Below the pieces are notes generated by a model, which saw nothing but the letters and a program-made list of their open reading frames with translations, made no database searches and was not told the DNA's origin. A program made the translations under genes and the position numbers. DNA of 64,000 nt, taken from the NCBI GenBank assembly GCA_004298155.1, contig SCRD01000028.1:124001-188000 (forward strand). The letters are read 5' to 3'. This document shows positions 1 to 64,000 of this stretch, one piece after another; position 1 is the stretch's first letter, and the number at the start of each line of letters is the position of its first letter. Source of the stretch: Acidobacteriota bacterium. GTDB lineage: Bacteria; Acidobacteriota; Terriglobia; UBA7540.

Positions 1-1
1 C

Positions 2-691
2 ATTCTCACGAGCCCCTGCTGGTCCGGCATCGTGAACGACGGGCGTGCCTATAGCGGCTACGTGATGAACATAGAGCGACGCGTTCCCTGGCGCACACTG
101 ACGGGCCGTCAACATCTCTATCTGGATCACGAAGCGTATCGCTCATTCGGAGAGTCTCTCCCTGCCTTTAAGCCTCGCATCGGCGCCGAAGCCACGCTGA
201 ACCTCGTGAAGAGCACTGCTGGAAACCGTTCGCTGGCGCTCGCCTGCATCACGCCGCACGGCAAGTGGCACATTCACTCAACTTATTCCGATAACCTGCG
301 CATGTTGACCCTTTCGCGAGGCGTCGAGCCTTTCTGGCTCAATGACCGCGATGCCGCGGAAATTGGCGTTCAGGATAACGAATGGATTGAGGCTTACAAC
401 GACAATGGCGTCATTGTGACGCGCGCCGTCGTCAGCGCGCGCATCCCCCGTGGGTTGTGCATTTTCTACCACGCTCCGGAACGCACGATTTCGTTTCCCA
501 AGTCTCCGGCGAGAAATCGAAAGCGTGGCGGAGGCACCAACAGCGTGACTCGAATGCGTCTGAAGCCGGTGCTGATTGCCGGAGGTTACGCCCAGCATTC
601 TTACCGCTTTAACGATTATGGTCCGCCGGCGTCAGACCGCGACACGTATGTGATGGTTCGCAAGCTCGAAGGCAAACCGCAGTGGGACTGA
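2..691 (+). CDS. narG: Respiratory nitrate reductase alpha subunit, C-terminal part
   Basis: This is the last ~229 residues of the molybdenum-cofactor catalytic subunit of membrane-bound nitrate reductase, which reduces nitrate to nitrite. The frame is open from the left edge, so the gene starts outside the window; the GTG at 32 is an internal Val codon. The visible part corresponds to the C-terminal cofactor-binding region, with stretches such as [15 protein letters not shown], the cap [25 protein letters not shown] and the terminal [15 protein letters not shown]. NarH follows after 16 bp. Identification rests on family resemblance and on the complete narHJI set behind it. Signal peptide and Mo ligand lie outside the window, so which side of the membrane it faces cannot be judged here. 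Confidence 0.93.
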
Positions 692-707
692 GGAAGGAAT
701 CTGATCT

Positions 708-2198
708 ATGAATGTTCGCGCGCAAGTCTCGATGGTTTTCCATCTCGACAAATGCATCGGCTGCCACACTTGCAGCCTGGCGTGCAAGAACCTTTGGACT
801 GACCGGCCCGGCACCGAATATATGTGGTGGAACAATGTAGAGACGAAGCCGGGAACCGGCTATCCAACTCTCTACGAAGACCAGGAGCAATACCACGGCG
901 GATGGATTCTCGAGGATGGCAAGCTCCAGCTGAGATTGGGCAGCCGGCCGTCGGAGCTGGTGAACATTTCGTTCAACCCCCGCCTGCCGACACTGGACGA
1001 TTACTACGAGCCCTTCACATATCGCTACGAAAACCTGATCAACGCCTCGCCGGGCGACGACCAACCCGTCGCAAAACCTGTCTCCATGATTACCGGGGAT
1101 GAGATGGAAATCGAAGCCGGCCCGAACTGGGACGATGATCTGAGCGGGTCCCCGATATACGCTTCAAACGACCCCAATCTGAAGGCACTGGATGAGGAGC
1201 AGCGAAGGCAATTTCTGGAGATGCAGCAGATCGTCTTCTTCTATCTTCCGCGCATCTGCAACCATTGCCTCAACCCAAGCTGCGTAGCGGCATGTCCCAG
1301 CGGCGCCATTTATAAGCGCGGAGAAGACGGCATCGTGCTGGTGAGTCAGGAGAAATGCCAAGGCTGGCGAATGTGCGTCTCCGGATGCCCATATAAGAAG
1401 GTCTATTTCAACTGGAACTCCGGCAAGGCCGAAAAGTGCATTCTGTGTTATCCGAGGCTCGAGACCGGCCAGGCCCCTGCATGCATGCACTCCTGCGTGG
1501 GCAAGATCCGCTATCTGGGCGTTCTGCTCTATGACGCAGACTGCATCGAGGAAACCGCCTCAAAGCCCGAGCAGGAACTTGTGGAAGCACAGCGCGATCT
1601 CATCCTTGATCCCTTCGATCAGCAGGTGATCCGCGAGGCTGAGGCGAATGGAATGGATGAAAAAGTCATCGAGGCGGCCCAGAAATCTCCCGTCTATAAA
1701 TATGTCAAGCGCTGGCGATTGGCCTTGCCCCTGCACCCGGAGTGGCGCACGCTGCCGATGCTGTTTTACGTTCCCCCGATGCTCCCCGTAACGGCCTCCA
1801 TAAGCCAGCAGGGACGGTATGAGCTGGCAACGGATTTGTTCAGCTCGCTTGAGAGCGCGCGGCTGCCGATCCGTTACATGGCGAGCCTGTTCGCCGCCGG
1901 GGATGAGAACGCCGTGATCGCTGTGTACAGGAAACTACTGGCCGGGCGCACGTTCAAGCGCGCTCAGACGGTGGGTGATATTCCGATGGATAAGGCTATG
2001 CAGGCGCTCAGAGAGGCCCAGTTAACGCCGCGAGAGGTCGAAGACATTTATCATCTCACTTCACTCGCCTCATTCGAAGAGATGTTCGTTATCCCTCCGA
2101 TGCTGCGCGAAGTGGCCATCGAGATGGGTGTGGATCCGCACGAATTTCAGGAAGAACGGGGCGCAGGTTTCGTGCAGCTTCCCGAGCGAGGTCTATAG
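708..2198 (+). CDS. narH: Respiratory nitrate reductase beta subunit (Fe-S)
   Basis: NarH passes electrons from the NarI haems to NarG through four Fe-S clusters. Cys ligands are visible at residues 16/19/22/26, 184/187/192/196 and in the set CQGWRMCVSGCPYKK from residue 217. In that set Trp220 stands in for a Cys, as known for the [3Fe-4S] cluster of NarH; a last set lies in CILCYPRLETGQAPAC. At 496 aa it has the usual family length. The ATG at 708 follows a GAGGAAGGAA-type ribosome site. The stop overlaps the narJ GTG start by one base, which suggests translational coupling. It is second in the nar operon. Confidence 0.97.
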   Translation: MNVRAQVSMVFHLDKCIGCHTCSLACKNLWTDRPGTEYMWWNNVETKPGTGYPTLYEDQEQYHGGWILEDGKLQLRLGSRPSELVNISFNPRLPTLDDYYEPFTYRYENLINASPGDDQPVAKPVSMITGDEMEIEAGPNWDDDLSGSPIYASNDPNLKALDEEQRRQFLEMQQIVFFYLPRICNHCLNPSCVAACPSGAIYKRGEDGIVLVSQEKCQGWRMCVSGCPYKKVYFNWNSGKAEKCILCYPRLETGQAPACMHSCVGKIRYLGVLLYDADCIEETASKPEQELVEAQRDLILDPFDQQVIREAEANGMDEKVIEAAQKSPVYKYVKRWRLALPLHPEWRTLPMLFYVPPMLPVTASISQQGRYELATDLFSSLESARLPIRYMASLFAAGDENAVIAVYRKLLAGRTFKRAQTVGDIPMDKAMQALREAQLTPREVEDIYHLTSLASFEEMFVIPPMLREVAIEMGVDPHEFQEERGAGFVQLPERGL

Positions 2199-2794
2199 TG
2201 AGCAGCCGAGTTTCACAATTTGACCTTTCCAGGCCAGACGCCGGGCCTTCACTGGCCGTGCGTGAAATTTATAGCCTCTTTGCTCGCGTTCTTGATTATC
2301 CCACGCCGGAATTTTCCGCACAGGTTCGTGAACTTGTTCTGCAGGTAGGGCCCCTGAGCCGCGAGGCCGCTGAATTCCTGGGGAAGTTTGCCGCGGAATC
2401 CCAAGTGATGACGACAGGCCAGCTCCAGGAACTTTACACCGGCACGTTTGACATGCGCCCCGACCGTACGATGAACCTGGGATGCCATCTCTTTGGCGAG
2501 GACATGCGCCGAAACGTCTTTATGACGGAATTGAAGAGGCGAATGGAAGCCCGGCAGGTTCAAATGGGGAGCGAATTGCCTGACCACCTTAGCTTGGTGC
2601 TCGAACTCCTTGCGCGCGAGGAGTCGGAAGGGGAAACGCAAACGCTGATAGCCGACTGCCTGGAGCCTGCACTGACGCGGCTTCTGTCAACCTTCGATGC
2701 AGCCGGCACGGATCTCTATGCGAGGTTGCTGCAGGGGCTCGAGACCTTCCTTCGCGGCGACCAGGCAAGATCGGCTTCAGCCGTATCTGCCTGA
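2198..2794 (+). CDS. narJ: Nitrate reductase assembly chaperone
   Basis: NarJ is a cytoplasmic TorD/NarJ-type chaperone that binds apo-NarG and allows Mo-cofactor insertion before membrane attachment. The 198-aa all-helical sequence begins with the typical 'YSLFARVLDYPTPEF' segment and carries the middle LYTGTFDM...NLGCHLFGED region and the acidic LPDHLSLVLELLA helix of the family. The GTG start shares one base with the narH stop. Its position between narH and narI is the standard order narGHJI. Confidence 0.93.
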   Translation: MSSRVSQFDLSRPDAGPSLAVREIYSLFARVLDYPTPEFSAQVRELVLQVGPLSREAAEFLGKFAAESQVMTTGQLQELYTGTFDMRPDRTMNLGCHLFGEDMRRNVFMTELKRRMEARQVQMGSELPDHLSLVLELLAREESEGETQTLIADCLEPALTRLLSTFDAAGTDLYARLLQGLETFLRGDQARSASAVSA

Positions 2795-2915
2795 CGGATT
2801 TTGTTATGGGCGAGTTCATCCTGCCTACAGTCTGGCGCGGTGAGTGCGTGGAAGACAGCGCAAAGCTGGCGCTGCGTGTTCCTCAGCAACCTGACAGGAG
2901 CTTGAAGGAATCGAG

Positions 2916-3611
2916 ATGGATGTTTTCCTGTTTATAGCTTTTCCATATCTCGCTCTGGTGCTTGCCATCGGGGTCGGCATCTACCGGCGTCGTCGGAACC
3001 CTTACACCTATTCCAGTCTCTCATCCCAGCTTCTTGAAAACCGCAGGCTGTTCTGGGGCTCCGTCCCTTGGCACTACGGGATTACGCTTATCCTGCTTGC
3101 GCACCTTCTTGTCGCACTTTTCCCTGGTGCCGCGGAATTCATCCTCGGCGGCCGTTACCGGCTGCTGACGCTGGAACTTACGGGGATGGCGCTGGCGCTG
3201 TTTGCGCTTTTCGGGTTGCTGGTTCTGATCATTCGCCGCCTGCCTGCGGCCTGGCTGGCGCGCCGAACCACTTCCTACATGGATGGCATTCTGCTGGGCT
3301 TCCTGCTGCTTCAGGTGTCCACCGGGATCATCATCGCAGTCTTCGACCGTTGGGGCAGCCTGTGGTATTTGCGAACGGCCGTGCCATGGTTCTGGTCGCT
3401 GGTGAAGCTGCGTCCGGATATGAGTACGGTGGCCAGGCTGCCTGGCCTCGTCAAGCTCCACTTCGTATTCGGTTTTGCGGTCATCCTTCTTTTCCCATTC
3501 ACGCGGCTCGTCCATCTTGTCATGTTCCCGCTCCAGTACCTGTGGAGGCCTTACCAGGTTGTGATATGGAACAGGCACGCGGGCCAGGAACCCAAGGAGA
3601 CGCTGAAATGA
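2916..3611 (+). CDS. narI: Nitrate reductase gamma subunit (cytochrome b)
   Basis: NarI is the membrane dihaem cytochrome b that accepts electrons from quinol and hands them to NarH. The 231-aa protein has about five hydrophobic helices. Likely haem His ligands are in WHYGITLILLAHLL (near residue 50) and in the C-terminal helices KLHFVFGFAVILLFPFTRLVHLV. A GAAGGAA ribosome site precedes the ATG at 2916. There is a 121-bp gap after narJ without an obvious gene. The stop codon overlaps the Rieske start as ATGA, so the bc-type genes are part of the same transcript. Confidence 0.93.
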   Translation: MDVFLFIAFPYLALVLAIGVGIYRRRRNPYTYSSLSSQLLENRRLFWGSVPWHYGITLILLAHLLVALFPGAAEFILGGRYRLLTLELTGMALALFALFGLLVLIIRRLPAAWLARRTTSYMDGILLGFLLLQVSTGIIIAVFDRWGSLWYLRTAVPWFWSLVKLRPDMSTVARLPGLVKLHFVFGFAVILLFPFTRLVHLVMFPLQYLWRPYQVVIWNRHAGQEPKETLK

Positions 3612-4123
3612 ATCACGAGCCATTCAACAATTCTGAAAACACTTGCGTGGGTTGCAGCCGCCGTACCTTTTTATCCCGGCTGACCCTTCTGGCGGGGACG
3701 ATCGCGGGGGCAATTGTTGCCATTCCCAGTGTGGCCTTTCTGCTCGGTCTTCGCAAAGTCCCGCATGTCTGGCGGGCTGTGGGCAAACTCGAGGATTTCC
3801 AGATCGGAAGCACGGTGAATGTATCATTCCTTGACCCGTCACCGCTGCCGTGGGCCGGTGTCACGGCACAGACAGCCGCCTGGCTACGGCGTGAGACGGC
3901 CGACAAGTTCATCGCCTTCTCAGTCGACTGCACGCATTTAGGCTGCCCGGTCCGCTGGCTGCAGGGCGCAAATCTTTTCATGTGCCCGTGCCACGGCGGC
4001 GTCTTCTATGCCAACGGCACGGTAGCCTCCGGGCCGCCACCGAAACCCTTGACGCAATATCCCGTGCGAGTGCAGGACGGTGAGGTGCAGATCCTCACGA
4101 GCCCGCTTCCTATCACGACTTAA
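3608..4123 (+). CDS. Rieske [2Fe-2S] protein of a bc-type complex
   Basis: A 171-aa Rieske protein starting at the ATG that overlaps the narI stop by four bases. The N-terminus carries a twin-arginine segment (SRRTFLSRL) followed by a long hydrophobic stretch, as in Rieske proteins exported by Tat and left anchored. The cluster motifs are complete: CTHLGCPV and CPCHGGVF supply two Cys and two His ligands plus the two disulfide cysteines. It should take electrons from quinol at the Qo site of the cytochrome b encoded next and pass them to the c-type domain. Fusion of these genes to a nar operon is the notable point. Confidence 0.93.
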   Translation: MNHEPFNNSENTCVGCSRRTFLSRLTLLAGTIAGAIVAIPSVAFLLGLRKVPHVWRAVGKLEDFQIGSTVNVSFLDPSPLPWAGVTAQTAAWLRRETADKFIAFSVDCTHLGCPVRWLQGANLFMCPCHGGVFYANGTVASGPPPKPLTQYPVRVQDGEVQILTSPLPITT

Positions 4124-4144
4124 CAACCTGGACGAAGGCTTTGC

Positions 4145-5581
4145 ATGCGAATCTTCAAATTTGTATGGAACTGGTTTGACGACATTACCGGCGTTTCAAG
4201 CTGGCTGGTTCCCCTGGCCAAACATCCCGTGCCGCACGCCCGCAAGTCGGCATGGTTCTATGTGCTTGGAAGCGCCACCCTGTTTGTGTTTATCGTGCAA
4301 ATCATCACCGGCATCGCATTATCCAGCGCCTATGTACCTTCCGCCGGGCAGGCGTATCACACATTGGCCTTTATTGACAGCACCCGCTTCGGGCATATTG
4401 TCCGCGGGATCCATGATTTTGGCGCCTCCGCGATGGTCATTCTCATCGGCGTGCATGCCATCCGGGTTTATCTGTTCGGAGCATACAAATACCCTCGCCA
4501 GATGGGCTGGCTGACAGGGGTCGCGCTGCTTTTCCTGGTACTCGGAATGGCTTTCACCGGGCAGCTTCTGCGCTGGGACCAGACGGGCTTCTGGACGGTG
4601 GTGATTGCCGCCGAACAAGCAGGCCGGACGCCCTTCCTCGGTAATTGGCTGGGGCACTTCATCCTTGCTGGAGACACAGCCGGTGGGGCAACGCTAAGCC
4701 GATTCTTTGCCCTCCACGTCTTCTTCATCCCTGCTTTTATTTTTTTCTTCGTTGGGTTTCATCTCTATCTTGTTATCCGCAACGGTATTTCCGAGCCGCC
4801 GAAGGCTGGCCGGCAGGTGGAGCCCAAAACCTATCGCAAGTGGTACGCGGAATTGCTGCACCGTGATGGCGTGCCCTTCTGGCCCGACGCCGCATGGCGC
4901 GATGGCATCTTCGCCCTGCTTGTCGTTGCTACGATTGTCGTTCTGGCTATTGTTGTGGGACCAGCAGCCCTTGGCAAGCCTCCGGACCCGAGCATCATCG
5001 AAGCCTCTCCCAGGCCGGACTGGTATTTCCTGTGGTATTACGCTGTCCTCACCCTGATTCCCCGCTGGTCTGAAAGTTACGTGATTATCCTGGGGCCGCT
5101 GGCTCTGATCATCGTCTTGGTCCTGTTGCCGCTGGTGTCATACAAAGGAGAACGCAGCCCTTTCAAACGGCCCTGGGCCTTTGGAATCGTGGTATTCATT
5201 GTGTTTATGATTGCCTACTTTGGCAGGATTGGCCATGTGGCCCCATGGTCGCCGCGCATGGATGCCCCGCCGCTCCCGGCATCCGTTGTGGGCGTAACGA
5301 GCGGTCCCGTCGCTGATGGCGCGGCAGTCTTCCACGAGAAGGGATGCGAGTTTTGCCATATGATCTCAGGCTACGGAGGCGTCCGCGGGCCTGACCTTAC
5401 CTACGCCGGGGACCGCATGACCCCTGAACAAATGGAAACGCGCATCTACAGCGGCGCGCCCAACATGCCCTCGTACAACGGAAACATTACCCATCAGCAG
5501 CTTTCTGATCTCCTTTCTTTTTTAAGTTCGCGCCGTCGGCTGCCTGCAGGGTCCGCGCCGGCGAGTTCAGCGGCCAGATAA
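4145..5581 (+). CDS. Cytochrome b / cytochrome c fusion protein
   Basis: A 478-aa membrane protein with a full cytochrome b core and a C-terminal c-type haem domain. Haem b His pairs lie in GIHDFG...GVHAIR (x13 spacing) and LHVFFIP...GFHLYL (x14 spacing, b6-like). The Qo motif reads PDWY rather than PEWY; PDWY is associated with low-potential, menaquinol-using complexes. The C-terminus has one CEFCH haem c motif near residue 401 and a likely axial Met in APNMPSY. With the Rieske protein it forms a minimal bc complex. A 21-bp gap separates it from the Rieske gene. Confidence 0.93.
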   Translation: MRIFKFVWNWFDDITGVSSWLVPLAKHPVPHARKSAWFYVLGSATLFVFIVQIITGIALSSAYVPSAGQAYHTLAFIDSTRFGHIVRGIHDFGASAMVILIGVHAIRVYLFGAYKYPRQMGWLTGVALLFLVLGMAFTGQLLRWDQTGFWTVVIAAEQAGRTPFLGNWLGHFILAGDTAGGATLSRFFALHVFFIPAFIFFFVGFHLYLVIRNGISEPPKAGRQVEPKTYRKWYAELLHRDGVPFWPDAAWRDGIFALLVVATIVVLAIVVGPAALGKPPDPSIIEASPRPDWYFLWYYAVLTLIPRWSESYVIILGPLALIIVLVLLPLVSYKGERSPFKRPWAFGIVVFIVFMIAYFGRIGHVAPWSPRMDAPPLPASVVGVTSGPVADGAAVFHEKGCEFCHMISGYGGVRGPDLTYAGDRMTPEQMETRIYSGAPNMPSYNGNITHQQLSDLLSFLSSRRRLPAGSAPASSAAR

Positions 5582-5754
5582 TAACCGCTGGGGAGTGCAT
5601 TATTCATTCTATTCCCGGCCTTCTCAATCACTGACAGTCCCGGCGTCAGTCAGATGCCTTGGAGTCTGTCGTCTCTAAGCCCACGACTTAGGTCGTTGCC
5701 TCCTAATGCCTCTGAACACATACTTCATATGGTTAGCAATTTGGAGGAATTACA

Positions 5755-6045
5755 ATGGCTTATGTTATTGCAGAACCCTGCATCGGTACGAAAGACGCTG
5801 CTTGCGTGGATGTCTGCCCGGTGGATTGCATCCACCCCAGGAAGGATGAGGCAGGATTTGCGGAGGCTGCCCAGCTTTATATCAATCCGGACGAATGCAT
5901 CGATTGCGGCGCCTGCGTTCCAGTTTGCCCCGTGTCGGCAATCTTCCCTCAGGAGGACCTGCCGGAAGCATGGCGCCATTTTTCAAAGGTGAACAGCGAT
6001 CACTACAAACAGGAAACCCAGCCCGTGGCTACATCGGCCAAGTGA
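5755..6045 (+). CDS. fdxA: 7Fe ferredoxin
   Basis: A 96-aa ferredoxin with the 7Fe pattern: C9-x7-C17-x3-C21-P for a [3Fe-4S] cluster (sharing a Cys from the second set), then CIDCGACVPVCP for a [4Fe-4S] cluster. FdxA-type ferredoxins are soluble electron carriers. The start is fixed by a strong GGAGGA site 7 bp upstream. It lies 173 bp after the cytochrome b/c gene and could be co-transcribed or have its own promoter. Its redox partner cannot be told from sequence. The symbol is by family resemblance. Confidence 0.9.
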   Translation: MAYVIAEPCIGTKDAACVDVCPVDCIHPRKDEAGFAEAAQLYINPDECIDCGACVPVCPVSAIFPQEDLPEAWRHFSKVNSDHYKQETQPVATSAK

Positions 6046-6111
6046 GATTCTTTGTTCGCAGTTTCAGAGGCAAGCTTTCTGCCCAGGGATTTTTCAGCCA
6101 GGGAGAAACCC

Positions 6112-6139
6112 ACGGTTAATCAAATTTTTTGCTAACCGT
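6112..6139. terminator. Possible bidirectional hairpin between convergent genes
   Basis: A perfect 7-bp inverted repeat, ACGGTTA at 6112-6118 and TAACCGT at 6133-6139, encloses a 14-nt loop with six T residues. It sits between the convergent ferredoxin and HPP genes. The T run is in the loop rather than after the stem, so termination is only a suggestion. Confidence 0.3.
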
Positions 6140-6183
6140 TCGAGTCGCGGGCAAGTTCCGGCGAGCGGCATCTCCGGTGGATA

Positions 6184-6903
6184 TCATGGGTTCTCGCCTC
6201 GATTTTGCATGTCCGCAGCAAGCGAGCTCAATGATGCCGAACCATTGGATGGCTCGACACGTTTGGCCCAGAGAGGATAGTCCAACCCTGCCAATCGATT
6301 GATTACTATCCCCTGCACTACCAACAGCGCCACGGCGACTTCGATGATTGCCAGATAGAATGGTTTGGTCACAATGCCGAGGGAAATGATCAGTGTCGTG
6401 GCACCGGCAGGAGGGTGCGCCGCCTTCAGCAGAATCATCACGCCGGCTGTCAGCGCAAGTGACAAGGCGGCAGCCATAATCCGACGCATATCCACATGGG
6501 TCTCGATGGCAGGCGGGGCGTGGTGCAGGCCCAGAAGCAGCAGCGAGGCATAGCCGCATACGATACCGATGGCATGGCCGTAGAGCGTGTGGCGAGGCGA
6601 AGCGGTGGGTGAAAGCGGGGTGTAGAAGAGCAGGATTGCCGTGGGCCCGAGAGACGGAAACACGAACGGTGTGTTGGAAACCATCGCCACGCCGGCGAGA
6701 ATCGCAATGGTGATGAACCCGTTTATGAACATGAACAGCGCCCAGACGCGCCGTTCCGGAAAGCGGTCGAGAAGGTGGATCAGCCTGAGCCGCTGGGCGA
6801 TGCCGCGAACGACTGCCGGGTCAAGCAGCGCCAGCCGCGAGGGACTTTCAGAGCCCGGCTCGCCTGTTCCTCTGGGAGTCCTGAGGTCCAATTGGCTATT
6901 CAT
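6184..6903 (-). CDS. HPP-family integral membrane protein, candidate nitrite transporter
   Basis: A 239-aa protein with several hydrophobic helices and the family signature HPPAGATTL. HPP proteins of plastids and cyanobacteria have been shown to carry nitrite across membranes; whether this one does is inference from its location opposite the nitrate reductase operon. The ATG lies inside the end of the methyltransferase gene (8-bp overlap), so the two are translationally coupled. It is the last gene of the run starting at 9.5 kb. A short charged N-terminus of about 50 residues precedes the first helix. Confidence 0.85.
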   Translation of the reverse strand: MNSQLDLRTPRGTGEPGSESPSRLALLDPAVVRGIAQRLRLIHLLDRFPERRVWALFMFINGFITIAILAGVAMVSNTPFVFPSLGPTAILLFYTPLSPTASPRHTLYGHAIGIVCGYASLLLLGLHHAPPAIETHVDMRRIMAAALSLALTAGVMILLKAAHPPAGATTLIISLGIVTKPFYLAIIEVAVALLVVQGIVINRLAGLDYPLWAKRVEPSNGSASLSSLAADMQNRGENP

Positions 6904-7462
6904 GGCGTCTCACCGCAAAGCGAAATGCCCTTCCATTGGTGACGACGGTGGGGCTTGCAAAGCCGGCAGCCACGAATCGCGCAGGTAGGGCCGTCGGATC
7001 AATTGGGATCAGGATATCACGGATGTGAAGAAGGCGCATGACCCAGTTTCCCATGCTGTCCACTCCGGCGAAGATGGAGCCCGGCCGGATCACTCGACAA
7101 ACTTCCTTCAGAAGCTTGTCCTGCCGTTCAATAGGCGAGACGTGATGGAGCATGGTGAACGCGACAGCTCCAGTGAAGGAGGCGTCCCTGAACGGAAGCG
7201 CCGTCCCGTCGCCCTGGACAACCCCGGCGTTTGTGCCATGGAGGGTCCTGCCCAGAGAACGTGCCAGCCGACTATCAATTTCGACTACAGTCACCCGCTC
7301 GAAGCGCCGCCGCAGCCAGTTCGTCGTGAAGCCGTAGCCCGGCCCGATCTCCAGCACGCTCTGGCCGAGATCGAGCCCGTCAAGCGTCCACGGAAGAACG
7401 TCTCCCTCGAGTTTTTTTCTCCAATGTCCAGAACTGCAAATCCAGCGGTGAACTTGGTTCAT
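6896..7462 (-). CDS. Class I SAM-dependent methyltransferase
   Basis: A 188-aa Rossmann-fold methyltransferase. The SAM-binding motif VLEIGPGYGFTT is followed by VVEIDSRLARSL (acidic ribose-binding residue), GDGTALPFRDASFTGAVAFTMLHH and a late GSIFAGVDSM strand, the pattern of UbiE-like small-molecule methyltransferases. I chose the ATG at 7462 with an AGAGG site; a TTG 21 bp upstream is possible. The gene starts 44 bp after the MetE C-domain gene and overlaps the HPP gene. Substrate unknown. A SAM user directly behind a methionine synthase may draw on the same methyl supply. Confidence 0.85.
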   Translation of the reverse strand: MNQVHRWICSSGHWRKKLEGDVLPWTLDGLDLGQSVLEIGPGYGFTTNWLRRRFERVTVVEIDSRLARSLGRTLHGTNAGVVQGDGTALPFRDASFTGAVAFTMLHHVSPIERQDKLLKEVCRVIRPGSIFAGVDSMGNWVMRLLHIRDILIPIDPTALPARFVAAGFASPTVVTNGRAFRFAVRRHE

Positions 7463-7505
7463 TGCCGGCCTCTGCGTAAGCAACCATTGTGAACAAGAAA
7501 TTTTC

Positions 7506-8501
7506 TTAATTGCCGCGCAGCGCCCGCGCCGCGGAAACGACCCTTTCCAGTTTAGCTTCGGCCTCTTCCACTGTTCGAGTTTTCAGGCCGCAATCCGGAT
7601 CAACCCAGATGGTCTCCGGCGCCAGAAGCTCAAGCCCCTTCTTCAATCGCTGCTCGGCGACAGCCAAATCTTCTATCACATGGGTATGCACGTCAACCAC
7701 GCCGTAGCTGATGTCCTTGGTGAAAGGGGCCTTTGAAAAAAGCTGGAGCATGTCGAGCCCGCTGTTTGACATTTCGAGGTCAAAGTTATCGACAGCGAGA
7801 TCAAGCATGCCTGGATAAATGCTTTGAAAATCTCCGTAACAGATGTGTGTCAAGAAGTATGCTTCCAGTTCCCGCGTCGTCATTCCCATGGCTTCGATCG
7901 CGAGCGGCAGCTCGGCAGGCCGCACAGAAATGGCCGGCTCGTCGATCTGAATGATTTTGCAGCCTGCCCGCACCAGGGCCTCGGCCTCTTTGCGGACCTC
8001 TTTCGCCAGCGCCAGACAGGCATCACGCCGCGTGGAATAAAACTCATTGAATGACCAATCCATCAGCGTGTAGGCTCCGGTCAGGATGCCCTTGACGGGC
8101 CTTGAAGTAAGACTTTGCGCGTAACGCCACCATTCGACAGTTATGGGCGTGGTCCACTTTACCTCGTTCACGATAATAGGTTTGTGGTAGTAACGATTGC
8201 CGTAGGAGCGGACCAATCCCCCTTGTTCGAATCCCGAAAGCTGGTCCGCGAAATAGGCGACCATATCACCGCGGTACATCTCGCCATCAACCAATACGTC
8301 GAGGCCCAGATCTTCCTGCTTTTGAACCCAGAATTTGATGGCGCGCCTTTCGGCCTCCTTTAACTCTTCCGGAGTGATAGCACCCCGCGCATAATCGGCA
8401 CGAGCTTTCACAAGATAGGAAGGTTTGGGAAAGCTTCCAACAGAGGTTGCAGGAAAAGCCGGAAGGTTGATGCCCAACTTGAGTAGTTTCGAGCGGCTCA
8501 T
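7506..8501 (-). CDS. Cobalamin-independent methionine synthase, C-terminal catalytic barrel
   Basis: A 331-aa TIM barrel matching the catalytic half of MetE, which transfers the methyl group of a folate to homocysteine. The zinc ligands expected from MetE are all visible: His and Cys in THICYGDF, Glu in FDLEMSNSG and Cys in VDPDCGLKTR. IDEPA, typical of the family, is also present. It lacks the N-terminal barrel of full-length MetE (~750 aa). That barrel appears to be supplied by the gene in front, whose TGA overlaps this ATG by one base (TGATG). It could also be a stand-alone core-MetE that takes methyl from another donor. Confidence 0.87.
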   Translation of the reverse strand: MSRSKLLKLGINLPAFPATSVGSFPKPSYLVKARADYARGAITPEELKEAERRAIKFWVQKQEDLGLDVLVDGEMYRGDMVAYFADQLSGFEQGGLVRSYGNRYYHKPIIVNEVKWTTPITVEWWRYAQSLTSRPVKGILTGAYTLMDWSFNEFYSTRRDACLALAKEVRKEAEALVRAGCKIIQIDEPAISVRPAELPLAIEAMGMTTRELEAYFLTHICYGDFQSIYPGMLDLAVDNFDLEMSNSGLDMLQLFSKAPFTKDISYGVVDVHTHVIEDLAVAEQRLKKGLELLAPETIWVDPDCGLKTRTVEEAEAKLERVVSAARALRGN

Positions 8502-9484
8502 CAGCTTTCACCCATAATGCAATTTCTGATGGATGTCAGGTGCTTGAGTTTTAACCGGGCGCGATCGCGGGGTAAATATTCGAGGCCACAGGAAGTGGTA
8601 AGGTAACAACGCTCCGCCGTTACGCGTGCGAGCATACGCTCAACCGTGTGTGCTACCCGTTTCATTTCCTCGAGTTTGGTATTCCGGCCATCGAGCAGAC
8701 CGAACCCGAGAGGCTTGGCGCTGCCCTCCGCTTCGATCACGCTCGGAAGATTCGGGCCGTATATAAGGTCCAAAATAAGAGCGTCAACAGGCAACCTCTG
8801 GAGTTCCGTGTAGACAGGGGCCGCATCTCCAAAATAAGTTGCCAGCATCAACTCCGCTTGTCCCTTCCGGTCCGCGATCATTGCCAGCGCTTCTCCGCCG
8901 AGAGGCAGGTCTCCAGGATATTTTAACAGGCAAGGCTCATCGATCTGAATCATCCGCGCGCCCGCCGCAGCCAGATCGGCCACTTCGGCGCTCAACACGT
9001 CTGCAAACGCTAAGGTTAGAGATGCAGGACCGGCGGCAACTCTATCTTGCAACGAAAGGCGGGCAAGAGTGCATGGGCCCGTCAGGATAGGCTTAACCGG
9101 CTTGGCCGTCCGTTTTGTTGCCTGCTGAAATTCACCGACCACAAGCGCCCGGGTCCGTTTGATCTTTCGAGAGATAGTGGGCTGCCGAAAGTAGAAGTTG
9201 GTGTCGAAATACCTGAGCAGCCCGTTGATGCGGGCGCCTTCAAGCTTTGACGCCAGGTGCGAGACAGGATCATTCCATCGGGTCAGGCCGTCGGTCACGA
9301 TATCGAGGCCGGCCTCTTCCTGCTCCTGAAGTGCCAGCAAGACCATGTGATCTTCGGCGGCACGAACGTCGGCGTCCGCCTTTTCACCCCGGTCGCGCTG
9401 GGTCATGGTGCGGCGCAACACCTGCTCGCTGCGGTTGCTCCCGATTCGCGGGTAACTGCTGTGGTTTGCGGTGAGAAAGTCCAT
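8501..9484 (-). CDS. MetE N-terminal-barrel-like protein, partner of the catalytic half
   Basis: A 327-aa MetE-family barrel. It keeps family landmarks (SSYPRIGSNR start, QIDEPCL, SCGLEYLPR) but lacks the HxC zinc pair: the region reads ATYFGDAAP, as in the non-metal N-terminal barrel of MetE. This makes it the likely folate-positioning half of a split enzyme with the next gene, which it overlaps by one base. I took the ATG at 9484; a GTG at 9520 would add 12 residues and neither has a strong ribosome site. Alternatively it may be a distinct methyltransferase of the MetE superfamily. Confidence 0.75.
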   Translation of the reverse strand: MDFLTANHSSYPRIGSNRSEQVLRRTMTQRDRGEKADADVRAAEDHMVLLALQEQEEAGLDIVTDGLTRWNDPVSHLASKLEGARINGLLRYFDTNFYFRQPTISRKIKRTRALVVGEFQQATKRTAKPVKPILTGPCTLARLSLQDRVAAGPASLTLAFADVLSAEVADLAAAGARMIQIDEPCLLKYPGDLPLGGEALAMIADRKGQAELMLATYFGDAAPVYTELQRLPVDALILDLIYGPNLPSVIEAEGSAKPLGFGLLDGRNTKLEEMKRVAHTVERMLARVTAERCYLTTSCGLEYLPRDRARLKLKHLTSIRNCIMGES

Positions 9485-9531
9485 TAACTGGTACCTGGCT
9501 GCGTCAGGCCGAAACGCCACACATCCGCGGC

Positions 9532-10284
9532 CTATGCCCCAGCCTCTCGCCTTCCGGAGATGGTCGCATTTTCCATGGCAACCGCGCGTGGGAAGAGTAC
9601 GTTGTTTTCAAGATGGACATGTTGGTGCATATCGCTTTCAAATGCACGCAGCGCTTCAAATAAGGAATGATAGCTATTGCAGGCATCCGGCGGAAGCCGG
9701 TAGTTGCTCGTCAGATTTCGAATCTCATGGAGGGCCGCACCAGCGCTGTCATGCTCCAGCACCATCATTTGCACGGGGTTTTGAACCGTGCCAAACGGCG
9801 GCCGAGGGAATGAAATTCCTCGAATTGCCGCCTCCTCCATCCGCGTGATGTAAGGGAACAGGGTTTGCTCTTCTTTGATCAGGTGCATTAGCAACTCCTT
9901 GCGCAGTTCAGCAAAGAGCGCCTTGATGCGCCGCAGCTCGGAATGAATATCGCCGTGCACCTGCGCCACTTTTTCAAGAAGGTCCTCGATGCGCACCACC
10001 TCCTGCCGGCAGAAGGTGTGGTGCTCTTTCACGATATGATTCATAAGGTTCACGAGCGGCTGTTTCATCCAGTCGGGAATCCCTTCCTCTGGAATGGCGG
10101 AGCTGTCGGCAGCCTCAAGGTTCCGCGTGACGTCTCCCACCTGCAGGCCGGCCGCCTGGCAGGCCTCATCCAGGCGTTTGTCGCCCCCACAGCAATAATC
10201 GATTCCCATCTGCTCAAATATTCTTGCCGATGCTGGCGTCGCCAGCACAATTTCCTTTACAGTCTTCCTTGCGTCAATTTCCAC
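9532..10284 (-). CDS. ric: Di-iron Fe-S cluster repair protein (RIC/ScdA/YtfE family)
   Basis: A 250-aa protein that in its family repairs iron-sulfur centres damaged by nitric oxide or peroxide. The N-terminal ScdA/DUF542 domain carries the paired cysteines in GIDYCCGG near residue 30. The C-terminal haemerythrin-like domain supplies di-iron ligands in KEHHTFCRQE, HLIKEEQTLFPYI, VLEHDSAG and HVHLENNVLFPRA. The start is a GTG at 10284 with an AAGGAG site. Its place beside nitrate reductase and DUF2249 genes fits protection from NO made during nitrate/nitrite reduction. Confidence 0.93.
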   Translation of the reverse strand: MEIDARKTVKEIVLATPASARIFEQMGIDYCCGGDKRLDEACQAAGLQVGDVTRNLEAADSSAIPEEGIPDWMKQPLVNLMNHIVKEHHTFCRQEVVRIEDLLEKVAQVHGDIHSELRRIKALFAELRKELLMHLIKEEQTLFPYITRMEEAAIRGISFPRPPFGTVQNPVQMMVLEHDSAGAALHEIRNLTSNYRLPPDACNSYHSLFEALRAFESDMHQHVHLENNVLFPRAVAMENATISGRREAGA

Positions 10285-10335
10285 GTTGGTGGCTCCTTTC
10301 GATCAAGAAAGTTGTCCGCTCCCGGGTAGTTTAGA

Positions 10336-10929
10336 TCAGCTGGCAGCCGCGATCGCCACGAGGTTTGAAATTTTGGCCAGCGCGCTGCGGACTACCCACT
10401 GGAGTTCTTCCGCGGGCAACGGGTAGCTGACGTAATCAAGGATGCCCAGCTCCAGGGCGTCAATACGCGAGTGCGAAGAGCAGCTCCCGGTGCATAAGGT
10501 CACCACGCCTGCGGGGATTTTACGCGCAAGCGAAAGGAGATCGCGAAACGTCCCGTCTTGTATATCAGCAGCACAGATAACCAGGGAGACTTTCTCATGA
10601 AGCAGGATTTTACAGGCTTCGCTGAGGCTTGAAGCGCGGATCGCCGTCAACCCGCTTCCACCTAGGACCCGGCACACGAACGCCTGTATGCGCGGATCTG
10701 AAATGGCTGCAAGGATGTTCGGGTCGGCCGCGGCCAAATTCGTCTCCCTGCCTTCAACTTTACTCGAAGTCTCAGACAAAGGCTGGCCTTTACCAGCCGG
10801 AGCTGTCACAGGTCCACTGACACCAGGCAAGGTGCTTTGCTCGCCAGGGCGGCGCTCCGCGTACTTCCCATACAATTTCTGAGGTGTAGAATTTGCCTTG
10901 GTGGTGGTAACTTTGGGTGCTCCTGTCAT
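10336..10929 (-). CDS. Receiver-like protein without phosphoacceptor Asp
   Basis: A 197-aa protein with a disordered, Pro/Lys-rich N-terminus (~70 residues) followed by a CheY-like fold (ILAAISDPRIQAFVCRVLGGSG to the end). Alignment by eye to the usual beta-3 motif puts Ala where the phosphorylated Asp should be (LVICAADIQDG), and the conserved Lys near the end is Tyr (YVSYPLPAEEL). It should therefore not work as an ordinary phospho-switch. No output domain is present. A strong GAGGAGGA site precedes the ATG. It lies between the RIC gene and a second receiver-like gene. Exact role unknown. Confidence 0.7.
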   Translation of the reverse strand: MTGAPKVTTTKANSTPQKLYGKYAERRPGEQSTLPGVSGPVTAPAGKGQPLSETSSKVEGRETNLAAADPNILAAISDPRIQAFVCRVLGGSGLTAIRASSLSEACKILLHEKVSLVICAADIQDGTFRDLLSLARKIPAGVVTLCTGSCSSHSRIDALELGILDYVSYPLPAEELQWVVRSALAKISNLVAIAAAS

Positions 10930-11021
10930 GTCCTCCTCCTGTGAAAAGTGAATGGCGCTTCGCTCACAATCTCGCCGCTGCTAAAACCTCCATTGCCGCC
11001 TGCAGACCTTTCAGCGCGGCG

Positions 11022-11492
11022 CTAACACACCGCCCGTCCATTGGCCGAATGACCCACACCGTGCGCCAGCCGCCTGGACCGCTCTCCGGAGGTGCTCTTT
11101 CCCTCCTGGATCTGGCGTTGGTTCTCAGCGCGCAAACAATCCCGAACCGATTCGAAGATCAGATACGCCGAGCCCTCCCGAATGATGCAATGCCCGCCTA
11201 GATCTGAATATATCCTGGCCATTTCCGGATTAGATTGAGAACCGTGTAAGAGAACGACCGTCGGCGCAGCAGAGAGGAGACGAATTGCTTGCCAGACTTC
11301 TTTGGGCCTGACATCCGGAAGCTGCTCGCCGAGTAGAATGAATTCGAATTCCCCGGAATGAAGCTGCTCCACTGCCTCCTGCCCTCCCCAGGCGATTGTG
11401 GTTTCGTACCCGTCATCCTCAAAGAAAAATGCCAGCCTCGTTATCAGGTCGTGGTCCCCGTCGGCAATCAGTATGCGCTTTTTTGTTCTCAT
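11022..11492 (-). CDS. Second degenerate receiver-domain protein
   Basis: A 156-aa stand-alone receiver-like protein. The N-terminus is canonical (RILIADGDHDLITRLAFFFEDDGYE), but the phosphoacceptor position reads Gly in EFILLGEQLPD and the usual Lys is Arg (HCIIREGSA). The last ~35 residues are polar and probably unstructured. The start ATG at 11492 has only a weak AAGGG site. A candidate promoter and palindrome lie about 80-120 bp upstream. It is 92 bp from the other receiver-like gene on the same strand, so the two may form a regulatory pair. Confidence 0.75.
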   Translation of the reverse strand: MRTKKRILIADGDHDLITRLAFFFEDDGYETTIAWGGQEAVEQLHSGEFEFILLGEQLPDVRPKEVWQAIRLLSAAPTVVLLHGSQSNPEMARIYSDLGGHCIIREGSAYLIFESVRDCLRAENQRQIQEGKSTSGERSRRLAHGVGHSANGRAVC

Positions 11493-12186
11493 AACAAACG
11501 CCCTTTCGAACCGCCGTGAGCGGCTTGCGCCGTGCTGTTCCTATTCTGCCTGAAGAAGCAGCTTAATGCTCGACTATAGATAACTTGGGACTTAATTTCG
11601 ACGACTAAAGTCGTCTGCCGCGAATTTGCCGTGCAGAAAAAGAGCTGCAGAGCATCAAAATACAGGCGCAGAGTCTCGATTGGCAGAGACACGGCGGCTT
11701 TTCTCTTCACGCCGATCGAGCACCACACATGCCAGTCGCTCGAATTCAGGCTCGCAGCGCGGCGCCAGTCGGTATGAGACAAAGAAAGAATGGTCCGACA
11801 AAACCAGCGGGAGCAGGCGCGAAATCCGGCTCCATATGATGTTGCGCGGCGGAATCGATTATGAAGAGTTTTACCGGCGGGGTTCGCATGCCGGGACGCT
11901 CGGGGTTGTAGCGCTCGTCTAACCATGACCGTGACTCTGAACGGGCTACCGGCCTCCCTCCGTAGTCGAGGAGGGAGTCAGGAAAAACCATCATGGTCTC
12001 CCGGCGAGATCGAATAGATGTGTGGTGGAACCTGTCCACCGCTAAATAGCGAATCAAAAACCAAGTCGAAAAACCAATCTCCCTTTGACGGAATCGGCGC
12101 CCTTATAGATGCGCCTGTATCTTCTCGCTTGCCGCTTCTTCCATGTTTTACGCCCACGTTAACTACGCGGGCCAGTCAGCAACCCC
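11493..12186. other. Gene-poor spacer upstream of the receiver pair
   Basis: About 690 bp without a convincing gene. Several overlapping reading frames on both strands are open, but none shows a recognisable family, good ribosome site or hydrophobic pattern. The right-hand end of the spacer borders the 3' end of the redoxin gene. The only structure I can support is the promoter and palindrome at 11573-11615. Confidence 0.5.
11573..11615 (-). promoter_or_regulatory. Candidate promoter with overlapping palindrome
   Basis: On the minus strand TCGAAA (11601-11596) and TATAGT (11578-11573) are 17 bp apart, four and five matches to sigma-70 hexamers. Touching the -35 side is a perfect inverted repeat of GACGACT (11600-11606) and AGTCGTC (11609-11615), a plausible repressor or activator site. 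It points toward the receiver-like gene 80 bp downstream. Confidence 0.4.
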
Positions 12187-12699
12187 TCACTCGGGGCATT
12201 CGAGGTTGATATACCGGACCCATTCGAGAACATCATCGACACCGATGCATCCAGGCTGCTCATCATGCCAAACGTGTCGGATTTCTCCGAAACGGTCGAC
12301 GACGCAGACAATCGGCCGGTTGGCATCTGTGGCAGGAGCGCCTGCCAGTTCGTGGGCATAGCCCCCTTCGTCAGAGAGGAGCGGGAAAGGGTAGACGCCG
12401 CCCCGCTCGAAAATTTCGGCGCCTTGCCCGGATGACTGGACGGCGGCCAGCACCTGGGCCTCTTCGCTCTCAAACTCGGAGTGGTTCCTGGAAATCTGCT
12501 CCAGACAATTACGAACGGCATCTGAATTACCGTTTCCGCAGAAGACCACAACAAGGTTGCGACGTCCGCGATAATCGGAGATCCGCACGAGCTTCCCGGT
12601 TGCCGAAACGAGGGCCAGGTCCGGCATCATCTCGCCAGCCAGGAGGAGGCCGGCCCTTCCGTGCTGCCGCGTATTTGTTCCGGCACCGTGCTCAGGCAT
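12187..12699 (-). CDS. Redoxin-fold protein with Ser in place of the peroxidatic Cys
   Basis: A 170-aa thioredoxin-fold protein of the AhpC/TSA-redoxin type: MPDLALVSATGKLVRISDYRGRRNLVVVFC, then FPLLSDEGGYAHELAG and PIVCVVDRFGEIRHVWHDE. In peroxiredoxin relatives the region after the beta strand reads like WCPYC; here it is NGNSDAVRNC, with Ser at the aligned Cys position. A different Cys (VVFC or RNC) could serve, or the protein may not be a peroxidase. The ATG at 12699 overlaps the DUF2249 stop by one base (TGATG). Confidence 0.8.
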   Translation of the reverse strand: MPEHGAGTNTRQHGRAGLLLAGEMMPDLALVSATGKLVRISDYRGRRNLVVVFCGNGNSDAVRNCLEQISRNHSEFESEEAQVLAAVQSSGQGAEIFERGGVYPFPLLSDEGGYAHELAGAPATDANRPIVCVVDRFGEIRHVWHDEQPGCIGVDDVLEWVRYINLECPE

Positions 12700-12971
12700 C
12701 AAGCCTCTTTCTTTCTGGCCTTCTCAAGCTGCACGCGCCAAACCTCTGGCCCCTGCTCAAGATAAGTCCATTTGAAAATGCCATGCTGAATAAAGTCAAG
12801 CTCGTAGAGAACAGGCTTCGGATCGTGGTCAACCACCAATATGAAGGCCTGGCCGGGCTGCAATTGCTCATAGGTTTTGAAAATAAGAGGATGGCGTTGC
12901 GCGTGGGCGACCTCGCGAACGTCAAGCGTCGTGATAACTTCCGGCGTTTCTTTTGTGCTAGGTGTGCTCAT
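12699..12971 (-). CDS. DUF2249 domain protein
   Basis: A 90-aa protein matching DUF2249: TLDVREVAHAQRHPLIFKTYEQLQPGQAF, then LVVDHDPKPVLYEL and the C-terminal YLEQGPEVWRVQLEK. DUF2249 proteins are often found near denitrification, haemerythrin and RIC genes, which is the setting here; their biochemical role is not settled. The ATG has an AAGGAG site 5 bp upstream. It heads a two-gene unit with the redoxin. Confidence 0.9.
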   Translation of the reverse strand: MSTPSTKETPEVITTLDVREVAHAQRHPLIFKTYEQLQPGQAFILVVDHDPKPVLYELDFIQHGIFKWTYLEQGPEVWRVQLEKARKKEA

Positions 12972-13242
12972 AAGCTCCTTTCAGCGTTTTCATTGTTTGT
13001 TCACTTGTCTGTTGGACAATTCGCGCTTCACGCACAAAGCGGCGGAAGCGCTGTTCAGATCAGACAGGTATTTCTTATCCCCACTGCATCATGTACGATC
13101 ATTTCATGGCGTGTGTATGACAAAAGTCACAATGGCGATCTTTCCTCCGTAGCTTTACCATTAGCTGACTATTCGGGTAGCGGCTTTTCGTCTTGTTTGC
13201 GCGGGTGGCGTTTTTTGAGATCTGTATGATTCCAGGTTGTAG

Positions 13243-13270
13243 AATGCCGCCATAGCACGACAGCGGCATT
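13243..13270. repeat. Inverted repeat next to transposase remnant
   Basis: AATGCCGC at 13243-13250 and GCGGCATT at 13263-13270 form a perfect 8-bp inverted repeat with a 12-nt loop immediately before the broken REP-associated transposase. This is the kind of palindrome such transposases act on, but I saw no second nearby copy. Confidence 0.45.
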
Positions 13271-13273
13271 ACG

Positions 13274-13760
13274 ATGGATGAAACCATCTGCATTTCATCC
13301 CCGCCAGCATCCACGGCCGCGCCGGGCTGTTTGATTCTGCCCGTTTTCGCAGGAATTCCACGTGCTCGGATGGGCGCTGATACCCGAGCATTTTCATCTG
13401 CTCGTCTGGCCCTTCCAGCGCGCCGACCCTTCACAAGTCGTTCAAAGCCTCAAAGAGCGGACCGCAAAATTCGCGTCATCCCACCTTCGCCGGAATGCCG
13501 ATTATGGTTGGTGCGCCCGGATGCTGGGGAAACTTGCCTGGAACGGTTCATCGCCCTTCCACGCACCGCGATTGGCTGCGGCGTTTCTATGACCTGACTG
13601 TCCGGAGTGAAAAGAAGTGTCTTGAGAAACCCGACTGCACGAACGCCAATCCCGTGAAGCGCGATATCTGGCCGGCCGTGCAATTCATCTCCCGTCCCCT
13701 CTATTCGGACGCGCCCACTCGCGTCAGTTATTCGGTCGATCACCCGGTTTTTGTGTTACC
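13274..13760 (+). pseudogene. Broken REP-associated tyrosine transposase (RAYT, IS200-like)
   Basis: Two family segments lie in different frames. The first, from about 13359, reads LGWALIPEHFHLLVWP...SQVVQSLKERTAKF and contains the HUH-type His pair. The second, from about 13575, reads WLRRFYDLTVRSEKKCLEK...NANPVKRD, the conserved C-terminal part. A frameshift must separate them and no frame covers both. The start is also lost. RAYTs are single-copy domesticated transposases tied to REP palindromes. This copy looks dead. Confidence 0.75.
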
Positions 13761-13861
13761 CACGCGCAAGAGGGATATGCAAAGGTAATCCGGCCCGCTC
13801 TTGTAATCTGGAAAAAGAGGACAGTTGCTGTTAAGATTCGTGGCCTTCGAGGAGGTTGACC

Positions 13862-15898
13862 ATGATTTCACGCCGCGAGTTCCTCCAGGCCCAAATGGCA
13901 GGAATGGCCGTCATCCTTTGCGAGCCGTTTAGGCTTAGTGCGGGACAGTCCGCCAGCCCGTCGAGACCTTTGCTCTGGACGCATTACGTTCGTATTTCAG
14001 GCAACTCACTCAGGCTCAATCGCGTTGACCAGATCATCCGCGAAGCAACGGAAACGCACGTTTTTGGCATCGAGACCGACAACGATATCGAAGGGCGCTA
14101 CGAAAGCTTTCTCGATCCGACGGAAAAACTAAAGGCGATCAAAGCTGTGGCTGAGAAGGCGCACGCTGTGGGGAATTATGCCTTTGTCTATGTTGCCGGA
14201 CTTGAATGCATCACCGCGAACGCCGCCAATGTGACGCACTCCCTCTTTAAGGATCATCCCGACTGGGTACAACGGAAGATTACCGGTGAGCCGGCGATGT
14301 TCGGAGGGGGCACGGCCTTCTGGATCCGGAAGGGTGACGAAGATGTCTGGGTCAGCCCCTATGTCCCCGAGTGGCGCAGAATTTACATGGAACACATCCG
14401 GCAGATTGCGGCCACCGGCATCGACGGCATCTACGTGGATATCCCGTACTGGATGACGCATTTTACAGGCTGGGAGAAGAGCTGGGCCAGTTTTGACAAA
14501 TACACCGTCGCTGAGTTCAAGAAGCGCACCGGGATTAACGCCATGACGGACCTGAAGCTGGGCGACTTCTCTGACGCTAATTTTCGCCGCTGGGTGGATT
14601 TCCGTATCACGACAATTACCGAATTCATGAAGGAGATTGGACACAACGTAAAATTAGTAAACCCCGATGCGGTAACCATAGCAGAAATCTATCCAGGCAT
14701 TGAGTTCGAGGCCGTGCGGGTCGGCTCAGACGTATACCAGCTCTACGATGTAATCGACCTGGTCGCGCACGAATATGAATGGAGTGGCGTAGGGAACGCT
14801 TCGAAAAAGACGCCATTCGACTGGTTGCACTTCATGATCGGCATGTACAGCTTTCGGGCTTTTGCCGGCGAAAAGCCTACCTGGATGCTGAGCTATTCAT
14901 GGGACGGCGAAAAAGGCGTCAGCCCCGCGGAAGAGATGCAGAATTTGTTTTCTGTCCAGCTCGTGGCGGGAACGAATTGCTGGGATGTCCATGGCCACGT
15001 GATGTCAGGCTCGAACGACATCGCAATGCGGAAGAAGATTTTTGGCTGGATCGAACAACATGAACTGACGTTTTACAACCCCCGGACGCCCATTTACCCC
15101 ATTGGCGTCTACTTTTCGCCGCGCACGCGGGATTACTTTGCGGAAGATTTCCTGAGTTCCTACTTTGGGTTTATGGCGTTGCTGATGCATTCGCATCGGG
15201 AATTCCAGATTGTCACGCCGCGCACGCTGGCAGACTTTCGTGGACCGGTCCTTGCGCTGCCGGACACGCGCTGCGTGAACGACGTGGAGATTGAGGCTCT
15301 GGAATCTTATGCGAGGTCTGGAGGGAAGCTGATTGTGTCAGGCCGATCTGGCCAGTACGACGGAACCGGCCGGGTTCGCCAGTCTAATCCCCTGCACCAT
15401 TTTCTTGGAATCCGGAATCCGGCGCAGAAATCAAGCAGCGCTGCCGGACCATGGTACGCCTACCTTCCTGAGTGCCCAGGCCGTACTTATTGGCAAACTT
15501 TAGGCAAAGAGTTCAGTCCTGCTGCTTCTCGCGGCGATGCGGCAGGTAGGACTTTCCAATCCCTGAGGTATGATTTCGACACAACCGTCATCGAGCCCTT
15601 CCATATCCATCCACAAGTACAGATCGTGGCCTCGCCGTTCCTCACTTCCCAGACGGCGCGAGTTGATGGCAAAACTCATGTCTTCCTTGCCAATTTCAAA
15701 GGCCTCGAGCCGCTGAAAAAGGCCACACAGATTCCAGAAAAGAACGTCGAGATATTCTTTCCTCGAAGTGCGGGAAGCAGAGCTTTTCTATTGCCGTTTC
15801 TAGGCGAGATCCAAAATGTTCCTGTCGAACGGAGTGGCGGACAGCTTCGTGTTGTTGTGCCTGTAATTGATAAAGGTGTGGTCGTGTGGCTTGAATGA
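13862..15898 (+). CDS. Tat-exported glycoside-hydrolase-like TIM-barrel protein
   Basis: A 678-aa protein with a twin-arginine signal (SRREFLQAQMAGMAVIL). The mature part looks like a TIM barrel of the beta-galactosidase/GH42-like group: IDGIYVDIPYWMTHFTG and VTIAEIYPGIEFEA contain acidic residues at strand ends that could be catalytic. They are followed by a Rossmann-like segment (PVLALPDTRCVNDVEIEALESYARSGGKLIVSG) like the trimerisation domain of GH42 enzymes, and a beta-rich C-terminus. The ATG at 13862 has a GAGGAGG site 7 bp away; a TTG two codons upstream is less likely. Substrate not deducible. It opens the glycan locus. Confidence 0.75.
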   Translation: MISRREFLQAQMAGMAVILCEPFRLSAGQSASPSRPLLWTHYVRISGNSLRLNRVDQIIREATETHVFGIETDNDIEGRYESFLDPTEKLKAIKAVAEKAHAVGNYAFVYVAGLECITANAANVTHSLFKDHPDWVQRKITGEPAMFGGGTAFWIRKGDEDVWVSPYVPEWRRIYMEHIRQIAATGIDGIYVDIPYWMTHFTGWEKSWASFDKYTVAEFKKRTGINAMTDLKLGDFSDANFRRWVDFRITTITEFMKEIGHNVKLVNPDAVTIAEIYPGIEFEAVRVGSDVYQLYDVIDLVAHEYEWSGVGNASKKTPFDWLHFMIGMYSFRAFAGEKPTWMLSYSWDGEKGVSPAEEMQNLFSVQLVAGTNCWDVHGHVMSGSNDIAMRKKIFGWIEQHELTFYNPRTPIYPIGVYFSPRTRDYFAEDFLSSYFGFMALLMHSHREFQIVTPRTLADFRGPVLALPDTRCVNDVEIEALESYARSGGKLIVSGRSGQYDGTGRVRQSNPLHHFLGIRNPAQKSSSAAGPWYAYLPECPGRTYWQTLGKEFSPAASRGDAAGRTFQSLRYDFDTTVIEPFHIHPQVQIVASPFLTSQTARVDGKTHVFLANFKGLEPLKKATQIPEKNVEIFFPRSAGSRAFLLPFLGEIQNVPVERSGGQLRVVVPVIDKGVVVWLE

Positions 15899-16281
15899 AG
15901 GCCTCTATTCATGAAAAACGCCAGCCTCGACCATGCAATTACTTCCCCTGCCTCCACCTGGCCTGAAAATGCCGGTTGACGTTGCCAGGCTTCCGTTTCA
16001 TTTCCAATTTTCCTCGTATGAGGATAGTCTGGTGGTAATCAAACATTTTTCTGTGCCAAACGAAAGCCCTCTCAACCTTACGTTTGATTTCAAATGCGAA
16101 AAAAATAGAAAAACCTCTTGACAATCTAATATGTCGGAGTTAGTAATTGCTCCAGATAGAAATTACAGAAGGTACTTAAAGATCACATCCTCATCGTTTG
16201 AATTGGTACCATGCTCACTTATTTCTGTATTTCTTGTCATTGTCTGAGTCGTCGGGTCTGAACTCCTCAAAGGAGGGAAAA
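15899..16281. other. Upstream region of the TonB receptor gene
   Basis: About 380 bp with no convincing gene and lower GC than its surroundings near 16000-16200. The candidate promoter at 16118-16147 is the only site I can support in it. Confidence 0.4.
16118..16147 (+). promoter_or_regulatory. Candidate sigma-70 promoter for the TonB receptor
   Basis: A perfect TTGACA at 16118-16123 is followed by TAGTAAT at 16141-16147, 17-18 bp away (three to four matches to the -10 hexamer). It lies about 135 bp before the receptor start, leaving a long leader. Confidence 0.4.
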
Positions 16282-19200
16282 ATGCCAGCGACATACTTTT
16301 CAACGAGTGGTCCCAGACGCGCAGCAAGTTTCCTTGCTAATTTCCGAAGCCACGTTTCCTATTTCACCCTGACAACCTGCGTATTGGCCGTATTGTCAAT
16401 TTGTGTACTGAATCCTGGTGCGGGCTGGGCACAGGGCACAGACACGGCGTTGCTGCGCGGAACTGTAAAAGACCCCACTGGGGCTGTCATTCCAGATGCG
16501 GCAGTGACCGCGACGGCGATTGCAACACAGGTACAGACCAAGGCCAAAACCGACAGCGCCGGCCTTTATATCTTCAACTACCTCAAACCAGGTGCTTACA
16601 CCCTGAAAGTGGAAAAAAACGGTTTCAAAACGTGGATTTTCCCTTCACTGGAGCTTCGAATTGGAACTCAGACGGACGAAGACGTCACGTTGGAGGTTGG
16701 GAGCACGCAACAAACTGTCGAGGTTAAGGGTGCGGCGCCGCTTCTAAATACCGTGAGTGCTGCCCTGGGGACGACCGTCAACAATCAGTATCTCCAAAGT
16801 CTGCCGCTGCTCGATCGCAACATCGCGAATCTCTCGTATTTATCCGGAGGGGTCACCCAGGTCTCGGGCGCCTCGGCCACCATGCTGGGCGGTACTGTTT
16901 TTGCCTCGAACGGCCAGCGATACGGCACGGCGGAGTTCCGGCTGGATGGCGTGCTGGCGACGCGACCTGAAGGCGGCGAAGGCGGCAACACGGACGTGGA
17001 CTACATGCCAGACGTCGACGCATTGCAGGAATTCAGATTGCAGAACAACAATATGTCCGCTGAGTACGGCAATAACGGCGGTACGGTTGTAAACATTGTT
17101 ACCAAATCGGGCACCAACAAGTACCATGGCAGCGGCTACTGGTTCTTCCGTCGGCCGGGTCTGGACGCCAACGACTTCTTCACAAATCAGGGTGGCGGCA
17201 CGAAGGGCGTATACGCTCACGATCAGTACGGAGGGTCTTTCGGAGGTCCCATCAAACGGGACAGGACCTTCTTCTTTTTTGATTACGAGCGGTTCAGGAA
17301 TAACAGCCCATTCATTGTGAATAAAACGGTTCCCACAATGCTCGAGCGGCAGGGAGATTTTTCCCAGACGTTCAATGCCGATGGTTCATTGCAGCAGATT
17401 TACAACCCTTTCCAGGTTTCCTGTACTCCCCTGGCCGGTGGAGGGCAGGACTGCGAGCGCCAGCCGTTTGCTAACAATATGATCCCCTCGACCATGTTTG
17501 ACTCCATTGGCGCCAAATTGGTCAACTTATACCCCAAGCCCACCGACGCCGGTGTCGGCCCCTCGCAGCTGTTCAATTTCTCAGATAAGCTCATTGAAAC
17601 CAGTCCATCCTGGCAGATGGACGTTCGGATCGACCAGGACTTCTCGGCAACGAACCGGCTGACGGGGCGGTACAGCATGAGCCATGGCTCGGATAACGTT
17701 CCCGACGATTTTCTTACCCCAGTGGTCTCGAAGAGCATCACGCACAATGTCGCGTTGGAAGATACCTGGACTGTAAGCCCGACCTTCCTGTGGGTGAACC
17801 GCGTGGGCGTGAACCGTGACAACTATCCTGAGCAGGCTCTGGTGACGGTCGATCCCTTGAGCATCGGCTTTCCGGAGAGCATGATCAATAATGTCTGGTA
17901 TCACGAAGTACATTTTCCCACCATCCAGCTCGATAACTTTGCGACCCTCGCTTCCAATAATGGTTGCTGCACAGACACCGTGGAGGGAGACACCCAGTGG
18001 ATGTTTGACTCCGTTGTAACTAAGATCCATGGCAATCACAGCTTTAAGTTCGGAGCTGAAGAGAGGATCTTCCTGAACAATTTCTTCCAGCCCGACACGA
18101 CGTCCGGGTCCTTCTCGTTCGGGCAGGGGCAGACCATGCAGAGCGTGTTCAGCCCGGATTTCTCACAAGGGAATAGCGTCGCATCATTGTTGCTGGGCTT
18201 TATGAACAGCGGGGGCTTCTCCTTGCGTCCCCACGTGGCCAACAAGTCCTCGCAGGGCGCCGCGTTTGCGCTCGATGACTGGAAAGTAACTTCGCGCCTG
18301 ACCATTTCCGCGGGTTTGCGTTGGGAATGGACTGTTCCGTACAGCGAGCGGTACAACCACAACATGTTCACTTGCTTTGACTGCCCATCGGGAATCACGG
18401 TGCCGGGAGTAGGCCCGATTATGGGGACCACGATCCTTGCCGGGCCCGACAAACGGCACGCAAATTCATCTTTGACTGACATTGGGCCGCGCCTGAGTTT
18501 TGCCTACCGGCTTGGAAACAACACCGTCGTTCATTCAGGCGCCGGAGTGTATCATGGCATGAGCTTTGCCACCAACTGGCAGTATGGGGGATATGCCTGG
18601 CAATCCTTTGCAAATGTTCCTTCTTCACTGGATGGTGGAATCACTCAATTGGCCACCATGGCGAATCCTTTCCCCCTGGGCTTCAACCTTCCCCAGCAGG
18701 GAAAATACGGAAAGCTGAGCCTCTGGGGTTATGGCGATGAGAACCATGGGAGTGATACCTTCCGGACGGGTGAAATCTTCCAGTGGAACATTGGTGTCCA
18801 GCACCAGTGGGGCAGCATGATGCTGGAAGCAGACTATGTTGGAAATCGCAGCACGCATCTGCCGTGGAACTACTCCACGGAAAACCGGAACTTCATCAAC
18901 GTGGCAAACCGTATGCAGTACGGGACCGCAGGGCTCGCGAACCTGGTCCCGAATCCGTTCCAATACCTTTTCACATCTGTCAATGGTTCGAGCCCCATTT
19001 TCGATGCCCCAGGATCGATCTATGGCAACGACACGATTCCTCAGATCAACCTCCTGCGACCTTTCCCGCAATTTGACGGAGTATTCACCGGCTTCCCGCT
19101 TTTTGTAGCTAACAGCAGCTACCATGCCTTCCAACTGCGGTTTGAAAAGCGTGCTGCACACGGCCTGTCATTTGTGGGCAATTACACATTCTCGAAATTT

Positions 19201-19899
19201 ATTGACGACTCTGATGCCGGAGGCAACGCCTGGATCGGCGGAGGCGGTGGCGCCGGTATCGGATTTATCGGCTCGCCCCAGGACTTCACTAACCTTGCTC
19301 TCGAAAAGAGCGTCAGTGCCAATGACACACCGCAACGGCTCACCTTCGCGGTGGTCTACGACTTGCCGGTGGGGCATGGAGAGCGCTTTGGCTCGAATAT
19401 GAACAAAGTGGTCAACGGAGTGGTTGGCGGATGGCGGCTGACCCCGTTCGTAACCTTCCAGACCGGCCAGCCGATTTCGGTTAACGATGCGAACCAATTG
19501 CTGGCTGATGGCAACCAGCGGCCCGATCTGATCGGTAATCCATGTACCGGGGCGAGTCTCGATGATATTGCTAATGGAACGGCTAGTTACTTCAACAATA
19601 GCGCCTTTTCACACCCGGCAGATCAGACTCCCGGCACGGCGCCGCGTTACTTCTCGAATTGTCGCGTGCCGGGGATTACCAACCTCGATTTATCCATTGC
19701 CAAGCAATTCCGCTTCAAAGAGAACATGTTCATTGAAGTCCGAGGTGACTTCTTCAATGCTTTGAACACGCCTCGGTTTGGGGCCCCTCAAGCGAATACG
19801 GCTGATGGCACCGGGTTTGGAAATAATGGTTTCGGGGCCATCTCTTATCAGGAAAATCAGCCTCGGCACGGCCAGATCGGTATCCATTTTGTGTTTTGA
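16282..19899 (+). CDS. TonB-dependent receptor, Oar-like, with carboxypeptidase-regulatory domain
   Basis: A 1205-aa outer-membrane receptor. After a signal peptide (ending near GAGWAQG) comes a carboxypeptidase-regulatory-like beta-sandwich (LLRGTVKDPTGAVIPDAAVTATAI...GAYTLKVEKNGF), then a plug with NTVSAALGTTVNNQYLQSLPLLDRN and a long beta-barrel ending in an aromatic residue (IGIHFVF). Oar-like receptors of this size are numerous in acidobacteria and are thought to import large substrates such as oligosaccharides; the cargo here is unknown. The ATG at 16282 has a perfect AGGAGG site; an in-frame start 28 codons upstream would spoil the signal peptide. No SusD-type partner is present. Confidence 0.92.
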   Translation: MPATYFSTSGPRRAASFLANFRSHVSYFTLTTCVLAVLSICVLNPGAGWAQGTDTALLRGTVKDPTGAVIPDAAVTATAIATQVQTKAKTDSAGLYIFNYLKPGAYTLKVEKNGFKTWIFPSLELRIGTQTDEDVTLEVGSTQQTVEVKGAAPLLNTVSAALGTTVNNQYLQSLPLLDRNIANLSYLSGGVTQVSGASATMLGGTVFASNGQRYGTAEFRLDGVLATRPEGGEGGNTDVDYMPDVDALQEFRLQNNNMSAEYGNNGGTVVNIVTKSGTNKYHGSGYWFFRRPGLDANDFFTNQGGGTKGVYAHDQYGGSFGGPIKRDRTFFFFDYERFRNNSPFIVNKTVPTMLERQGDFSQTFNADGSLQQIYNPFQVSCTPLAGGGQDCERQPFANNMIPSTMFDSIGAKLVNLYPKPTDAGVGPSQLFNFSDKLIETSPSWQMDVRIDQDFSATNRLTGRYSMSHGSDNVPDDFLTPVVSKSITHNVALEDTWTVSPTFLWVNRVGVNRDNYPEQALVTVDPLSIGFPESMINNVWYHEVHFPTIQLDNFATLASNNGCCTDTVEGDTQWMFDSVVTKIHGNHSFKFGAEERIFLNNFFQPDTTSGSFSFGQGQTMQSVFSPDFSQGNSVASLLLGFMNSGGFSLRPHVANKSSQGAAFALDDWKVTSRLTISAGLRWEWTVPYSERYNHNMFTCFDCPSGITVPGVGPIMGTTILAGPDKRHANSSLTDIGPRLSFAYRLGNNTVVHSGAGVYHGMSFATNWQYGGYAWQSFANVPSSLDGGITQLATMANPFPLGFNLPQQGKYGKLSLWGYGDENHGSDTFRTGEIFQWNIGVQHQWGSMMLEADYVGNRSTHLPWNYSTENRNFINVANRMQYGTAGLANLVPNPFQYLFTSVNGSSPIFDAPGSIYGNDTIPQINLLRPFPQFDGVFTGFPLFVANSSYHAFQLRFEKRAAHGLSFVGNYTFSKFIDDSDAGGNAWIGGGGGAGIGFIGSPQDFTNLALEKSVSANDTPQRLTFAVVYDLPVGHGERFGSNMNKVVNGVVGGWRLTPFVTFQTGQPISVNDANQLLADGNQRPDLIGNPCTGASLDDIANGTASYFNNSAFSHPADQTPGTAPRYFSNCRVPGITNLDLSIAKQFRFKENMFIEVRGDFFNALNTPRFGAPQANTADGTGFGNNGFGAISYQENQPRHGQIGIHFVF

Positions 19900-20053
19900 A
19901 CAGCGAGGCTTGGCCAGTCAGCTTACCAAGCCTCTTTCTTCTTCAAGCCAGGGCCGATTTACACCTTTCGCCACTCTGGCGAACGGTTTTTGAGGAGCAC
20001 CTTTGATCGGAAGCCAATCCCCGCAATTCTAAATATCTGGTCAGAGGGCCGGA

Positions 20054-21664
20054 ATGAGAAGAGTGCCAACCACGCGTCTTATCTGCGCCCTTCTTGGCCT
20101 TTATCTCTGCTTCTGGACGCGAGCCGCCCACGGTTCTCCGGATAATCTTGACGATGCGCAGCGGCAGGTGGCGCGAGCAACCGACCTGGTTCAACAAGGT
20201 GATTTAAGAAATGCTGAGGCGGAATTGCGTCAGGCAGTCCGGCTCGCACCAAACGAATCTGCCTATCTTGCCTTCCTTGGAGCGGTGCTGGGCATGGAGC
20301 AGAAGCTCCCGGAATCAACGTCCTATCTTGAAAAAGCATTGCGCCTCGACCCTCTGGATTTGCGGACCCGCCGTAATCTGGCCTCGAACCAGTTCCAGAT
20401 GGGGCAGTTCCAGGCAGCGAGGCAGAACCTTGAGAGGGTCCTGAAGGTGGAGTCTGGCGAGACCACATCGATCCTCCTGCTGGGAATGGTGGATGAAGAA
20501 CTCAAGGATTATCAAAATGCTCTCGCGCTTCTCGAGTCTGTGCCACAGGAAGTGCAGAAACACTCCAAGGCCCAAGTAGCATTGGCGCGCTGCTACTATC
20601 AGACCGGAAGATCCGATAAAGCCCGGGAAGTCCTTCGTGGGCTTGAGAGTCATTCTGATGGTCCGCAAGGAATTTTCCTGGGTGGGCAGGCTGCCGACCA
20701 TGCGGGCGATTTTGATCTGGCCGAGCAATTGTTTCGGTCAGTGTGGGCAACCTATCCTGACAGGGCGAGTCTCGGTTACAACGTTGCACTTGCTCAATAC
20801 CACGCCGGCCACATTAAGGAAAGCCAGGCGACGCTCCAAGGCCTGCTGGATGCCGGACACGAAACCTCAGATATCGAAGACCTCATGGCCTGGTGCGAAT
20901 TCAAACAGGACCACATCAAGGAAGCAGTGTCGCATATGGACAGGGCCATCGACCTCGATCCTTCCCGCGAGTCCAATTACCTGGATGTAGGCATGATGCT
21001 TCTGCATGACAATCGTTACAATGGGGCGCTTGTTGCTGGTCGAAAGGCGGTTGATGTAGCTCCCCATTCGTACAAGGCCTACCGGTTTCTTGGCCTCGCT
21101 CAATACAAACTGGGTGAGCTGAAGGCTGCCGAAAAAACCTACGCGCACGCTGTTGAGCTGAACCCCAGGGACCAGCAATCGCTTCTCGGACTTGCCTCCG
21201 CCCAGGTGGACGACGGACGAATCGATGAAGCCGAAGCCACTTTCGGGAAGGCCATCGCCTATTTCCCAAAAGACGCCAACCTCTACCTGCAGTATGGCAG
21301 GATGCTGCTGACTTACCGCGGGGCTAATGGAAGCAGGATTGAAGCCCGGGCAGTTGCTTTGCTGACGAGGGCAATCGCTCTTGATACATCCCTTGCGGAG
21401 GCGCATTATCTGCTCGGCAATCTTGATCTGACCAAGGGCCAGACCGAGAAGGCCCTCCCAGAACTCGAATTGGCCGTAAAGCTCGATCCAAAACCGAGCG
21501 GTGCGCACTATGCCCTGGCGCGGGCATACCTTCGTCTTGGCCGCCAGGAAGACGGGATGGAGCAGATGCGCTTGTTTCAGCAGCTAAAGGCGACGGAGAA
21601 GAAAGGCACCGCAACACTTGCAGGTTCGCCCGGTCCAGCCGACCGGAATAACTCAAAAGAGTGA
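20054..21664 (+). CDS. Secreted tetratricopeptide-repeat protein
   Basis: A 536-aa protein with a signal peptide (LICALLGLYLCFWTRAAHG) and about a dozen TPR units filling the rest, for example ARATDLVQQGDLRNAEAELRQAVRLAPN and GELKAAEKTYAHAVELNPRD. TPR arrays bind proteins; no enzymatic domain is visible. It follows the TonB receptor after 154 bp on the same strand, the usual acidobacterial pairing, and may act in the periplasm as an assembly or scaffold partner. Start ATG at 20054 with a weak AGAGGGCC site. Confidence 0.85.
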   Translation: MRRVPTTRLICALLGLYLCFWTRAAHGSPDNLDDAQRQVARATDLVQQGDLRNAEAELRQAVRLAPNESAYLAFLGAVLGMEQKLPESTSYLEKALRLDPLDLRTRRNLASNQFQMGQFQAARQNLERVLKVESGETTSILLLGMVDEELKDYQNALALLESVPQEVQKHSKAQVALARCYYQTGRSDKAREVLRGLESHSDGPQGIFLGGQAADHAGDFDLAEQLFRSVWATYPDRASLGYNVALAQYHAGHIKESQATLQGLLDAGHETSDIEDLMAWCEFKQDHIKEAVSHMDRAIDLDPSRESNYLDVGMMLLHDNRYNGALVAGRKAVDVAPHSYKAYRFLGLAQYKLGELKAAEKTYAHAVELNPRDQQSLLGLASAQVDDGRIDEAEATFGKAIAYFPKDANLYLQYGRMLLTYRGANGSRIEARAVALLTRAIALDTSLAEAHYLLGNLDLTKGQTEKALPELELAVKLDPKPSGAHYALARAYLRLGRQEDGMEQMRLFQQLKATEKKGTATLAGSPGPADRNNSKE

Positions 21665-21701
21665 GTAGATCTCCTGGCTGATTCCGCCAGCGGTATACGT
21701 A

Positions 21702-21744
21702 GGGGCCAGCCGGACCTGGGAGGTTTTTGGCTAAGCCTGGCCCC
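21702..21744. repeat. Hairpin-forming inverted repeat
   Basis: GGGGCCAG at 21702-21709 and CTGGCCCC at 21737-21744 are perfectly complementary, spaced by 27 nt, in the 260-bp gap after the TPR gene. No T run follows, so it is not a standard terminator. Confidence 0.35.
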
Positions 21745-21924
21745 GTGCTCTGCGGACGTCATGAATGAACGTGCAGAAGTGTATGGCCAGACCACAGCAA
21801 TGAAGGCTGGAACCTGGCCTGAACTGGTGGGGAACTCAATTCCGTAAGAAAGCGCATCAGCTCCTAAGCTGCGTTTCGTACCAAAGACACTTAACCGGCA
21901 CGGCATGAGGAGGCCATAATTCTT

Positions 21925-23487
21925 ATGAATCGTAGAGGTTTCCTGAAGAACAGCAGCGCTCTTGTCGTAGCGGCAGGAGCCGGGGTAAAGCAGGCTCAAG
22001 GGATCGTTCCTGCTCACAACTGGGGGAAGTACGATTTCGGCTCGGGCCCCGCGGTCAGCGACCGGCTCAACCAGGGCCCCTTCCCACAGTACCCGCCAGA
22101 CGCCATTATCCCGAGCGATGAGGTCGTGATGACAACCACGCCGTCGGATGAAGTTGTGCCCGGCTATGGCAAAGGGCTTATAACGTATATCACGGCAGAC
22201 ATGGGGACAGCGGAGATCAAGTCAGACAATATCCCGCAGGCGATTGAAGATCTTGTCCGCTTGCCGCTGGGGCAAAAACTTTACATTCGTCCCACATGGA
22301 GAGAAATCCAGCCGAATCCGGGACGTCTGGAATTTCCGGACTACCTGAAGCTCGTCTTCGACCTGGCAAAGAAACATGGCAAACGCATTGGTTACCGGGT
22401 TCAAATGAGCGCTCCAGATTATCGCGAACCGGCGCTGCCCCAGTTCATCCTTGACAAAGTGCCGATGGTAAAACTGACTGGTGGCACGTGGCCTGGGGCA
22501 AATAGGGAGAACAACCCGAATGCTCACTATCAGCCACAGTTTGGCCATCCTTTCTTCCAGCAGGCATTCAAGGAAATGATTGGCTTACTGGCGGGTGAAT
22601 TCAACGGAAGCCCAATGATTGAATTCATGGATACATTCATGTACGGATTCTGGGGCGAAGGACACACCTGGCCATTCACCAACACTCCCTTTCCGGATTA
22701 TCAGACCGCCGAGCGAACCTGGATGGCCATGCTGGAAATCCAACTCGAGCATTTTACGAGGACACCTTTGCTCACCAATACGCAGCCGGATTTCAGCCAC
22801 GTGGGAAACTCGGAGATGCTTGACCGCACGGTCCGCAGCAACAACTGGATCAGGAGTGACACGATCTTTATCGAGAACGAGCAGATCGAAGCCCTGAGCA
22901 ATCGCCCGCCCTGGGTTGGTGTCGTGATTGAACAGGGAATTCCAGTTGCGGCGCCACAGTCTGTTCATCTATCTGAGGGAATTTCACCTTCGGACGATGT
23001 CATTGCGCACGTGATGGACGTTGGGGCCAACTACTGGTCGCTCTGGAATTTTCATGGCATCAGCGCGGCGAACCTGATGAGCTGGTACCAGGCTTTCCCC
23101 AAATGGTTTGACCGCATCAATACGCGGATTGGATACCGGGTGCGGCCGTCATTTATCTGGAGCTACGAAGACAAAGGATATCTCGGCCTGATCATCGGCT
23201 TTGTGAATGACGGCATCGCAGGTGTTCCAGGAGTTCTGCGGGTGACAGTGGAAAACCCGGAAGGAAAAGTGCTGAAGAGCGGCTGCCTGGACGCCGGATA
23301 TCCACTGCCGGGAAAGGTCCACCAGGCGCAATTTGTGCTCCCCAAGGTTGCAAAATGGCAGGGACTTAGACTCAGGGCGGAGATCGAGGTGAAGGGTATG
23401 CGATATCCGGTAAGGTGGGCCTGCCATCAGAAACTGAATGAAGACGGCACACTCACGCTGCGCCCAGACGGACGGCACGCGTCGTGA
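21925..23487 (+). CDS. Exported glycosidase-like protein with DUF4832-type C-terminus
   Basis: A 520-aa protein with a Tat-like signal (NRRGFLKNSSALVVAAGAG). The middle shows barrel features of glycoside hydrolases acting on sugars: IRPTWREIQPNPGRLEFPDYLKLVFDLAKKHGKRIGYRV and IEFMDTFMYGFWGEGHTWPF, with Glu/Asp at strand ends. The C-terminal ~170 residues (DVGANYWSLWNFHGI to the end) resemble DUF4832, a beta domain found behind such barrels. A GAGGAGG site precedes the ATG by about 12 bp. Substrate unknown; it is likely part of the same locus as the TonB receptor. Confidence 0.7.
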   Translation: MNRRGFLKNSSALVVAAGAGVKQAQGIVPAHNWGKYDFGSGPAVSDRLNQGPFPQYPPDAIIPSDEVVMTTTPSDEVVPGYGKGLITYITADMGTAEIKSDNIPQAIEDLVRLPLGQKLYIRPTWREIQPNPGRLEFPDYLKLVFDLAKKHGKRIGYRVQMSAPDYREPALPQFILDKVPMVKLTGGTWPGANRENNPNAHYQPQFGHPFFQQAFKEMIGLLAGEFNGSPMIEFMDTFMYGFWGEGHTWPFTNTPFPDYQTAERTWMAMLEIQLEHFTRTPLLTNTQPDFSHVGNSEMLDRTVRSNNWIRSDTIFIENEQIEALSNRPPWVGVVIEQGIPVAAPQSVHLSEGISPSDDVIAHVMDVGANYWSLWNFHGISAANLMSWYQAFPKWFDRINTRIGYRVRPSFIWSYEDKGYLGLIIGFVNDGIAGVPGVLRVTVENPEGKVLKSGCLDAGYPLPGKVHQAQFVLPKVAKWQGLRLRAEIEVKGMRYPVRWACHQKLNEDGTLTLRPDGRHAS

Positions 23488-23575
23488 AGCTGGCAAAGAT
23501 TCTCAGAAGTTGAAATACCGGCCAAGAGCCGACGAAGTCCAGCGATCTGGCTGAACGAAACAGAGAGGAGAATTG

Positions 23576-25234
23576 ATGCGACATCAAGATTCCGCGTTAT
23601 CAGGCATTCCACCAAAATCCCTGGAGGCTCAGGTCGCACACCCATCCCGTCGCACCTTCCTCAAGAATGTTGCTGCCGCATCGGTGGCCGCAGCCGGGGT
23701 GCGGGCGGGCATGAGCCAGGCAGCGGAACCGGTGAGCGCGCAGTCAGAGAATGGCAGGCTACAAAAATCGGAAAAGAAGGTTGTGGCAATCCAGATTCCT
23801 GCGGTGTCATTCAGCGATGAAGGAGTTGACAAAGTTCTCGATACGGTCCAGGAGCGGGGCGGCGTCAACACGCTGCTAATTGCGGTTTTCAGCTATGGCC
23901 GAGGCATCGAGGGAAGACAGATTCCCGGGCATCCGCTTCCCGATCACGGCGTCCAGAAGTACGACACAGACACCTTCCATGGCGGAGACTTCGCAGAGGT
24001 CCATCCGGAATACTACGCGGGCACGATTTTCAAGAATTTCCGGGCTCCTGAGCTTGGCAATTTTGATGTGCTGGGTGAAGTTGTCCCGAAGGCAAAAAAG
24101 CGAGGGATGAAATCCATCTGCTGGTTTGAGGATGTTTATAATCCGCGCTTACTGGATAATTTTGAAAAAGCTGCGGAGGTTGACGTCTACGGACGCAAAA
24201 CTGACCAGTCGTGCCTTAACAATCCTCACCTCCGGAATTTTCTCAGCTCGATGGTCGAGGATTGGACCAAGTCCTACGATGTCGACGGGATCATGTGGTG
24301 CTGCGAGCGTCAGGGCGCACTGAATAACGCCATTGACGCTGACCATGGACAGCCCGGCTTAACGTGCTTTTGCGAGCACTGCACACGAAAGGGAGAAGAG
24401 CAGGGGATCAACGTCGAGCGCGCCCGGCAGGGTCTGATGCAGCTTGACCGGTGGGTGCGGATGGCGCGGACACAGCCCAGGCCCAGTGATGGTTATTTTG
24501 TCACCTTTTGGCGACTGCTGCTGGATTACCCTGAAATCCTGGCCTGGGAGAAGCTCTGGACAGACAGCCAGCGCGAGGTTTACGGCCACATCTATGGTAC
24601 GGCGAAAAGCATCAACAGTAACCTGGATGCAGGCTTCCATGTGATGCATCTCAACTCTTTCAATCCCTTCTACCGCGCCGAGCAGGACTATCGAAAGCTA
24701 AGCCAACACGCCGACATATTGAAGGTCTGCATGTACAACAACTGCGCCGGCCCTCGCATGGCAAATTACATCGACGGAGTCCATTCCACAATTTGGCATG
24801 ACGCCCCGGCGCAGTCCGTGCTGGAGTTGTACTACAACATCCTGGGATATCAGGGGGAGGCGCCATTAGACAAATTGCGCGTGGCAGGGTTCTCGTCAGA
24901 TTACGTTTACCGGGAAACCAAGCGCGCTCTAGCCGACATTAAATCGGCCAGGGTGCCCACATCTGCGCCTAACACCGACCTTGCCGGCCCCGCAAATGAG
25001 GAAGATTTTTCTGATCTATCGAGAGAGACAAGGATCTATCCTGGAATCGATATTGACATCCCCACTCGCAAGGGGCAAAAAAAGACACAGCCTTCAGACG
25101 TTCGGAATGCCGTGAAGGCGGCGTTCAACGCAGGAGCGCCGGGCGTCATTCTGTCGCGGAAGTACTCCGAGATGCGGCTTGCGAATTTATCCGGCGCCGG
25201 GGCCGCACTAAAGGACCTCGGGATCCGAACGTAG
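23576..25234 (+). CDS. Tat-exported TIM-barrel protein, putative glycoside hydrolase
   Basis: A 552-aa protein with a clear Tat signal (SRRTFLKNVAAASVAAAGVRAG). The mature chain begins with a barrel-like VVAIQIPAVSFSDEGVDKVLDTVQERGGVNTLLIAVF and has SYDVDGIMWCCERQG, the strand that in related barrels carries the catalytic acid (Glu). A CFCEHCTRKGEEQG motif with paired Cys follows. Such proteins are widespread, uncharacterised members of the GHL-type families. The ATG at 23576 has AGAGGAG 5 bp upstream. I cannot assign a reaction. Confidence 0.65.
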   Translation: MRHQDSALSGIPPKSLEAQVAHPSRRTFLKNVAAASVAAAGVRAGMSQAAEPVSAQSENGRLQKSEKKVVAIQIPAVSFSDEGVDKVLDTVQERGGVNTLLIAVFSYGRGIEGRQIPGHPLPDHGVQKYDTDTFHGGDFAEVHPEYYAGTIFKNFRAPELGNFDVLGEVVPKAKKRGMKSICWFEDVYNPRLLDNFEKAAEVDVYGRKTDQSCLNNPHLRNFLSSMVEDWTKSYDVDGIMWCCERQGALNNAIDADHGQPGLTCFCEHCTRKGEEQGINVERARQGLMQLDRWVRMARTQPRPSDGYFVTFWRLLLDYPEILAWEKLWTDSQREVYGHIYGTAKSINSNLDAGFHVMHLNSFNPFYRAEQDYRKLSQHADILKVCMYNNCAGPRMANYIDGVHSTIWHDAPAQSVLELYYNILGYQGEAPLDKLRVAGFSSDYVYRETKRALADIKSARVPTSAPNTDLAGPANEEDFSDLSRETRIYPGIDIDIPTRKGQKKTQPSDVRNAVKAAFNAGAPGVILSRKYSEMRLANLSGAGAALKDLGIRT

Positions 25235-25460
25235 GGCGTGGTAAAATTCCGCCGTTTCTTTTGCTGGTAACCGGCTGTCGAGGGAAGTTGCCTTTGGTTG
25301 GCAAGTCGCCTGTTGTCGGGATGACACTGGACCAATCAAGACTTACGCGTCGGAGGGCGGTTATCCGCGGCTCGAAGACAAGTGATGACTCGCGATTAAC
25401 GTCACCCAGCTCTTCCTGAAAAGGTCGAGAGTTTCTGAATGACTAGCAGCGCCTCCAGGC

Positions 25461-26564
25461 CTACCCCTCGCCCTGAACGGTCTCGATCATGGCCGCAATA
25501 TAGCCGTACTCGAATGCGAAGGCCTGTTTATGCCCGCTGTCTCCAATTATCGCTGGGGCGTGGTCAGGCATGACCATATACTCATACCCAACCTCTTTGT
25601 AAGTGCGCATGGCGCGCAGCATGTTGACGCTGCCATTGTCCGGGAAGGTCTCCTGGAAATTGAGGAAACGTCCCCGAATGTTGCGGAAGTGGACGTTGAA
25701 GATCTTCCCGCGCTCGCCGAAATAGCGGATCACGTCGTAGATTTGCTCGCCGGGGGCCTCCAGCATTTCTGAAACCGTGCCCTGGCAGAAGTTCAAGCCA
25801 TGGTAGGGGCTGGGGCAAATGGAGATAAACCTCTTGAGGCCATCCACGCTGCCTAGCACTCGATGGACGCCTCGGAAGCCTTCTTTCAGCGGCACGGCAG
25901 GGTCGTGCGGATGGCAGGCAATCCTGACTTTGTATTCGTTGGCCACCGGAACGACGCGCTCGAGAAAGTAAGTGATCCGTTCCCACATCTCGTCGGCGCT
26001 CACCGGGCCTGCGGGCGTTAGAGGAAGGTGTTGCGCTTCTGCTTCGGCATGGTTGAAGGTGCTGTAGCTCGCGCCTCCGCGGCCGCGAGTCCGCTGGGTC
26101 CGCAAGACGCCCAAAATCGTCATGTTATACTTTGCGGAAGGAATTCCCGCCCGCGCGCAGTCCCGAATCATTCCGCAGATCTTATCGATTTCACGGTCGC
26201 GCCCGGGACTCTGGCCCAGCATGATGGCTGGATTTTCCGCGCGAGTGATGTAATTTGAGCTAAGCGGAAGCGGCACCATCGCCAGGTTGATTCCAAAACC
26301 ATCGATGCGGTCGCGCAAACGGTGCAGCCCATCCACCGTCCATTGTGCGTCGGATTGCGGCTCGGGAAAGCCACAGCAGATGTGATTGGCGCCAAAGGCC
26401 GCAATGGCGCGCAGTGTGTTATCCGAGGGCAAGCTGGAAAACTGAGTGCCCAGTTTCATCCGGCTTTGCGAAGGCGCCTTCTTCTGGTTGGCGGCATCTT
26501 TGGCGCCGGCCAGTGGCGCTGCCGCGACCGCTCCGGCAGATTGCAGGAATTTTCTGCGATTCAT
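25461..26564 (-). CDS. Exported mannonate-dehydratase-like protein
   Basis: A 367-aa protein resembling UxuA, which dehydrates D-mannonate to 2-keto-3-deoxygluconate. Metal-binding landmarks are present: [15 protein letters not shown] (Cys), VHFRNIRG (His) and MPDHAP (Asp), all matching positions conserved in UxuA. Unlike the cytoplasmic enzyme it begins with a Tat signal ([20 protein letters not shown]). It is the last gene of the minus-strand run behind kdgD, with a 125-bp gap. A xylose-isomerase-type epimerase with other substrates is possible. Confidence 0.8.
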
Positions 26565-26689
26565 TTTTCCCTCGCTCGCACGAGATATACCCGGTCACGC
26601 CGTGCAGACCGCGACCGTTTCTTCCGGAATGTGCTTCGAGAGTCGCATGCCATTTTCCACCGCCCGCCGGCGGCTTGAAGTCCTGAAAA

Positions 26690-27610
26690 CTATGCCTGCA
26701 CCGCTGCCAGCCCGCCCGCGATGATTGCTTTCAGTTTTTCTTCTTCTTCCGACGAACAGTTTACCAGAGGCGGCCGTACCGGCCCCGCCGGCTTTCCTGT
26801 CGCTCGCAAGCCGGCCTTAATGAGCGAGACGGCGTAACCTTTCTTGCGATCGCGCAAATCAGCGAGCGGCCGGTAGAAGGCATCGAGCAGGCAGCCCATT
26901 GCCAGTTCGTCGTTATTTATGAGGGCCTTGTAAAACGCCCTGGCTATAGGAGGAACAAAATTGAAGACAGCCGACGAGTAGTTGGTGATGCCCATCCCTT
27001 TGAATGCTGCTGCCGACAACTCTGCGGTTGGCATCCCGTTGATGATTGCCAGCCTATCGCCGGCCTGCTTCTGGATCCGAAGCAGGAGCTCCATGTTCCC
27101 GTGCCCGTCCTTGAAGCCGATAATATTTTTCAGCTCACACAGGCGCGCGACCGTCGCCGGCGCAAAAATCGCGTTGTCGCGTTGATAAATGATCAGGCCA
27201 AGGCGGCTCCGGGATGCAATCCGGCAATAATGTTCGTATAGTCCCTGTTGCTCAGGCAGCAGGAGATAGGGCGGAAGCACGAGCAGTCCGTCGGCTCCGG
27301 CATCTTCGGCGGCCTTCACAAAACTGATGGCGAGCTGGGTTCCATAGCCCACTCCGGCAATTACTGGCAGCCTGCCGCTGGTCTCGTCCACGGCTGCTTT
27401 CACGAGGTGCTGGAACTCCGCCAGGTCGAGCGAAAAGAATTCTCCCGTTCCGCCGCAAACGAAGAGCGCCGCAGGTTTGCCCTCCGCCATCCATGCGACA
27501 TGTTCCCGATAGCGTGGGAGATCGATTTCCAGGCTTTCGGTGAAAGGCGTCACAGGGAAAGAAAACAGCCCGCGTAGCCGGGTCCTCAGTTCTTCCGGAG
27601 AAAGCGCCAT
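26690..27610 (-). CDS. kdgD: 5-dehydro-4-deoxyglucarate dehydratase (KdgD), DapA superfamily
   Basis: A 306-aa class I lyase-type barrel. KdgD removes water and CO2 from 5-keto-4-deoxyglucarate to give 2-oxoglutarate semialdehyde in glucarate/galactarate breakdown. The sequence has FSFPVTPFTESLEID, GGTGEFFSLD, the YQRDNAIF segment typical of KdgD rather than DapA, and the Schiff-base Lys in IIGFKDGHGNME. The ATG at 27610 has a GGAGG site; a start 8 codons upstream lacks one. Other DapA-family reactions cannot be excluded. Confidence 0.85.
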   Translation of the reverse strand: MALSPEELRTRLRGLFSFPVTPFTESLEIDLPRYREHVAWMAEGKPAALFVCGGTGEFFSLDLAEFQHLVKAAVDETSGRLPVIAGVGYGTQLAISFVKAAEDAGADGLLVLPPYLLLPEQQGLYEHYCRIASRSRLGLIIYQRDNAIFAPATVARLCELKNIIGFKDGHGNMELLLRIQKQAGDRLAIINGMPTAELSAAAFKGMGITNYSSAVFNFVPPIARAFYKALINNDELAMGCLLDAFYRPLADLRDRKKGYAVSLIKAGLRATGKPAGPVRPPLVNCSSEEEEKLKAIIAGGLAAVQA

Positions 27611-27710
27611 CAGATACCTCCGTTCAGGGGCCATCTTCCCATTCCGCTATTTGAGGTGCGTGCGAAGCCCGGCGAAGAATAATCTTCACCGGAGTCTTGC
27701 ATCCTGCCGC

Positions 27711-29081
27711 TTACGCCTTCGAGCTTGCCTTCCGCAGGTCGAGGACGTTTACCGAAAATCCCGTGATGCGGTTGGCTGCCAGTTTCACATCGCGCGTGCG
27801 GGCGCCGATCCTCAGGCCAATTCGTTTCAACGGCTGGCGGGTTTCTGCAATCTCGTTCCGCTCGATCACAGCATCCTTCGTTACACCCATTACGTCGACT
27901 CCCACGCCCGCTTCTCCGCCGCTGTCAATAATACGATTGGCTTCCAGCCGGTTTCGATCGGGCGAATAGGCTGGATCGTCTCCAACTCTTTCGAAGATCA
28001 CACCGGCCTTGCCGCTGTTCCGGATTTCATTGTTTCGCACCACGTTGTCCGTGTCCTTCTGCCCCAGCCGGACGCCGTATTCGGAGCTGTTCAGAATTGT
28101 ATTGTTCTCCACCAGCCCGTAACGGACACCCCAGCAGAAGTAATAGCCGATGTAATTGTCCTCCAGCCTGTTGTTGCGGGCAGTATGCCTCTGAGAGCCG
28201 GTGCCGGAATGGATGCCAAACCCCACGTTGTCATGGCAATGACATTCTTCAATCAGCACGTCGTTAGACGTCTGCGCGCTGATTCCGTCGGCGCACGACT
28301 CCCGCGAGATGATTTTGCGCATTTGAATTCGGTTGCTCTTGTTCAGCCAGATTCCACCCAGGATGTTTCCCCAATTGTGGTAGAGAGACTCCTGTTTGGC
28401 ACGGTTGCCGTCCAGGGCAATATTCTCAATGCGTACGTCCGAAACCCCATCGACGTTGAGCAGCGGGAACAGCGTGCCGATAGTCGCCTTTCCTTTTACC
28501 GTAAAGTCGTCGTCGCTCAGCGGCTTGTTCAATTTGAACCGGTTGCCGTTGCGCGCCACAAGTGAACGCTGGATGAACCATGCTCCCTGGTGCCATTCGT
28601 CGATCACCTGGAGGCACACACCGTCTCCCACCTCAAAGCCGCCTGGATCGGCCAGCACGACTTCCTCTTGCCATGATGTGGAGTCCTCCGCCAGTCTGGT
28701 TTTGACTTCCGGTTCTTTAATCAACACCGAATCCTCGCCACTCCCGAGAATTCGCACCCCGGACCGCAGCGAGACCGAGTTTCGCATGCGGTAAGTGCCG
28801 GGAAGAATGCGGACCGTGCCTCCGCCCCACCCGGCGATGTAATCCACCGCAGCCTGGATAACCTTTTCATTGCTTCCCACCAGGTCCGCTTTCTGCGGCC
28901 CGACTGTGACACTGAGAGCGTCCCACCGAGGCTCGTCGGCAGCCGGTGGAGGGGTTGCCGCCGGCATTGTCCCGGGCTGCTCGCTTGCTTTGCCGGGCGG
29001 CGCAAATGCGCCTCCCGCTAGTATCGCCGCCGCGCCGATGAAGCCGCGGCGCGTATATTGAAGACGTTCAGGCCTCTGCAT
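27711..29081 (-). CDS. Tat-exported right-handed parallel beta-helix protein
   Basis: A 456-aa protein with a twin-arginine signal (TRRGFIGAAAILAGGAFAPPG) and the repeated turns of a pectate-lyase-like beta-helix (IRNSGKAGVIFERVG, IIDSGGEAGVGVDVMGV, NNTILNSSEYGVRLGQKD). The family includes polygalacturonases, pectate lyases and epimerases. Between KdgD and a sugar-acid-type permease it may release or modify uronates. No catalytic triad could be fixed by eye. The ATG at 29081 has an AAGGAGA site. About 100 bp separate it from kdgD. Confidence 0.82.
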   Translation of the reverse strand: MQRPERLQYTRRGFIGAAAILAGGAFAPPGKASEQPGTMPAATPPPAADEPRWDALSVTVGPQKADLVGSNEKVIQAAVDYIAGWGGGTVRILPGTYRMRNSVSLRSGVRILGSGEDSVLIKEPEVKTRLAEDSTSWQEEVVLADPGGFEVGDGVCLQVIDEWHQGAWFIQRSLVARNGNRFKLNKPLSDDDFTVKGKATIGTLFPLLNVDGVSDVRIENIALDGNRAKQESLYHNWGNILGGIWLNKSNRIQMRKIISRESCADGISAQTSNDVLIEECHCHDNVGFGIHSGTGSQRHTARNNRLEDNYIGYYFCWGVRYGLVENNTILNSSEYGVRLGQKDTDNVVRNNEIRNSGKAGVIFERVGDDPAYSPDRNRLEANRIIDSGGEAGVGVDVMGVTKDAVIERNEIAETRQPLKRIGLRIGARTRDVKLAANRITGFSVNVLDLRKASSKA

Positions 29082-29130
29082 CAGAGTTCTCCTTTTTTGA
29101 TCATGCGCTCCCGGAGGCGCACTGGCAGAA

Positions 29131-29601
29131 CTAGCGCACCTTGACCACCAGGTATAAAAACGGAGGCTGGACGGCCTCAAACCAATGGGGTACGCCGGGA
29201 GGAATAATGATGATGTCCTCCGGTCTCAGGTGGTGAGGCGTGCCGCCCTGGCTCGATTTGCCTCGGACCTCGTTTGGAGCAGAATTTCTGGCGTCAAGGA
29301 TCTTTCCGCCGATGACAAATGTTGCCGTTCCCTTGATGATGTAAATGATATCCGTGTCGAGCTCGTGGATCTCCACCTCGCCCGCGCCATCTCGCCGGGC
29401 CGTTAACAACTGATAGACAGAGTGCCCCGCGCTGCCCTCGACCAGTTTCTCGCCCTTGGCAAAGGCGGCAGCAACCTGCTGGTGGGGGTAATACCGGACC
29501 TTTGGCGATGCCTCCTGTTGCGCTGCGCTGGCCGCTGCGGCGCACACCAGAATGATACTAACTGCGCATAGTCCCAGGAAAGCGCTCTTAAGTGTGTTCA
29601 T
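29131..29601 (-). CDS. Secreted single-domain cupin
   Basis: A 156-aa protein with a Sec signal (LGLCAVSIILVCAAAASAA) and a cupin barrel: HELDTDIIYIIKGTATFVIGG and the second motif PGVPHWF. The metal site has fewer His residues than the classic cupin pattern in the first motif. The start is the ATG at 29601 with a GAGGTGG site; upstream in-frame starts would bury the signal peptide. It sits between the permease gene and the beta-helix gene, so it may act on or sense a sugar acid in the periplasm. Function unknown. Confidence 0.82.
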   Translation of the reverse strand: MNTLKSAFLGLCAVSIILVCAAAASAAQQEASPKVRYYPHQQVAAAFAKGEKLVEGSAGHSVYQLLTARRDGAGEVEIHELDTDIIYIIKGTATFVIGGKILDARNSAPNEVRGKSSQGGTPHHLRPEDIIIIPPGVPHWFEAVQPPFLYLVVKVR

Positions 29602-29724
29602 ATCCACCTCGCTCTTGAAATAAGTATTCGCTTCGGCCGCCAGCATCGTCTTGTCCTCCATTGGAAACGTGGCGCCGATGAACAGTTGGATGACTTGTAA
29701 TCGCTCCATCATTCCCTTCGGCAA

Positions 29725-31332
29725 TCAGGGCATCATTGCCTGGGGCATTACAAAATAGTAGAAAAGCCCGATGCAGATCAACACGCCCACCAGGACCAGA
29801 GTCCATCCCATGTTGTGCCGGATGACCTCTCCCTCGTTTCGCACATAACCCGTTGTGGCTACACCCACGCTGGCCGTCTGCGGGGCAATCGGCTTGCCCA
29901 CCTCCGCTCCCACCGAATTCAACGAAGGAGCCAGCAATGGCGGAAAGCCGAGCAGGTTGCCTACCATCGCCTGGAAGGCGCCAAACATTGCGTTCGTGGA
30001 CGTGTTGCTTCCCGAAAGAGCTACGCCTATCCAGCCCAGTATCGGCGCCACCACAATAAACCACACTCCCAGCCTGGAGAAGGCGTAGGCCAGTGAGGAC
30101 GCCATGCCCGAGTAATTGAAGATGAAGGCCAGCGCAAAGATAAACACACCCACCAGCAGCGCTCCCCACATCTGGCCGATGGTCCGTTGAAAGACCCCTT
30201 TCAGAATTGATTTCCCTGGCCTCAACATCAGCGTGATCAGGACCCACGAGACCATGATCGATGTTCCGCCGATGAACGGTGTGAATCCAAAAGAGGCGTT
30301 GATCAGCTTATGGCTCAGCGATGAAATTCCTTCCACCTTGAAGTCAGCCAATGTAATGCCCGGAAGCGAAGACCACGGGCCGGTCCACAAAACCACAACA
30401 ATCACCAGCAGGAAAAATGGGGCCCATGCTGCCAGCACCCGGCGCCGGGTCAGCCCGTGCCCGTTCGAGAGGTTGGCTGCCGCTTCCGGCACCGGGATGC
30501 CTCCATAGCCGAGCGTCTCAGCGGGTTTCCAGTAGCGCAGCAGGACCAGCAGAGCGACAAAGCAGACGACCGCCCCGCTGATGTCAGGCAAGTAAGGGCC
30601 CAGGTATTGTGAAACGGGAAATTGCCCGGCGATGTACGCCAGTGATCCCACCACCGCGAGCGGCCATGCACCGCGCAATCCGCGCCTTCCGGCCACCAGG
30701 TAAATCAGCACCCAGGGTGGGACCAGCGCCAGCAGCGCAACAATCTTGCCGATGGACGCGGACAAGGCCATCATGGGCAGGCCCGTCACGGCCGCCAGGG
30801 CGATGATGGGAACGCCCAGCGCTCCGAATGATACCGGTGCGTTGTTGGCAATCGCCGCCACCCGGATGGCGTCCAGGTCACGAATGCCCAGGGCAACCAG
30901 CAACGGAGCTACCACTGCCCAGGGATATCCGAAACCAACCAGTCCTTCCAGCAAAGCGCCAAACGCCCATGCCAGCAGGATGGTCTGCACTCGCACATCG
31001 GCGGTGGCGTTGGCGGTCAGCCATTTCTGAAAATCGCCAAAGACGCCGGTAAGGGTCAGCGTGTTGAAGATGATGACGCCCCAGAAAGTGATCCAATCAA
31101 CCGCCCAGATCCCCGTAGCGCTTCCGTATACGCAGGCCTTGACGGCATTACCCATGGGTACCTGCCACACCACAAGCGCAAGTCCCAGAGTCACAACAGC
31201 TCCAATCAGCGTTGCGAGCCACGCCGTCATGCGGAACACGGCCAGCAGAACCAGAAGTAAAACCACCGGAACCAGTGCCACGAGCGCCGTCAGTCCCACG
31301 CTGTGCATCGGATCGAGTATCTGATTGAACAA
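29725..31332 (-). CDS. lctP: L-lactate permease family transporter
   Basis: A 535-aa membrane protein of the LctP family (12 or more helices), with family segments AFGALLEGLVGFGYPWAVVAPLLVALG and NNAPVSFGALGVPIIALAAVTG and a C-terminal SGSNTSTNAMFGAFQ. The family imports lactate and glycolate by proton symport. Here it heads a run that encodes sugar-acid enzymes, so the true substrate might be a sugar acid; that is inference. The symbol is by family only. Its 5' side is a 700-bp palindrome-rich gap. Confidence 0.9.
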   Translation of the reverse strand: MFNQILDPMHSVGLTALVALVPVVLLLVLLAVFRMTAWLATLIGAVVTLGLALVVWQVPMGNAVKACVYGSATGIWAVDWITFWGVIIFNTLTLTGVFGDFQKWLTANATADVRVQTILLAWAFGALLEGLVGFGYPWAVVAPLLVALGIRDLDAIRVAAIANNAPVSFGALGVPIIALAAVTGLPMMALSASIGKIVALLALVPPWVLIYLVAGRRGLRGAWPLAVVGSLAYIAGQFPVSQYLGPYLPDISGAVVCFVALLVLLRYWKPAETLGYGGIPVPEAAANLSNGHGLTRRRVLAAWAPFFLLVIVVVLWTGPWSSLPGITLADFKVEGISSLSHKLINASFGFTPFIGGTSIMVSWVLITLMLRPGKSILKGVFQRTIGQMWGALLVGVFIFALAFIFNYSGMASSLAYAFSRLGVWFIVVAPILGWIGVALSGSNTSTNAMFGAFQAMVGNLLGFPPLLAPSLNSVGAEVGKPIAPQTASVGVATTGYVRNEGEVIRHNMGWTLVLVGVLICIGLFYYFVMPQAMMP

Positions 31333-31736
31333 CGGCGTCCTCCCCGCGAATCAATGTGCGAATAAAGCTTGCGAATGACCTGTGCGGTGGGCCCACGCGC
31401 CAGAACGCCAGGTGGACCAGCGTGGCTGCGCGGCCCCGGCCAGGTAACCGCCAATCGCATTTCCAGTGCCTGCTGCAAGAGTGTTTCTGTGACCGGCACG
31501 GCTTTCCCCAAGGAGTGTAAGCCTGATTTGTCGGAATTTGAACAGGGGGACTCCAAAAAATACCAACAACCGAGGCCGCATGGGGCTGTGGTATCCAGCT
31601 ATCTCCTTTTGCCATAGCGGGCCAGATAAGGAGAGCTTCCGGCAGAGAGCGTAATTTTTACCCGCTGTCCCGAAAATAGACATGTTTTGGAAAAAGCAAC
31701 AGAATTCCACTTGCTTAATTCCTATAGCTTCTTAGG

Positions 31737-31793
31737 AATGAGACACTTACAAAATCAGATTGAAATCGTTTGAAACGTCCCATTTGTCTCATT
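31737..31793. promoter_or_regulatory. 9-bp inverted repeat enclosing an 11-bp palindrome
   Basis: AATGAGACA at 31737-31745 and TGTCTCATT at 31785-31793 are exact inverted repeats 39 bp apart. Inside, 31767-31777 reads CGTTT-G-AAACG, a palindrome of the type used by LacI/GntR-like regulators. The arrangement is about 400 bp upstream of lctP and 245 bp upstream of padR, so either side could be controlled. Confidence 0.4.
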
Positions 31794-31810
31794 TTGAGGA
31801 TGTTCGGCTT

Positions 31811-31853
31811 GATGTAGGCTCCTAATGGAGTCTACTTCTAATGAAACTACATC
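31811..31853 (+). other. Hairpin region with two mutually exclusive pairings
   Basis: Bases 31814-31822 pair with 31827-31835 (GTAGGCTCC against GGAGTCTAC, with one G-U) around a TAAT loop. Bases 31811-31817 (GATGTAG) could instead pair with 31847-31853 (CTACATC). The two structures share GTAG and exclude each other. A terminator hairpin follows 23 nt later. Confidence 0.4.
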
Positions 31854-31875
31854 TCCCGCCGCCCATCTCCTGGCC

Positions 31876-31901
31876 AGGCCCCGTCGGGGGCTTCATTTTT
31901 T
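31876..31901 (+). terminator. Strong intrinsic terminator with no gene in front
   Basis: AGGCCCC at 31876-31882 pairs with GGGGCTT at 31887-31893 around a GTCG tetraloop, and six T residues end at 31901. It points along the plus strand, but the nearest plus-strand gene upstream ends at 25234, so a short RNA starting in this gap is implied if it is used. Confidence 0.6.
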
Positions 31902-31986
31902 GCATTGGCCAAGCGCCCGGAGGGGATCCCTGCCGTTATGCTTTCGAGCAGCATTTTTTCTTACCCTTAAAACTCTCCCCTTGATT

Positions 31987-32020
31987 ATTGACAGGAGTAA
32001 GGATATAAGCTATTGTCAAT
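31987..32020 (+). promoter_or_regulatory. padR promoter overlapped by an inverted repeat (probable operator)
   Basis: TTGACA at 31988-31993 and TATTGT at 32011-32016 are 17 bp apart, a good sigma-70 match. The same bases form a perfect inverted repeat, ATTGACA at 31987-31993 and TGTCAAT at 32014-32020, so a dimer bound here would cover both hexamers. PadR proteins commonly repress their own genes from such sites. Confidence 0.55.
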
Positions 32021-32037
32021 GACTGAGGGGAGAGAAG

Positions 32038-32367
32038 ATGAGCAAACCGAGCGATCTGGTGCAGGGAACGCTGGACCTCCTGATTCTCAAAACGATTACG
32101 CCCGAGCCGCGACACGGGTGGGGAATCGCGCAGCGCATCCGGCAGGTGTCGGGTGAAGTGCTGCAGGTAAACCAGGGCGCGCTCTATCCCGCGCTCCATC
32201 GCCTGGAGCAGAACGGCTGGATCAGGGCCAGGTGGGGCGAGTCTGACAACAATCGCCGCGCCAAATACTATTCGCTGACGCCTGCTGGCCGCAAATATCT
32301 GGAGCAGGAAGAAGCCAACTGGAAACGGCTCTCGACGGCCATCGGCCTGGTGCTGGAAAAGGCGTAA
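32038..32367 (+). CDS. PadR-family transcriptional regulator
   Basis: A 109-aa winged-helix repressor of the PadR family: LVQGTLDLLILKTI, then GWGIAQRIRQVSGEVLQVNQGALYPALHRLEQNGWI and the wing RAKYYSLTPAGRKYLEQEE. In acidobacteria such padR genes stand directly before ADOP permease genes, as here. The ATG has GAGGGGAGAG upstream. The promoter overlaps a palindrome that may be its own operator. Ligand unknown. Confidence 0.93.
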   Translation: MSKPSDLVQGTLDLLILKTITPEPRHGWGIAQRIRQVSGEVLQVNQGALYPALHRLEQNGWIRARWGESDNNRRAKYYSLTPAGRKYLEQEEANWKRLSTAIGLVLEKA

Positions 32368-32792
32368 TCATTTGCGAATGGTGATTTGCGATTGTCGATT
32401 GAAAGCAATTATGAATTATGAATGATGGCATGCGAGTTCGGGGTGTTGGGTTTTTCGTCCAGGGTGGAGATCGCAAGTACTAATTACGAGTTACGAATGA
32501 CCTTCTGGTTCTGCGTTATGAGTGCTGAATGACGGGTTGGAATTCTGAAATTTGCCATTGGAGATTTGAAATTTAAGACGGACCGCGCAATTCAAGATTG
32601 GAGCAACGCGTTACCTGCGGAGGCTTGGTGTTCGAGAAAGCGTCGAGGCGGCTTTACGTCGCCAGTGATGGCGGGGTAAACACGCCGCTACAACAAGGTG
32701 CCGTTCAGGAGAGAGTGGTGTCGCAGTTGTGCGCGTGAAGCGCATGACTCTATGGCGGTTTTCAACTCGCCACTGACCACTGGTTTTAATCC
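32368..32792. repeat. Repeat-filled spacer before the first ADOP gene
   Basis: Decayed AT-rich repeats (blocks such as AATTATGAATTATGAATGATG, AATTACGAGTTACGAATGAC and GAAATTTGCC...GATTTGAAATTT) fill 32400-32570. They are followed by a REP-like palindrome at 32646-32693. The same order recurs before the second ADOP gene, and part of it after it. No gene seen. Confidence 0.7.
32646..32693. repeat. REP-like multi-palindrome, copy 1
   Basis: A 48-bp element nearly identical to the one at 35702-35749 (about four differences by eye). It contains GGCGGC-loop-like and CGCCA-GTGA-TGGCG pairings and ends in the shared CACGCCGCTACAA. It is about 100 bp upstream of the first ADOP start. Confidence 0.65.
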
Positions 32793-35510
32793 ATGCGCTG
32801 GATTTATAAACTCCCGCTTCGGTTGCGATCGCTGTTGCGGAAGCAGCGGGTCGAAGAAGAACTCGGCGACGAACTCAGGTTCCACCTGGAAAAGCTGATT
32901 GAAGAAAACGCCGCCAAGGGTATGACGCCGGAAGAAGCGCGCTACGCAGCGATGCGTGAATTTGGAGGTATGGAGCAAATGAAAGAAGAATGCCGCGACA
33001 GTTGGGGCGTGCGCTTCATTAACGAACTCGGGCAGGACATCCGCTACGGCCTGCGTCAGTTGCGGCGCAATCCGGGCTTCACGATTGTCGCAGTCCTCAC
33101 GCTTGCGCTTGGTATCGGTGTGAACACCGCCATCTTCAGCGCGGTCGATGTGGTCATCCTCAAGTTTCTTCCTGTTTCCCATCCAGACCAGCTTGTCCTC
33201 CTCCAGTGGCAGTCCCCCCATGCCGTTACGGACTATCTGCCATACCCGACTTTTGATCAACTACGCAAACAGAATAACGTGTTCACCGGCCTCGCGGCGT
33301 TTCATAACCTCCAAGTCGCGACGCGAGTGGGTCGAGAACATGGCCTGGCCGCCGGCCAGCTGGTTTCTAGCGATTTCTTCTTTATTCTCGGTGTGAGGGC
33401 GTTGATAGGCCGGACCTTCGCATCTGGAGAGGACCAAAGCCCCGGGGCAGACCCCTTCGCTGTGATCAGCTACCGCTATTGGCAAAATCGATTCCGGGGG
33501 AGCCCAGCGGTGCTGGGCAGTTCGATCGAGCTCAATGGAGTGCCATTCATCATCATTGGCGTCATGCCTCCTTCGTTTTTCGGCGTCAGTGTAGGTGATT
33601 CCAGGGACGTCTGGGTGCCGCTCATGATGCAGGCGCAGGTGATGGGCGGCAAATCCACGCTGAATGATCCGCAGAGTTGGTGGCTGAATGTCATGGGCCG
33701 TCGGAAACCCGGAGTGAACGAAGAGCAGGCGGCCGCAGCCATCAACGTACTTTACCAGCGGATTGCCCGCCAACAAGCAGGAACCCACCTTTCATCTGAT
33801 GCGGAGCGCGAACTATCGCACGAGCAGATTGCCCTGGTGCCCGCTGGCCGGGGCCTTTCGACTCTAAGAGAAAGAATGTCGGAACCTTTGATCGTCCTCA
33901 TGGTTCTGGTCGGTTTTGTCTTACTTGTGGCCTGCGCGAACGTCGCCAGCCTTATACTTGCTCGCGCCGCGACCCGCAAGCGCGAGTTGGCGGTTCGTGT
34001 AGCTCTAGGCGCAGGCGGGTTTCGGGTGTTCCGGCAATTGCTGACAGAAAGTTTATTGTTGGCGACTCTGGGTGGATCGCTCGGCCTCCTCTTTGCACGC
34101 TGGGGGGATGATTTACTCCTGGCGCTCATGTCCGAAGGCGGTATCCCATTCGCGCTCAACCTGCACCTCAATTCTTCTGTTTTCGTCTTCACCGTCTGCA
34201 TTACGCTCATGACCGGACTGCTTTGCGGAAGCACTCCCGCCTGGGAAGCGGCACGTGTAAATCTGAGTACCGTCATTAAGGCAAGCGGGCGCGGGCTCGT
34301 GGCAACGTCAAAGACACGTCAGTCGCGCTGGGAGCTTCGGAAGCTTCTCGTGACCGGCGAAGTTGCAATGGCACTGGTGCTGGTGGTCGGGGCGGGAATG
34401 CTGGTCAGCAGCCTGCAACAGCTGAAAGACGTCAATCCGGGATTCGATCAGGACCACGTCCTGCTCGCCTCGCTTGATCCGACACTGATCGGTTATCGAG
34501 GCAATCGGCTTGTAAACTTTTACAGACAGGTAACCCTTGCTGTAGCGGCCCTCCCTGGCGTCCGCTGCGTAAGTCCTTCCGCCCTGCCGCCTATAACTAG
34601 CGCACAATGGCGCACCGGTATATTTGTCCAAGGGCACGTTCCCGGAGCCCATGAAAAGACCACGGCACAAATGAACTTCATAGGTCCAGGCTACTTTCGC
34701 ACGCTCAGCATCCCACTCTTACAAGGACGCGAGTTCACGCCTCGGGACAATGCGGCAGCCCCCAAGGTCGCCGTTATCAATGAAACGATGGCTCGGTTTT
34801 ATTTTGGGCACCAGTCGGCGGTTGGTAAGAGGCTTAGCTTCGTCAGCCCGGAGGCTGGAGAGATTGAAATTGTAGGTGTTGCGAGCGACAGCAAGTACAA
34901 CAGCCTGCGGGAAGCAACACCCCACATGATCTATGTGCCTTATCTCCAGACGCCGCCTGCCAGTCTGGCTTACGGGATGACTCTTGAAATCCGCACCAGC
35001 GGAAATCCCGATGCCGCTACTGGTATGGTGCGTCAAGCAATCCGGGAAACCGACAACGACGTGCCCATTCTGGGGTTCGCCACGTTAGCTCAAACAGTCA
35101 GTGAATCGTTGGCCCAAGAGAGGCTAGTTGCCCGACTATCAACTCTGTTCGGAATTTTGGCATTAGTTCTCGCATCAATTGGGCTGTACGGGGTCATGGC
35201 TTACAACGTGGCTAGGAGGACGGGCGAGATTGGAATTCGGATGGCACTTGGGGCCAGACGGACGCAAATGTTAGGAATGGTGTTACGTGAGGCCTTGGAG
35301 CTTGTGGCTTTAGGTGCCGCGCTCGGAATTCCAATGACGATCGCATTCGCCGCTCTGATTTCTAGCCAGCTTTACGGGGTATCTCCAGCCGATCCACTGA
35401 CGATTTTGGCCTCGACGGTCATCCTCGGTGGCGTCGCGCTAATCGCAAGCTACATCCCGGCGCGGCGGGCGGCGAAGGTGGACCCCATGGTGGCGCTCCG
35501 CTATGAATGA
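32793..35510 (+). CDS. ADOP-type MacB/FtsX permease, copy 1
   Basis: A 905-aa membrane protein of the acidobacterial duplicated orphan permease group. The N-terminal ~90 residues are soluble and helical ([21 protein letters not shown]...[13 protein letters not shown]). They are followed by a helix ([21 protein letters not shown]), a MacB-type periplasmic domain, three helices ([27 protein letters not shown]), a second periplasmic domain and the last FtsX core ending [17 protein letters not shown]. No ATPase gene is adjacent, hence 'orphan'. It follows padR. What these proteins move, or whether they move anything, is unknown. Confidence 0.9.
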
Positions 35511-35760
35511 TGAATTATGAATTCTGGATTATGAAGGATGAGATGCGAATTCGGAGCCTTGAGCTGTTTTGTTAAGGGTGGATTGCAATTACGAATTACG
35601 AGTTACGGGTTACGAATGACTTTTCTGGCTCTGGGTTATGAGTGATGGGTTTGGGTCCTGAAATTTGAAGTTTGGAATTTGAGATTTCAAATAGGGCATA
35701 GCGGCGGCTTTATGCCGCCAGTGATGGCGGGATAAACACGCCGCTACAAGGAATGCTGCC
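35511..35760. repeat. Repeat-filled spacer between the ADOP genes
   Basis: Same layout as the spacer before copy 1: decayed repeats such as GAATGATGAATTATGAATTC, AATTACGAATTACGAGTTAC and GAAATTTGAAGTTTGGAATTT, then the REP-like palindrome. No gene. Confidence 0.7.
35699..35749. repeat. REP-like multi-palindrome, copy 2
   Basis: Outer arms TAGCGGCG and CGCCGCTA are perfect inverses. Inside are GGCGGC-TTTAT-GCCGCC and CCGCCA-GTGA-TGGCGG, which cannot all form at once. It ends about 11 bp before the second ADOP start, so it may also fold in the mRNA leader and affect translation. Confidence 0.7.
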
Positions 35761-38427
35761 ATGCGCTGGATTTACAAATTGCCACTTCGGCTCCGATCGC
35801 TTTTCAGGAAGAAGCGCGTCGAAGACGAACTGAGCGACGAACTGCGTTTTCACCTGGAAAAGCTGGTCGAAGAAAACGTTGCCAAAGGCATGAGCGCGGA
35901 AGAAGCGCGTTACGCAGCACTGCGTGAATTTGGAGGGGTCGAGCGGATGAAAGAAGAATGCCGTGACAGTTGGGGCGTGCGCTTTGTCAGCGAACTGGGG
36001 CAGGACATTCACTATGGCCTGCGGCAGTTGCGGCGCAATCCGGGATTTACGGTGGTCGCAGTCCTCACCCTGGCGCTCGGCATTGGCGCCAACACCGCGA
36101 TTTTCAGCGTGGTGGATGCAGTGCTTTTGAAGCCTTTGCCCTACGCGGACCCCGGCCGGCTGGTCAGCGTGTTTGAATCGAATACGCAGCGGGGAATTGC
36201 GGCCGACGCATTTTCCTACCCCATCTTTACGGAATTGCGGAATCAGAACAGCGCTTTCAGCGAGATTGCCGGAACCAATGCCCACGACCTAACGCTGACC
36301 GGCGCAGGCGAGCCGACGATTGTGCATACCATCGTCGTTACTCCAGAGATATTCACTCTGCTTGGCGAGCGTCCGCTGGCGGGCCGCGTTTTTAGCGCAA
36401 AGGACGGCGTGCGCGGCGCCGCGCCCGTGGTTGTGCTCAGTGAAAATCTCTGGCGCAGCCATTTTGGGGCCGACCCGGGCATCCTGGGCAAAGCGATCAA
36501 TCTGGACATGCGTGCGTTTACGGTGGTTGGCGTCATGCCGGCGGATTTTCGTTACCCCATTCGCTCCGAGAACGAGGACGTCTGGATTCCTGCCATCCAG
36601 GACCCTCTATTCAGCACCTTTATGCCCGATCCGCAAGGCCGGTTTCTGATTACCGTAGCGCGGTTGCATCCCGGCATCTCGATTTCACAGGCCCAGGCGG
36701 CGATGGACGAGGCCAGCATCGCGCTGGCCAGGAAGTATCCCAAGGCTAACGCCGGATGGAAGATACAGCTCGAACCGCTGCAGAAGGGAATTACAGGAGC
36801 GGCGAAGCCGGCGCTTCTGGTTCTGCTGGGGGCGGTTGGACTGGTGCTGTTGATTGCCTGTGCCAACCTTGCCAACCTGCTGCTGGCGCGGGCCACCGTC
36901 CGCACGCAGGAAATGGCGGTGCGCCTGGCTATGGGCGCTGGACGGCGACGCATACTGCAGCAGCTCCTGACGGAAAGCGCGCTGCTGGGCTTTTTCGGCG
37001 GGCTTGCCGGAATCCTGCTGGCCTATTGGGGCGTCCGGAGCCTCAAAGCCCTGTTGCCGCCCGGCCTGCCCCGCGCCGAGTCGATCAGCGTGGATGGCGG
37101 CGTGCTGCTCTTCGCGCTGGCGCTTTCCGTTGCTGCCAGCCTCATTTTTGGCCTGGCTCCTGCGCTGGCCGCGTCCCGTTCCAGCTTTCGAACAAGTCTC
37201 GAAGAAGGCGCCGCGCGGGCGGGGGAAAGCGGAGGGCGGCGCCGTTTACGCAGCCTGCTGGTGGCAGCGGAAGTTGCTCTGGCGGTGGTGCTGCTGGTTG
37301 GCGCCGGCCTTCTGATTCGCAGCTTTATGGCGATGATGAACGTCAATCCCGGCTTTAACCCCCAGCGCGTGGTGACGGCGGAAATCTCGCTCCCCAGGTA
37401 CCAATACTCGACGCCCGCGCAGTGGACTGCTTTTTCCAACGAATCGCTCGAGCGGATTCTGGCCGCGCCAGGCCTTAACGACTCCGCGCTGGTCGTTCCG
37501 CTGCCCATTGCGACCAATTCCGCCATTTTCCCGTTCAGCATCCCTGACCATCCTGCGCCGGCCCCCGGAACCTCCCGCCAGGCGCATTACGCGGCCATCA
37601 GCCCGGGCTACTTCCACGTGATGGAAATTCCTCTCCTGCGCGGACGCCTTTTCAGCCGGCAGGATGCGCCCTCGACGCCGCGCGTCGCCATCATCAGCCA
37701 GGCATTTGCCCGTCGCTATTTCCCCAATGAGGACCCCATTGGCCAGCGGCTGGTGTTCGGCTTTCCGCCCAATGATGTGGTGTCGCGGCAGATCGTAGGC
37801 ATCGCGGGCGATATTCGCGACGTGGCCCTCAGCCAGCAGCCCGGCCCCATGATGTATGTGCCGTACGCGCAGGCGCCCTTCTGGGGAGAGATTGTGGTCG
37901 TGCGAAGTTCTCTTGGCACAGCCGCCGTCGCCGGCTCCATTCGCCGCGTGGTTAGTGGCATTGACAAGAACCTGCCTGTCACCGACACCGCAAGTCTCCC
38001 GCAGGCGATGGATTCGCAGGCCTCAGTTGCGCAGCCGAGGTTCCGGACGCTGCTGATGGGTTTGTTTGGCATGCTGGCGCTGACGCTTGCCTCGGTGGGA
38101 ATTTTCGGCGTCATGTCTTATTCGGTCTCCCGCCGCACGCATGAGATTGGCATTCGGATGGCGTTGGGCGCCACTCCTCCAGGCGTTTTACGGCTGCTGC
38201 TGGCGGAATCCGCCAGGCTGGTCATCGCCGGTTTGGCCGTTGGCATCCCTGCGGCCTTGCTGCTCACCCGGTTCCTCGCGGGCATGCTCTATGGAGTGAA
38301 ACCTGCCGATCCGCTCACTTTCATCGCCGTCTCGATCATCCTCGTTGCCGTGGCTCTGCTCGCGTGCTACATTCCGGCGCGCCGCGCGGCGAAGGTTGAT
38401 CCGATGGTAGCGCTGCGCTATGAGTAG
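35761..38427 (+). CDS. ADOP-type MacB/FtsX permease, copy 2
   Basis: An 888-aa paralogue of the preceding gene with the same layout: N-terminal helical domain, MacB-like periplasmic domains and FtsX cores. The first ~115 residues and the last ~20 ([19 protein letters not shown]) are almost identical to copy 1, while the periplasmic parts have diverged strongly. No ATP-binding partner is next to it. A clear terminator follows the stop, so padR and both ADOP genes could end there. Confidence 0.9.
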   Translation: MRWIYKLPLRLRSLFRKKRVEDELSDELRFHLEKLVEENVAKGMSAEEARYAALREFGGVERMKEECRDSWGVRFVSELGQDIHYGLRQLRRNPGFTVVAVLTLALGIGANTAIFSVVDAVLLKPLPYADPGRLVSVFESNTQRGIAADAFSYPIFTELRNQNSAFSEIAGTNAHDLTLTGAGEPTIVHTIVVTPEIFTLLGERPLAGRVFSAKDGVRGAAPVVVLSENLWRSHFGADPGILGKAINLDMRAFTVVGVMPADFRYPIRSENEDVWIPAIQDPLFSTFMPDPQGRFLITVARLHPGISISQAQAAMDEASIALARKYPKANAGWKIQLEPLQKGITGAAKPALLVLLGAVGLVLLIACANLANLLLARATVRTQEMAVRLAMGAGRRRILQQLLTESALLGFFGGLAGILLAYWGVRSLKALLPPGLPRAESISVDGGVLLFALALSVAASLIFGLAPALAASRSSFRTSLEEGAARAGESGGRRRLRSLLVAAEVALAVVLLVGAGLLIRSFMAMMNVNPGFNPQRVVTAEISLPRYQYSTPAQWTAFSNESLERILAAPGLNDSALVVPLPIATNSAIFPFSIPDHPAPAPGTSRQAHYAAISPGYFHVMEIPLLRGRLFSRQDAPSTPRVAIISQAFARRYFPNEDPIGQRLVFGFPPNDVVSRQIVGIAGDIRDVALSQQPGPMMYVPYAQAPFWGEIVVVRSSLGTAAVAGSIRRVVSGIDKNLPVTDTASLPQAMDSQASVAQPRFRTLLMGLFGMLALTLASVGIFGVMSYSVSRRTHEIGIRMALGATPPGVLRLLLAESARLVIAGLAVGIPAALLLTRFLAGMLYGVKPADPLTFIAVSIILVAVALLACYIPARRAAKVDPMVALRYE

Positions 38428-38430
38428 TAG

Positions 38431-38457
38431 CGCAGGCCCTTGCGGCCTGCGGTTTTT
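38431..38457 (+). terminator. Intrinsic terminator after the second ADOP gene
   Basis: CGCAGGCC (38431-38438) pairs with GGCCTGCG (38444-38451) around a CTTGC loop, and five T residues follow. It starts four bases after the stop codon. Confidence 0.75.
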
Positions 38458-38851
38458 GCGGACGAAAAAAGCAGTGGTTAGAGGTTGGGGATAAGAGACG
38501 GGCCACGGCAATTACAAATTACGAGTTACGAATGACGAACGGGTTTGCGGTTCTGGGTTAAAGATCTGAGATTTAAGATTTGAAATTGTGACAGCAAGAT
38601 TCGTGCGAAGCTGGAGCCGGCAGCGCGGACGTTCTGTCTCATCCTTCATCACTCACCTTTCTTAATTCATCATCTGTTCATCAACAAAACTCTGGACCCG
38701 TTGACGCCATCGTCTTTGCCACTGCCGCCTTCGGCTGGTCGGGATGTTTTTCTTTCATCGACGCGAAAGGTTCTGGCAGTATACTGTTTCTCTGTCTTCG
38801 GAGACATTGTCTGTCATGCCGTTGTACAAGATCATTCCGGAGGTTTCCACC
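38458..38851. repeat. Spacer with a third copy of the decayed repeats
   Basis: Bases 38505-38600 repeat the blocks AATTACAAATTACGAGTTAC and GATTTAAGATTTGAAATT found before both ADOP genes, but without the REP-like palindrome. The rest, up to the next start, shows no gene. Confidence 0.6.
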
Positions 38852-39802
38852 ATGCAGCGCCGTACCTTTCTGAAGAACTCCGCCCTGGCGGCCGGGGCCG
38901 CTTTTTGTGCGCAGGGCGTCCCGGCCTGGGGCTTGCCTGCGCAATCGTTTGGCAGGTTCAAACTGGGGGCCATCAGCGACGGCTTTTCGCCGGACCTCGG
39001 CGAGGCCCTGAAGATCATGAAAGGCTACGGCCTCTCCTGGGTTGAGATTCGCGCCATCTGGGGGAAATACAACACGGAGGCGACGCCGGAAGAAATCAAG
39101 CGCGTGAAGCAACTGCTCGGCGAGTATCACTTCAAATGTTCGGTGGTGGATTCGGCGCTCTTCAAGTGCGCTCTGCCGGGGACAAAACCCGTGAACGCCG
39201 AGAGCGATTCCTATCCCTATTCGGGCCAGATGGACCTGCTGAAGCGCGCCGCGGAACGCTGCCATGCCTGGGGCACGGACAAGGTCCGCGGCTTTACCTT
39301 CTGGCGCGTGGCTGAGCCGGAAAAAATCTATCCGCGCATTTCCGAAGAACTGGGGAAGGCCGCGGAGGTTGCCCACCGGGAAGGCGTCCGGATGGTGATT
39401 GAGAACGAAGAATCGTGCAATGGCGGGACCGGGCACGAAACCGCCGCGATTCTCAGGAAGACGCCAGCCTCGATTGTGGGTTTCAACTGGGACGTGGGCA
39501 ACGGCTACGCGCACGGCGAAGTGTCATACCCTGACGGTTACAACGCTCTTGACAAGAAGCGCATCTGGCACCTGCACCTGAAAGGGATGCAATGCGCCCC
39601 CGGCGGGGGGAAATGCCATGAAACCTTTGCCGACGAGGGCGCAATCAATCTGGCGGGCCAGTTGCGGGCGCTCGCTCGCGCCCACTACGAGGGGACAATG
39701 TCACTGGAATGCGAGTTCAAGGCCCCCGGCATGACCCACCAGCAGACTACTGAGCGCTCCATGCAGGGCCTGCTACGCGTGGTCAAGAAGGCTCTGGCGT
39801 GA
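38852..39802 (+). CDS. Exported sugar-phosphate isomerase/epimerase-like protein
   Basis: A 316-aa xylose-isomerase-type TIM barrel (AP endonuclease family 2 fold). It has a Sec/Tat-like leader (QRRTFLKNSALAAGAAF). Metal-binding positions of the fold are visible: Glu in MVIENEES, Asp-x-x-Asn in NWDVGNGYAHG, His in IWHLHLKGM and Glu in MSLECEF. The ATG at 38852 has a CCGGAGG site; in-frame ATGs upstream lack one. These proteins are abundant and mostly without known substrates in acidobacteria and planctomycetes. Confidence 0.8.
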   Translation: MQRRTFLKNSALAAGAAFCAQGVPAWGLPAQSFGRFKLGAISDGFSPDLGEALKIMKGYGLSWVEIRAIWGKYNTEATPEEIKRVKQLLGEYHFKCSVVDSALFKCALPGTKPVNAESDSYPYSGQMDLLKRAAERCHAWGTDKVRGFTFWRVAEPEKIYPRISEELGKAAEVAHREGVRMVIENEESCNGGTGHETAAILRKTPASIVGFNWDVGNGYAHGEVSYPDGYNALDKKRIWHLHLKGMQCAPGGGKCHETFADEGAINLAGQLRALARAHYEGTMSLECEFKAPGMTHQQTTERSMQGLLRVVKKALA

Positions 39803-39856
39803 GCAGGATGCGCCTGGAGGCTGCGTGGCGCGCGATTAAAGCGATTGCATTCTCGA

Positions 39857-40201
39857 TCAAGGCCCGGAGAGGCCGAGAATCAGAAATGAGTGAACGTTGT
39901 CATCGCAGAAGTTTTGAACGGCCGCCCGGTTGCCTCTAAGAATTTTTTCGATTTGGCCGGTGGAACTATTGCCGCACCGAATCCATATGATTTTGGGTGG
40001 GAAGCCCCGCACAAAGCTCCGCTGGTGAAAGTCGGAATCCTTTGAGACTATCGTGTAACCATTGGTCCTGGCATAATTCCAGATTGCCTCGTCGTCAGCG
40101 CCCTCCAGCCCGATGAGCCGCACATGAGTGGAATCCGGGTATAAGCCTTTCAGGTTTTCGACAATCAGGTAAGAGAGGTTTTGACCAAAGAGTAATTTCA
40201 C
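39857..40201 (-). CDS. DUF5615 PIN-like toxin with altered active site
   Basis: A 114-aa PIN-like protein of the DUF5615 group, predicted RNase toxins paired with DUF433 antitoxins. The body is well kept (HVRLIGLEGADDEAIWNYARTNGYTIVSKDSDFHQRS, then PPKIIWIRCGNSSTGQIEKIL). The N-terminal motif expected as FDENLS reads FGQNLS, so the acidic Asp and Glu have become Gly and Gln. That predicts loss of nuclease activity. The GTG start overlaps the antitoxin stop by four bases. Confidence 0.85.
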   Translation of the reverse strand: MKLLFGQNLSYLIVENLKGLYPDSTHVRLIGLEGADDEAIWNYARTNGYTIVSKDSDFHQRSFVRGFPPKIIWIRCGNSSTGQIEKILRGNRAAVQNFCDDNVHSFLILGLSGP

Positions 40202-40422
40202 GGCAGGGCAGAGGCCAATTTGCGTTCACGGTCCGCCGCGAAGGCCAGGCACGCCTTGATATCTTCGGAACTGAGCTCCGGGAAGTCAGCCAGGATTTCC
40301 TGCTCCGTCATGCCGGAAGCAAGGTATTCAAGCACATCATAAACGGTGATTCGCAATCCGCGAATGCAGGGCTTGCCACCACGTTTGCCGGGCTCGAGCG
40401 TGATGATCTTGTGGTAGTCCAT
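40198..40422 (-). CDS. DUF433 antitoxin
   Basis: A 74-aa DUF433 protein: GKRGGKPCIRGLRITVYDVLEYLASGMTEQEILADFPELSSEDIKACLAFAADRE. Such proteins have a helix-turn-helix and bind the DUF5615 toxin and often their own promoter. The TGA overlaps the toxin GTG (GTGA), the usual tight coupling of antitoxin and toxin genes. Confidence 0.9.
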   Translation of the reverse strand: MDYHKIITLEPGKRGGKPCIRGLRITVYDVLEYLASGMTEQEILADFPELSSEDIKACLAFAADRERKLASALP

Positions 40423-40558
40423 ACGCTTAAAACCTAGGCGGTTGGCGGGCCGAAGGCAAGCAAATTCACTTTAGCCTGGCAGCCTCGGCCACGCAACCGA
40501 GCCGCGATGGCGGCAGGGAAGGGCCAAGGACATCAAATCCGGCATTCCTGCCGGCGGG

Positions 40559-41581
40559 TTACGGCTCGCTCTGGCCGTCGCGCTGGCGCGGACAGTTGCT
40601 GGGCGTTCCCCAATGCATGATGGTATTTTCCGCCATTTCCATTGGCTTGAAGTTGTGATACCAGCCGGTGGCGGAAAGCGTGTCGGGGTAATCATGGACC
40701 AGCATGCCGGGCTGATTGATGGGCAGCTCTTTGGCGATGGTGGCATCAGGCCGGGCGACAAACGATCCCCAATGCGAGTACGGCCGCGATGAGTTGTTGC
40801 ACACGGCCCACATGCGATTATCGGCGCAGCGGGTGGGCACCTCGCGATTGTTGAGCGTGTCCAGACAATCCGGCCCTTTGCTTCCCGCGTTGCTGAAGGA
40901 ATGGACCATCACCGTGACGCCCAGTTTCCGGTAGGCGATGTAGACCTGAGGCCAGCAGATGTCATAGCACACGGCCAGGCCGATTCTTACTCCTCGAATG
41001 TCATGCGCCACCAGCCGATTGCCCGCCGAGTAGTATTTCTGGTCGCCCTCGGTTAAAAAGCACTTGTCGTAACGGTCTACGATCCTGCCTTCCGGGTCGA
41101 TCAGGTAGATGCAATCGGTCGGCTTCGTGTTTGCGTCCAGAAAATGAGACGAGCCGAGGGCCAGCCACATCTTCAGTTCCCCTGCGAGCGCGCGCAGGCC
41201 GGCCGTCTCCTGGCGCAACTTGTTCCAGTCGTAATTCTCAAATGACGGAAGATCGGTCCCCGGATACCCCGACAGGCTGGCCTCCGAGGTGTGCAGCAGA
41301 TGCGCTCCCTCGCCGGCCGCCTGGCGCATAAAATCGCGGACGTACTTCGCATTTTCCGCAGGACTGCCACTGCAAGGATACTGACAGGTGGCGATGCGCA
41401 GTTTTTCAGCGGGCTTCGTCTCTCCCGGAATTGGTTGCGGAGCAACCGCTTCGGCGGCGTTTGGAAAGCCGGCCGCAGCGGCGAGAGAGGGCAGGGCGTT
41501 GAATCCGGCCGCGCCCGCAAAGACCCTGCCAGTTGTCTGGATGGCCTGCCGCCTTGTCATTTGCTGGTTTACAGGTTTCAT
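40559..41581 (-). CDS. Exported carbon-nitrogen hydrolase (nitrilase superfamily)
   Basis: A 340-aa nitrilase-fold protein with a twin-arginine leader (TRRQAIQTTGRVFAGAAG). The expected Glu-Lys-Cys triad is visible: Glu in LLHTSEASLSGYPG, Lys in RYDKCFLTEGDQKY and the nucleophile in GLAVCYDICWPQVY. Members hydrolyse amides, nitriles or carbamoyl groups. It begins 10 bp after the OmpA-like gene, so the two form an operon. I took the ATG at 41581; the ATG at 41560 would place the RR at residues 3-4. Confidence 0.82.
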   Translation of the reverse strand: MKPVNQQMTRRQAIQTTGRVFAGAAGFNALPSLAAAAGFPNAAEAVAPQPIPGETKPAEKLRIATCQYPCSGSPAENAKYVRDFMRQAAGEGAHLLHTSEASLSGYPGTDLPSFENYDWNKLRQETAGLRALAGELKMWLALGSSHFLDANTKPTDCIYLIDPEGRIVDRYDKCFLTEGDQKYYSAGNRLVAHDIRGVRIGLAVCYDICWPQVYIAYRKLGVTVMVHSFSNAGSKGPDCLDTLNNREVPTRCADNRMWAVCNNSSRPYSHWGSFVARPDATIAKELPINQPGMLVHDYPDTLSATGWYHNFKPMEMAENTIMHWGTPSNCPRQRDGQSEP

Positions 41582-41591
41582 ATGCCGGGAC

Positions 41592-43136
41592 CTACTTGCC
41601 AAATTTCGTTCCAATGACTTCGCCTGAAACGATGATTTCCACCCGCCGGTTCTTTTGCCGTCCCTCCGCGGTGCTGTTGTCAGCGATCGGCATTGTCTTC
41701 CCCAGCCCCACCGCAGAAATTGTATTCTGGTCCAACCCCTGGGTGATGAGATAACTGCGGACCGCCTGGGCGCGCTGCTCGGAAAGCTTCTGATTGAATT
41801 CATCACTTCCAACGCTGTCCGTGTGCCCTTCCACCTGCAGATTCAGCCCGGGATGGGATGAAACAATCCCGGAGAGGCGGGCCAGCCGCTCGCGAGCTTC
41901 CGCGCGCAGGTTGTATTTCCCGGTGGCAAACAACACGTCCGCCATGGTAACGACCAGGCCACGCGGCGTGTCACGGGTTTCCAGGACGGCGTTGAGCTGG
42001 TCCAGCAACTGGGCGCGAAGGGCCTCAGCAACTTTGCGGGCACGCTCGGCATCTTCTCTGGCTGCCTGCTCTTTTGCTTTCATGGCTTCCGCTTCGGCCT
42101 GGGCCGCTTGTTCTCTGGCCCGGGTGGCATCAGCTTCCGCCTTCAGTTGAGCTTCCCTTGCGGCAGCGAGTTCCGATTGCCTCTGGGCTTCTTCATCTGC
42201 TCGCCGCCTGGCTTCCGCCGCCTCGGCCGCCGCTTTGGCCTCTGCCTGCGCGGTTGCCCTGGCGGCTGCAGCCTGGCGTTCCTGCTCAATTCGTTCGGCT
42301 TCCTGCCGCTTTACGGCAAGCGAGCGGGCGTCCTCGGAAAATTGCACGGTCTGTCTGGCCGCTGAGATGATCTCCTTCTTGCCGGCCTTTCTGGCCAGCA
42401 GGTTCTCTGAAATCTTCAGGCTGTTCTCCGCCTTGGTGAAGATCTCCGGCGCGTACTTTTCCGCCCCGCTCGATTTGGAGATATCCACGGAGTTTCTGGC
42501 CTCGTACATTTCCAGTGGAACGTGTTTCAGATCAGGCGAGAGGGCCAGAGGGTTCCCTAATTTTTCATACTGGCTGCGCTCGAGGAGCGGGTAGTCCTTC
42601 ACCTCGAAGATCTTGCCCTTTGTGGACTTACGAGTTTCGTTCTCAAGCACGATCAGTTCGCTTGGGTGGGTCACCGCGAAATAGGGCTCAGCGGTGATAA
42701 ACAGAGAGAAGGTCTGCATCTGCGTCGTGGCCTTAATCTCGCCATTGCCAGATTTGCTGGGTTGGATTTCCCCCAGATTGATGGTCCGTCCATCCGGGGA
42801 AGCAGCCCACAGGACATAGGTCAGAAACTCGCTGCCGAGCGTTCCTGGCGAAGTAAGTCCCTGGACGGTGGCCTGGATATCCGTAACACCTTTTTTTGCT
42901 TCAATCCTGGCCTCTCCGCTCACACCGGGCAGCAGTTGGGTGCTGATAAGGTCAACCCTCGTTCCCCCGCCGCCTACCTCGTAGCCAACCGCCTTTACAA
43001 GCCTTTTAACGAGGTGTTCACCCTCCACGCCCTGTTGCTGCTGGCCCGCCAAAGCTACGGCTGGCAACAAGATAGCCATAACAGCTACAAGGACCGCACG
43101 CACACTTTTCAGGCCAAGTGTGTCTTTGGATTCCAT
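41592..43136 (-). CDS. OmpA-family outer-membrane protein with coiled coil
   Basis: A 514-aa protein with a signal peptide (VLVAVMAILLPAVALAG). It has an N-terminal beta-rich domain, a long Ala/Glu/Gln-rich coiled coil (roughly residues 260-370, RAKVAEALRAQ-type heptads) and a C-terminal OmpA peptidoglycan-binding domain (LQVEGHTDSVGSDEFNQKLSEQRAQAV...GRQKNRRVEIIV). It should tie the envelope to the cell wall. The ATG at 43136 has a strong AGGAGGAAGG site; an ORF start 12 codons upstream has none. Followed by the nitrilase gene. Confidence 0.88.
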   Translation of the reverse strand: MESKDTLGLKSVRAVLVAVMAILLPAVALAGQQQQGVEGEHLVKRLVKAVGYEVGGGGTRVDLISTQLLPGVSGEARIEAKKGVTDIQATVQGLTSPGTLGSEFLTYVLWAASPDGRTINLGEIQPSKSGNGEIKATTQMQTFSLFITAEPYFAVTHPSELIVLENETRKSTKGKIFEVKDYPLLERSQYEKLGNPLALSPDLKHVPLEMYEARNSVDISKSSGAEKYAPEIFTKAENSLKISENLLARKAGKKEIISAARQTVQFSEDARSLAVKRQEAERIEQERQAAAARATAQAEAKAAAEAAEARRRADEEAQRQSELAAAREAQLKAEADATRAREQAAQAEAEAMKAKEQAAREDAERARKVAEALRAQLLDQLNAVLETRDTPRGLVVTMADVLFATGKYNLRAEARERLARLSGIVSSHPGLNLQVEGHTDSVGSDEFNQKLSEQRAQAVRSYLITQGLDQNTISAVGLGKTMPIADNSTAEGRQKNRRVEIIVSGEVIGTKFGK

Positions 43137-43912
43137 ACCCTTCCTCCTGCCAGCCCCACGTTGGAGCAGCAACTTGCTGGCCGTGGAAGGATACCGTGCA
43201 ACGGCCGGAATTACAAGTCATGGCCCATTTGCGGCACATTCACGGCTGGCAAACAAACTGGGCCTTAATACCCGGTTTTTCATGGAGCAGATGGCTTGGA
43301 GGCATAGGTTTTATTTCTCACAGGACATGTATATGCCGGCAACAGCGATGCCGAAATGAAGGGCAGAGGAAAACATCCCAACTGGCTGCCAGGGGGAACC
43401 GTCACACGAATAATCGCGCCACGAAGCTAATATGCTGAAAAGAGGGAAGCTAAAATCTGCCAACCGCCGAAAAAGACGAGGATTTCAACAGATTTTGGCC
43501 GACCCAAAATTAGAAGGAGTTGAAACTCATAGGGAATTTCCCAAGCCCAATTAAGGATTTTGCCCGATTGTTGACCTTGCAACTCTAAGGTAACTTCGCA
43601 CCAAGGGTCCACACAGACAACTAGGGAAAGCGGAAGGTTTGCTCCGGCAGATCGCCGAATCCGGCGCTCGCAAGAGAGTCGTGTTTGACAACGCCTGCCA
43701 CGCAAACCAGGTGCTTGATACCGGCAATGCCTCGCAAGCATCGCCCGCGCCCGGTGTTTCTCAGAAGCGGGCTGCCCCGATTTGTTCGCGGGACGCCTTG
43801 TGGCAAAACCGAGCCTGGCAGTATGGAGTCCGCCAAAGAATAGCGTTCGAGGGGAACCTGGTTGGCTGTACGCGCAAGCGAGTGGGGCGAAAAATTAAAG
43901 GGGGACACTGCG
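43137..43912. other. Gene-poor spacer
   Basis: About 775 bp between the divergent OmpA-like and small membrane protein genes. The left 200 bp should hold the OmpA promoter. I see no recognisable gene, only short open frames on both strands without ribosome sites. Confidence 0.4.
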
Positions 43913-44176
43913 ATGATAAATACAGAGGATAAAGTCCGTTTGGCGTTGCAAATGCTGGGTATTGTTATGGCGTGGGTTTCAGGATTGGAATGGGTGGCGG
44001 CTGTGCTTTTGCTGTCAGTTCTGCCCTGGAATCCCATTTACCCGGCCCTGAGACTGATTGCGGCCATTGGCGGATGGATGGCCCAGCCTGTGGCCGATAA
44101 GGTCGTTGAGGGAATTGTGAACACGCAGCCGGTAGATTCTGTCGAGAAGCTGGAGCAAATGGTCAGGGCCGGGTGA
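43913..44176 (+). CDS. Small membrane protein of unknown function
   Basis: An 87-aa protein with two hydrophobic stretches (LALQMLGIVMAWVSGL and WVAAVLLLSVLPWNPIYPALRLIAAIGGW) and a short polar tail. The ATG at 43913 lies 8 bp after AAAGGGGGA. I do not recognise a family. It stands alone, and a weak hairpin (44215-44232) follows it. Confidence 0.5.
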   Translation: MINTEDKVRLALQMLGIVMAWVSGLEWVAAVLLLSVLPWNPIYPALRLIAAIGGWMAQPVADKVVEGIVNTQPVDSVEKLEQMVRAG

Positions 44177-44214
44177 CCCTGGCAACGAGTACGGATTGCG
44201 GCAAGCGGGGCAAA

Positions 44215-44232
44215 CATCGCGCTTTCGCGATG
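44215..44232 (+). terminator. Weak hairpin after the small membrane gene
   Basis: CATCGCG (44215-44221) and CGCGATG (44226-44232) enclose CTTT. No T run follows, so termination is doubtful. Confidence 0.3.
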
Positions 44233-44424
44233 CGCGCGGCCTCCGGCGTTAACCGCGAGCGTCTGTGATTCCACAACAGGACCAGCATGGGACTCTGGGC
44301 TTACGCTTCCTGCAAGGTGCGCGTTTGTTCTGAATGGACCGGCTGATGCGCGCGCCGGCAGGCGCCTTGCGCTTCGCACGATGGCAGACAACCAGGGCGA
44401 GAACCCTTCCCGCCCGTGTAACAC

Positions 44425-45543
44425 TTAAACCTTCAGGAAAATTTTCTGCCGGTAGAGGAAATAGAGAAACAGCCAGCCGGTCATGATGACGCTGACGGCC
44501 CAGAATAGCGGCTCGATAGCGCCCATGCGATGGATGAATCCGTGGACGAAGATGGTCGTGACCGTCCCGAAATCAAACAGATGTGACACCAGGTAAATGG
44601 TGATAGCGTTCACGCCGATGATGGTGAAAAAGAACGCCCAGCGCTTGTAGCCCTTCACATCGATGATCCAGTAGAAAAGCGCCAGAAGCAGCAGGCTCCA
44701 GCCACCCGCGAAAAGAACGAAGGTGCTGGTCCACAGGTTCTTGATAATGGGGAAGTTGAAGCTCCAGATGAAACCTGCCAGCAGGCTGGCTACTCCTGCC
44801 ACAACCAGGCCGAGCGTCTTGCGCTGTGGAGTGTGCTTTGTGCGCAGCCACTGGCCTGCCAGCACGCCAAACAGCGTGGTAGCGATAGCGGGGAAGGTGG
44901 ATAGAATTCCCTCGTTGTCCCCCTGGGCAAAGCAGCAGTAAGGACGCGGCAGCAGATGCCGGTCAATGAAGCTTGCCAGGTTTCCGTCCGGCGTCATCAC
45001 GCCCGAGCCCACGCCCGGCACGGGAACCAGCATCATTACCAGCCAGTAAACCACCAGGATTCCGGCGAAAAAGGCAATCTGCCCGCGAACGTTGGTGTTC
45101 ATCACAATCAGCGCGGCAAAGAAGTAGCACAAGGCGATCCGCTGCAGAACTCCGGCAATGCGCAGTTGGTGAAAGTTGAAATCCAGAAGGCCGTTATAAA
45201 CCAGGCCAAGCACGAACAGCACTACCAGCCGGCGGACAATACGGCGGTAGATCCGGCCGCGGTTGGCGCCTTCTTCGAGGTGTCTTGAAAGAGAAAACGG
45301 CAGCACCACTCCCACAACAAACAGGAAGAGCGGAAAAATCAGGTCATAAAAATGAAAACCGGCCCAGGGAACGTGCTCGAACTGCACGTTGAGCAGGTTG
45401 GTGGCTGGTCCGGGATTCATCTTGTGCAGGGCGCGGATGATTTCCTCGCCGCCGGTGATCCAGAACATGTCGAAACCGCGCAGCGCATCGATGGAGGCCA
45501 CGCGTTTTGCAAGAAAAGACTGCTGGTTTGGCACGTTGCCCAT
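44425..45543 (-). CDS. DUF5009 / HGSNAT-like membrane acyltransferase family protein
   Basis: A 372-aa protein with about ten membrane helices. It begins with the family mark RVASIDALRGFDMFWITGGEE and has FYDLIFPLFLFVVGVVLPFSL, GVLQRIALCYFFAALI and GVLAGQWLRT, as in the heparan-alpha-glucosaminide N-acetyltransferase/NagX group. Those move acetyl groups across membranes onto amino sugars, and related bacterial proteins sit in sugar-recycling loci. The ATG at 45543 has a GAGAGG site. Substrate here unknown. Confidence 0.85.
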   Translation of the reverse strand: MGNVPNQQSFLAKRVASIDALRGFDMFWITGGEEIIRALHKMNPGPATNLLNVQFEHVPWAGFHFYDLIFPLFLFVVGVVLPFSLSRHLEEGANRGRIYRRIVRRLVVLFVLGLVYNGLLDFNFHQLRIAGVLQRIALCYFFAALIVMNTNVRGQIAFFAGILVVYWLVMMLVPVPGVGSGVMTPDGNLASFIDRHLLPRPYCCFAQGDNEGILSTFPAIATTLFGVLAGQWLRTKHTPQRKTLGLVVAGVASLLAGFIWSFNFPIIKNLWTSTFVLFAGGWSLLLLALFYWIIDVKGYKRWAFFFTIIGVNAITIYLVSHLFDFGTVTTIFVHGFIHRMGAIEPLFWAVSVIMTGWLFLYFLYRQKIFLKV

Positions 45544-45739
45544 TGACACCTCTCACTCGTTCAACTGGACGTCTTCCGTGGCAGGAAATCGGCCCTGGTT
45601 TTGAAGCAGGGACCCGGCGCCTTGTTTCATTCAGCCAAAGCGTATCGGCGCTTTGGATTTCAGAAAAAGGACGTGACTACTTCCTGAGAAAATAGCGCGG
45701 GTTGGGGAAAAAGGGAAGAGGTTTCGCGCGAGGGTACGC

Positions 45740-46702
45740 CTATGCGCGGAGGGAAGGACGGACAGCTTCCGGCAGAGCGCCGCTCGCCTGCGCCGCATGG
45801 GCCGGAGAAGCCTGGCGGCATGGTGCATCCTCATGGAGGGTTTGCAGGCTGAATTCCGCCAGGAGCGGCAAATGGTCTGAGGCGATGAGCGCCTTGCGGC
45901 TGCGGTGGAGCTCGAGGCGATGGAGCTTCAGGCTATCGTCAAAATATATATGGTCGAGGCGCAGCAGAGGCAGGACGCACGGGTACGTGCGGTAGCGCGC
46001 GGAGCGTGACTGAAGGCCGGGGGCGCCAAAGTGAGCGGAGAGCAGTCGGGTGGCTTCTCCCGAAATCCATTCATTAAAGTCACCCAGAACGATCCGCGTT
46101 CCGGCGAGTTCGGTGCTGCGCAGGATACGGCGGCTGACCATGCGGCGGGCCTGATCGCCGCGCTCGCGATAAGCAGTGCCGAGATGCACGTTGAACAGGT
46201 GCAGGACGTGCCCGCCGGCGAGCTGCACATCCGCACGGAGCACGCCTCGTGGCTCGCGGCCGCGCGTGGTAATGTCGTAATTCCACGCACCGATAATCGG
46301 GAAGCGCGACAGCAGCAGGTTGCCGTAGGCCCCGCCGTTGTGCCGCCGCGTTTCGCCGAAAGCCGGATGGTAGCCAAGGGCCTCCGCGACGTAGCGGGCC
46401 TGGTCTTCGTGCGTATGCGAACCCTGCCCCACAACCTCTTGAAGCGCCACAATGTCCGCATTGAGCTCGCCGAGCACCTGGGCGATCCTGCGGGGGCGCA
46501 CGCGCTGGTCAAGCCCGCGGCATTTGTGGATGTTATAGGTGGCTACGCGAAGAGTATGGGTCGTCATAAACAGATCAATCCATCCGCATGAAGCGAGTCG
46601 GTTTGGAGAAACGCTGGCACAGGCCTTCAGGGCCGCCTTTTCATTAGATGCAAGACTGGCGGCAATCGGTTGAGTTTGGGAAAGAGTTTTCAGTTTTCTC
46701 AT
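45740..46702 (-). CDS. Endonuclease/exonuclease/phosphatase (EEP) family protein
   Basis: A 320-aa EEP-fold hydrolase. Landmarks are LRVATYNIHKCRGLD, ADIVALQEV (Glu metal ligand), FNVHLGTAYRER, IVLGDFNEW (Asp/Asn) and the final SDHLPLLAEF (Asp-His). The start used here overlaps the phospholipase-D stop as ATGA, but adds 45 residues before the fold. The ATG at 46567 (MTTHTLRV) is an equally reasonable start. The pairing with a PLD gene recalls E. coli ybhP-ybhO (clsB). Confidence 0.87.
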   Translation of the reverse strand: MRKLKTLSQTQPIAASLASNEKAALKACASVSPNRLASCGWIDLFMTTHTLRVATYNIHKCRGLDQRVRPRRIAQVLGELNADIVALQEVVGQGSHTHEDQARYVAEALGYHPAFGETRRHNGGAYGNLLLSRFPIIGAWNYDITTRGREPRGVLRADVQLAGGHVLHLFNVHLGTAYRERGDQARRMVSRRILRSTELAGTRIVLGDFNEWISGEATRLLSAHFGAPGLQSRSARYRTYPCVLPLLRLDHIYFDDSLKLHRLELHRSRKALIASDHLPLLAEFSLQTLHEDAPCRQASPAHAAQASGALPEAVRPSLRA

Positions 46703-48210
46703 GGCGATTCCGGAGCATCGGGCGGGCTGTCATCGATGTCTTCCGAAACACCGGCAGGTTTCTTTCGCCGAAAGCGCAGCCTCCATGCCTCCACCAGAAG
46801 AGTCAGCCCCACCCATGCGCCCACAACGGCCAGCACTCCGGCAACAACCCTGGGCAACAGGACGGCGGCCGCTACAAGCCCCAAAAGCGTCAGCCCGCCC
46901 CAGAGCATCACGGAAGCTTCTGCCGGGCCCAGAACGCGGCTGCTGGTGACGGCGGCCCCCACCAGCTTGCCGAATCGAAGTACTCCCTTGGCCGCCCAGT
47001 TGGCGCTGCCCCGGGCCGCACCGCGGGGCCTCGAACGCATCCGGCGCGGCAGGATGGGACTGGGACGGTGCCTGGCTGACAGGACAATTTCCGTGGAGTG
47101 GCTCAGGTCATCCAGATACATCGCCTGCATCTCGCCCGCAAACCCGTCATCCTCTACAATCACGTCGAGTTCCCAGTTGCTGACCCAGCTTGCAATATTC
47201 AGATTGGTTGATCCTACCCGGGCCCAGTGGCCGTCCGCGACCGCAGTCTTGGCATGGAGCATAGGACCGTTCCACTCAAAGATGCGCACGCCGGCCTCGA
47301 GCAGTAAGCGGTAACCAGCGCGCGAAATGGCGCGGACAAACGGCACGTCAGCAGCGCGAGGCAGCAGCAGGCGGACGTCCACGCCGTCGGCAGCCGCCGC
47401 ACATAGCGCCTGGACGTAAGACGACGTTCCTACAAAATAGGCGTCGGTCAGCCAGATGGATTCCCGTGCCACGGCGGCAACCAACTGGTCCAGCCGGTAC
47501 ATTGACGCCGCACCCGGCTGGCTGGCGATGATCCGCAGGGCAACGCTCCCCGGAACATCTGCGGCAGGGCGGCCTTTCGCGAGTTCGCTTTCAGGCAGCG
47601 GAGCGCCGCTGGCGGCCCAGGTTGATGCAAAGGCCCGTTCAACCTCAGGCACAGCCGGCCCTTCAATTGAAACGCCTGTGTCGCGCCAGGGAGCGATGCC
47701 GCGCTCGGGATAGCCCGCCCACGCCCGGCCCACGCACAACCCGGTGACGAAGGCGATCTGGTTGTCCACAACGATCGTCTTACGGTGGTCGCGGCTGACC
47801 CAGCCGAACGCGCTGTCAACACGCGGGGGGTTGAAACATCGCACTTCTACTCCGGCACGGCGGAGCCGCCGCCAGAAGCTCCACCCGGTGGCGGCGATGG
47901 CGCCCATCCAGTCATAAAGGACCCGCACCTGGACGCCCTGGCGCGCTTTTTCGGCCAGCAGCACTGCAAATTCGCGCCCGATGTCGTCGTCGTGGATAAT
48001 GTAACTTTCAAAATGAACGGAGTGCCGTGCTTCGCGGATGGCTTCCTTCCACGCCGGATAATTCTGTTCCGCGTCGCGCAGCAACCGGACACTGTTGCAG
48101 GCAATCAGCGGCGCTCCCGCCGCGCGTGAGAACGCCTGGTCAGCGAACACGCTGACCTCTGAGAGCGTCTCTCTTGCCAGCGGCACGAGGGGGTTTTCAG
48201 GTGCGGCCAT
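46699..48210 (-). CDS. Phospholipase D / cardiolipin synthase-like protein
   Basis: A 503-aa protein with two PLD motifs, HRKTIVVD (first half) and LHAKTAVAD followed by GSTNLN (second half), the pair that forms one active site with two His. Cardiolipin synthases of the ClsB type share this layout. Unlike ClsA it lacks N-terminal membrane helices. Instead it carries two C-terminal hydrophobic segments (VMLWGGLTLLGLVAAAVLL and VVAGVLAVVGAWVGLTLLV). Translation is probably coupled to the EEP gene by a four-base overlap. Acts at the membrane on phospholipids by family inference. Confidence 0.88.
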   Translation of the reverse strand: MAAPENPLVPLARETLSEVSVFADQAFSRAAGAPLIACNSVRLLRDAEQNYPAWKEAIREARHSVHFESYIIHDDDIGREFAVLLAEKARQGVQVRVLYDWMGAIAATGWSFWRRLRRAGVEVRCFNPPRVDSAFGWVSRDHRKTIVVDNQIAFVTGLCVGRAWAGYPERGIAPWRDTGVSIEGPAVPEVERAFASTWAASGAPLPESELAKGRPAADVPGSVALRIIASQPGAASMYRLDQLVAAVARESIWLTDAYFVGTSSYVQALCAAAADGVDVRLLLPRAADVPFVRAISRAGYRLLLEAGVRIFEWNGPMLHAKTAVADGHWARVGSTNLNIASWVSNWELDVIVEDDGFAGEMQAMYLDDLSHSTEIVLSARHRPSPILPRRMRSRPRGAARGSANWAAKGVLRFGKLVGAAVTSSRVLGPAEASVMLWGGLTLLGLVAAAVLLPRVVAGVLAVVGAWVGLTLLVEAWRLRFRRKKPAGVSEDIDDSPPDAPESP

Positions 48211-48333
48211 GAGTTACCATCATACCGCGCTAAACGGAGAGAATCCCATACTTGCGAGCGCTGCCATTACGCAGGGCCGAGGCCAGCATCTGAAACGTGG
48301 AACCAAGGTGGAAATTCTTGTAACATTCCCGAC

Positions 48334-48741
48334 ATGAAGAAATTGAAAACCCGGAAGAGCACGCCAGCGGCGAAAGCCAGGGTCTTTCCGGAAAACGTCG
48401 ATGAATATCTTGCTGGAGTTCCGGAACCTGCCCGCACCACGTTGCAAAAGATGCGCGCGGTCATCCGGTCCGCGGCGCCGCCCGAGACCACTGAGACGAT
48501 CAGTTACGGCATGCCCGCATTCAAGCACAATGGAGTGCTGCTGTGGTTTGCCGCGTTTTCGAACCACTGCAGCCTGTTTCCAACCGCTTCAGTCATCGAA
48601 GCTCTGAGAGATGAACTGAAGGGCTTCCGCATTTCCAAAGGCACCATTCAATTTCCCACCGACAAGCCACTACCCTCCGCGCTCATCCGGAGGATCGTGA
48701 AATTACGGGTTGCGCAAAACGAAAGCAGAAAAAAGCGCTGA
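48334..48741 (+). CDS. DUF1801 domain protein
   Basis: A 135-aa YdhG-like protein: VDEYLAGVPEPARTTLQKMRAVIRSAAPPETTETISYGMPAFKHNGVLLWFAAFSNHCSLFP is the DUF1801 core, ending in KGTIQFPTDKPLPSALIRRIVKLR. The family's role is unknown. It is divergent from the phospholipase D gene, 123 bp away, and nothing suggests an operon. Confidence 0.88.
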   Translation: MKKLKTRKSTPAAKARVFPENVDEYLAGVPEPARTTLQKMRAVIRSAAPPETTETISYGMPAFKHNGVLLWFAAFSNHCSLFPTASVIEALRDELKGFRISKGTIQFPTDKPLPSALIRRIVKLRVAQNESRKKR

Positions 48742-48774
48742 CTGCGCGACAGGGCGGCTGCTCATTGCTCTCGT

Positions 48775-49833
48775 TTACTCAGACCTGAGAGAAGCCATGT
48801 CGATGGAGAATCGGTACTTGACATCGGACCTGAGCAGCCTCTCGTAAGCTTCGTTGACCTTCTGGATGGGGATGACTTCGACATCAGAGGTGATGTTGTT
48901 GTCGCCGCAGAAATCGAGCATCTCCTGGGTCTCAGCGATGCCGCCGATGGCTGACCCGGAGAGGCTGCGCCGCCTGAGCAGAAGACCGAACGCGCCAACA
49001 TTGAGAGGCTTTGCCGGCGCGCCCACCAGGGTGATGTTGCCGTCGCGGCTGAGCAGGTTGATGTAGGCGTTGATGTCATGATCGGCGGAGACGGCGTCGA
49101 GGATGAAGTCGAAGCTGCCGGCATGTTTCTTCATCTCATCGGTATTCCGTGACACCACCACTTCATCAGCGCCGAGGCGCAGCGCGTCATCCTTCTTGCC
49201 AGGGGAGGTGGTGAAAACAACAACGTGGGCCCCGAGCGCGTGCGCAAACTTCACTCCCATGTGGCCGAGCCCGCCGAGTCCGACGATGCCAACTTTCTTC
49301 CCCTTGCTGACGCACCAGTGCCGCATGGGGGAATAGGTTGTGATTCCTGCGCAGAGAAGAGGGGCTGTCCCGGCGAGACCGAGACCGGGGGGAACGCGCA
49401 CCACAAACCGCTCGTCAACTACAACGCTATCGGAGTAGCCGCCATAGGTGACGCCACCAAGGTGCTTGTCCGGGAAGTTGTAGGTGAGGATCACATTCGG
49501 GCAGTATTGCTCCTGTCCGGCGCGACATTCCGGGCAAGTGCCATCCGAATCGACCATGCAGCCGACCGCGGCAATGTCGCCGGGTTTGAACTTTTTCACG
49601 GCGGAGCCAACCCTGGTGACACGTCCGATGATCTCGTGGCCGGGGATGCAGGGATAGGTGGTAGGGACTACCTCGCTCCATTCATCGCGGACAGTATGGA
49701 CATCGGAGTGGCAGATGCCACAGAAGAGGACCTCAATCTGGACGTCGTTTTCGGTTGGATCGCGCCTCGATATTACCGTCGAGACAAGAGGCGATGTGGC
49801 ACTTGCAGCAGAATAGGCTTTCGCTTTGTACAT
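48775..49833 (-). CDS. Zinc-dependent NAD(P) alcohol dehydrogenase (YahK/CAD-like)
   Basis: A 352-aa medium-chain dehydrogenase reducing aldehydes, by family, with NADPH. Catalytic zinc ligands are in CGICHSDVH and GHEIIGR. The Rossmann motif is GIVGLGGLGHMGVKFAHALG. The structural-zinc loop reads CMVDSDGTCPECRAGQEQYC: an Asp stands where the first of the four Cys usually is. TAGGAGC precedes the ATG at 49833. It is a single gene. Confidence 0.93.
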   Translation of the reverse strand: MYKAKAYSAASATSPLVSTVISRRDPTENDVQIEVLFCGICHSDVHTVRDEWSEVVPTTYPCIPGHEIIGRVTRVGSAVKKFKPGDIAAVGCMVDSDGTCPECRAGQEQYCPNVILTYNFPDKHLGGVTYGGYSDSVVVDERFVVRVPPGLGLAGTAPLLCAGITTYSPMRHWCVSKGKKVGIVGLGGLGHMGVKFAHALGAHVVVFTTSPGKKDDALRLGADEVVVSRNTDEMKKHAGSFDFILDAVSADHDINAYINLLSRDGNITLVGAPAKPLNVGAFGLLLRRRSLSGSAIGGIAETQEMLDFCGDNNITSDVEVIPIQKVNEAYERLLRSDVKYRFSIDMASLRSE

Positions 49834-50024
49834 ATATTCAAGCTCCTACGTAAAAAATATACTGGGCATGCATAATAGACCAGCATGCGGCGCCGTGCAC
49901 ACGGCACCGGTTGCGGTGGTCATACTTTGTCGCAACCCAGTGGATCCTTACATTCGATGCTCAATTCCGAATTCGGTTGCGGGCAAACTCTCTTGTCCCA
50001 CTCTCTAAATAATGCTCTTCGGAT

Positions 50025-50420
50025 TTACTTGCGGTATTGGTCGTCGGTTACCATCTCCATCCATTCAACCGCCTTGCCATCCTTTTTTTCCTGAATGGCG
50101 ATGTGCGTCATGGCAGTGGCCGGCGTGGCGCCGTGCCAGTGCTTCTCGCCGGGGGGGATCCAGACCACATCGCCCGGCCGAACTTCCTCGACCGGCCCGC
50201 CCCAGCGCTGCGCCCAGCCGCAGCCCGCGGTGATGATGAGGGTCTGACCCAGCGGATGCGTATGCCACGCGGTGCGCGCCCCCGGTTCGAAGGTGACGCT
50301 GGCGCCTTGAACAAGCGCCGGATCAGGCGCCTGAATAAGGGGATCGATGCGCACGGCCCCGGTGAACCACTCCGAGGGACCCTTGACAGAAGCCTGCGAG
50401 CCAACCCTTCTGATTTCCAT
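50025..50420 (-). CDS. Cupin-type (R)-hydroxynitrile lyase, Mn-dependent
   Basis: A 131-aa single-domain cupin that closely recalls the hydroxynitrile lyase of Granulicella tundricola (GtHNL), which cleaves or forms cyanohydrins. Its known metal ligands His53, His55, Gln59 and His94 all fall at the same numbers here (WHTHPLGQT and GEKHW), and Gln110 of the pocket is present too. The start at 50420 has an AAGGAG site; an in-frame ATG 18 codons upstream lacks one. The recalled reference sequence was not aligned by computer. The natural substrate of such cupins is unknown. Confidence 0.85.
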
Positions 50421-50686
50421 TTTCTGTGCTCCTTTTGTTAGCGTTGAAAATCGCTCATCGTATATCCCCATCATGCTGCTGCAGTCGAACGGTAATCAAG
50501 AATTACGCTCACGCGCCGCAAGAATAACACGCCATGTGCAGCCACCAAAAACGATTGGAGAGGCGGGGCGCGGGTTTTGCAATCCGGCGTGCCTTTTTCA
50601 ACCTGTGCCAGATTGGCGCAGCATTGGCTAACGGAGGCGGCTTGGATGGCTTTGCAGTTTTGTTGTGGTATGGATAGAATTGCGGC

Positions 50687-51286
50687 ATGACTTCAACCCC
50701 CAAAGAATTGGGAGATGTCAATCTTGTTCAACGGCCCGCGGCACTTGCTGGCATCGAAGCCCGCACCCAGGCGTTGGGATTTGATATGGCCTCCGAGCCT
50801 CGCACCGGAGCTCTGCTGCAGGCGCTTGCGGCTTCAAAGCCCGGCGGCCGTTTGCTTGAGCTTGGAACGGGCACCGGCGTTGCGACCGCATGGATCCTGG
50901 CAGGGATGGACGCCCATGCCACATTGACCAGCGTGGACGTTAGTTCCGCCCACCAGCAGGTGGCGAGCGAGTTCCTGGCCAGCGACAGCCGCCTGACGCT
51001 TGTCCTTGAAGACGGCCTCCAGTTCCTGAAGCGCCAGCCATCAGAAAGCTTTGACTTTGTATTTGCCGATGCGATCCCCGGCAAGTACGAAGGGCTTGAG
51101 GAATGTCTGAAAGTCGTGAAACCCGGCGGCGCTTACGTGGTTGATGATATGTTACCGCTTCCGAGGTGGCCCAGAGCCCACGTAGAAAGGGTTCTTCTCC
51201 TCACCAAACAATTGGCCGGCGATGACCGCTTCGCTATTGCGCCGCTCGACTGGGCTACCGGCGTCATCGTTGCGGTCAGGCGTTAA
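50687..51286 (+). CDS. O-methyltransferase-like class I SAM enzyme
   Basis: A 199-aa Rossmann-fold protein with GGRLLELGTGTGVATAWIL (SAM binding), LTSVDVSSAHQQVA (acidic ribose contact), ESFDFVFADAIPGKYEGLEECLKVVKPGGAYVVDDM (the metal-like DD of catechol-type O-methyltransferases) and a C-terminal FAIAPLDWATGVIVAVRR. Divergent from the hydroxynitrile lyase, about 270 bp away. Substrate unknown. Confidence 0.82.
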   Translation: MTSTPKELGDVNLVQRPAALAGIEARTQALGFDMASEPRTGALLQALAASKPGGRLLELGTGTGVATAWILAGMDAHATLTSVDVSSAHQQVASEFLASDSRLTLVLEDGLQFLKRQPSESFDFVFADAIPGKYEGLEECLKVVKPGGAYVVDDMLPLPRWPRAHVERVLLLTKQLAGDDRFAIAPLDWATGVIVAVRR

Positions 51287-51589
51287 GAGGTGCGGCCTGG
51301 GCCTCGCGCCATTTCATGCTGGCTCGGACCATTCGTCGAAGCTACCCGCCTCCCGCGTGGGCCCATAGATAGATCCCACTCGCATCGTCGCCCTGCGGCA
51401 AGGAATTCAGCTCCTTGTTTTTTCATGAATGTTTCGCCCAGCCTCAGGCAGGTGGAAATGGGTGCTGAAAGACCCACCGCGCCAGGTGCGAGGTATGCTG
51501 ATCGCGTTCCCGCTGATGGCCCGCCCGCCAATTTGGCGGCAGCAGCATGAATGCACGGTTCGAAGGCTGAGTCGTTTTCTCAGGAGTGG
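51287..51589. other. Convergent spacer, nothing recognised
   Basis: About 300 bp between the converging methyltransferase and dimethylformamidase-like genes. Short frames are open but lack ribosome sites or known motifs, and I saw no clear terminator. Confidence 0.4.
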
Positions 51590-53194
51590 TTATGGCGTCC
51601 CGGGAACAGCGCCGAATTTTTTCAAAATGTTTGTAGTAGCCAGTTGAACAATAGGGTTCGTCAGATCTGGGTGAAGGGCGCCGGGCGTAAAGGAGTCAAG
51701 GCCCCAATTCCACCACTTCGTGCCTGCATCGAAAACTGTGGTGCCTGATGACGCCGTGTAAACCGTCATGTCGGCATACAGGATCTGCCCGGTGGTGTGA
51801 TCAGGGTAGGGGGAGTGGGCAATGCTTGCCACACCCGGGGGAACGTTGGCAAACATCTCGTCCACTTCGGAGCCAAGCAGCCCAGGGAGATGGGTTCCGT
51901 TTTGTACGTTTGCACCCTGAAAAATCCAGTTCGACGCGTCTGTCACTATGATGTCGGCGTTGACTGGCCCGGCGCCAATGGGTTCATTGTACATGGCGCC
52001 GCACATCTGGTCCTCGGGGCGGTTCACGGGAGGCAGCCGGAACTGAGTTGTAATCAGGTAATCATTGCTCGGGTCACCGTCGAGCGCATAGGGGTCCTGC
52101 GTCAAAGCCGAGTACTTGTAACAAATGATTGTCCGGTCCTTATCTCCAGTGATGCTGCTGGGCGCATATCGGACCTGCCAGTATGAAGTGTTGGAGCCAA
52201 AGAATGCCAGATTCACATTCTTGTCCCTGGCGCCTTCGACATTATCCCGCATTTGCCACGTCCAATACTCACCGTGCCCGGCCAGGAAAAATCCCTTATG
52301 GGCTGGAATAATGTTGCCGCCGTTTTCATGAATGTCCACGTCGGTACAATAGGTAACGTCGTAGCCTTCCCGTTCCAGAAAGCGGACCATGTTGTTTTCG
52401 AACACAAGGAAGTCCTGGGCTCCGTACCAGGTCTGGTAGGGGCGGTTAAAAGAAACCTCAAAGGCCCGTGGAGTCGTGTAAAGAGAAAATCCCCCCCAGG
52501 GATTGTAGGCCTGGTAAGTGTTGACGCTCGAATTGAAGAGAAGATCGGATTCGCGCCCGTCATCCCGCACAACAAAAACGATATAGGCTTGCGTCCCGCT
52601 TGTCTTGGCAGTCAGCTTGGCGAGGTAGAAGCCACTGGCCCAATCTGTCGGGTCGCTGCTGTTGGATGTTGTCACCTGGTAATTGCTCTCCCAGTGGCAC
52701 TCGATCAAATTCGTGGTTGCGGCCGGGGTTGGTTGTGGCTGCTGAATGCCGTTAAGGGTGACGGGCGCGGATACTAGCCTTGCACCCGCCCCTCCGTACC
52801 AGCCCATGCGGTAGATGGCCACGGTATAAGTGGAATCGATTGTATTCACAAAAAAGCTGATGGCGTCGCCCCGATTCACGCTGGTGGCCGAAGCAAACCC
52901 TTCAATCTCATGGTTCGTGGCGGCACGGGTGAGCTTCCATGAAGGGTCCCCGGCTTTCTTATTCTCCTCGACAATTGGATTACTGCCTGAGCTGGCGGAA
53001 CCGCCGGGGCTGGAGGCGGAACCACCGCAACTCACAAGACCCGTTGCAGCTGCCAGACCAGCCATCAGAAATGCGCGTCGAGGAATAGGGCCAAGAAAGC
53101 GGTGGAGCTCTTTCTGGGGTGAGGAATTGCTGCCAGAGATGGCTAACGGACCTGTTGACTCCTCGTTTGCATCGGTGCTCATATATTTCGACAT
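51590..53194 (-). CDS. Tat-type lipoprotein with N,N-dimethylformamidase-beta-like domain
   Basis: A 534-aa protein. After ~35 residues comes PRRAFLMAGLAAATGLVSC, a twin-arginine leader ending in a lipobox Cys, then a Gly/Ser linker. The rest resembles the beta subunit of N,N-dimethylformamidase: YRMGWYGGAGARLV, YQAYNPWGGFSLY, YDVTYCTDVDIHE and GHGEYWTWQMRDNVEGARDKNVNLAFFGSN. Many proteins with this domain have no proven activity, so amide hydrolysis is a guess. The ribosome site GGAG is unusually close to the ATG used; the ATG at 53182 is possible. Confidence 0.8.
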   Translation of the reverse strand: MSKYMSTDANEESTGPLAISGSNSSPQKELHRFLGPIPRRAFLMAGLAAATGLVSCGGSASSPGGSASSGSNPIVEENKKAGDPSWKLTRAATNHEIEGFASATSVNRGDAISFFVNTIDSTYTVAIYRMGWYGGAGARLVSAPVTLNGIQQPQPTPAATTNLIECHWESNYQVTTSNSSDPTDWASGFYLAKLTAKTSGTQAYIVFVVRDDGRESDLLFNSSVNTYQAYNPWGGFSLYTTPRAFEVSFNRPYQTWYGAQDFLVFENNMVRFLEREGYDVTYCTDVDIHENGGNIIPAHKGFFLAGHGEYWTWQMRDNVEGARDKNVNLAFFGSNTSYWQVRYAPSSITGDKDRTIICYKYSALTQDPYALDGDPSNDYLITTQFRLPPVNRPEDQMCGAMYNEPIGAGPVNADIIVTDASNWIFQGANVQNGTHLPGLLGSEVDEMFANVPPGVASIAHSPYPDHTTGQILYADMTVYTASSGTTVFDAGTKWWNWGLDSFTPGALHPDLTNPIVQLATTNILKKFGAVPGTP

Positions 53195-53937
53195 GCTCCT
53201 TAACGGGAATCGGGGCTTTTCTCAATTGCCAGGGCACACGAAGGCCCGCCAATTTCCCTCAGCCCCCATTCAAGCCTTTGCAGAGAGCTTTCCAGGAATT
53301 CGGCCCGTTTGCGTTAAGTTGCCGGTACCCGCTCATGCCCCGACTCTTTAAATTACAGGCAAGAGAGTTACCAATCGATCGTACTGCGTGCAATAGCCAA
53401 CAAGATGTGTAAGCTACGAGGGCCTGCAAAGAGGTTCGAGGGACGATTCGGAAAATTCTTGCTTATGACCGGGCATTTTTTGCACTGGTGTAAGCGATTG
53501 CAAGAGGGGAAAACGGGCCAATCGTCCGCAAGCCCTGAGTAGGGAATTTATAAGTGTTTTATAAATTCTAATTGCTTTGAAGCCTATCCCAAAACTCAAC
53601 AACATGGGAATCTTGCTGGGTGCTCACGGGCAAGCCTGGCCGCCGTTTGTTGGCTCGACAGATGCGGGCGAGTCCCTGGGAAGGGCAGGGGGCTGGCAGC
53701 GCAGGCCGTGCATTTAGAGTCTTCCTGGAACAAACTCAACGAATCCCAGACCTGCCGCAAGCTGGCGCCGTCAGTCCCCATGGGTTGACACCGGCGCCAA
53801 GTGTGTAGTTGGAAACGGCGATTATCAGCATGAAGAGGCCGAAATCAAGCGAGAAGGCGCGTCCACTGGCTTTGTCCGGAGCGTCGAGTTGCAGCAGTGA
53901 AACGGATGGAATGCCTGGACAGTACCCCCACGGGCTT
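53195..53937. other. Gene-poor spacer with one strong palindrome
   Basis: About 740 bp upstream of the lipoprotein gene. No convincing gene was found; a 74-codon frame at 53736-53960 on the minus strand overlaps the radical SAM stop but has no family. The one notable element is the AT-rich palindrome at 53544-53568. Confidence 0.4.
53544..53568. promoter_or_regulatory. AT-rich 10-bp perfect inverted repeat
   Basis: GAATTTATAA (53544-53553) and TTATAAATTC (53559-53568) are exact inverses with a 5-nt GTGTT spacer. Such a 25-bp near-palindrome in GC-rich DNA looks like a regulator site, but it is ~350 bp from the nearest start codon. Confidence 0.45.
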
Positions 53938-55122
53938 TCATGGCTCACTGCCATGGCCACGGACGTTCGAAACTCGCGAAAGTTTTGACCGCAGATAGCT
54001 CAGCGGAACGTCATAAAGGAGGGCTTTGGGAGAATGGCGGAGGCTGTCGTGGATAAAACAGACGTGGGTGCACCAGCACTGGTCACGGGCGATGGCGGCC
54101 GGCTCGTTCTGCCGGGCTTCAGCCTGCCAGAATTTCCGGAAGTCGCACTCAAAATCCCGCAGGCTGCCAAGGTTGCCGCGCAGTTCGCAGGCGCGCACAT
54201 CACCGTTGTGATCAATGACGATGGAAGTCCCACCTGCTGTGCAGGGCATGGGCCATGCGTGAGGCGACTCCATGTTCTCAAGCTGCACTTTGTTGTGGAA
54301 GGCGAGCACGCCCTCGTAATACGCGCGCCCGACCCGGCTAACCAGGCCGCCGGAGTGCCGGGTGGCGATGCGTGCATAATAGGCGTAAACCTTTCGAATC
54401 TCGTTGTAGAGTGCGGGAAGCCGTTCGGTGGGAATTCGCTTGAGTGATGGGTCCTTGGCGCTGCCCCGGATAATGTTAAAGTAATGGCCGTCCACGCGGC
54501 AGTTTTGCTGAACGAAGCGGGCGATTTCGAGCACGCTGTCAAAATTCTCGACGCAGATGACGGTGTTGATGTTTACGCGCAGGTTGGCAAATTTTTCCCG
54601 GCAGGGCTTAAGGGCCTCAAGCGTCTTCAAGGTCTTTTCAAAATTGCCTGGGACGGAGCGGATGGAATCCTGCATTTCGTAAAGGCCATCCAGCGCCACG
54701 TTAAGATCGAGCTGGAGCTTTGGGTTGTCCGTGCAGATTTTTGCCACCTGCTCCGCAGTGCGCTCCGGAAGCAAGCCGTTGGTGGGCAGGTTCACCCAGC
54801 GGATTCCGTTATTTGTGTAAAAAAGGTGCAGGATGCCGGCAAGTTCCCTCCGGAGCATGGGCTCGCCGCCTGAAAGCCATAAATCCGTGAAGGGCGGCAT
54901 AGTTCTCGAAAGCTTCTGGACCTCATCCCAGGTGAGGTCGCCACGCTGGTTGAGTTCTTCCCAGTAAAAGCACGTCCGACATTTTGCATTACAGACAGAG
55001 GTTACAAAGAAGATAACAAGCTTCAGGCGCTTCGCGGGTCGGAGAGCGCGGAGTATCGAGCGGGATTGGGTCCCCCACTGGACAGGCATGGCAGATAGCG
55101 ATTGTATCAGAACCGGGCCCAC
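53938..55122 (-). CDS. Radical SAM protein with SPASM-type C-terminus
   Basis: A 394-aa radical SAM enzyme. The [4Fe-4S] motif is CNAKCRTC near residue 45, followed by LWLSGGEPMLRRE (GGE SAM contact) and WVNLPTNG. The C-terminal half has CTAGGTSIVIDHNGDVRACELRGNLG and CWCTHVC, Cys sets like those of SPASM domains that hold extra clusters in peptide- or lipid-modifying enzymes. Substrate unknown; no small precursor peptide was seen beside it. Start at 55122; the ATG at 55089 is an alternative. Confidence 0.87.
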   Translation of the reverse strand: MGPVLIQSLSAMPVQWGTQSRSILRALRPAKRLKLVIFFVTSVCNAKCRTCFYWEELNQRGDLTWDEVQKLSRTMPPFTDLWLSGGEPMLRRELAGILHLFYTNNGIRWVNLPTNGLLPERTAEQVAKICTDNPKLQLDLNVALDGLYEMQDSIRSVPGNFEKTLKTLEALKPCREKFANLRVNINTVICVENFDSVLEIARFVQQNCRVDGHYFNIIRGSAKDPSLKRIPTERLPALYNEIRKVYAYYARIATRHSGGLVSRVGRAYYEGVLAFHNKVQLENMESPHAWPMPCTAGGTSIVIDHNGDVRACELRGNLGSLRDFECDFRKFWQAEARQNEPAAIARDQCWCTHVCFIHDSLRHSPKALLYDVPLSYLRSKLSRVSNVRGHGSEP

Positions 55123-55164
55123 TCGCGTGAAAGCCTGAAGTGCCTGACTCTGCTTCCAGTCTCT

Positions 55165-56103
55165 CTACTTTGCCGCTTTGGCTCCCACTTGGGCGGGCAG
55201 AAAGTGTTGCAAAGCGGCCTGGGCCAGACGTCCTAAAACCAACAGGGCGGCGTTGTCGGCTGTCCATTGGTGATCGGGAGAGTCAAAGGCGAAGCCCGCC
55301 ATGACGACAGGGCCGGCGGGCGTATCGGCAATTCCAACATCGTTGCGGACGGCGTCGAGAGCTCCGGTCTTGTGCTCCCAGGTGACGCCCGGGAGGCCGC
55401 TGGTGTAGCGGGGGAAGGCGTCAATGTCGCGCTGCTTGCCTAGAATTTTCAGCATCTGGTCGCAGGCCGCCGGAGTGAGGATCTCGTGCTGTTTGATCAG
55501 GGTGAGCAGGTGGACCATGTCATCCGCTGTTGTGACACCAAGGCCGAACTTTTTTGCCTCCTCGTTTGTGGCGTCCTTTTCATGAAAAACGTAGCCGTTC
55601 AGGGCCGTGTGCCGGAGTCCCAGCATGCGCATGCGAACATTCACGGGTTCGATCCCGACGGTCCGGATCACCATGTTGGTGGCCGTGTTGTCGCTCAAGT
55701 CGATCATCAGCGTGATGGCGTCGCCGAGTGTCAGGTTGATTTGCGGGTTCAGGTCCTGGAGGATCCCGGAGCCCTGCACACGATCAAAGTCAGTTTCCTT
55801 CACCGGCTGCGACCACTGCAGCTTGCCCTCCTGGATCTGAAAGAACGCCTCCACCATCACGGGCAATTTGATGACCGATGCCGTAGCAACTGGCTGGTCT
55901 GCAGCCAGGCCGTATCGTTCGCCGGTCTTCAGGTCCACCGCTGCAAAAGTTACCTTGCCGCCAAAGCGCGAGGCAATGGCGCCCAACTGGCGTCCGAATG
56001 GCGTTTGTTGCCGTTGAGGCGCAGCCACCGCGAATGCTCCGGAAAATAAGAATGACATGCAGATGATTACAAGAACGAACCTGCGCTGCCAAAATAAACA
56101 CAT
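55165..56103 (-). CDS. Class A beta-lactamase-like serine hydrolase
   Basis: A 312-aa protein with a Sec signal (VLVIICMSFLFSGAFAVAA). Active-site marks of class A enzymes are SVIK (Ser-x-x-Lys), SDN and KTG in order. The omega-loop Glu-x-x-x-Asn is not found: the region reads HEKDATNEEAKKFGLGVTTADDM, several residues longer than TEM. It may be a true lactamase with an unusual loop or a related carboxypeptidase or esterase. The ATG at 56103 has a GGAGG site; the long in-frame upstream extension is not coding. Confidence 0.85.
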   Translation of the reverse strand: MCLFWQRRFVLVIICMSFLFSGAFAVAAPQRQQTPFGRQLGAIASRFGGKVTFAAVDLKTGERYGLAADQPVATASVIKLPVMVEAFFQIQEGKLQWSQPVKETDFDRVQGSGILQDLNPQINLTLGDAITLMIDLSDNTATNMVIRTVGIEPVNVRMRMLGLRHTALNGYVFHEKDATNEEAKKFGLGVTTADDMVHLLTLIKQHEILTPAACDQMLKILGKQRDIDAFPRYTSGLPGVTWEHKTGALDAVRNDVGIADTPAGPVVMAGFAFDSPDHQWTADNAALLVLGRLAQAALQHFLPAQVGAKAAK

Positions 56104-56428
56104 GAAACATACCTCCTGGGAATAAACTTCGCCGGGCGTAATCCAACTTCCGTGCCTGGATGTTAAACGCAGCCGCGGCGGCAGCCAGGGCCGGCCTGCC
56201 CTGGGCAAGAGTAAACGTTTCTTAATCCATGCGCAACCCAAAGGCGCGCAGGCATGGACTTGGCCCAGCTGAATAAAGGCTTCGAAGGAATGGTGGAGAG
56301 GCCTTGACCGATCATGCAGGATTCCATTAGAAATGGGATTGAGCTTTTTTGCGACAGGAATCAGACCAGGATGCCACGTCAATGGCCGCATGGACTGTGG
56401 TTTCCTGCCATGGGAGGGTATACAGGCC
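56104..56428. other. Divergent spacer
   Basis: About 325 bp between two divergent genes. I saw no further gene and no well-supported promoter. Confidence 0.35.
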
Positions 56429-56755
56429 GTGAATAATAAATCTTTAGGTTCTGAAGATACGGGCCAGGCCGGTGCGACCGGTACCGGGAACCGGGAGGAG
56501 GACGCGATCTACCAGAATGGAAAGCTGGTGGCGCGTGTTGTTAAACCGGACGTGGACCTGGAGGCCAAAGAAATCCGCTTCGATGAGGTCCTTGACAGCG
56601 ACCATCTTATCCTGGCTGACGATTGTGAGTTCCAGAAGTACAGAATTATTGTCCAGAAGATTGCATTTTCCACCAAGGTGGACCATCGGCCTGGCAGGAA
56701 TGGCAGAACTCTGGCGGGGTGCACGGCCCAAATTCTTGGCTACATCGAGCAGTAG
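56429..56755 (+). CDS. Hypothetical protein, possible regulator of small size
   Basis: A 108-aa soluble protein of no recognised family, acidic in the N-terminal half (DVDLEAKEIRFDEVLDSDHLILADDCEF). The GTG at 56429 has GGGAGG about 11 bp upstream, but other in-frame starts (ATG at 56390) are possible. The opposite strand is open too, so coding status is moderate. Confidence 0.4.
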   Translation: MNNKSLGSEDTGQAGATGTGNREEDAIYQNGKLVARVVKPDVDLEAKEIRFDEVLDSDHLILADDCEFQKYRIIVQKIAFSTKVDHRPGRNGRTLAGCTAQILGYIEQ

Positions 56756-56837
56756 CCTGCGAGCGCTGGATCGCAAGGACGCAACAAGGCACTGGTTGAA
56801 CGATCGGTGCGGGCTGCGGCCCGCGGGGCTATTGAAG

Positions 56838-57968
56838 TCAATTCACCAGCATTGCCCGCAGAAAAGTTTCTTCCCCGGCTGGGTCCAGGCGGCTCGCATG
56901 CCCGCGGCCACTCGCTACCTGGAGCCGGATCTTTTCCCACGTCTGTTCCGGAAGGGACAGGAAGACGCGGACGACATCGGGGTCGAACTGCTTTCCGGAT
57001 TCGCGAATTATCTCCTCGCGCGCTGTCTTAAATGGCTGGGCCTGGCGATAGGGCCGGTCAGAGGTCATGGCGTCCAAAGTGTCTGCGATCGTAAAAATCC
57101 TGGCTCCCAGGGGAATCTCTTCTCCCGTGAGCCCCTGCGGGTAGCCGGCTCCGTCATAACGCTCCTGGTGTGCCAGGACGATTTCCGCCGCTGAAGAGAG
57201 GAAGGGAATGCGGCTGAGCAGCTCGAACCCGATGCGGACGTGTGTCTGCATGATGGCCATTTCTTCCGGAGTAAGCTTTCCCTGCTTCAACAGGACCGAG
57301 TCCGGGATGCCGATCTTGCCGATGTCGTGCAGGTAAGCGCCGCGGGCAATTGTTTTAAGCTGCTCATTGGTGCAGCCCACAGCCCGCGCGATTTCCAGGC
57401 AGTAGAGGCTGACACGGCGGGAGTGGCCGGCGGTTTCAGTATCCCGAAGGTCAAGTGCAGCCCCCAGCGCTTCGAGGGTCTCGTCGTAAGCTCTCTCGAC
57501 ACGCTTCATAGCCACCTGGAGCTGGTGGGTCCGCCGTTCGACCATGTCTTCCAATTGATGCCGGTACCTTTCCAGTTCCGCTTCCATGAGCTTCTTTCGC
57601 AAAGCGCGGCGTACGGAATCGACCGCCGCATCCAGTTGAAATGGTTTTACCAGATAGTCATCCGCGCCGTGTTTCATGGCGTCGACGGCCACCCGGATAT
57701 CGTCCTCGCCTGTTGCCATGATGAAGGCAACGTTGGGATGCCTCTTTTGTGTTTCGGCAAGGAGTTCGAGACCCGACATGCCAGGCATTTTCAGATCGGA
57801 AACGACTGCATCAAAGGGTTCCTTTTCCAGGCAAGCCAGAGCCTCCTGTCCACTCGATCGCCCGCGCCAGTCGAACCCGTTTCGACCCAGTTTCTCTCCC
57901 AGGATTTGCCATACGGCACTCTCATCATCCACAAGCAAGACCCTCGGCTTTGTTTCCTTCTCACCCAT
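56838..57968 (-). CDS. Response regulator with HD-GYP output (cyclic-di-GMP phosphodiesterase type)
   Basis: A 376-aa two-domain protein. The receiver is intact: RVLLVDDESAV, phosphoacceptor Asp in AVVSDLKMPGMSG, and Lys in DDYLVKPFQ. A coiled-coil linker (MEAELERYRHQLEDMVERRTHQLQ) leads to an HD-GYP domain with HSRRVSLY, HDIGKIGIPD and HQERYDGAGYPQGL (the GYP is present). The family degrades cyclic-di-GMP. The ATG at 57968 has GGGGAGA upstream. A partner kinase is not nearby. Confidence 0.93.
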   Translation of the reverse strand: MGEKETKPRVLLVDDESAVWQILGEKLGRNGFDWRGRSSGQEALACLEKEPFDAVVSDLKMPGMSGLELLAETQKRHPNVAFIMATGEDDIRVAVDAMKHGADDYLVKPFQLDAAVDSVRRALRKKLMEAELERYRHQLEDMVERRTHQLQVAMKRVERAYDETLEALGAALDLRDTETAGHSRRVSLYCLEIARAVGCTNEQLKTIARGAYLHDIGKIGIPDSVLLKQGKLTPEEMAIMQTHVRIGFELLSRIPFLSSAAEIVLAHQERYDGAGYPQGLTGEEIPLGARIFTIADTLDAMTSDRPYRQAQPFKTAREEIIRESGKQFDPDVVRVFLSLPEQTWEKIRLQVASGRGHASRLDPAGEETFLRAMLVN

Positions 57969-58595
57969 TTTGATTCTCCCCTGAGGCCTGGATCGCTGGT
58001 GCTGCGCCCTTGTTTTCTCCCAGTAGCTGCACGCTCCCACTGGATGGCCTGGTGAACATCATTCGAGCCGTGACCGTGCTCCAAGCTGATTTCACCTTCA
58101 AGTTTCCTGGTCCGTCATCCCTTTGGGGCGGCCAAATGCCGCGAGGCGGTGGCCCCAACCCAAAACCTGAATTCCCACTTGTTTCCTATCGGAGATTTGT
58201 CCCGGTGGCGTTAGTGGGAAGCTGCGCGTTCATGTCCGGCTTGCCGGGCACGGACGCCTGGGAGAAAGCAGCAGAAAAGTTGTGTAACCTATTGATGCAA
58301 GGAGGCTTGAATATCATTTTGCGGAAGTCGTTTGATGGGGTACTTTCCAACGGTCATATACCTTCGCAGACCGAAAGAAGGACGAGAATCGGGCGAAACG
58401 CCCCGTGCTTCATAGGAGCCATTTGCAGAACCTCCGCGGCAGTTCGCACTGTTTCCCGCCTGCTGACAGCGTTGATTGCCTTTGCGTACGACTGTGGGTT
58501 GACGCCCGGCACTGCTTGGGGATATGTTCTGGAGTTAACTTTTTTTCATTCAGAATTGAGGCGCTGTTGCACCCCGTAACTGGAGGATGGGACCG
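57969..58595. other. Spacer upstream of pyrB
   Basis: About 625 bp. A 189-codon plus-strand frame (58010-58579) is open, but its sequence shows no family and its start has no ribosome site, so I leave it out. No PyrR-type attenuator was recognised. Confidence 0.35.
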
Positions 58596-59519
58596 ATGAA
58601 GCTGCACCATGTGATTGAAGCCCAGCAGTTTGACCTGCCGATGATCAACCACCTTTTCGAGGTCGCCGCAGAAATGGAAAAGCTCGTGGCACGCGGCGGC
58701 ACGGACGATTACCGCAGCCGGCTGATGGCAACGCTGTTTTATGAGCCATCGACGCGGACCCGCTTTTCATTTGAAGCGGCCATGCACCGGCTGGGCGGGC
58801 GTGTGATTTCAACAGAAAACGCGGCAGAGTTTTCATCGGTGGCGAAAGGCGAAACGCTGGAAGACACCATTCGAATTATGAACGGATATGTGGATGTGAT
58901 TGTTCTGCGCCATAGCGAGGTGGGAACGTCAAAGCGTGCGGCAGCCGTCTCGCGGGTCCCTATCATTAATGCCGGCGACGGTGTGGGCCAGCATCCGACC
59001 CAGGCACTGCTTGACCTTTACACAATCCATAAGGAGATCGGTTCCATTGACGGGCTGAAGATCGCCATGGTGGGAGACCTTGCTCAGGGGCGCACGGTCC
59101 GTTCGCTGGCGTACCTGCTGAGCAAGTTCAGGGACACCAAAATGTACTTTGTCGCCCCACCACTGCTGAAAATGAAAGAAGACATCCTGGAGCACCTGCG
59201 GGAGCACGGGTCATGGTTTACCGAGGAAACCACGCTGGACCGTGTGCTTCCGGAAGTAGACGTGGTCTACCAGACCCGGGTCCAGAAAGAACGGTTTGGA
59301 GACCGGATCGCAGATTATGAGAGTTGCCGCGGAATTTACATCATCAACCAGAATTCACTCCGGTTAATGAAACCCAATGCCATCATCATGCACCCGCTTC
59401 CCCGTCTTGAGGAAATCGCCATGGAAGTAGACCAGGACCGCCGCGCGGCCTATTTTCGCCAGGCCCAAAATGGGTTGTTCGTCCGTATGGCATTGCTGAC
59501 GGCGCTGCTGAGCAAATAG
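58596..59519 (+). CDS. pyrB: Aspartate carbamoyltransferase catalytic chain
   Basis: A 307-aa enzyme of pyrimidine synthesis joining carbamoyl phosphate to aspartate. Motifs are PSTRTRFSFEAAMHRLGG (carbamoyl-phosphate loop), VLRHSEVGTSKRAA and GDGVGQHPTQALLDLYTI, then KIAMVGDLAQGRTVRSL and MHPLPR. I chose the ATG at 58596, because GGAGG ends directly before the ATG at 58587 and would be too close. It is not next to pyrC, pyrI or other pyr genes here. Confidence 0.95.
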   Translation: MKLHHVIEAQQFDLPMINHLFEVAAEMEKLVARGGTDDYRSRLMATLFYEPSTRTRFSFEAAMHRLGGRVISTENAAEFSSVAKGETLEDTIRIMNGYVDVIVLRHSEVGTSKRAAAVSRVPIINAGDGVGQHPTQALLDLYTIHKEIGSIDGLKIAMVGDLAQGRTVRSLAYLLSKFRDTKMYFVAPPLLKMKEDILEHLREHGSWFTEETTLDRVLPEVDVVYQTRVQKERFGDRIADYESCRGIYIINQNSLRLMKPNAIIMHPLPRLEEIAMEVDQDRRAAYFRQAQNGLFVRMALLTALLSK

Positions 59520-59855
59520 ATTGTGGAAAAAATTCTGGATTTTGTCATTCCTTGAGCCTGCAAAGCAATGAGATGTTTCCACCAAGACCGGGCCCCGAAA
59601 CCCTGTTTGCTTTAGAGTCAACCCCAATCGAAAAAACATCGGGCTGTCCCCGGAATACCAAAATACACAGACTGTGATTGATTAAATAGTCTAATTGTAT
59701 CAATAAGCTACAGCCATTGGTAACCTGCATATTATTGCCTGTGGAACTCAGGTACTAGCACTGCCGTACTCTTGTCTGACCTAGTTAACATCCAGTACTC
59801 TTGGGCGAGAGGGGCGGTGTGTCACTCAGGGGAGAGACAAGGGAGGAGAAGTACT
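59520..59855. other. Spacer between pyrB and the XRE gene
   Basis: About 335 bp, AT-richer than its surroundings. A 6-bp inverted repeat (ATTGAT at 59677 and ATCAAT at 59699, 16-bp spacer) is present but too short to interpret. No gene. Confidence 0.35.
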
Positions 59856-60254
59856 ATGGGGATTGGTGAACGGATCAAAGAGCTGAGGGAGCAGAAACAC
59901 CTGTCTCAAGGTGATATCGAGGAGAGAACTGGACTGCTGCGATGCTACATTTCGCGTGTTGAGAACGGCCACACGGTCCCTTCGCTGGAGACGCTCGAAA
60001 GGTTTGCAGGCGCTCTGGATGTGCCTCTTTACAAGCTTTTTTACTATGACGAGGGTACACCGGAAGAGTGCGATTTTGCCGCATCTGACATGACGCTTGA
60101 ACGTCTGGCCCAGGAGGGAGGCACGGCGGGGGCAGAAGCAAGGTTCCTGTTGAAACTGAGGAGCCTCCAGCCGCGGCTTTCGCCCACTGACCGGGACGTC
60201 TTGCTGACGCTTGCCAAGAAGTTGGCAGAGCGGCCGGTACCGACTACCAGATAA
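59856..60254 (+). CDS. XRE-family helix-turn-helix regulator
   Basis: A 132-aa DNA-binding protein with an N-terminal HTH: IGERIKELREQKHLSQGDIEERTGLLRCYISRVENGHTVPSLETLERFAGALDVPLYKLF. The C-terminal ~60 residues form a second helical region of unknown role. The ATG at 59856 has a GGGAGGAG site; an in-frame start 28 codons upstream lacks one. Targets unknown. Confidence 0.9.
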   Translation: MGIGERIKELREQKHLSQGDIEERTGLLRCYISRVENGHTVPSLETLERFAGALDVPLYKLFYYDEGTPEECDFAASDMTLERLAQEGGTAGAEARFLLKLRSLQPRLSPTDRDVLLTLAKKLAERPVPTTR

Positions 60255-60580
60255 ACCGAGCTCAGGCGGCCCACCGCGACAGGCAAAGCTTTTGCCACGT
60301 GCCTGGGCGGGGGTTTCGCTGGGCTGCTTTTGCTGTTAGGTTCTCTCACCTGATACTTTCCGCAACAACTTGCCCTGCAAAACCTTCAATTAACAACCTC
60401 CGCTGAGCCGGCCCTTAATATCCTGCAATTCCGGAGGCAACCGTCAGGTGGCTCGTAAAAGGGCCTGTTTCAGACTTCGTCGCACCCATCCATCAGAAAA
60501 ACTGGTCCAAATGCCTTAAAATAGCTAAATATGTAGAGCGAGCTTGCGGAAGGCAATCGGGAAGGGTTGGGAAGTCTACT
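60255..60580. other. Spacer upstream of the ABC transporter pair
   Basis: About 325 bp. A short hairpin (GGCAAA at 60282-60287, TTTGCC at 60291-60296) lies after the XRE gene without a T run. No gene. Confidence 0.35.
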
Positions 60581-61687
60581 GTGCTCAAGATCATGCTGCG
60601 ACAACTTCTGCATCATCCGGTGCGGATGCTTCTCTCCATGATCATGATCAGCGTGGCGCTGCTTCTGGGGTTAGTGATCAAGGGGTTGTCAAACGGGCTG
60701 ATGCAGGAAAAGATCCACCGGACGGAAGGGATTGGAGCGGATTTGATGATTCAGCCGCCTCATTCTTCCTACATCCTGGGCCTGGGAGGAAACGTGATGC
60801 CCGACGCGCTCGCGCAGAAGATCGCGGAGGTCGAGGGGGTGCAGGCGGCAACGCCTACCGCAACCAACGTCAGCTTCACCAACCGCCTGGAAACTATATT
60901 TGGCATCGACCTGCCCAGCTTTAATCGGGTGACGGGAGGCTTTGTATACCTGGAGGGTGGGCCGTTTTCAGGCCCCTACACAGCCCTCGTGGATGACGTC
61001 TACACACGGACTCATAATGTGCATTTGGGCAGCACTCTGAACATTCTGGATCACCGCTTCACGGTTAGCGGAGTGGTCGAGCACGGTAAGGGCGCGCGGG
61101 TCTTTGTGCCTCTCAAAACAATCCAGGATCTGTTGGCTCCGGGGAAATGTGCGGTAATATTTGTAAAATGCGCGCCGCGAAGCCTGGACGGGGAAGTGGA
61201 AAAGCGGCTTCGCGAGTTTGCCGGCGGAGCGTTGAAGGATTATCAGATCACGCGCATGAGCGACCTTGCTACGCTGATCACGCCCTCATCGTTCCTGGGT
61301 TTGCAGCAGTTCCTGCTGGTGATTGTAATGTTTGCCGGGGTCATCAATTTTCTGGTGATTTTTCTGGCGCTTTACGTCCAGGTGCTTGGGCAGACACGCG
61401 AACTGGGGATTCTTCGCGCGCTGGGAGCCAGCCGCCGTTACATGTTGAGGTTGTTCCTGGGTGAGGCCTGCCTGCTGTGCCTGCTTGGAGGAGGGCTTTC
61501 TTTGGTTCTCTACTTCCTAACCAGGACGATTGTATTGTCCATTTATCCTGCGCTTCATTTTATGTTGCCTGTGGGATCGGTCCTGCGGGTGGCGTTGATT
61601 GCACTGGCCAGTGCCGTGCTGGGAGGCGCCTACCCGGCCTACCGCGCGAGCGCCTGCGAGCCGATTGCAGCACTTGCTTATGAATAG
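60581..61687 (+). CDS. FtsX/LolC-type ABC transporter permease
   Basis: A 368-aa permease with an N-terminal helix (RMLLSMIMISVALLLGLVI), a periplasmic MacB-like domain (IGADLMIQPPHSSYILGLGGN...) and three C-terminal helices (QQFLLVIVMFAGVINFLVIFLALYV onward) ending [18 protein letters not shown]. This is the size of single-unit FtsX-type permeases that move lipids or peptides with a LolD-like ATPase. The start is a GTG. The stop overlaps the ATPase gene by eight bases. Confidence 0.9.
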   Translation: MLKIMLRQLLHHPVRMLLSMIMISVALLLGLVIKGLSNGLMQEKIHRTEGIGADLMIQPPHSSYILGLGGNVMPDALAQKIAEVEGVQAATPTATNVSFTNRLETIFGIDLPSFNRVTGGFVYLEGGPFSGPYTALVDDVYTRTHNVHLGSTLNILDHRFTVSGVVEHGKGARVFVPLKTIQDLLAPGKCAVIFVKCAPRSLDGEVEKRLREFAGGALKDYQITRMSDLATLITPSSFLGLQQFLLVIVMFAGVINFLVIFLALYVQVLGQTRELGILRALGASRRYMLRLFLGEACLLCLLGGGLSLVLYFLTRTIVLSIYPALHFMLPVGSVLRVALIALASAVLGGAYPAYRASACEPIAALAYE

Positions 61688-62453
61688 TGGGACTCGAATT
61701 GATGACGGCGTGGCGCCAAGCCTGATCGAGGCGCGCATGCTGACCAAGATTTACGGCGGCGCAACCGGCGCTCCGCCTGCTGTGAATGCGCTGAATTTGA
61801 AAATTCCCGCCGGACAGTTTGCAGCTATCATGGGGCCTTCCGGGTCTGGCAAATCGACTCTTCTTTACCTGATTGCAGGTTTGGCGGAGCCGACCGGCGG
61901 TGAAGTATTGATCGGCGGCGTTTCTGTCTCATCGCTCAAGGACACTGCCCGGGCCCGAATGCGCAACACCCGGATTGGGTTTGTCTTCCAGCGGTTTAAT
62001 CTGCTGGGCTTCCTTTCTGCGAGGGACAATATCGAGGCCCCGCGTCTGATGGGCTGGAAGCCGAAACGCCCTCCCAAATCGATGGAAAGCCTTCTGGCGG
62101 CTGTAGGGTTGGAAAGAAAACGGCTGCGGAAAGTGAGCGAATTGTCCGCAGGCGAGCAACAGCGCGTTGCCATCGCACGGGCCCTGATTAACAATCCGGA
62201 CATTCTGCTGGCTGACGAACCGACGGGGAACCTGGATTCCAGGAATGCCGAAGCGGTGCTGGATCTGCTGCTGAGGCTGAAGGCGGACCTGGGCCTGACT
62301 ATTGTGATGGTGACTCACAATCCTGAGGTTGCGCTGAGCGCGGACCGGGTTATTCAAATGAAAGATGGAAGCGTGGAACGGGAAGTGATGACGGACGAAA
62401 TTGAACCGTCGTCTGAATGGATCCAGAGGCTTGAAGGCCGCTTTCCACGCTGA
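61680..62453 (+). CDS. LolD/MacB-type ABC transporter ATPase
   Basis: A 257-aa ATPase with Walker [10 protein letters not shown], the Q-loop VFQRFNLL, the signature [15 protein letters not shown], Walker [13 protein letters not shown] and the His switch VTHNPEVA. The ATG at 61680 lies inside the end of the permease gene, showing translational coupling; an in-frame upstream start would extend it into the permease. The pair probably moves lipids or small molecules from the inner membrane. Confidence 0.95.
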
Positions 62454-62532
62454 ATCCGGTGGAAATTCTGTTCGCATGACGGTTTTTGCAGCATGGGGGT
62501 TTTATATTGAACCTGTTACTGGAGGTGTTTCT

Positions 62533-63954
62533 ATGCGCCGCATCCCTGGCGCTATGCTGGCGATCCTTTTCCTGACGTTGATTTCTTTTGCCGGGCAGCG
62601 CGTAAAAGTGAGGAAGGCGCATTTCGATCTGAAAGAAGCGCCGAACGTGTTTCTGGTTACTTTTGACACGACGCGGGCCGACCATCTGTCCTGTTACGGG
62701 TACGTCCGGAGGACCTCGCCGACCATTGACAATCTGGCGGCGCATGGGGTCCTGTTTGAGAACGCCTACACGGCCATTCCCCTTACCGGGCCCTCGCATA
62801 TCTCAATGATGACCTCGCTCTACCCTCAGCAGCATGGCGCTGCTATTAACGGGATGCACATGTCGACGAATCCCCACCCCGTCCTGCTGTCCCAGATACT
62901 CCATCAACTCGGGTACCGGACGGCGGCATTTATCAGCGCCTGGCCTCTGAAGAAGGGCATCACAGGTCTGGGGCGGGGCTTTAACGTCTACAATGAGAAT
63001 TTCTCATACCATTACAAAGTGGTCAACGCGGCCCGCCACGGCAACGAAGTTGGCGACGCCAGCCGCCGCTGGTTGGAAAGACACGGACGCTCGAAGTTTT
63101 TCCTCTGGGTCCACTATTTTGATCCGCACCATCCTTATGATTTGCATCCTGAGTTTGCCAATCTTCCGAAGCAAAAGAATGCCAGGATCTTTCCCGTGTC
63201 GTCGGCGATTGATGCAGACCGGGCCGCCAAAATCCGTGCCTACGACAGCGAAATTGCATTTGATGATAACGATCTGGCGAAAACGCTGAAGCTACTGGAC
63301 GATCTGGGCGTACGAGACAACACCCTCATCGTTTTTGTGGCGGACCACGGCGAAAGCCTGGGCGAGAACGGTATCTGGGGACACGGTGATCACATCGACC
63401 AGCCGACGATACACGTTCCTATGATCTATTCGTACCCCAAGGAAATCCCGCAGGGGGAGCGGATCACCACAAACGTCTCCACCGTAGACATTTTACCGAC
63501 GATTCTCAGTTACGTAGGTCTACAATTCCACGTCCCTGGCCAATCCGGATACAGCTTGAACCCATTGATCGCGGACGGTGGAAAGAATGCCACGGGGCAG
63601 CCCACCTTCTTCCTGACCTATCCGGAGCCGACCCTGCTCCCTCCACAGTGGATGAGCGTGTTCTGGAGCTGGGCAGAGACGAAGCGCGCCCCTTCGTTTC
63701 GGGGATTCGTCGAAGGCGACCTCAAGGTGATTACATCCGGAGACAGCGACGCTCTCAAAGTCTACCGGCTCGGGGAAGCCTTTTCACAGGAAAATCCGCT
63801 GCCTTCAAACGAAGTGAGCGTCGCGAACCTCAGCGGATACAGGGAAGATATTGATACCTGGTTCAACCAGACAAATCGGGGACTCAATCCTCAAGGTCGG
63901 CTTTCGAAGCAGGACGTCGAAATGCTGAAAAGCCTCGGCTATGCAAATCCTTGA
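62533..63954 (+). CDS. Sulfatase-fold (alkaline phosphatase superfamily) protein, probably secreted
   Basis: A 473-aa protein with a signal peptide (GAMLAILFLTLISFAG). Family marks are NVFLVTFDTTRADHLSCYGY, PTIDNLAAHGVLFENAYT, VHYFDPHHPYDLHP and VADHGESLGE. The sulfatase active site (Cys/Ser-x-Pro-x-Arg) reads PLTGPSHIS, so there is no Cys or Ser to become formylglycine; a Thr nucleophile of phosphatase/phosphotransferase type is likelier. The ATG at 62533 has a GGAGGTG site. It starts 79 bp after the ABC ATPase and could be in the same operon. Confidence 0.88.
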   Translation: MRRIPGAMLAILFLTLISFAGQRVKVRKAHFDLKEAPNVFLVTFDTTRADHLSCYGYVRRTSPTIDNLAAHGVLFENAYTAIPLTGPSHISMMTSLYPQQHGAAINGMHMSTNPHPVLLSQILHQLGYRTAAFISAWPLKKGITGLGRGFNVYNENFSYHYKVVNAARHGNEVGDASRRWLERHGRSKFFLWVHYFDPHHPYDLHPEFANLPKQKNARIFPVSSAIDADRAAKIRAYDSEIAFDDNDLAKTLKLLDDLGVRDNTLIVFVADHGESLGENGIWGHGDHIDQPTIHVPMIYSYPKEIPQGERITTNVSTVDILPTILSYVGLQFHVPGQSGYSLNPLIADGGKNATGQPTFFLTYPEPTLLPPQWMSVFWSWAETKRAPSFRGFVEGDLKVITSGDSDALKVYRLGEAFSQENPLPSNEVSVANLSGYREDIDTWFNQTNRGLNPQGRLSKQDVEMLKSLGYANP

Positions 63955-64000
63955 CAGCGCCTGCGGCGAGTGTCTACGTGGAATCGGCAGTTTTGGCGTC

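Follow-up and report, generated by a model that had tools for sequence, protein, structure and literature searches.

Two adjacent genes in the window, the whole 64,000-nucleotide stretch of acidobacterial DNA analyzed here, very probably encode a two-subunit cobalamin-independent methionine synthase (split MetE), and they directly follow ric, the gene for an iron-sulfur cluster repair protein, in a nitrogen-oxide (N-oxide) setting. Which subunit each gene encodes, the conservation of the pair, its surroundings and the box described below are results of computation. As the original prediction had claimed, the genes overlap by one base: metE-N (8501..9484) and metE-C (7506..8501) are both minus-strand open reading frames (ORFs), and they share the single A of a TGATG stop/start junction. 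The metE-C gene starts with ATG and encodes 331 aa. The ORF of metE-N extends over 8501-9520 and would give 339 aa from a GTG, or 327 aa from the ATG at 9484, the start also used by the homologue at locus L053.

To assign the two proteins to the two barrels of MetE, we combined domain profiles with structure models. The original prediction had suggested a profile search of each half, and this gave a clear answer for the (beta-alpha)8 barrel of metE-C, which matched Meth_synt_2 (PF01717) at 266.8 bits and Meth_synt_1 at 31.6 bits, but only a slim margin for metE-N (Meth_synt_1, PF08267, 105.3 bits; Meth_synt_2, 101.0 bits). The opposite outcome that it had named, a match of both proteins to the same C-terminal core family, came about in part: PRK04326 was the top NCBIfam model of both (378.7 bits for C and 188.3 bits for N), in each case under the cut-off of 406. 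Descent of the N barrel from the C barrel would lead one to expect such a shared best match. The model for fused MetE, TIGR01371, scored 302.7 bits with C and 109.2 bits with N against a cut-off of 929.95, and the window has two chains rather than one of about 750 aa.

AlphaFold models were built from alignments of 44 N and 41 C sequences and reached pLDDT values of 94.8 (N) and 94.3 (C). The top PDB match of the N model was the N-terminal barrel of Streptococcus mutans MetE (2nq5, residues 1-361; Z 38.5, rmsd 1.7, 315 residues aligned), followed by the single-barrel protein MesD (3rpd, Z 36.5). Among the 22 MetE entries listed for this model, 5 aligned via their N barrel (Z 35.1-38.5) and 17 via their C barrel (Z 29.4-33.9). 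The C model matched best the C-terminal barrel of MetE (4qqu, Z 41.8, rmsd 1.7). By sequence, the N-family profile ranked MetE C barrels over N barrels, which fits the derivation of the N barrel from the C barrel argued for by Pejchal and Ludwig (PMC539065). Thus, the claim that the two genes correspond to the two MetE barrels gained support from Pfam, from the PDB matches of the models and from the grouping in the tree described below.

The residues of the active site are distributed as predicted, with a full zinc site in one barrel and no HxC in the other. All zinc ligands (H219-x-C221, E243, and C304) are present in metE-C, whereas metE-N has TYFG at the place of HxC and lacks zinc ligands. 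H219, C221 and C304 never vary across an alignment of 41 C subunits, of which 37 also have E243. The homocysteine ligands, as named in PMC7857596, are likewise present in metE-C (S23, E74, and D187) and invariant in 41 of 41 sequences. For the folate site, we took Trp539, Glu583, Arg493, Arg496, Lys104, Arg15 and Lys18 of Thermotoga maritima MetE (PMC539065) as the reference and matched positions by hand. By this matching, two counterparts of folate-contacting residues in the C subunit, Trp149 (Trp539) and Arg103 (Arg493), are the same in all 41 sequences, the counterpart of Arg496 is R in 22 and H in 17 of 41, and all 44 N sequences have an Arg (Arg91) as the counterpart of Lys104. The pterin-binding Glu583 had no clear counterpart in the alignment with the pair, and Arg15 and Lys18 could not be placed with confidence by hand. 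The loop after DEPA is shorter in metE-C than in fused MetE. The alignments of metE-N also revealed the conserved motifs FDTN, DGRNT and GLE-LPRD.

We then scanned GTDB genomes with a ten-member N alignment and found 93 loci, of which 80 were kept. These carry the names of Acidobacteriota, Methylomirabilota, Rokubacteria, Nitrospirota, Chloroflexi, Omnitrophota, Zixibacteria and other bacteria, and of the archaeal Hadarchaeota and Thermoplasmata. In 74 of the 80, a C gene lies close behind the N gene on the same strand, indicating that the pairing is more than chance. The six unpaired loci comprise four at a contig edge (L090, L112, L114, and L128), one with a gap of 677 bases (L065) and one with a gap of 3.3 kb (L130). 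Genes named by eye as MqnA/D-like and MFS-like lie upstream of the pair in 20 loci and downstream in 9, respectively; these neighbors did not point directly to a function. HxC is missing from the C partner of related pairs elsewhere in Acidobacteriota, and the window genome itself holds a third relative, a single-barrel protein with an intact HxC (L003).

In a midpoint-rooted tree of 55 barrels, only four of the proteins being fused MetE, the N halves of fused MetE grouped with split N and the C halves with split C, and each fused set formed one clade. The tree has its weaknesses: the branch to the fused N halves is 2.55 long, and the midpoint root leaves 3 of the 19 split N rows on its C side. 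It is compatible with a two-gene form that predates fused MetE, with the order of events unsure. We rejected the idea that a fused metE had recently been broken by frameshift or fission, since N-C pairs occur across many phyla and fused MetE forms one clade per half, beside or inside the split clades. We also rejected an assembly artefact, because the arrangement is common to a congener and to more distant genomes.

Next, we asked which other methionine synthases accompany split MetE. The test set comprised 51 genomes, namely the window genome and the genomes behind 50 of the 80 loci; the 30 loci left out were mostly on short contigs or from near relatives, including L061, which belongs to the same genome as L053. 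Several of the metagenome-assembled genomes are less than 90% complete. Fused MetE exceeded the cut-off in 0 of 51 genomes, and full-length MetH did so in 10 of 51, versus 257 of 396 genomes of the phylum. Both the window genome and YP4.bin42, the genome of L053 and L061, are among these ten; in the stretches examined of the other eight, no RIC link was seen. In the window genome, MetH is a 1249-aa ORF (1707.1 bits, over the cut-off), so that the pair is not the sole methionine synthase. A near-full MetH match of G436 (930 bits) stayed under the cut-off, and in G397, G401 and G409, pieces that match the homocysteine, folate and B12 regions of MetH are clustered on a single contig each. Genomes without full-length MetH may therefore still have a multi-part MetH. 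With full-length MetH infrequent and fused MetE never over the cut-off in this set, many of these bacteria may depend mainly on split MetE for methionine synthesis.

At a threshold of E<=1e-150, MetH was found in 290 of the 396 genomes of the phylum sample. With the window genome left out, it was present in 0 of 10 genomes that have a close N orthologue versus 289 of 385 others (Fisher p 1.4e-6), a count from which G119 (193 bits) had been dropped for a C partner without the HxC zinc motif; with G119 included, the figures were 1 of 11 and p 1.2e-5. These p-values are descriptive only, because the genomes share ancestry. Among the 24 non-window genomes matching at 1e-20, which include genomes with fused MetE and single-barrel genes, 8 had MetH. 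Within the window's own family, with genomes matched by contig coordinates, the two RIC-linked genomes tested each had full-length MetH over the cut-off, compared with 0 of 9 others; the congener G446 is outside this count, and the nine include G397 and G401.

The genes around the pair give the window its N-oxide character. The next gene upstream is ric (ytfE/scdA; 9532..10284, minus strand), which encodes an iron-sulfur cluster repair di-iron protein (RIC; TIGR03652, 237.6 bits, over the cut-off). Farther upstream on the same strand are a response-regulator-like gene directly before ric (10336..10929; PF00072, 21.7 bits, under the cut-off of 30.2), a gene for a response-regulator receiver domain protein (11022..11492; PF00072, 30.4 bits), an AhpC/TSA-type peroxiredoxin gene (12187..12702; PF00578, 46 bits) and a DUF2249 gene (12699..12971; PF10006, 94 bits) of a family activated in Haloferax mediterranei under denitrifying conditions (PMC11218638). 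Downstream of metE-C, also on the minus strand, are genes for a SAM-type methyltransferase (6896..7483, with a probable ATG at 7462; PF08241, 65.8 bits) and an HPP-family membrane protein (6184..6903; PF04982, 96.4 bits). Convergent with the pair, a nitrate reductase operon occupies 32..5581 of the plus strand. It begins with the 3' end of narG (248.4 bits) and continues with narH (708-2198; 641.9 bits, over the cut-off), narJ (2198-2794; 58.1 bits, cut-off 59.35), and genes for a Rieske protein (3068-4123) and a cytochrome b (4145-5581), both sub-cut-off matches.

The order RIC-metEN-metEC is present in four copies in three genomes, and the other N proteins are 62-70% identical to that of the window. 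In the congener (G446, locus L179), narGHJ-Rieske-cytb is convergent with AhpC-RIC-metEN-metEC, with AhpC directly before ric; no methyltransferase or HPP gene was detected after its metE-C. YP4.bin42 has two copies of RIC-metEN-metEC-methyltransferase (L053 and L061), each opposite an NnrS gene (L053, PF05940 37.6 bits; the NnrS of L061 is 83% identical). HPP follows the L053 copy, the contig of the other copy ends at that place, and a Crp/Fnr-family gene adjoins the L061 copy. The four RIC-linked N proteins form a clade with 100/100 support, whose sister group consists of ten N proteins from different genomes of that family; in those, the pair is flanked by other genes. Retention of this order among the nearest relatives suggests that the setting in the window is not due to chance. 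Among the scan loci, 78 of 80 are without a RIC homologue, and homologues of narG, narH and narJ were found in 0 of 80; an N-oxide role would thus be confined to the lineage of the window.

We also searched for regulatory signals. A Crp/Fnr-type (HcpR-like) palindrome, TATGACAAAAGTCACA, is located at 13116..13131 and precedes the DUF2249 start by 144 nt; shuffles predict 0.06 occurrences of the exact box in the window, where it is found once. This candidate site resembles the HcpR consensus wTGTGAnnnnnnTCACAw (PMC1274295). The pattern YRTGAC-N4-GTCAYR has 11 exact sites in the 5.2 Mb genome, and a reversed control has 1. Four of the sites are associated with an NnrS-like gene (50.6 bits), the gap between another NnrS gene (610 bits, phmmer) and a second RIC gene (265 bits, phmmer), the nar operon, and position 13116 of the window, before the DUF2249 and AhpC/TSA genes. 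A further four lie near genes named by eye as radical SAM-like (a tandem pair of sites), cytochrome-like and UspA-like, and the remaining three are inside ORFs and chance-like. With one mismatch, the box is also found about 50 bp ahead of the norB ORF, about 90 bp ahead of ric in G446, and about 210 bp ahead of ric in L053 and L061. In the window, no box lies directly ahead of ric; two response-regulator-like genes and a gap of about 700 bp separate ric from the exact box, which stands 2.8 kb upstream, so co-transcription from the box is uncertain and direct control is less sure here than in G446 and YP4.bin42. According to PMC1274295, the core of N-oxide regulons includes dnrN (ytfE) and nnrS. 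From this arrangement, the ric-metE gene group is probably under a Crp/Fnr-type regulator responding to N-oxides or anoxia. Other candidates were set aside: the FNR/DNR boxes TTGAT-N4-ATCAA and TTGAC-N4-GTCAA were found near these genes only with two mismatches, and an Rfam scan of the window yielded no family at gathering score, including the cobalamin riboswitch, which led us to reject control of the pair by a B12 riboswitch.

The physiology predicted from the genome is in line with an N-oxide role. The window genome encodes a NorB-type NO reductase (PF22085, 187.3 bits, 783-aa ORF), and no NosZ exceeded the cut-off (best match 27.7 bits; the genome is 97.6% complete, and the gene could be missed), making N2O the likely end product. 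Hence, the organism may accumulate N2O. In YP4.bin42, a NosZ match of 767.7 bits with three internal stops lies on the same contig as the second RIC-metE copy. N2O attacks the Co(I) of MetH and disables the enzyme; deletion of metE confers N2O sensitivity on Escherichia coli, Paracoccus denitrificans and Pseudomonas aeruginosa, and fused MetE shields denitrifiers from N2O, as worked out in Pseudomonas (PMC13059711). In Burkholderia pseudomallei, fused metE is strongly induced by nitrate and nitrite (PMC8742066), which fits an N-oxide role.

We propose that the two proteins would form a heterodimeric, cobalamin-independent methionine synthase. The C subunit is predicted to hold Zn2+ and activate homocysteine, and the N subunit would pack face to face on it, like the N barrel in fused MetE, and complete a cleft for a putative methyl-folate donor. 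The only MTHFR match of the window genome, a 639-aa ORF that also has a homocysteine-methyltransferase match, indicates that a supply of methyl-folate exists, and we regard the synthesis of methionine from methyl-folate by this enzyme as likely. Grouped with a repair protein for NO damage and probably controlled by a Crp/Fnr-type regulator, split MetE would sustain methionine synthesis when NO or N2O from the cell's own nitrate respiration disables MetH. That methionine synthesis under NO/N2O is the main role of the pair here is the reading we lean toward, with some reserve.

The N-oxide neighbors might have no functional meaning, in which case the pair would be an ordinary split MetE kept as a B12-independent backup for scarce cobalamin. 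MetE needs no cobalamin and many organisms have both enzymes (PMC7857596, PMC13059711), and split MetE gets by without RIC in 78 of the 80 loci and without nar homologues in all of them. Such a backup accounts poorly for a window without an Rfam cobalamin riboswitch at gathering score, for the retention of RIC-metEN-metEC in four copies from three genomes in two surroundings (beside nar and opposite NnrS), and for a box common to nar, NnrS, RIC2 and, with one mismatch, norB; we consider this explanation unlikely, though far from negligible.

We judge it quite improbable that metE-C encodes a MesA-D-type core methionine synthase supplied with methyl groups by a corrinoid protein, with N as a regulator or scaffold. 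The single-barrel model PRK04326 as top NCBIfam match of both proteins would suit such an enzyme, as would the closeness of MesA to the catalytic subunits of split MetE (PMC7857596) and the near-equal fit of the N model to MesD (Z 36.5) and to the best N barrel (Z 38.5); on the other hand, the N partner adjoins C in 74 of 80 loci, and the hand-matched Trp149 and Arg103 in 41 C sequences and Arg91 in 44 N sequences are invariant. The presence of MetH and of the third, HxC-bearing relative (L003) in the genome, together with the related acidobacterial pairs whose C partner lacks HxC, might instead point to a thiol methyltransferase with another substrate, recruited to N-oxide stress along with the downstream methyltransferase and HPP protein. 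We hold this to be very unlikely, given that S23, E74 and D187 are retained in 41 of 41 C subunits, that L055, L057, L060, L063 and L066, all from genomes lacking MetH over the cut-off, have C subunits 65-69% identical to that of the window, and that neither the methyltransferase gene nor HPP was found after metE-C in the congener. For a split MetE that sustains methionine synthesis under NO/N2O, we put forward a broader scenario tentatively, rating it a little below an even chance: nitrate-respiring, MetH-bearing lineages of one acidobacterial family would have made a housekeeping split MetE into an N-oxide-stress enzyme, wired together with RIC, NnrS, Nar and NorB to a Crp/Fnr-type regulator rather than to a B12 riboswitch, and shielding methionine synthesis from self-released N2O, with split MetE as a living form of the pre-fusion ancestor of MetE.

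If true, this would be a hard-wired version, in Acidobacteriota, of the MetE defense against N2O, and the genome that carries it is itself a predicted source of N2O. Split MetE, so far mainly an archaeal form, would also extend to many bacterial phyla, and the duplication-then-fusion model of MetE would have living two-gene examples on which to be tested. The two-gene MetE itself is already published; its N-oxide gene setting looks new. Among the titles and opening lines of abstracts covered, with subscription papers mostly outside that coverage, none tied split MetE to N-oxide genes.

Price et al. (2021; PMC7857596) named split MetE, describing it mainly in archaea, with members in Pyrococcus furiosus (PF1268/PF1269), Pyrolobus, Halobacteria and Thermoprotei and, among bacteria, two neighboring genes in Sulfobacillus sp. 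hq2; work cited there found that the two P. furiosus proteins form a complex. By their account, 106 of 107 split-MetE genomes have no other methionine synthase. They recognized the folate side by a higher score for Meth_synt_1 than for Meth_synt_2 and the catalytic side by at least 200 bits in phmmer against PF1269, and required each component to have <=400 aa, with adjacency usual but not required. In place of PF1269, PRK04326 served here as a stand-in for the catalytic side (378.7 bits, under its cut-off of 406). Our pair agrees with this description of separate MetE-N-like and MetE-C-like proteins of less than 400 aa, usually from adjacent genes: Meth_synt_1 scores higher than Meth_synt_2 for metE-N (in a newer Pfam version), the proteins have 331 and 327 aa, and the genes adjoin. 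It differs from the mainly archaeal published cases in being bacterial (Acidobacteriota by its nearest named relatives), in coexisting with full-length MetH and in lying behind ric in an N-oxide setting. MesA, MesB, MesC and MesD, also treated in PMC7857596, are single-barrel zinc enzymes related to MetE-C that lack an N-barrel partner, whereas the window pair includes an adjacent, conserved partner gene; MesD requires a partner of another kind, MesX (DUF1852). Fused MetE (TIGR01371; T. maritima, PMC539065) has the same two barrels in the same order and the same zinc site, but in one chain instead of two. Similar in proposed function is the fused MetE of denitrifiers (PMC13059711), a B12-independent enzyme beside MetH and nitrate respiration genes; its role there has genetic evidence, whereas the corresponding role of the split form in the window is predicted from gene context and the box.

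Besides the split pair, the window genome carries a third MetE relative, consisting of a single barrel with intact HxC and PDCG motifs, on contig C6 (locus L003, G000:C6:202220-203200), and a 639-aa ORF on contig C10 (G000:C10:16591-18330) combines an MTHFR domain with a homocysteine methyltransferase domain; this is the sole MTHFR domain found in the genome.

B12-dependent MetH directly adjoins split MetE at two loci of relatives. The coordinates of the MetH search matches identify ORFs of 1238 aa (L059:3261-6977) and 1272 aa (L092:3109-6927) as MetH, lying upstream of metE-N and ending 23 and 73 bases from it, respectively. Given this spacing, both kinds of methionine synthase may be encoded in a common operon in L059 and L092. 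On three further contigs (G397:C193, G401:C243, and G409:C341), neighboring separate genes match MetH in its homocysteine, folate, and B12 regions; these groups would represent either MetH in several parts or a related corrinoid methyltransferase system.

Pairs of adjacent genes related to split MetE were also observed in L045, L047, L048, and L050 (genomes G119, G319, G059, and G033, respectively), which belong to other families of the Acidobacteriota. The C partner lacks the HxC zinc motif in all four, and MetH is also present in these genomes. These pairs are possibly non-catalytic or repurposed.

Among recurrent neighbors, 20 loci have a gene upstream of metE-N that was identified by eye as MqnA/D-like, and an MFS-like gene lies downstream of metE-C in 9; the loci named for these neighbors include L054-L058, L060, L062-L066, L077, and L078. 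In the MAG YP4.bin42, the NnrS/RIC-metE cluster is present twice (L053 and L061; 83.6% identity over 6 kb). The frame of the N gene is broken in the L061 copy, owing to strain mixture, sequencing error, or decay.

Genes named by eye as radical-SAM-like lie directly upstream of norB (L159:8857-9984) and behind a tandem pair of Crp/Fnr-type boxes (L146:340-1428); by eye, they resemble each other. Past narJ in the window (2795-5581), the annotated ORFs encode a Rieske protein followed by a cytochrome b that has a weak cytochrome c match in its C-terminal part. These ORFs stand in place of NarI, and the same order from narJ onward is seen in the congener (L179).
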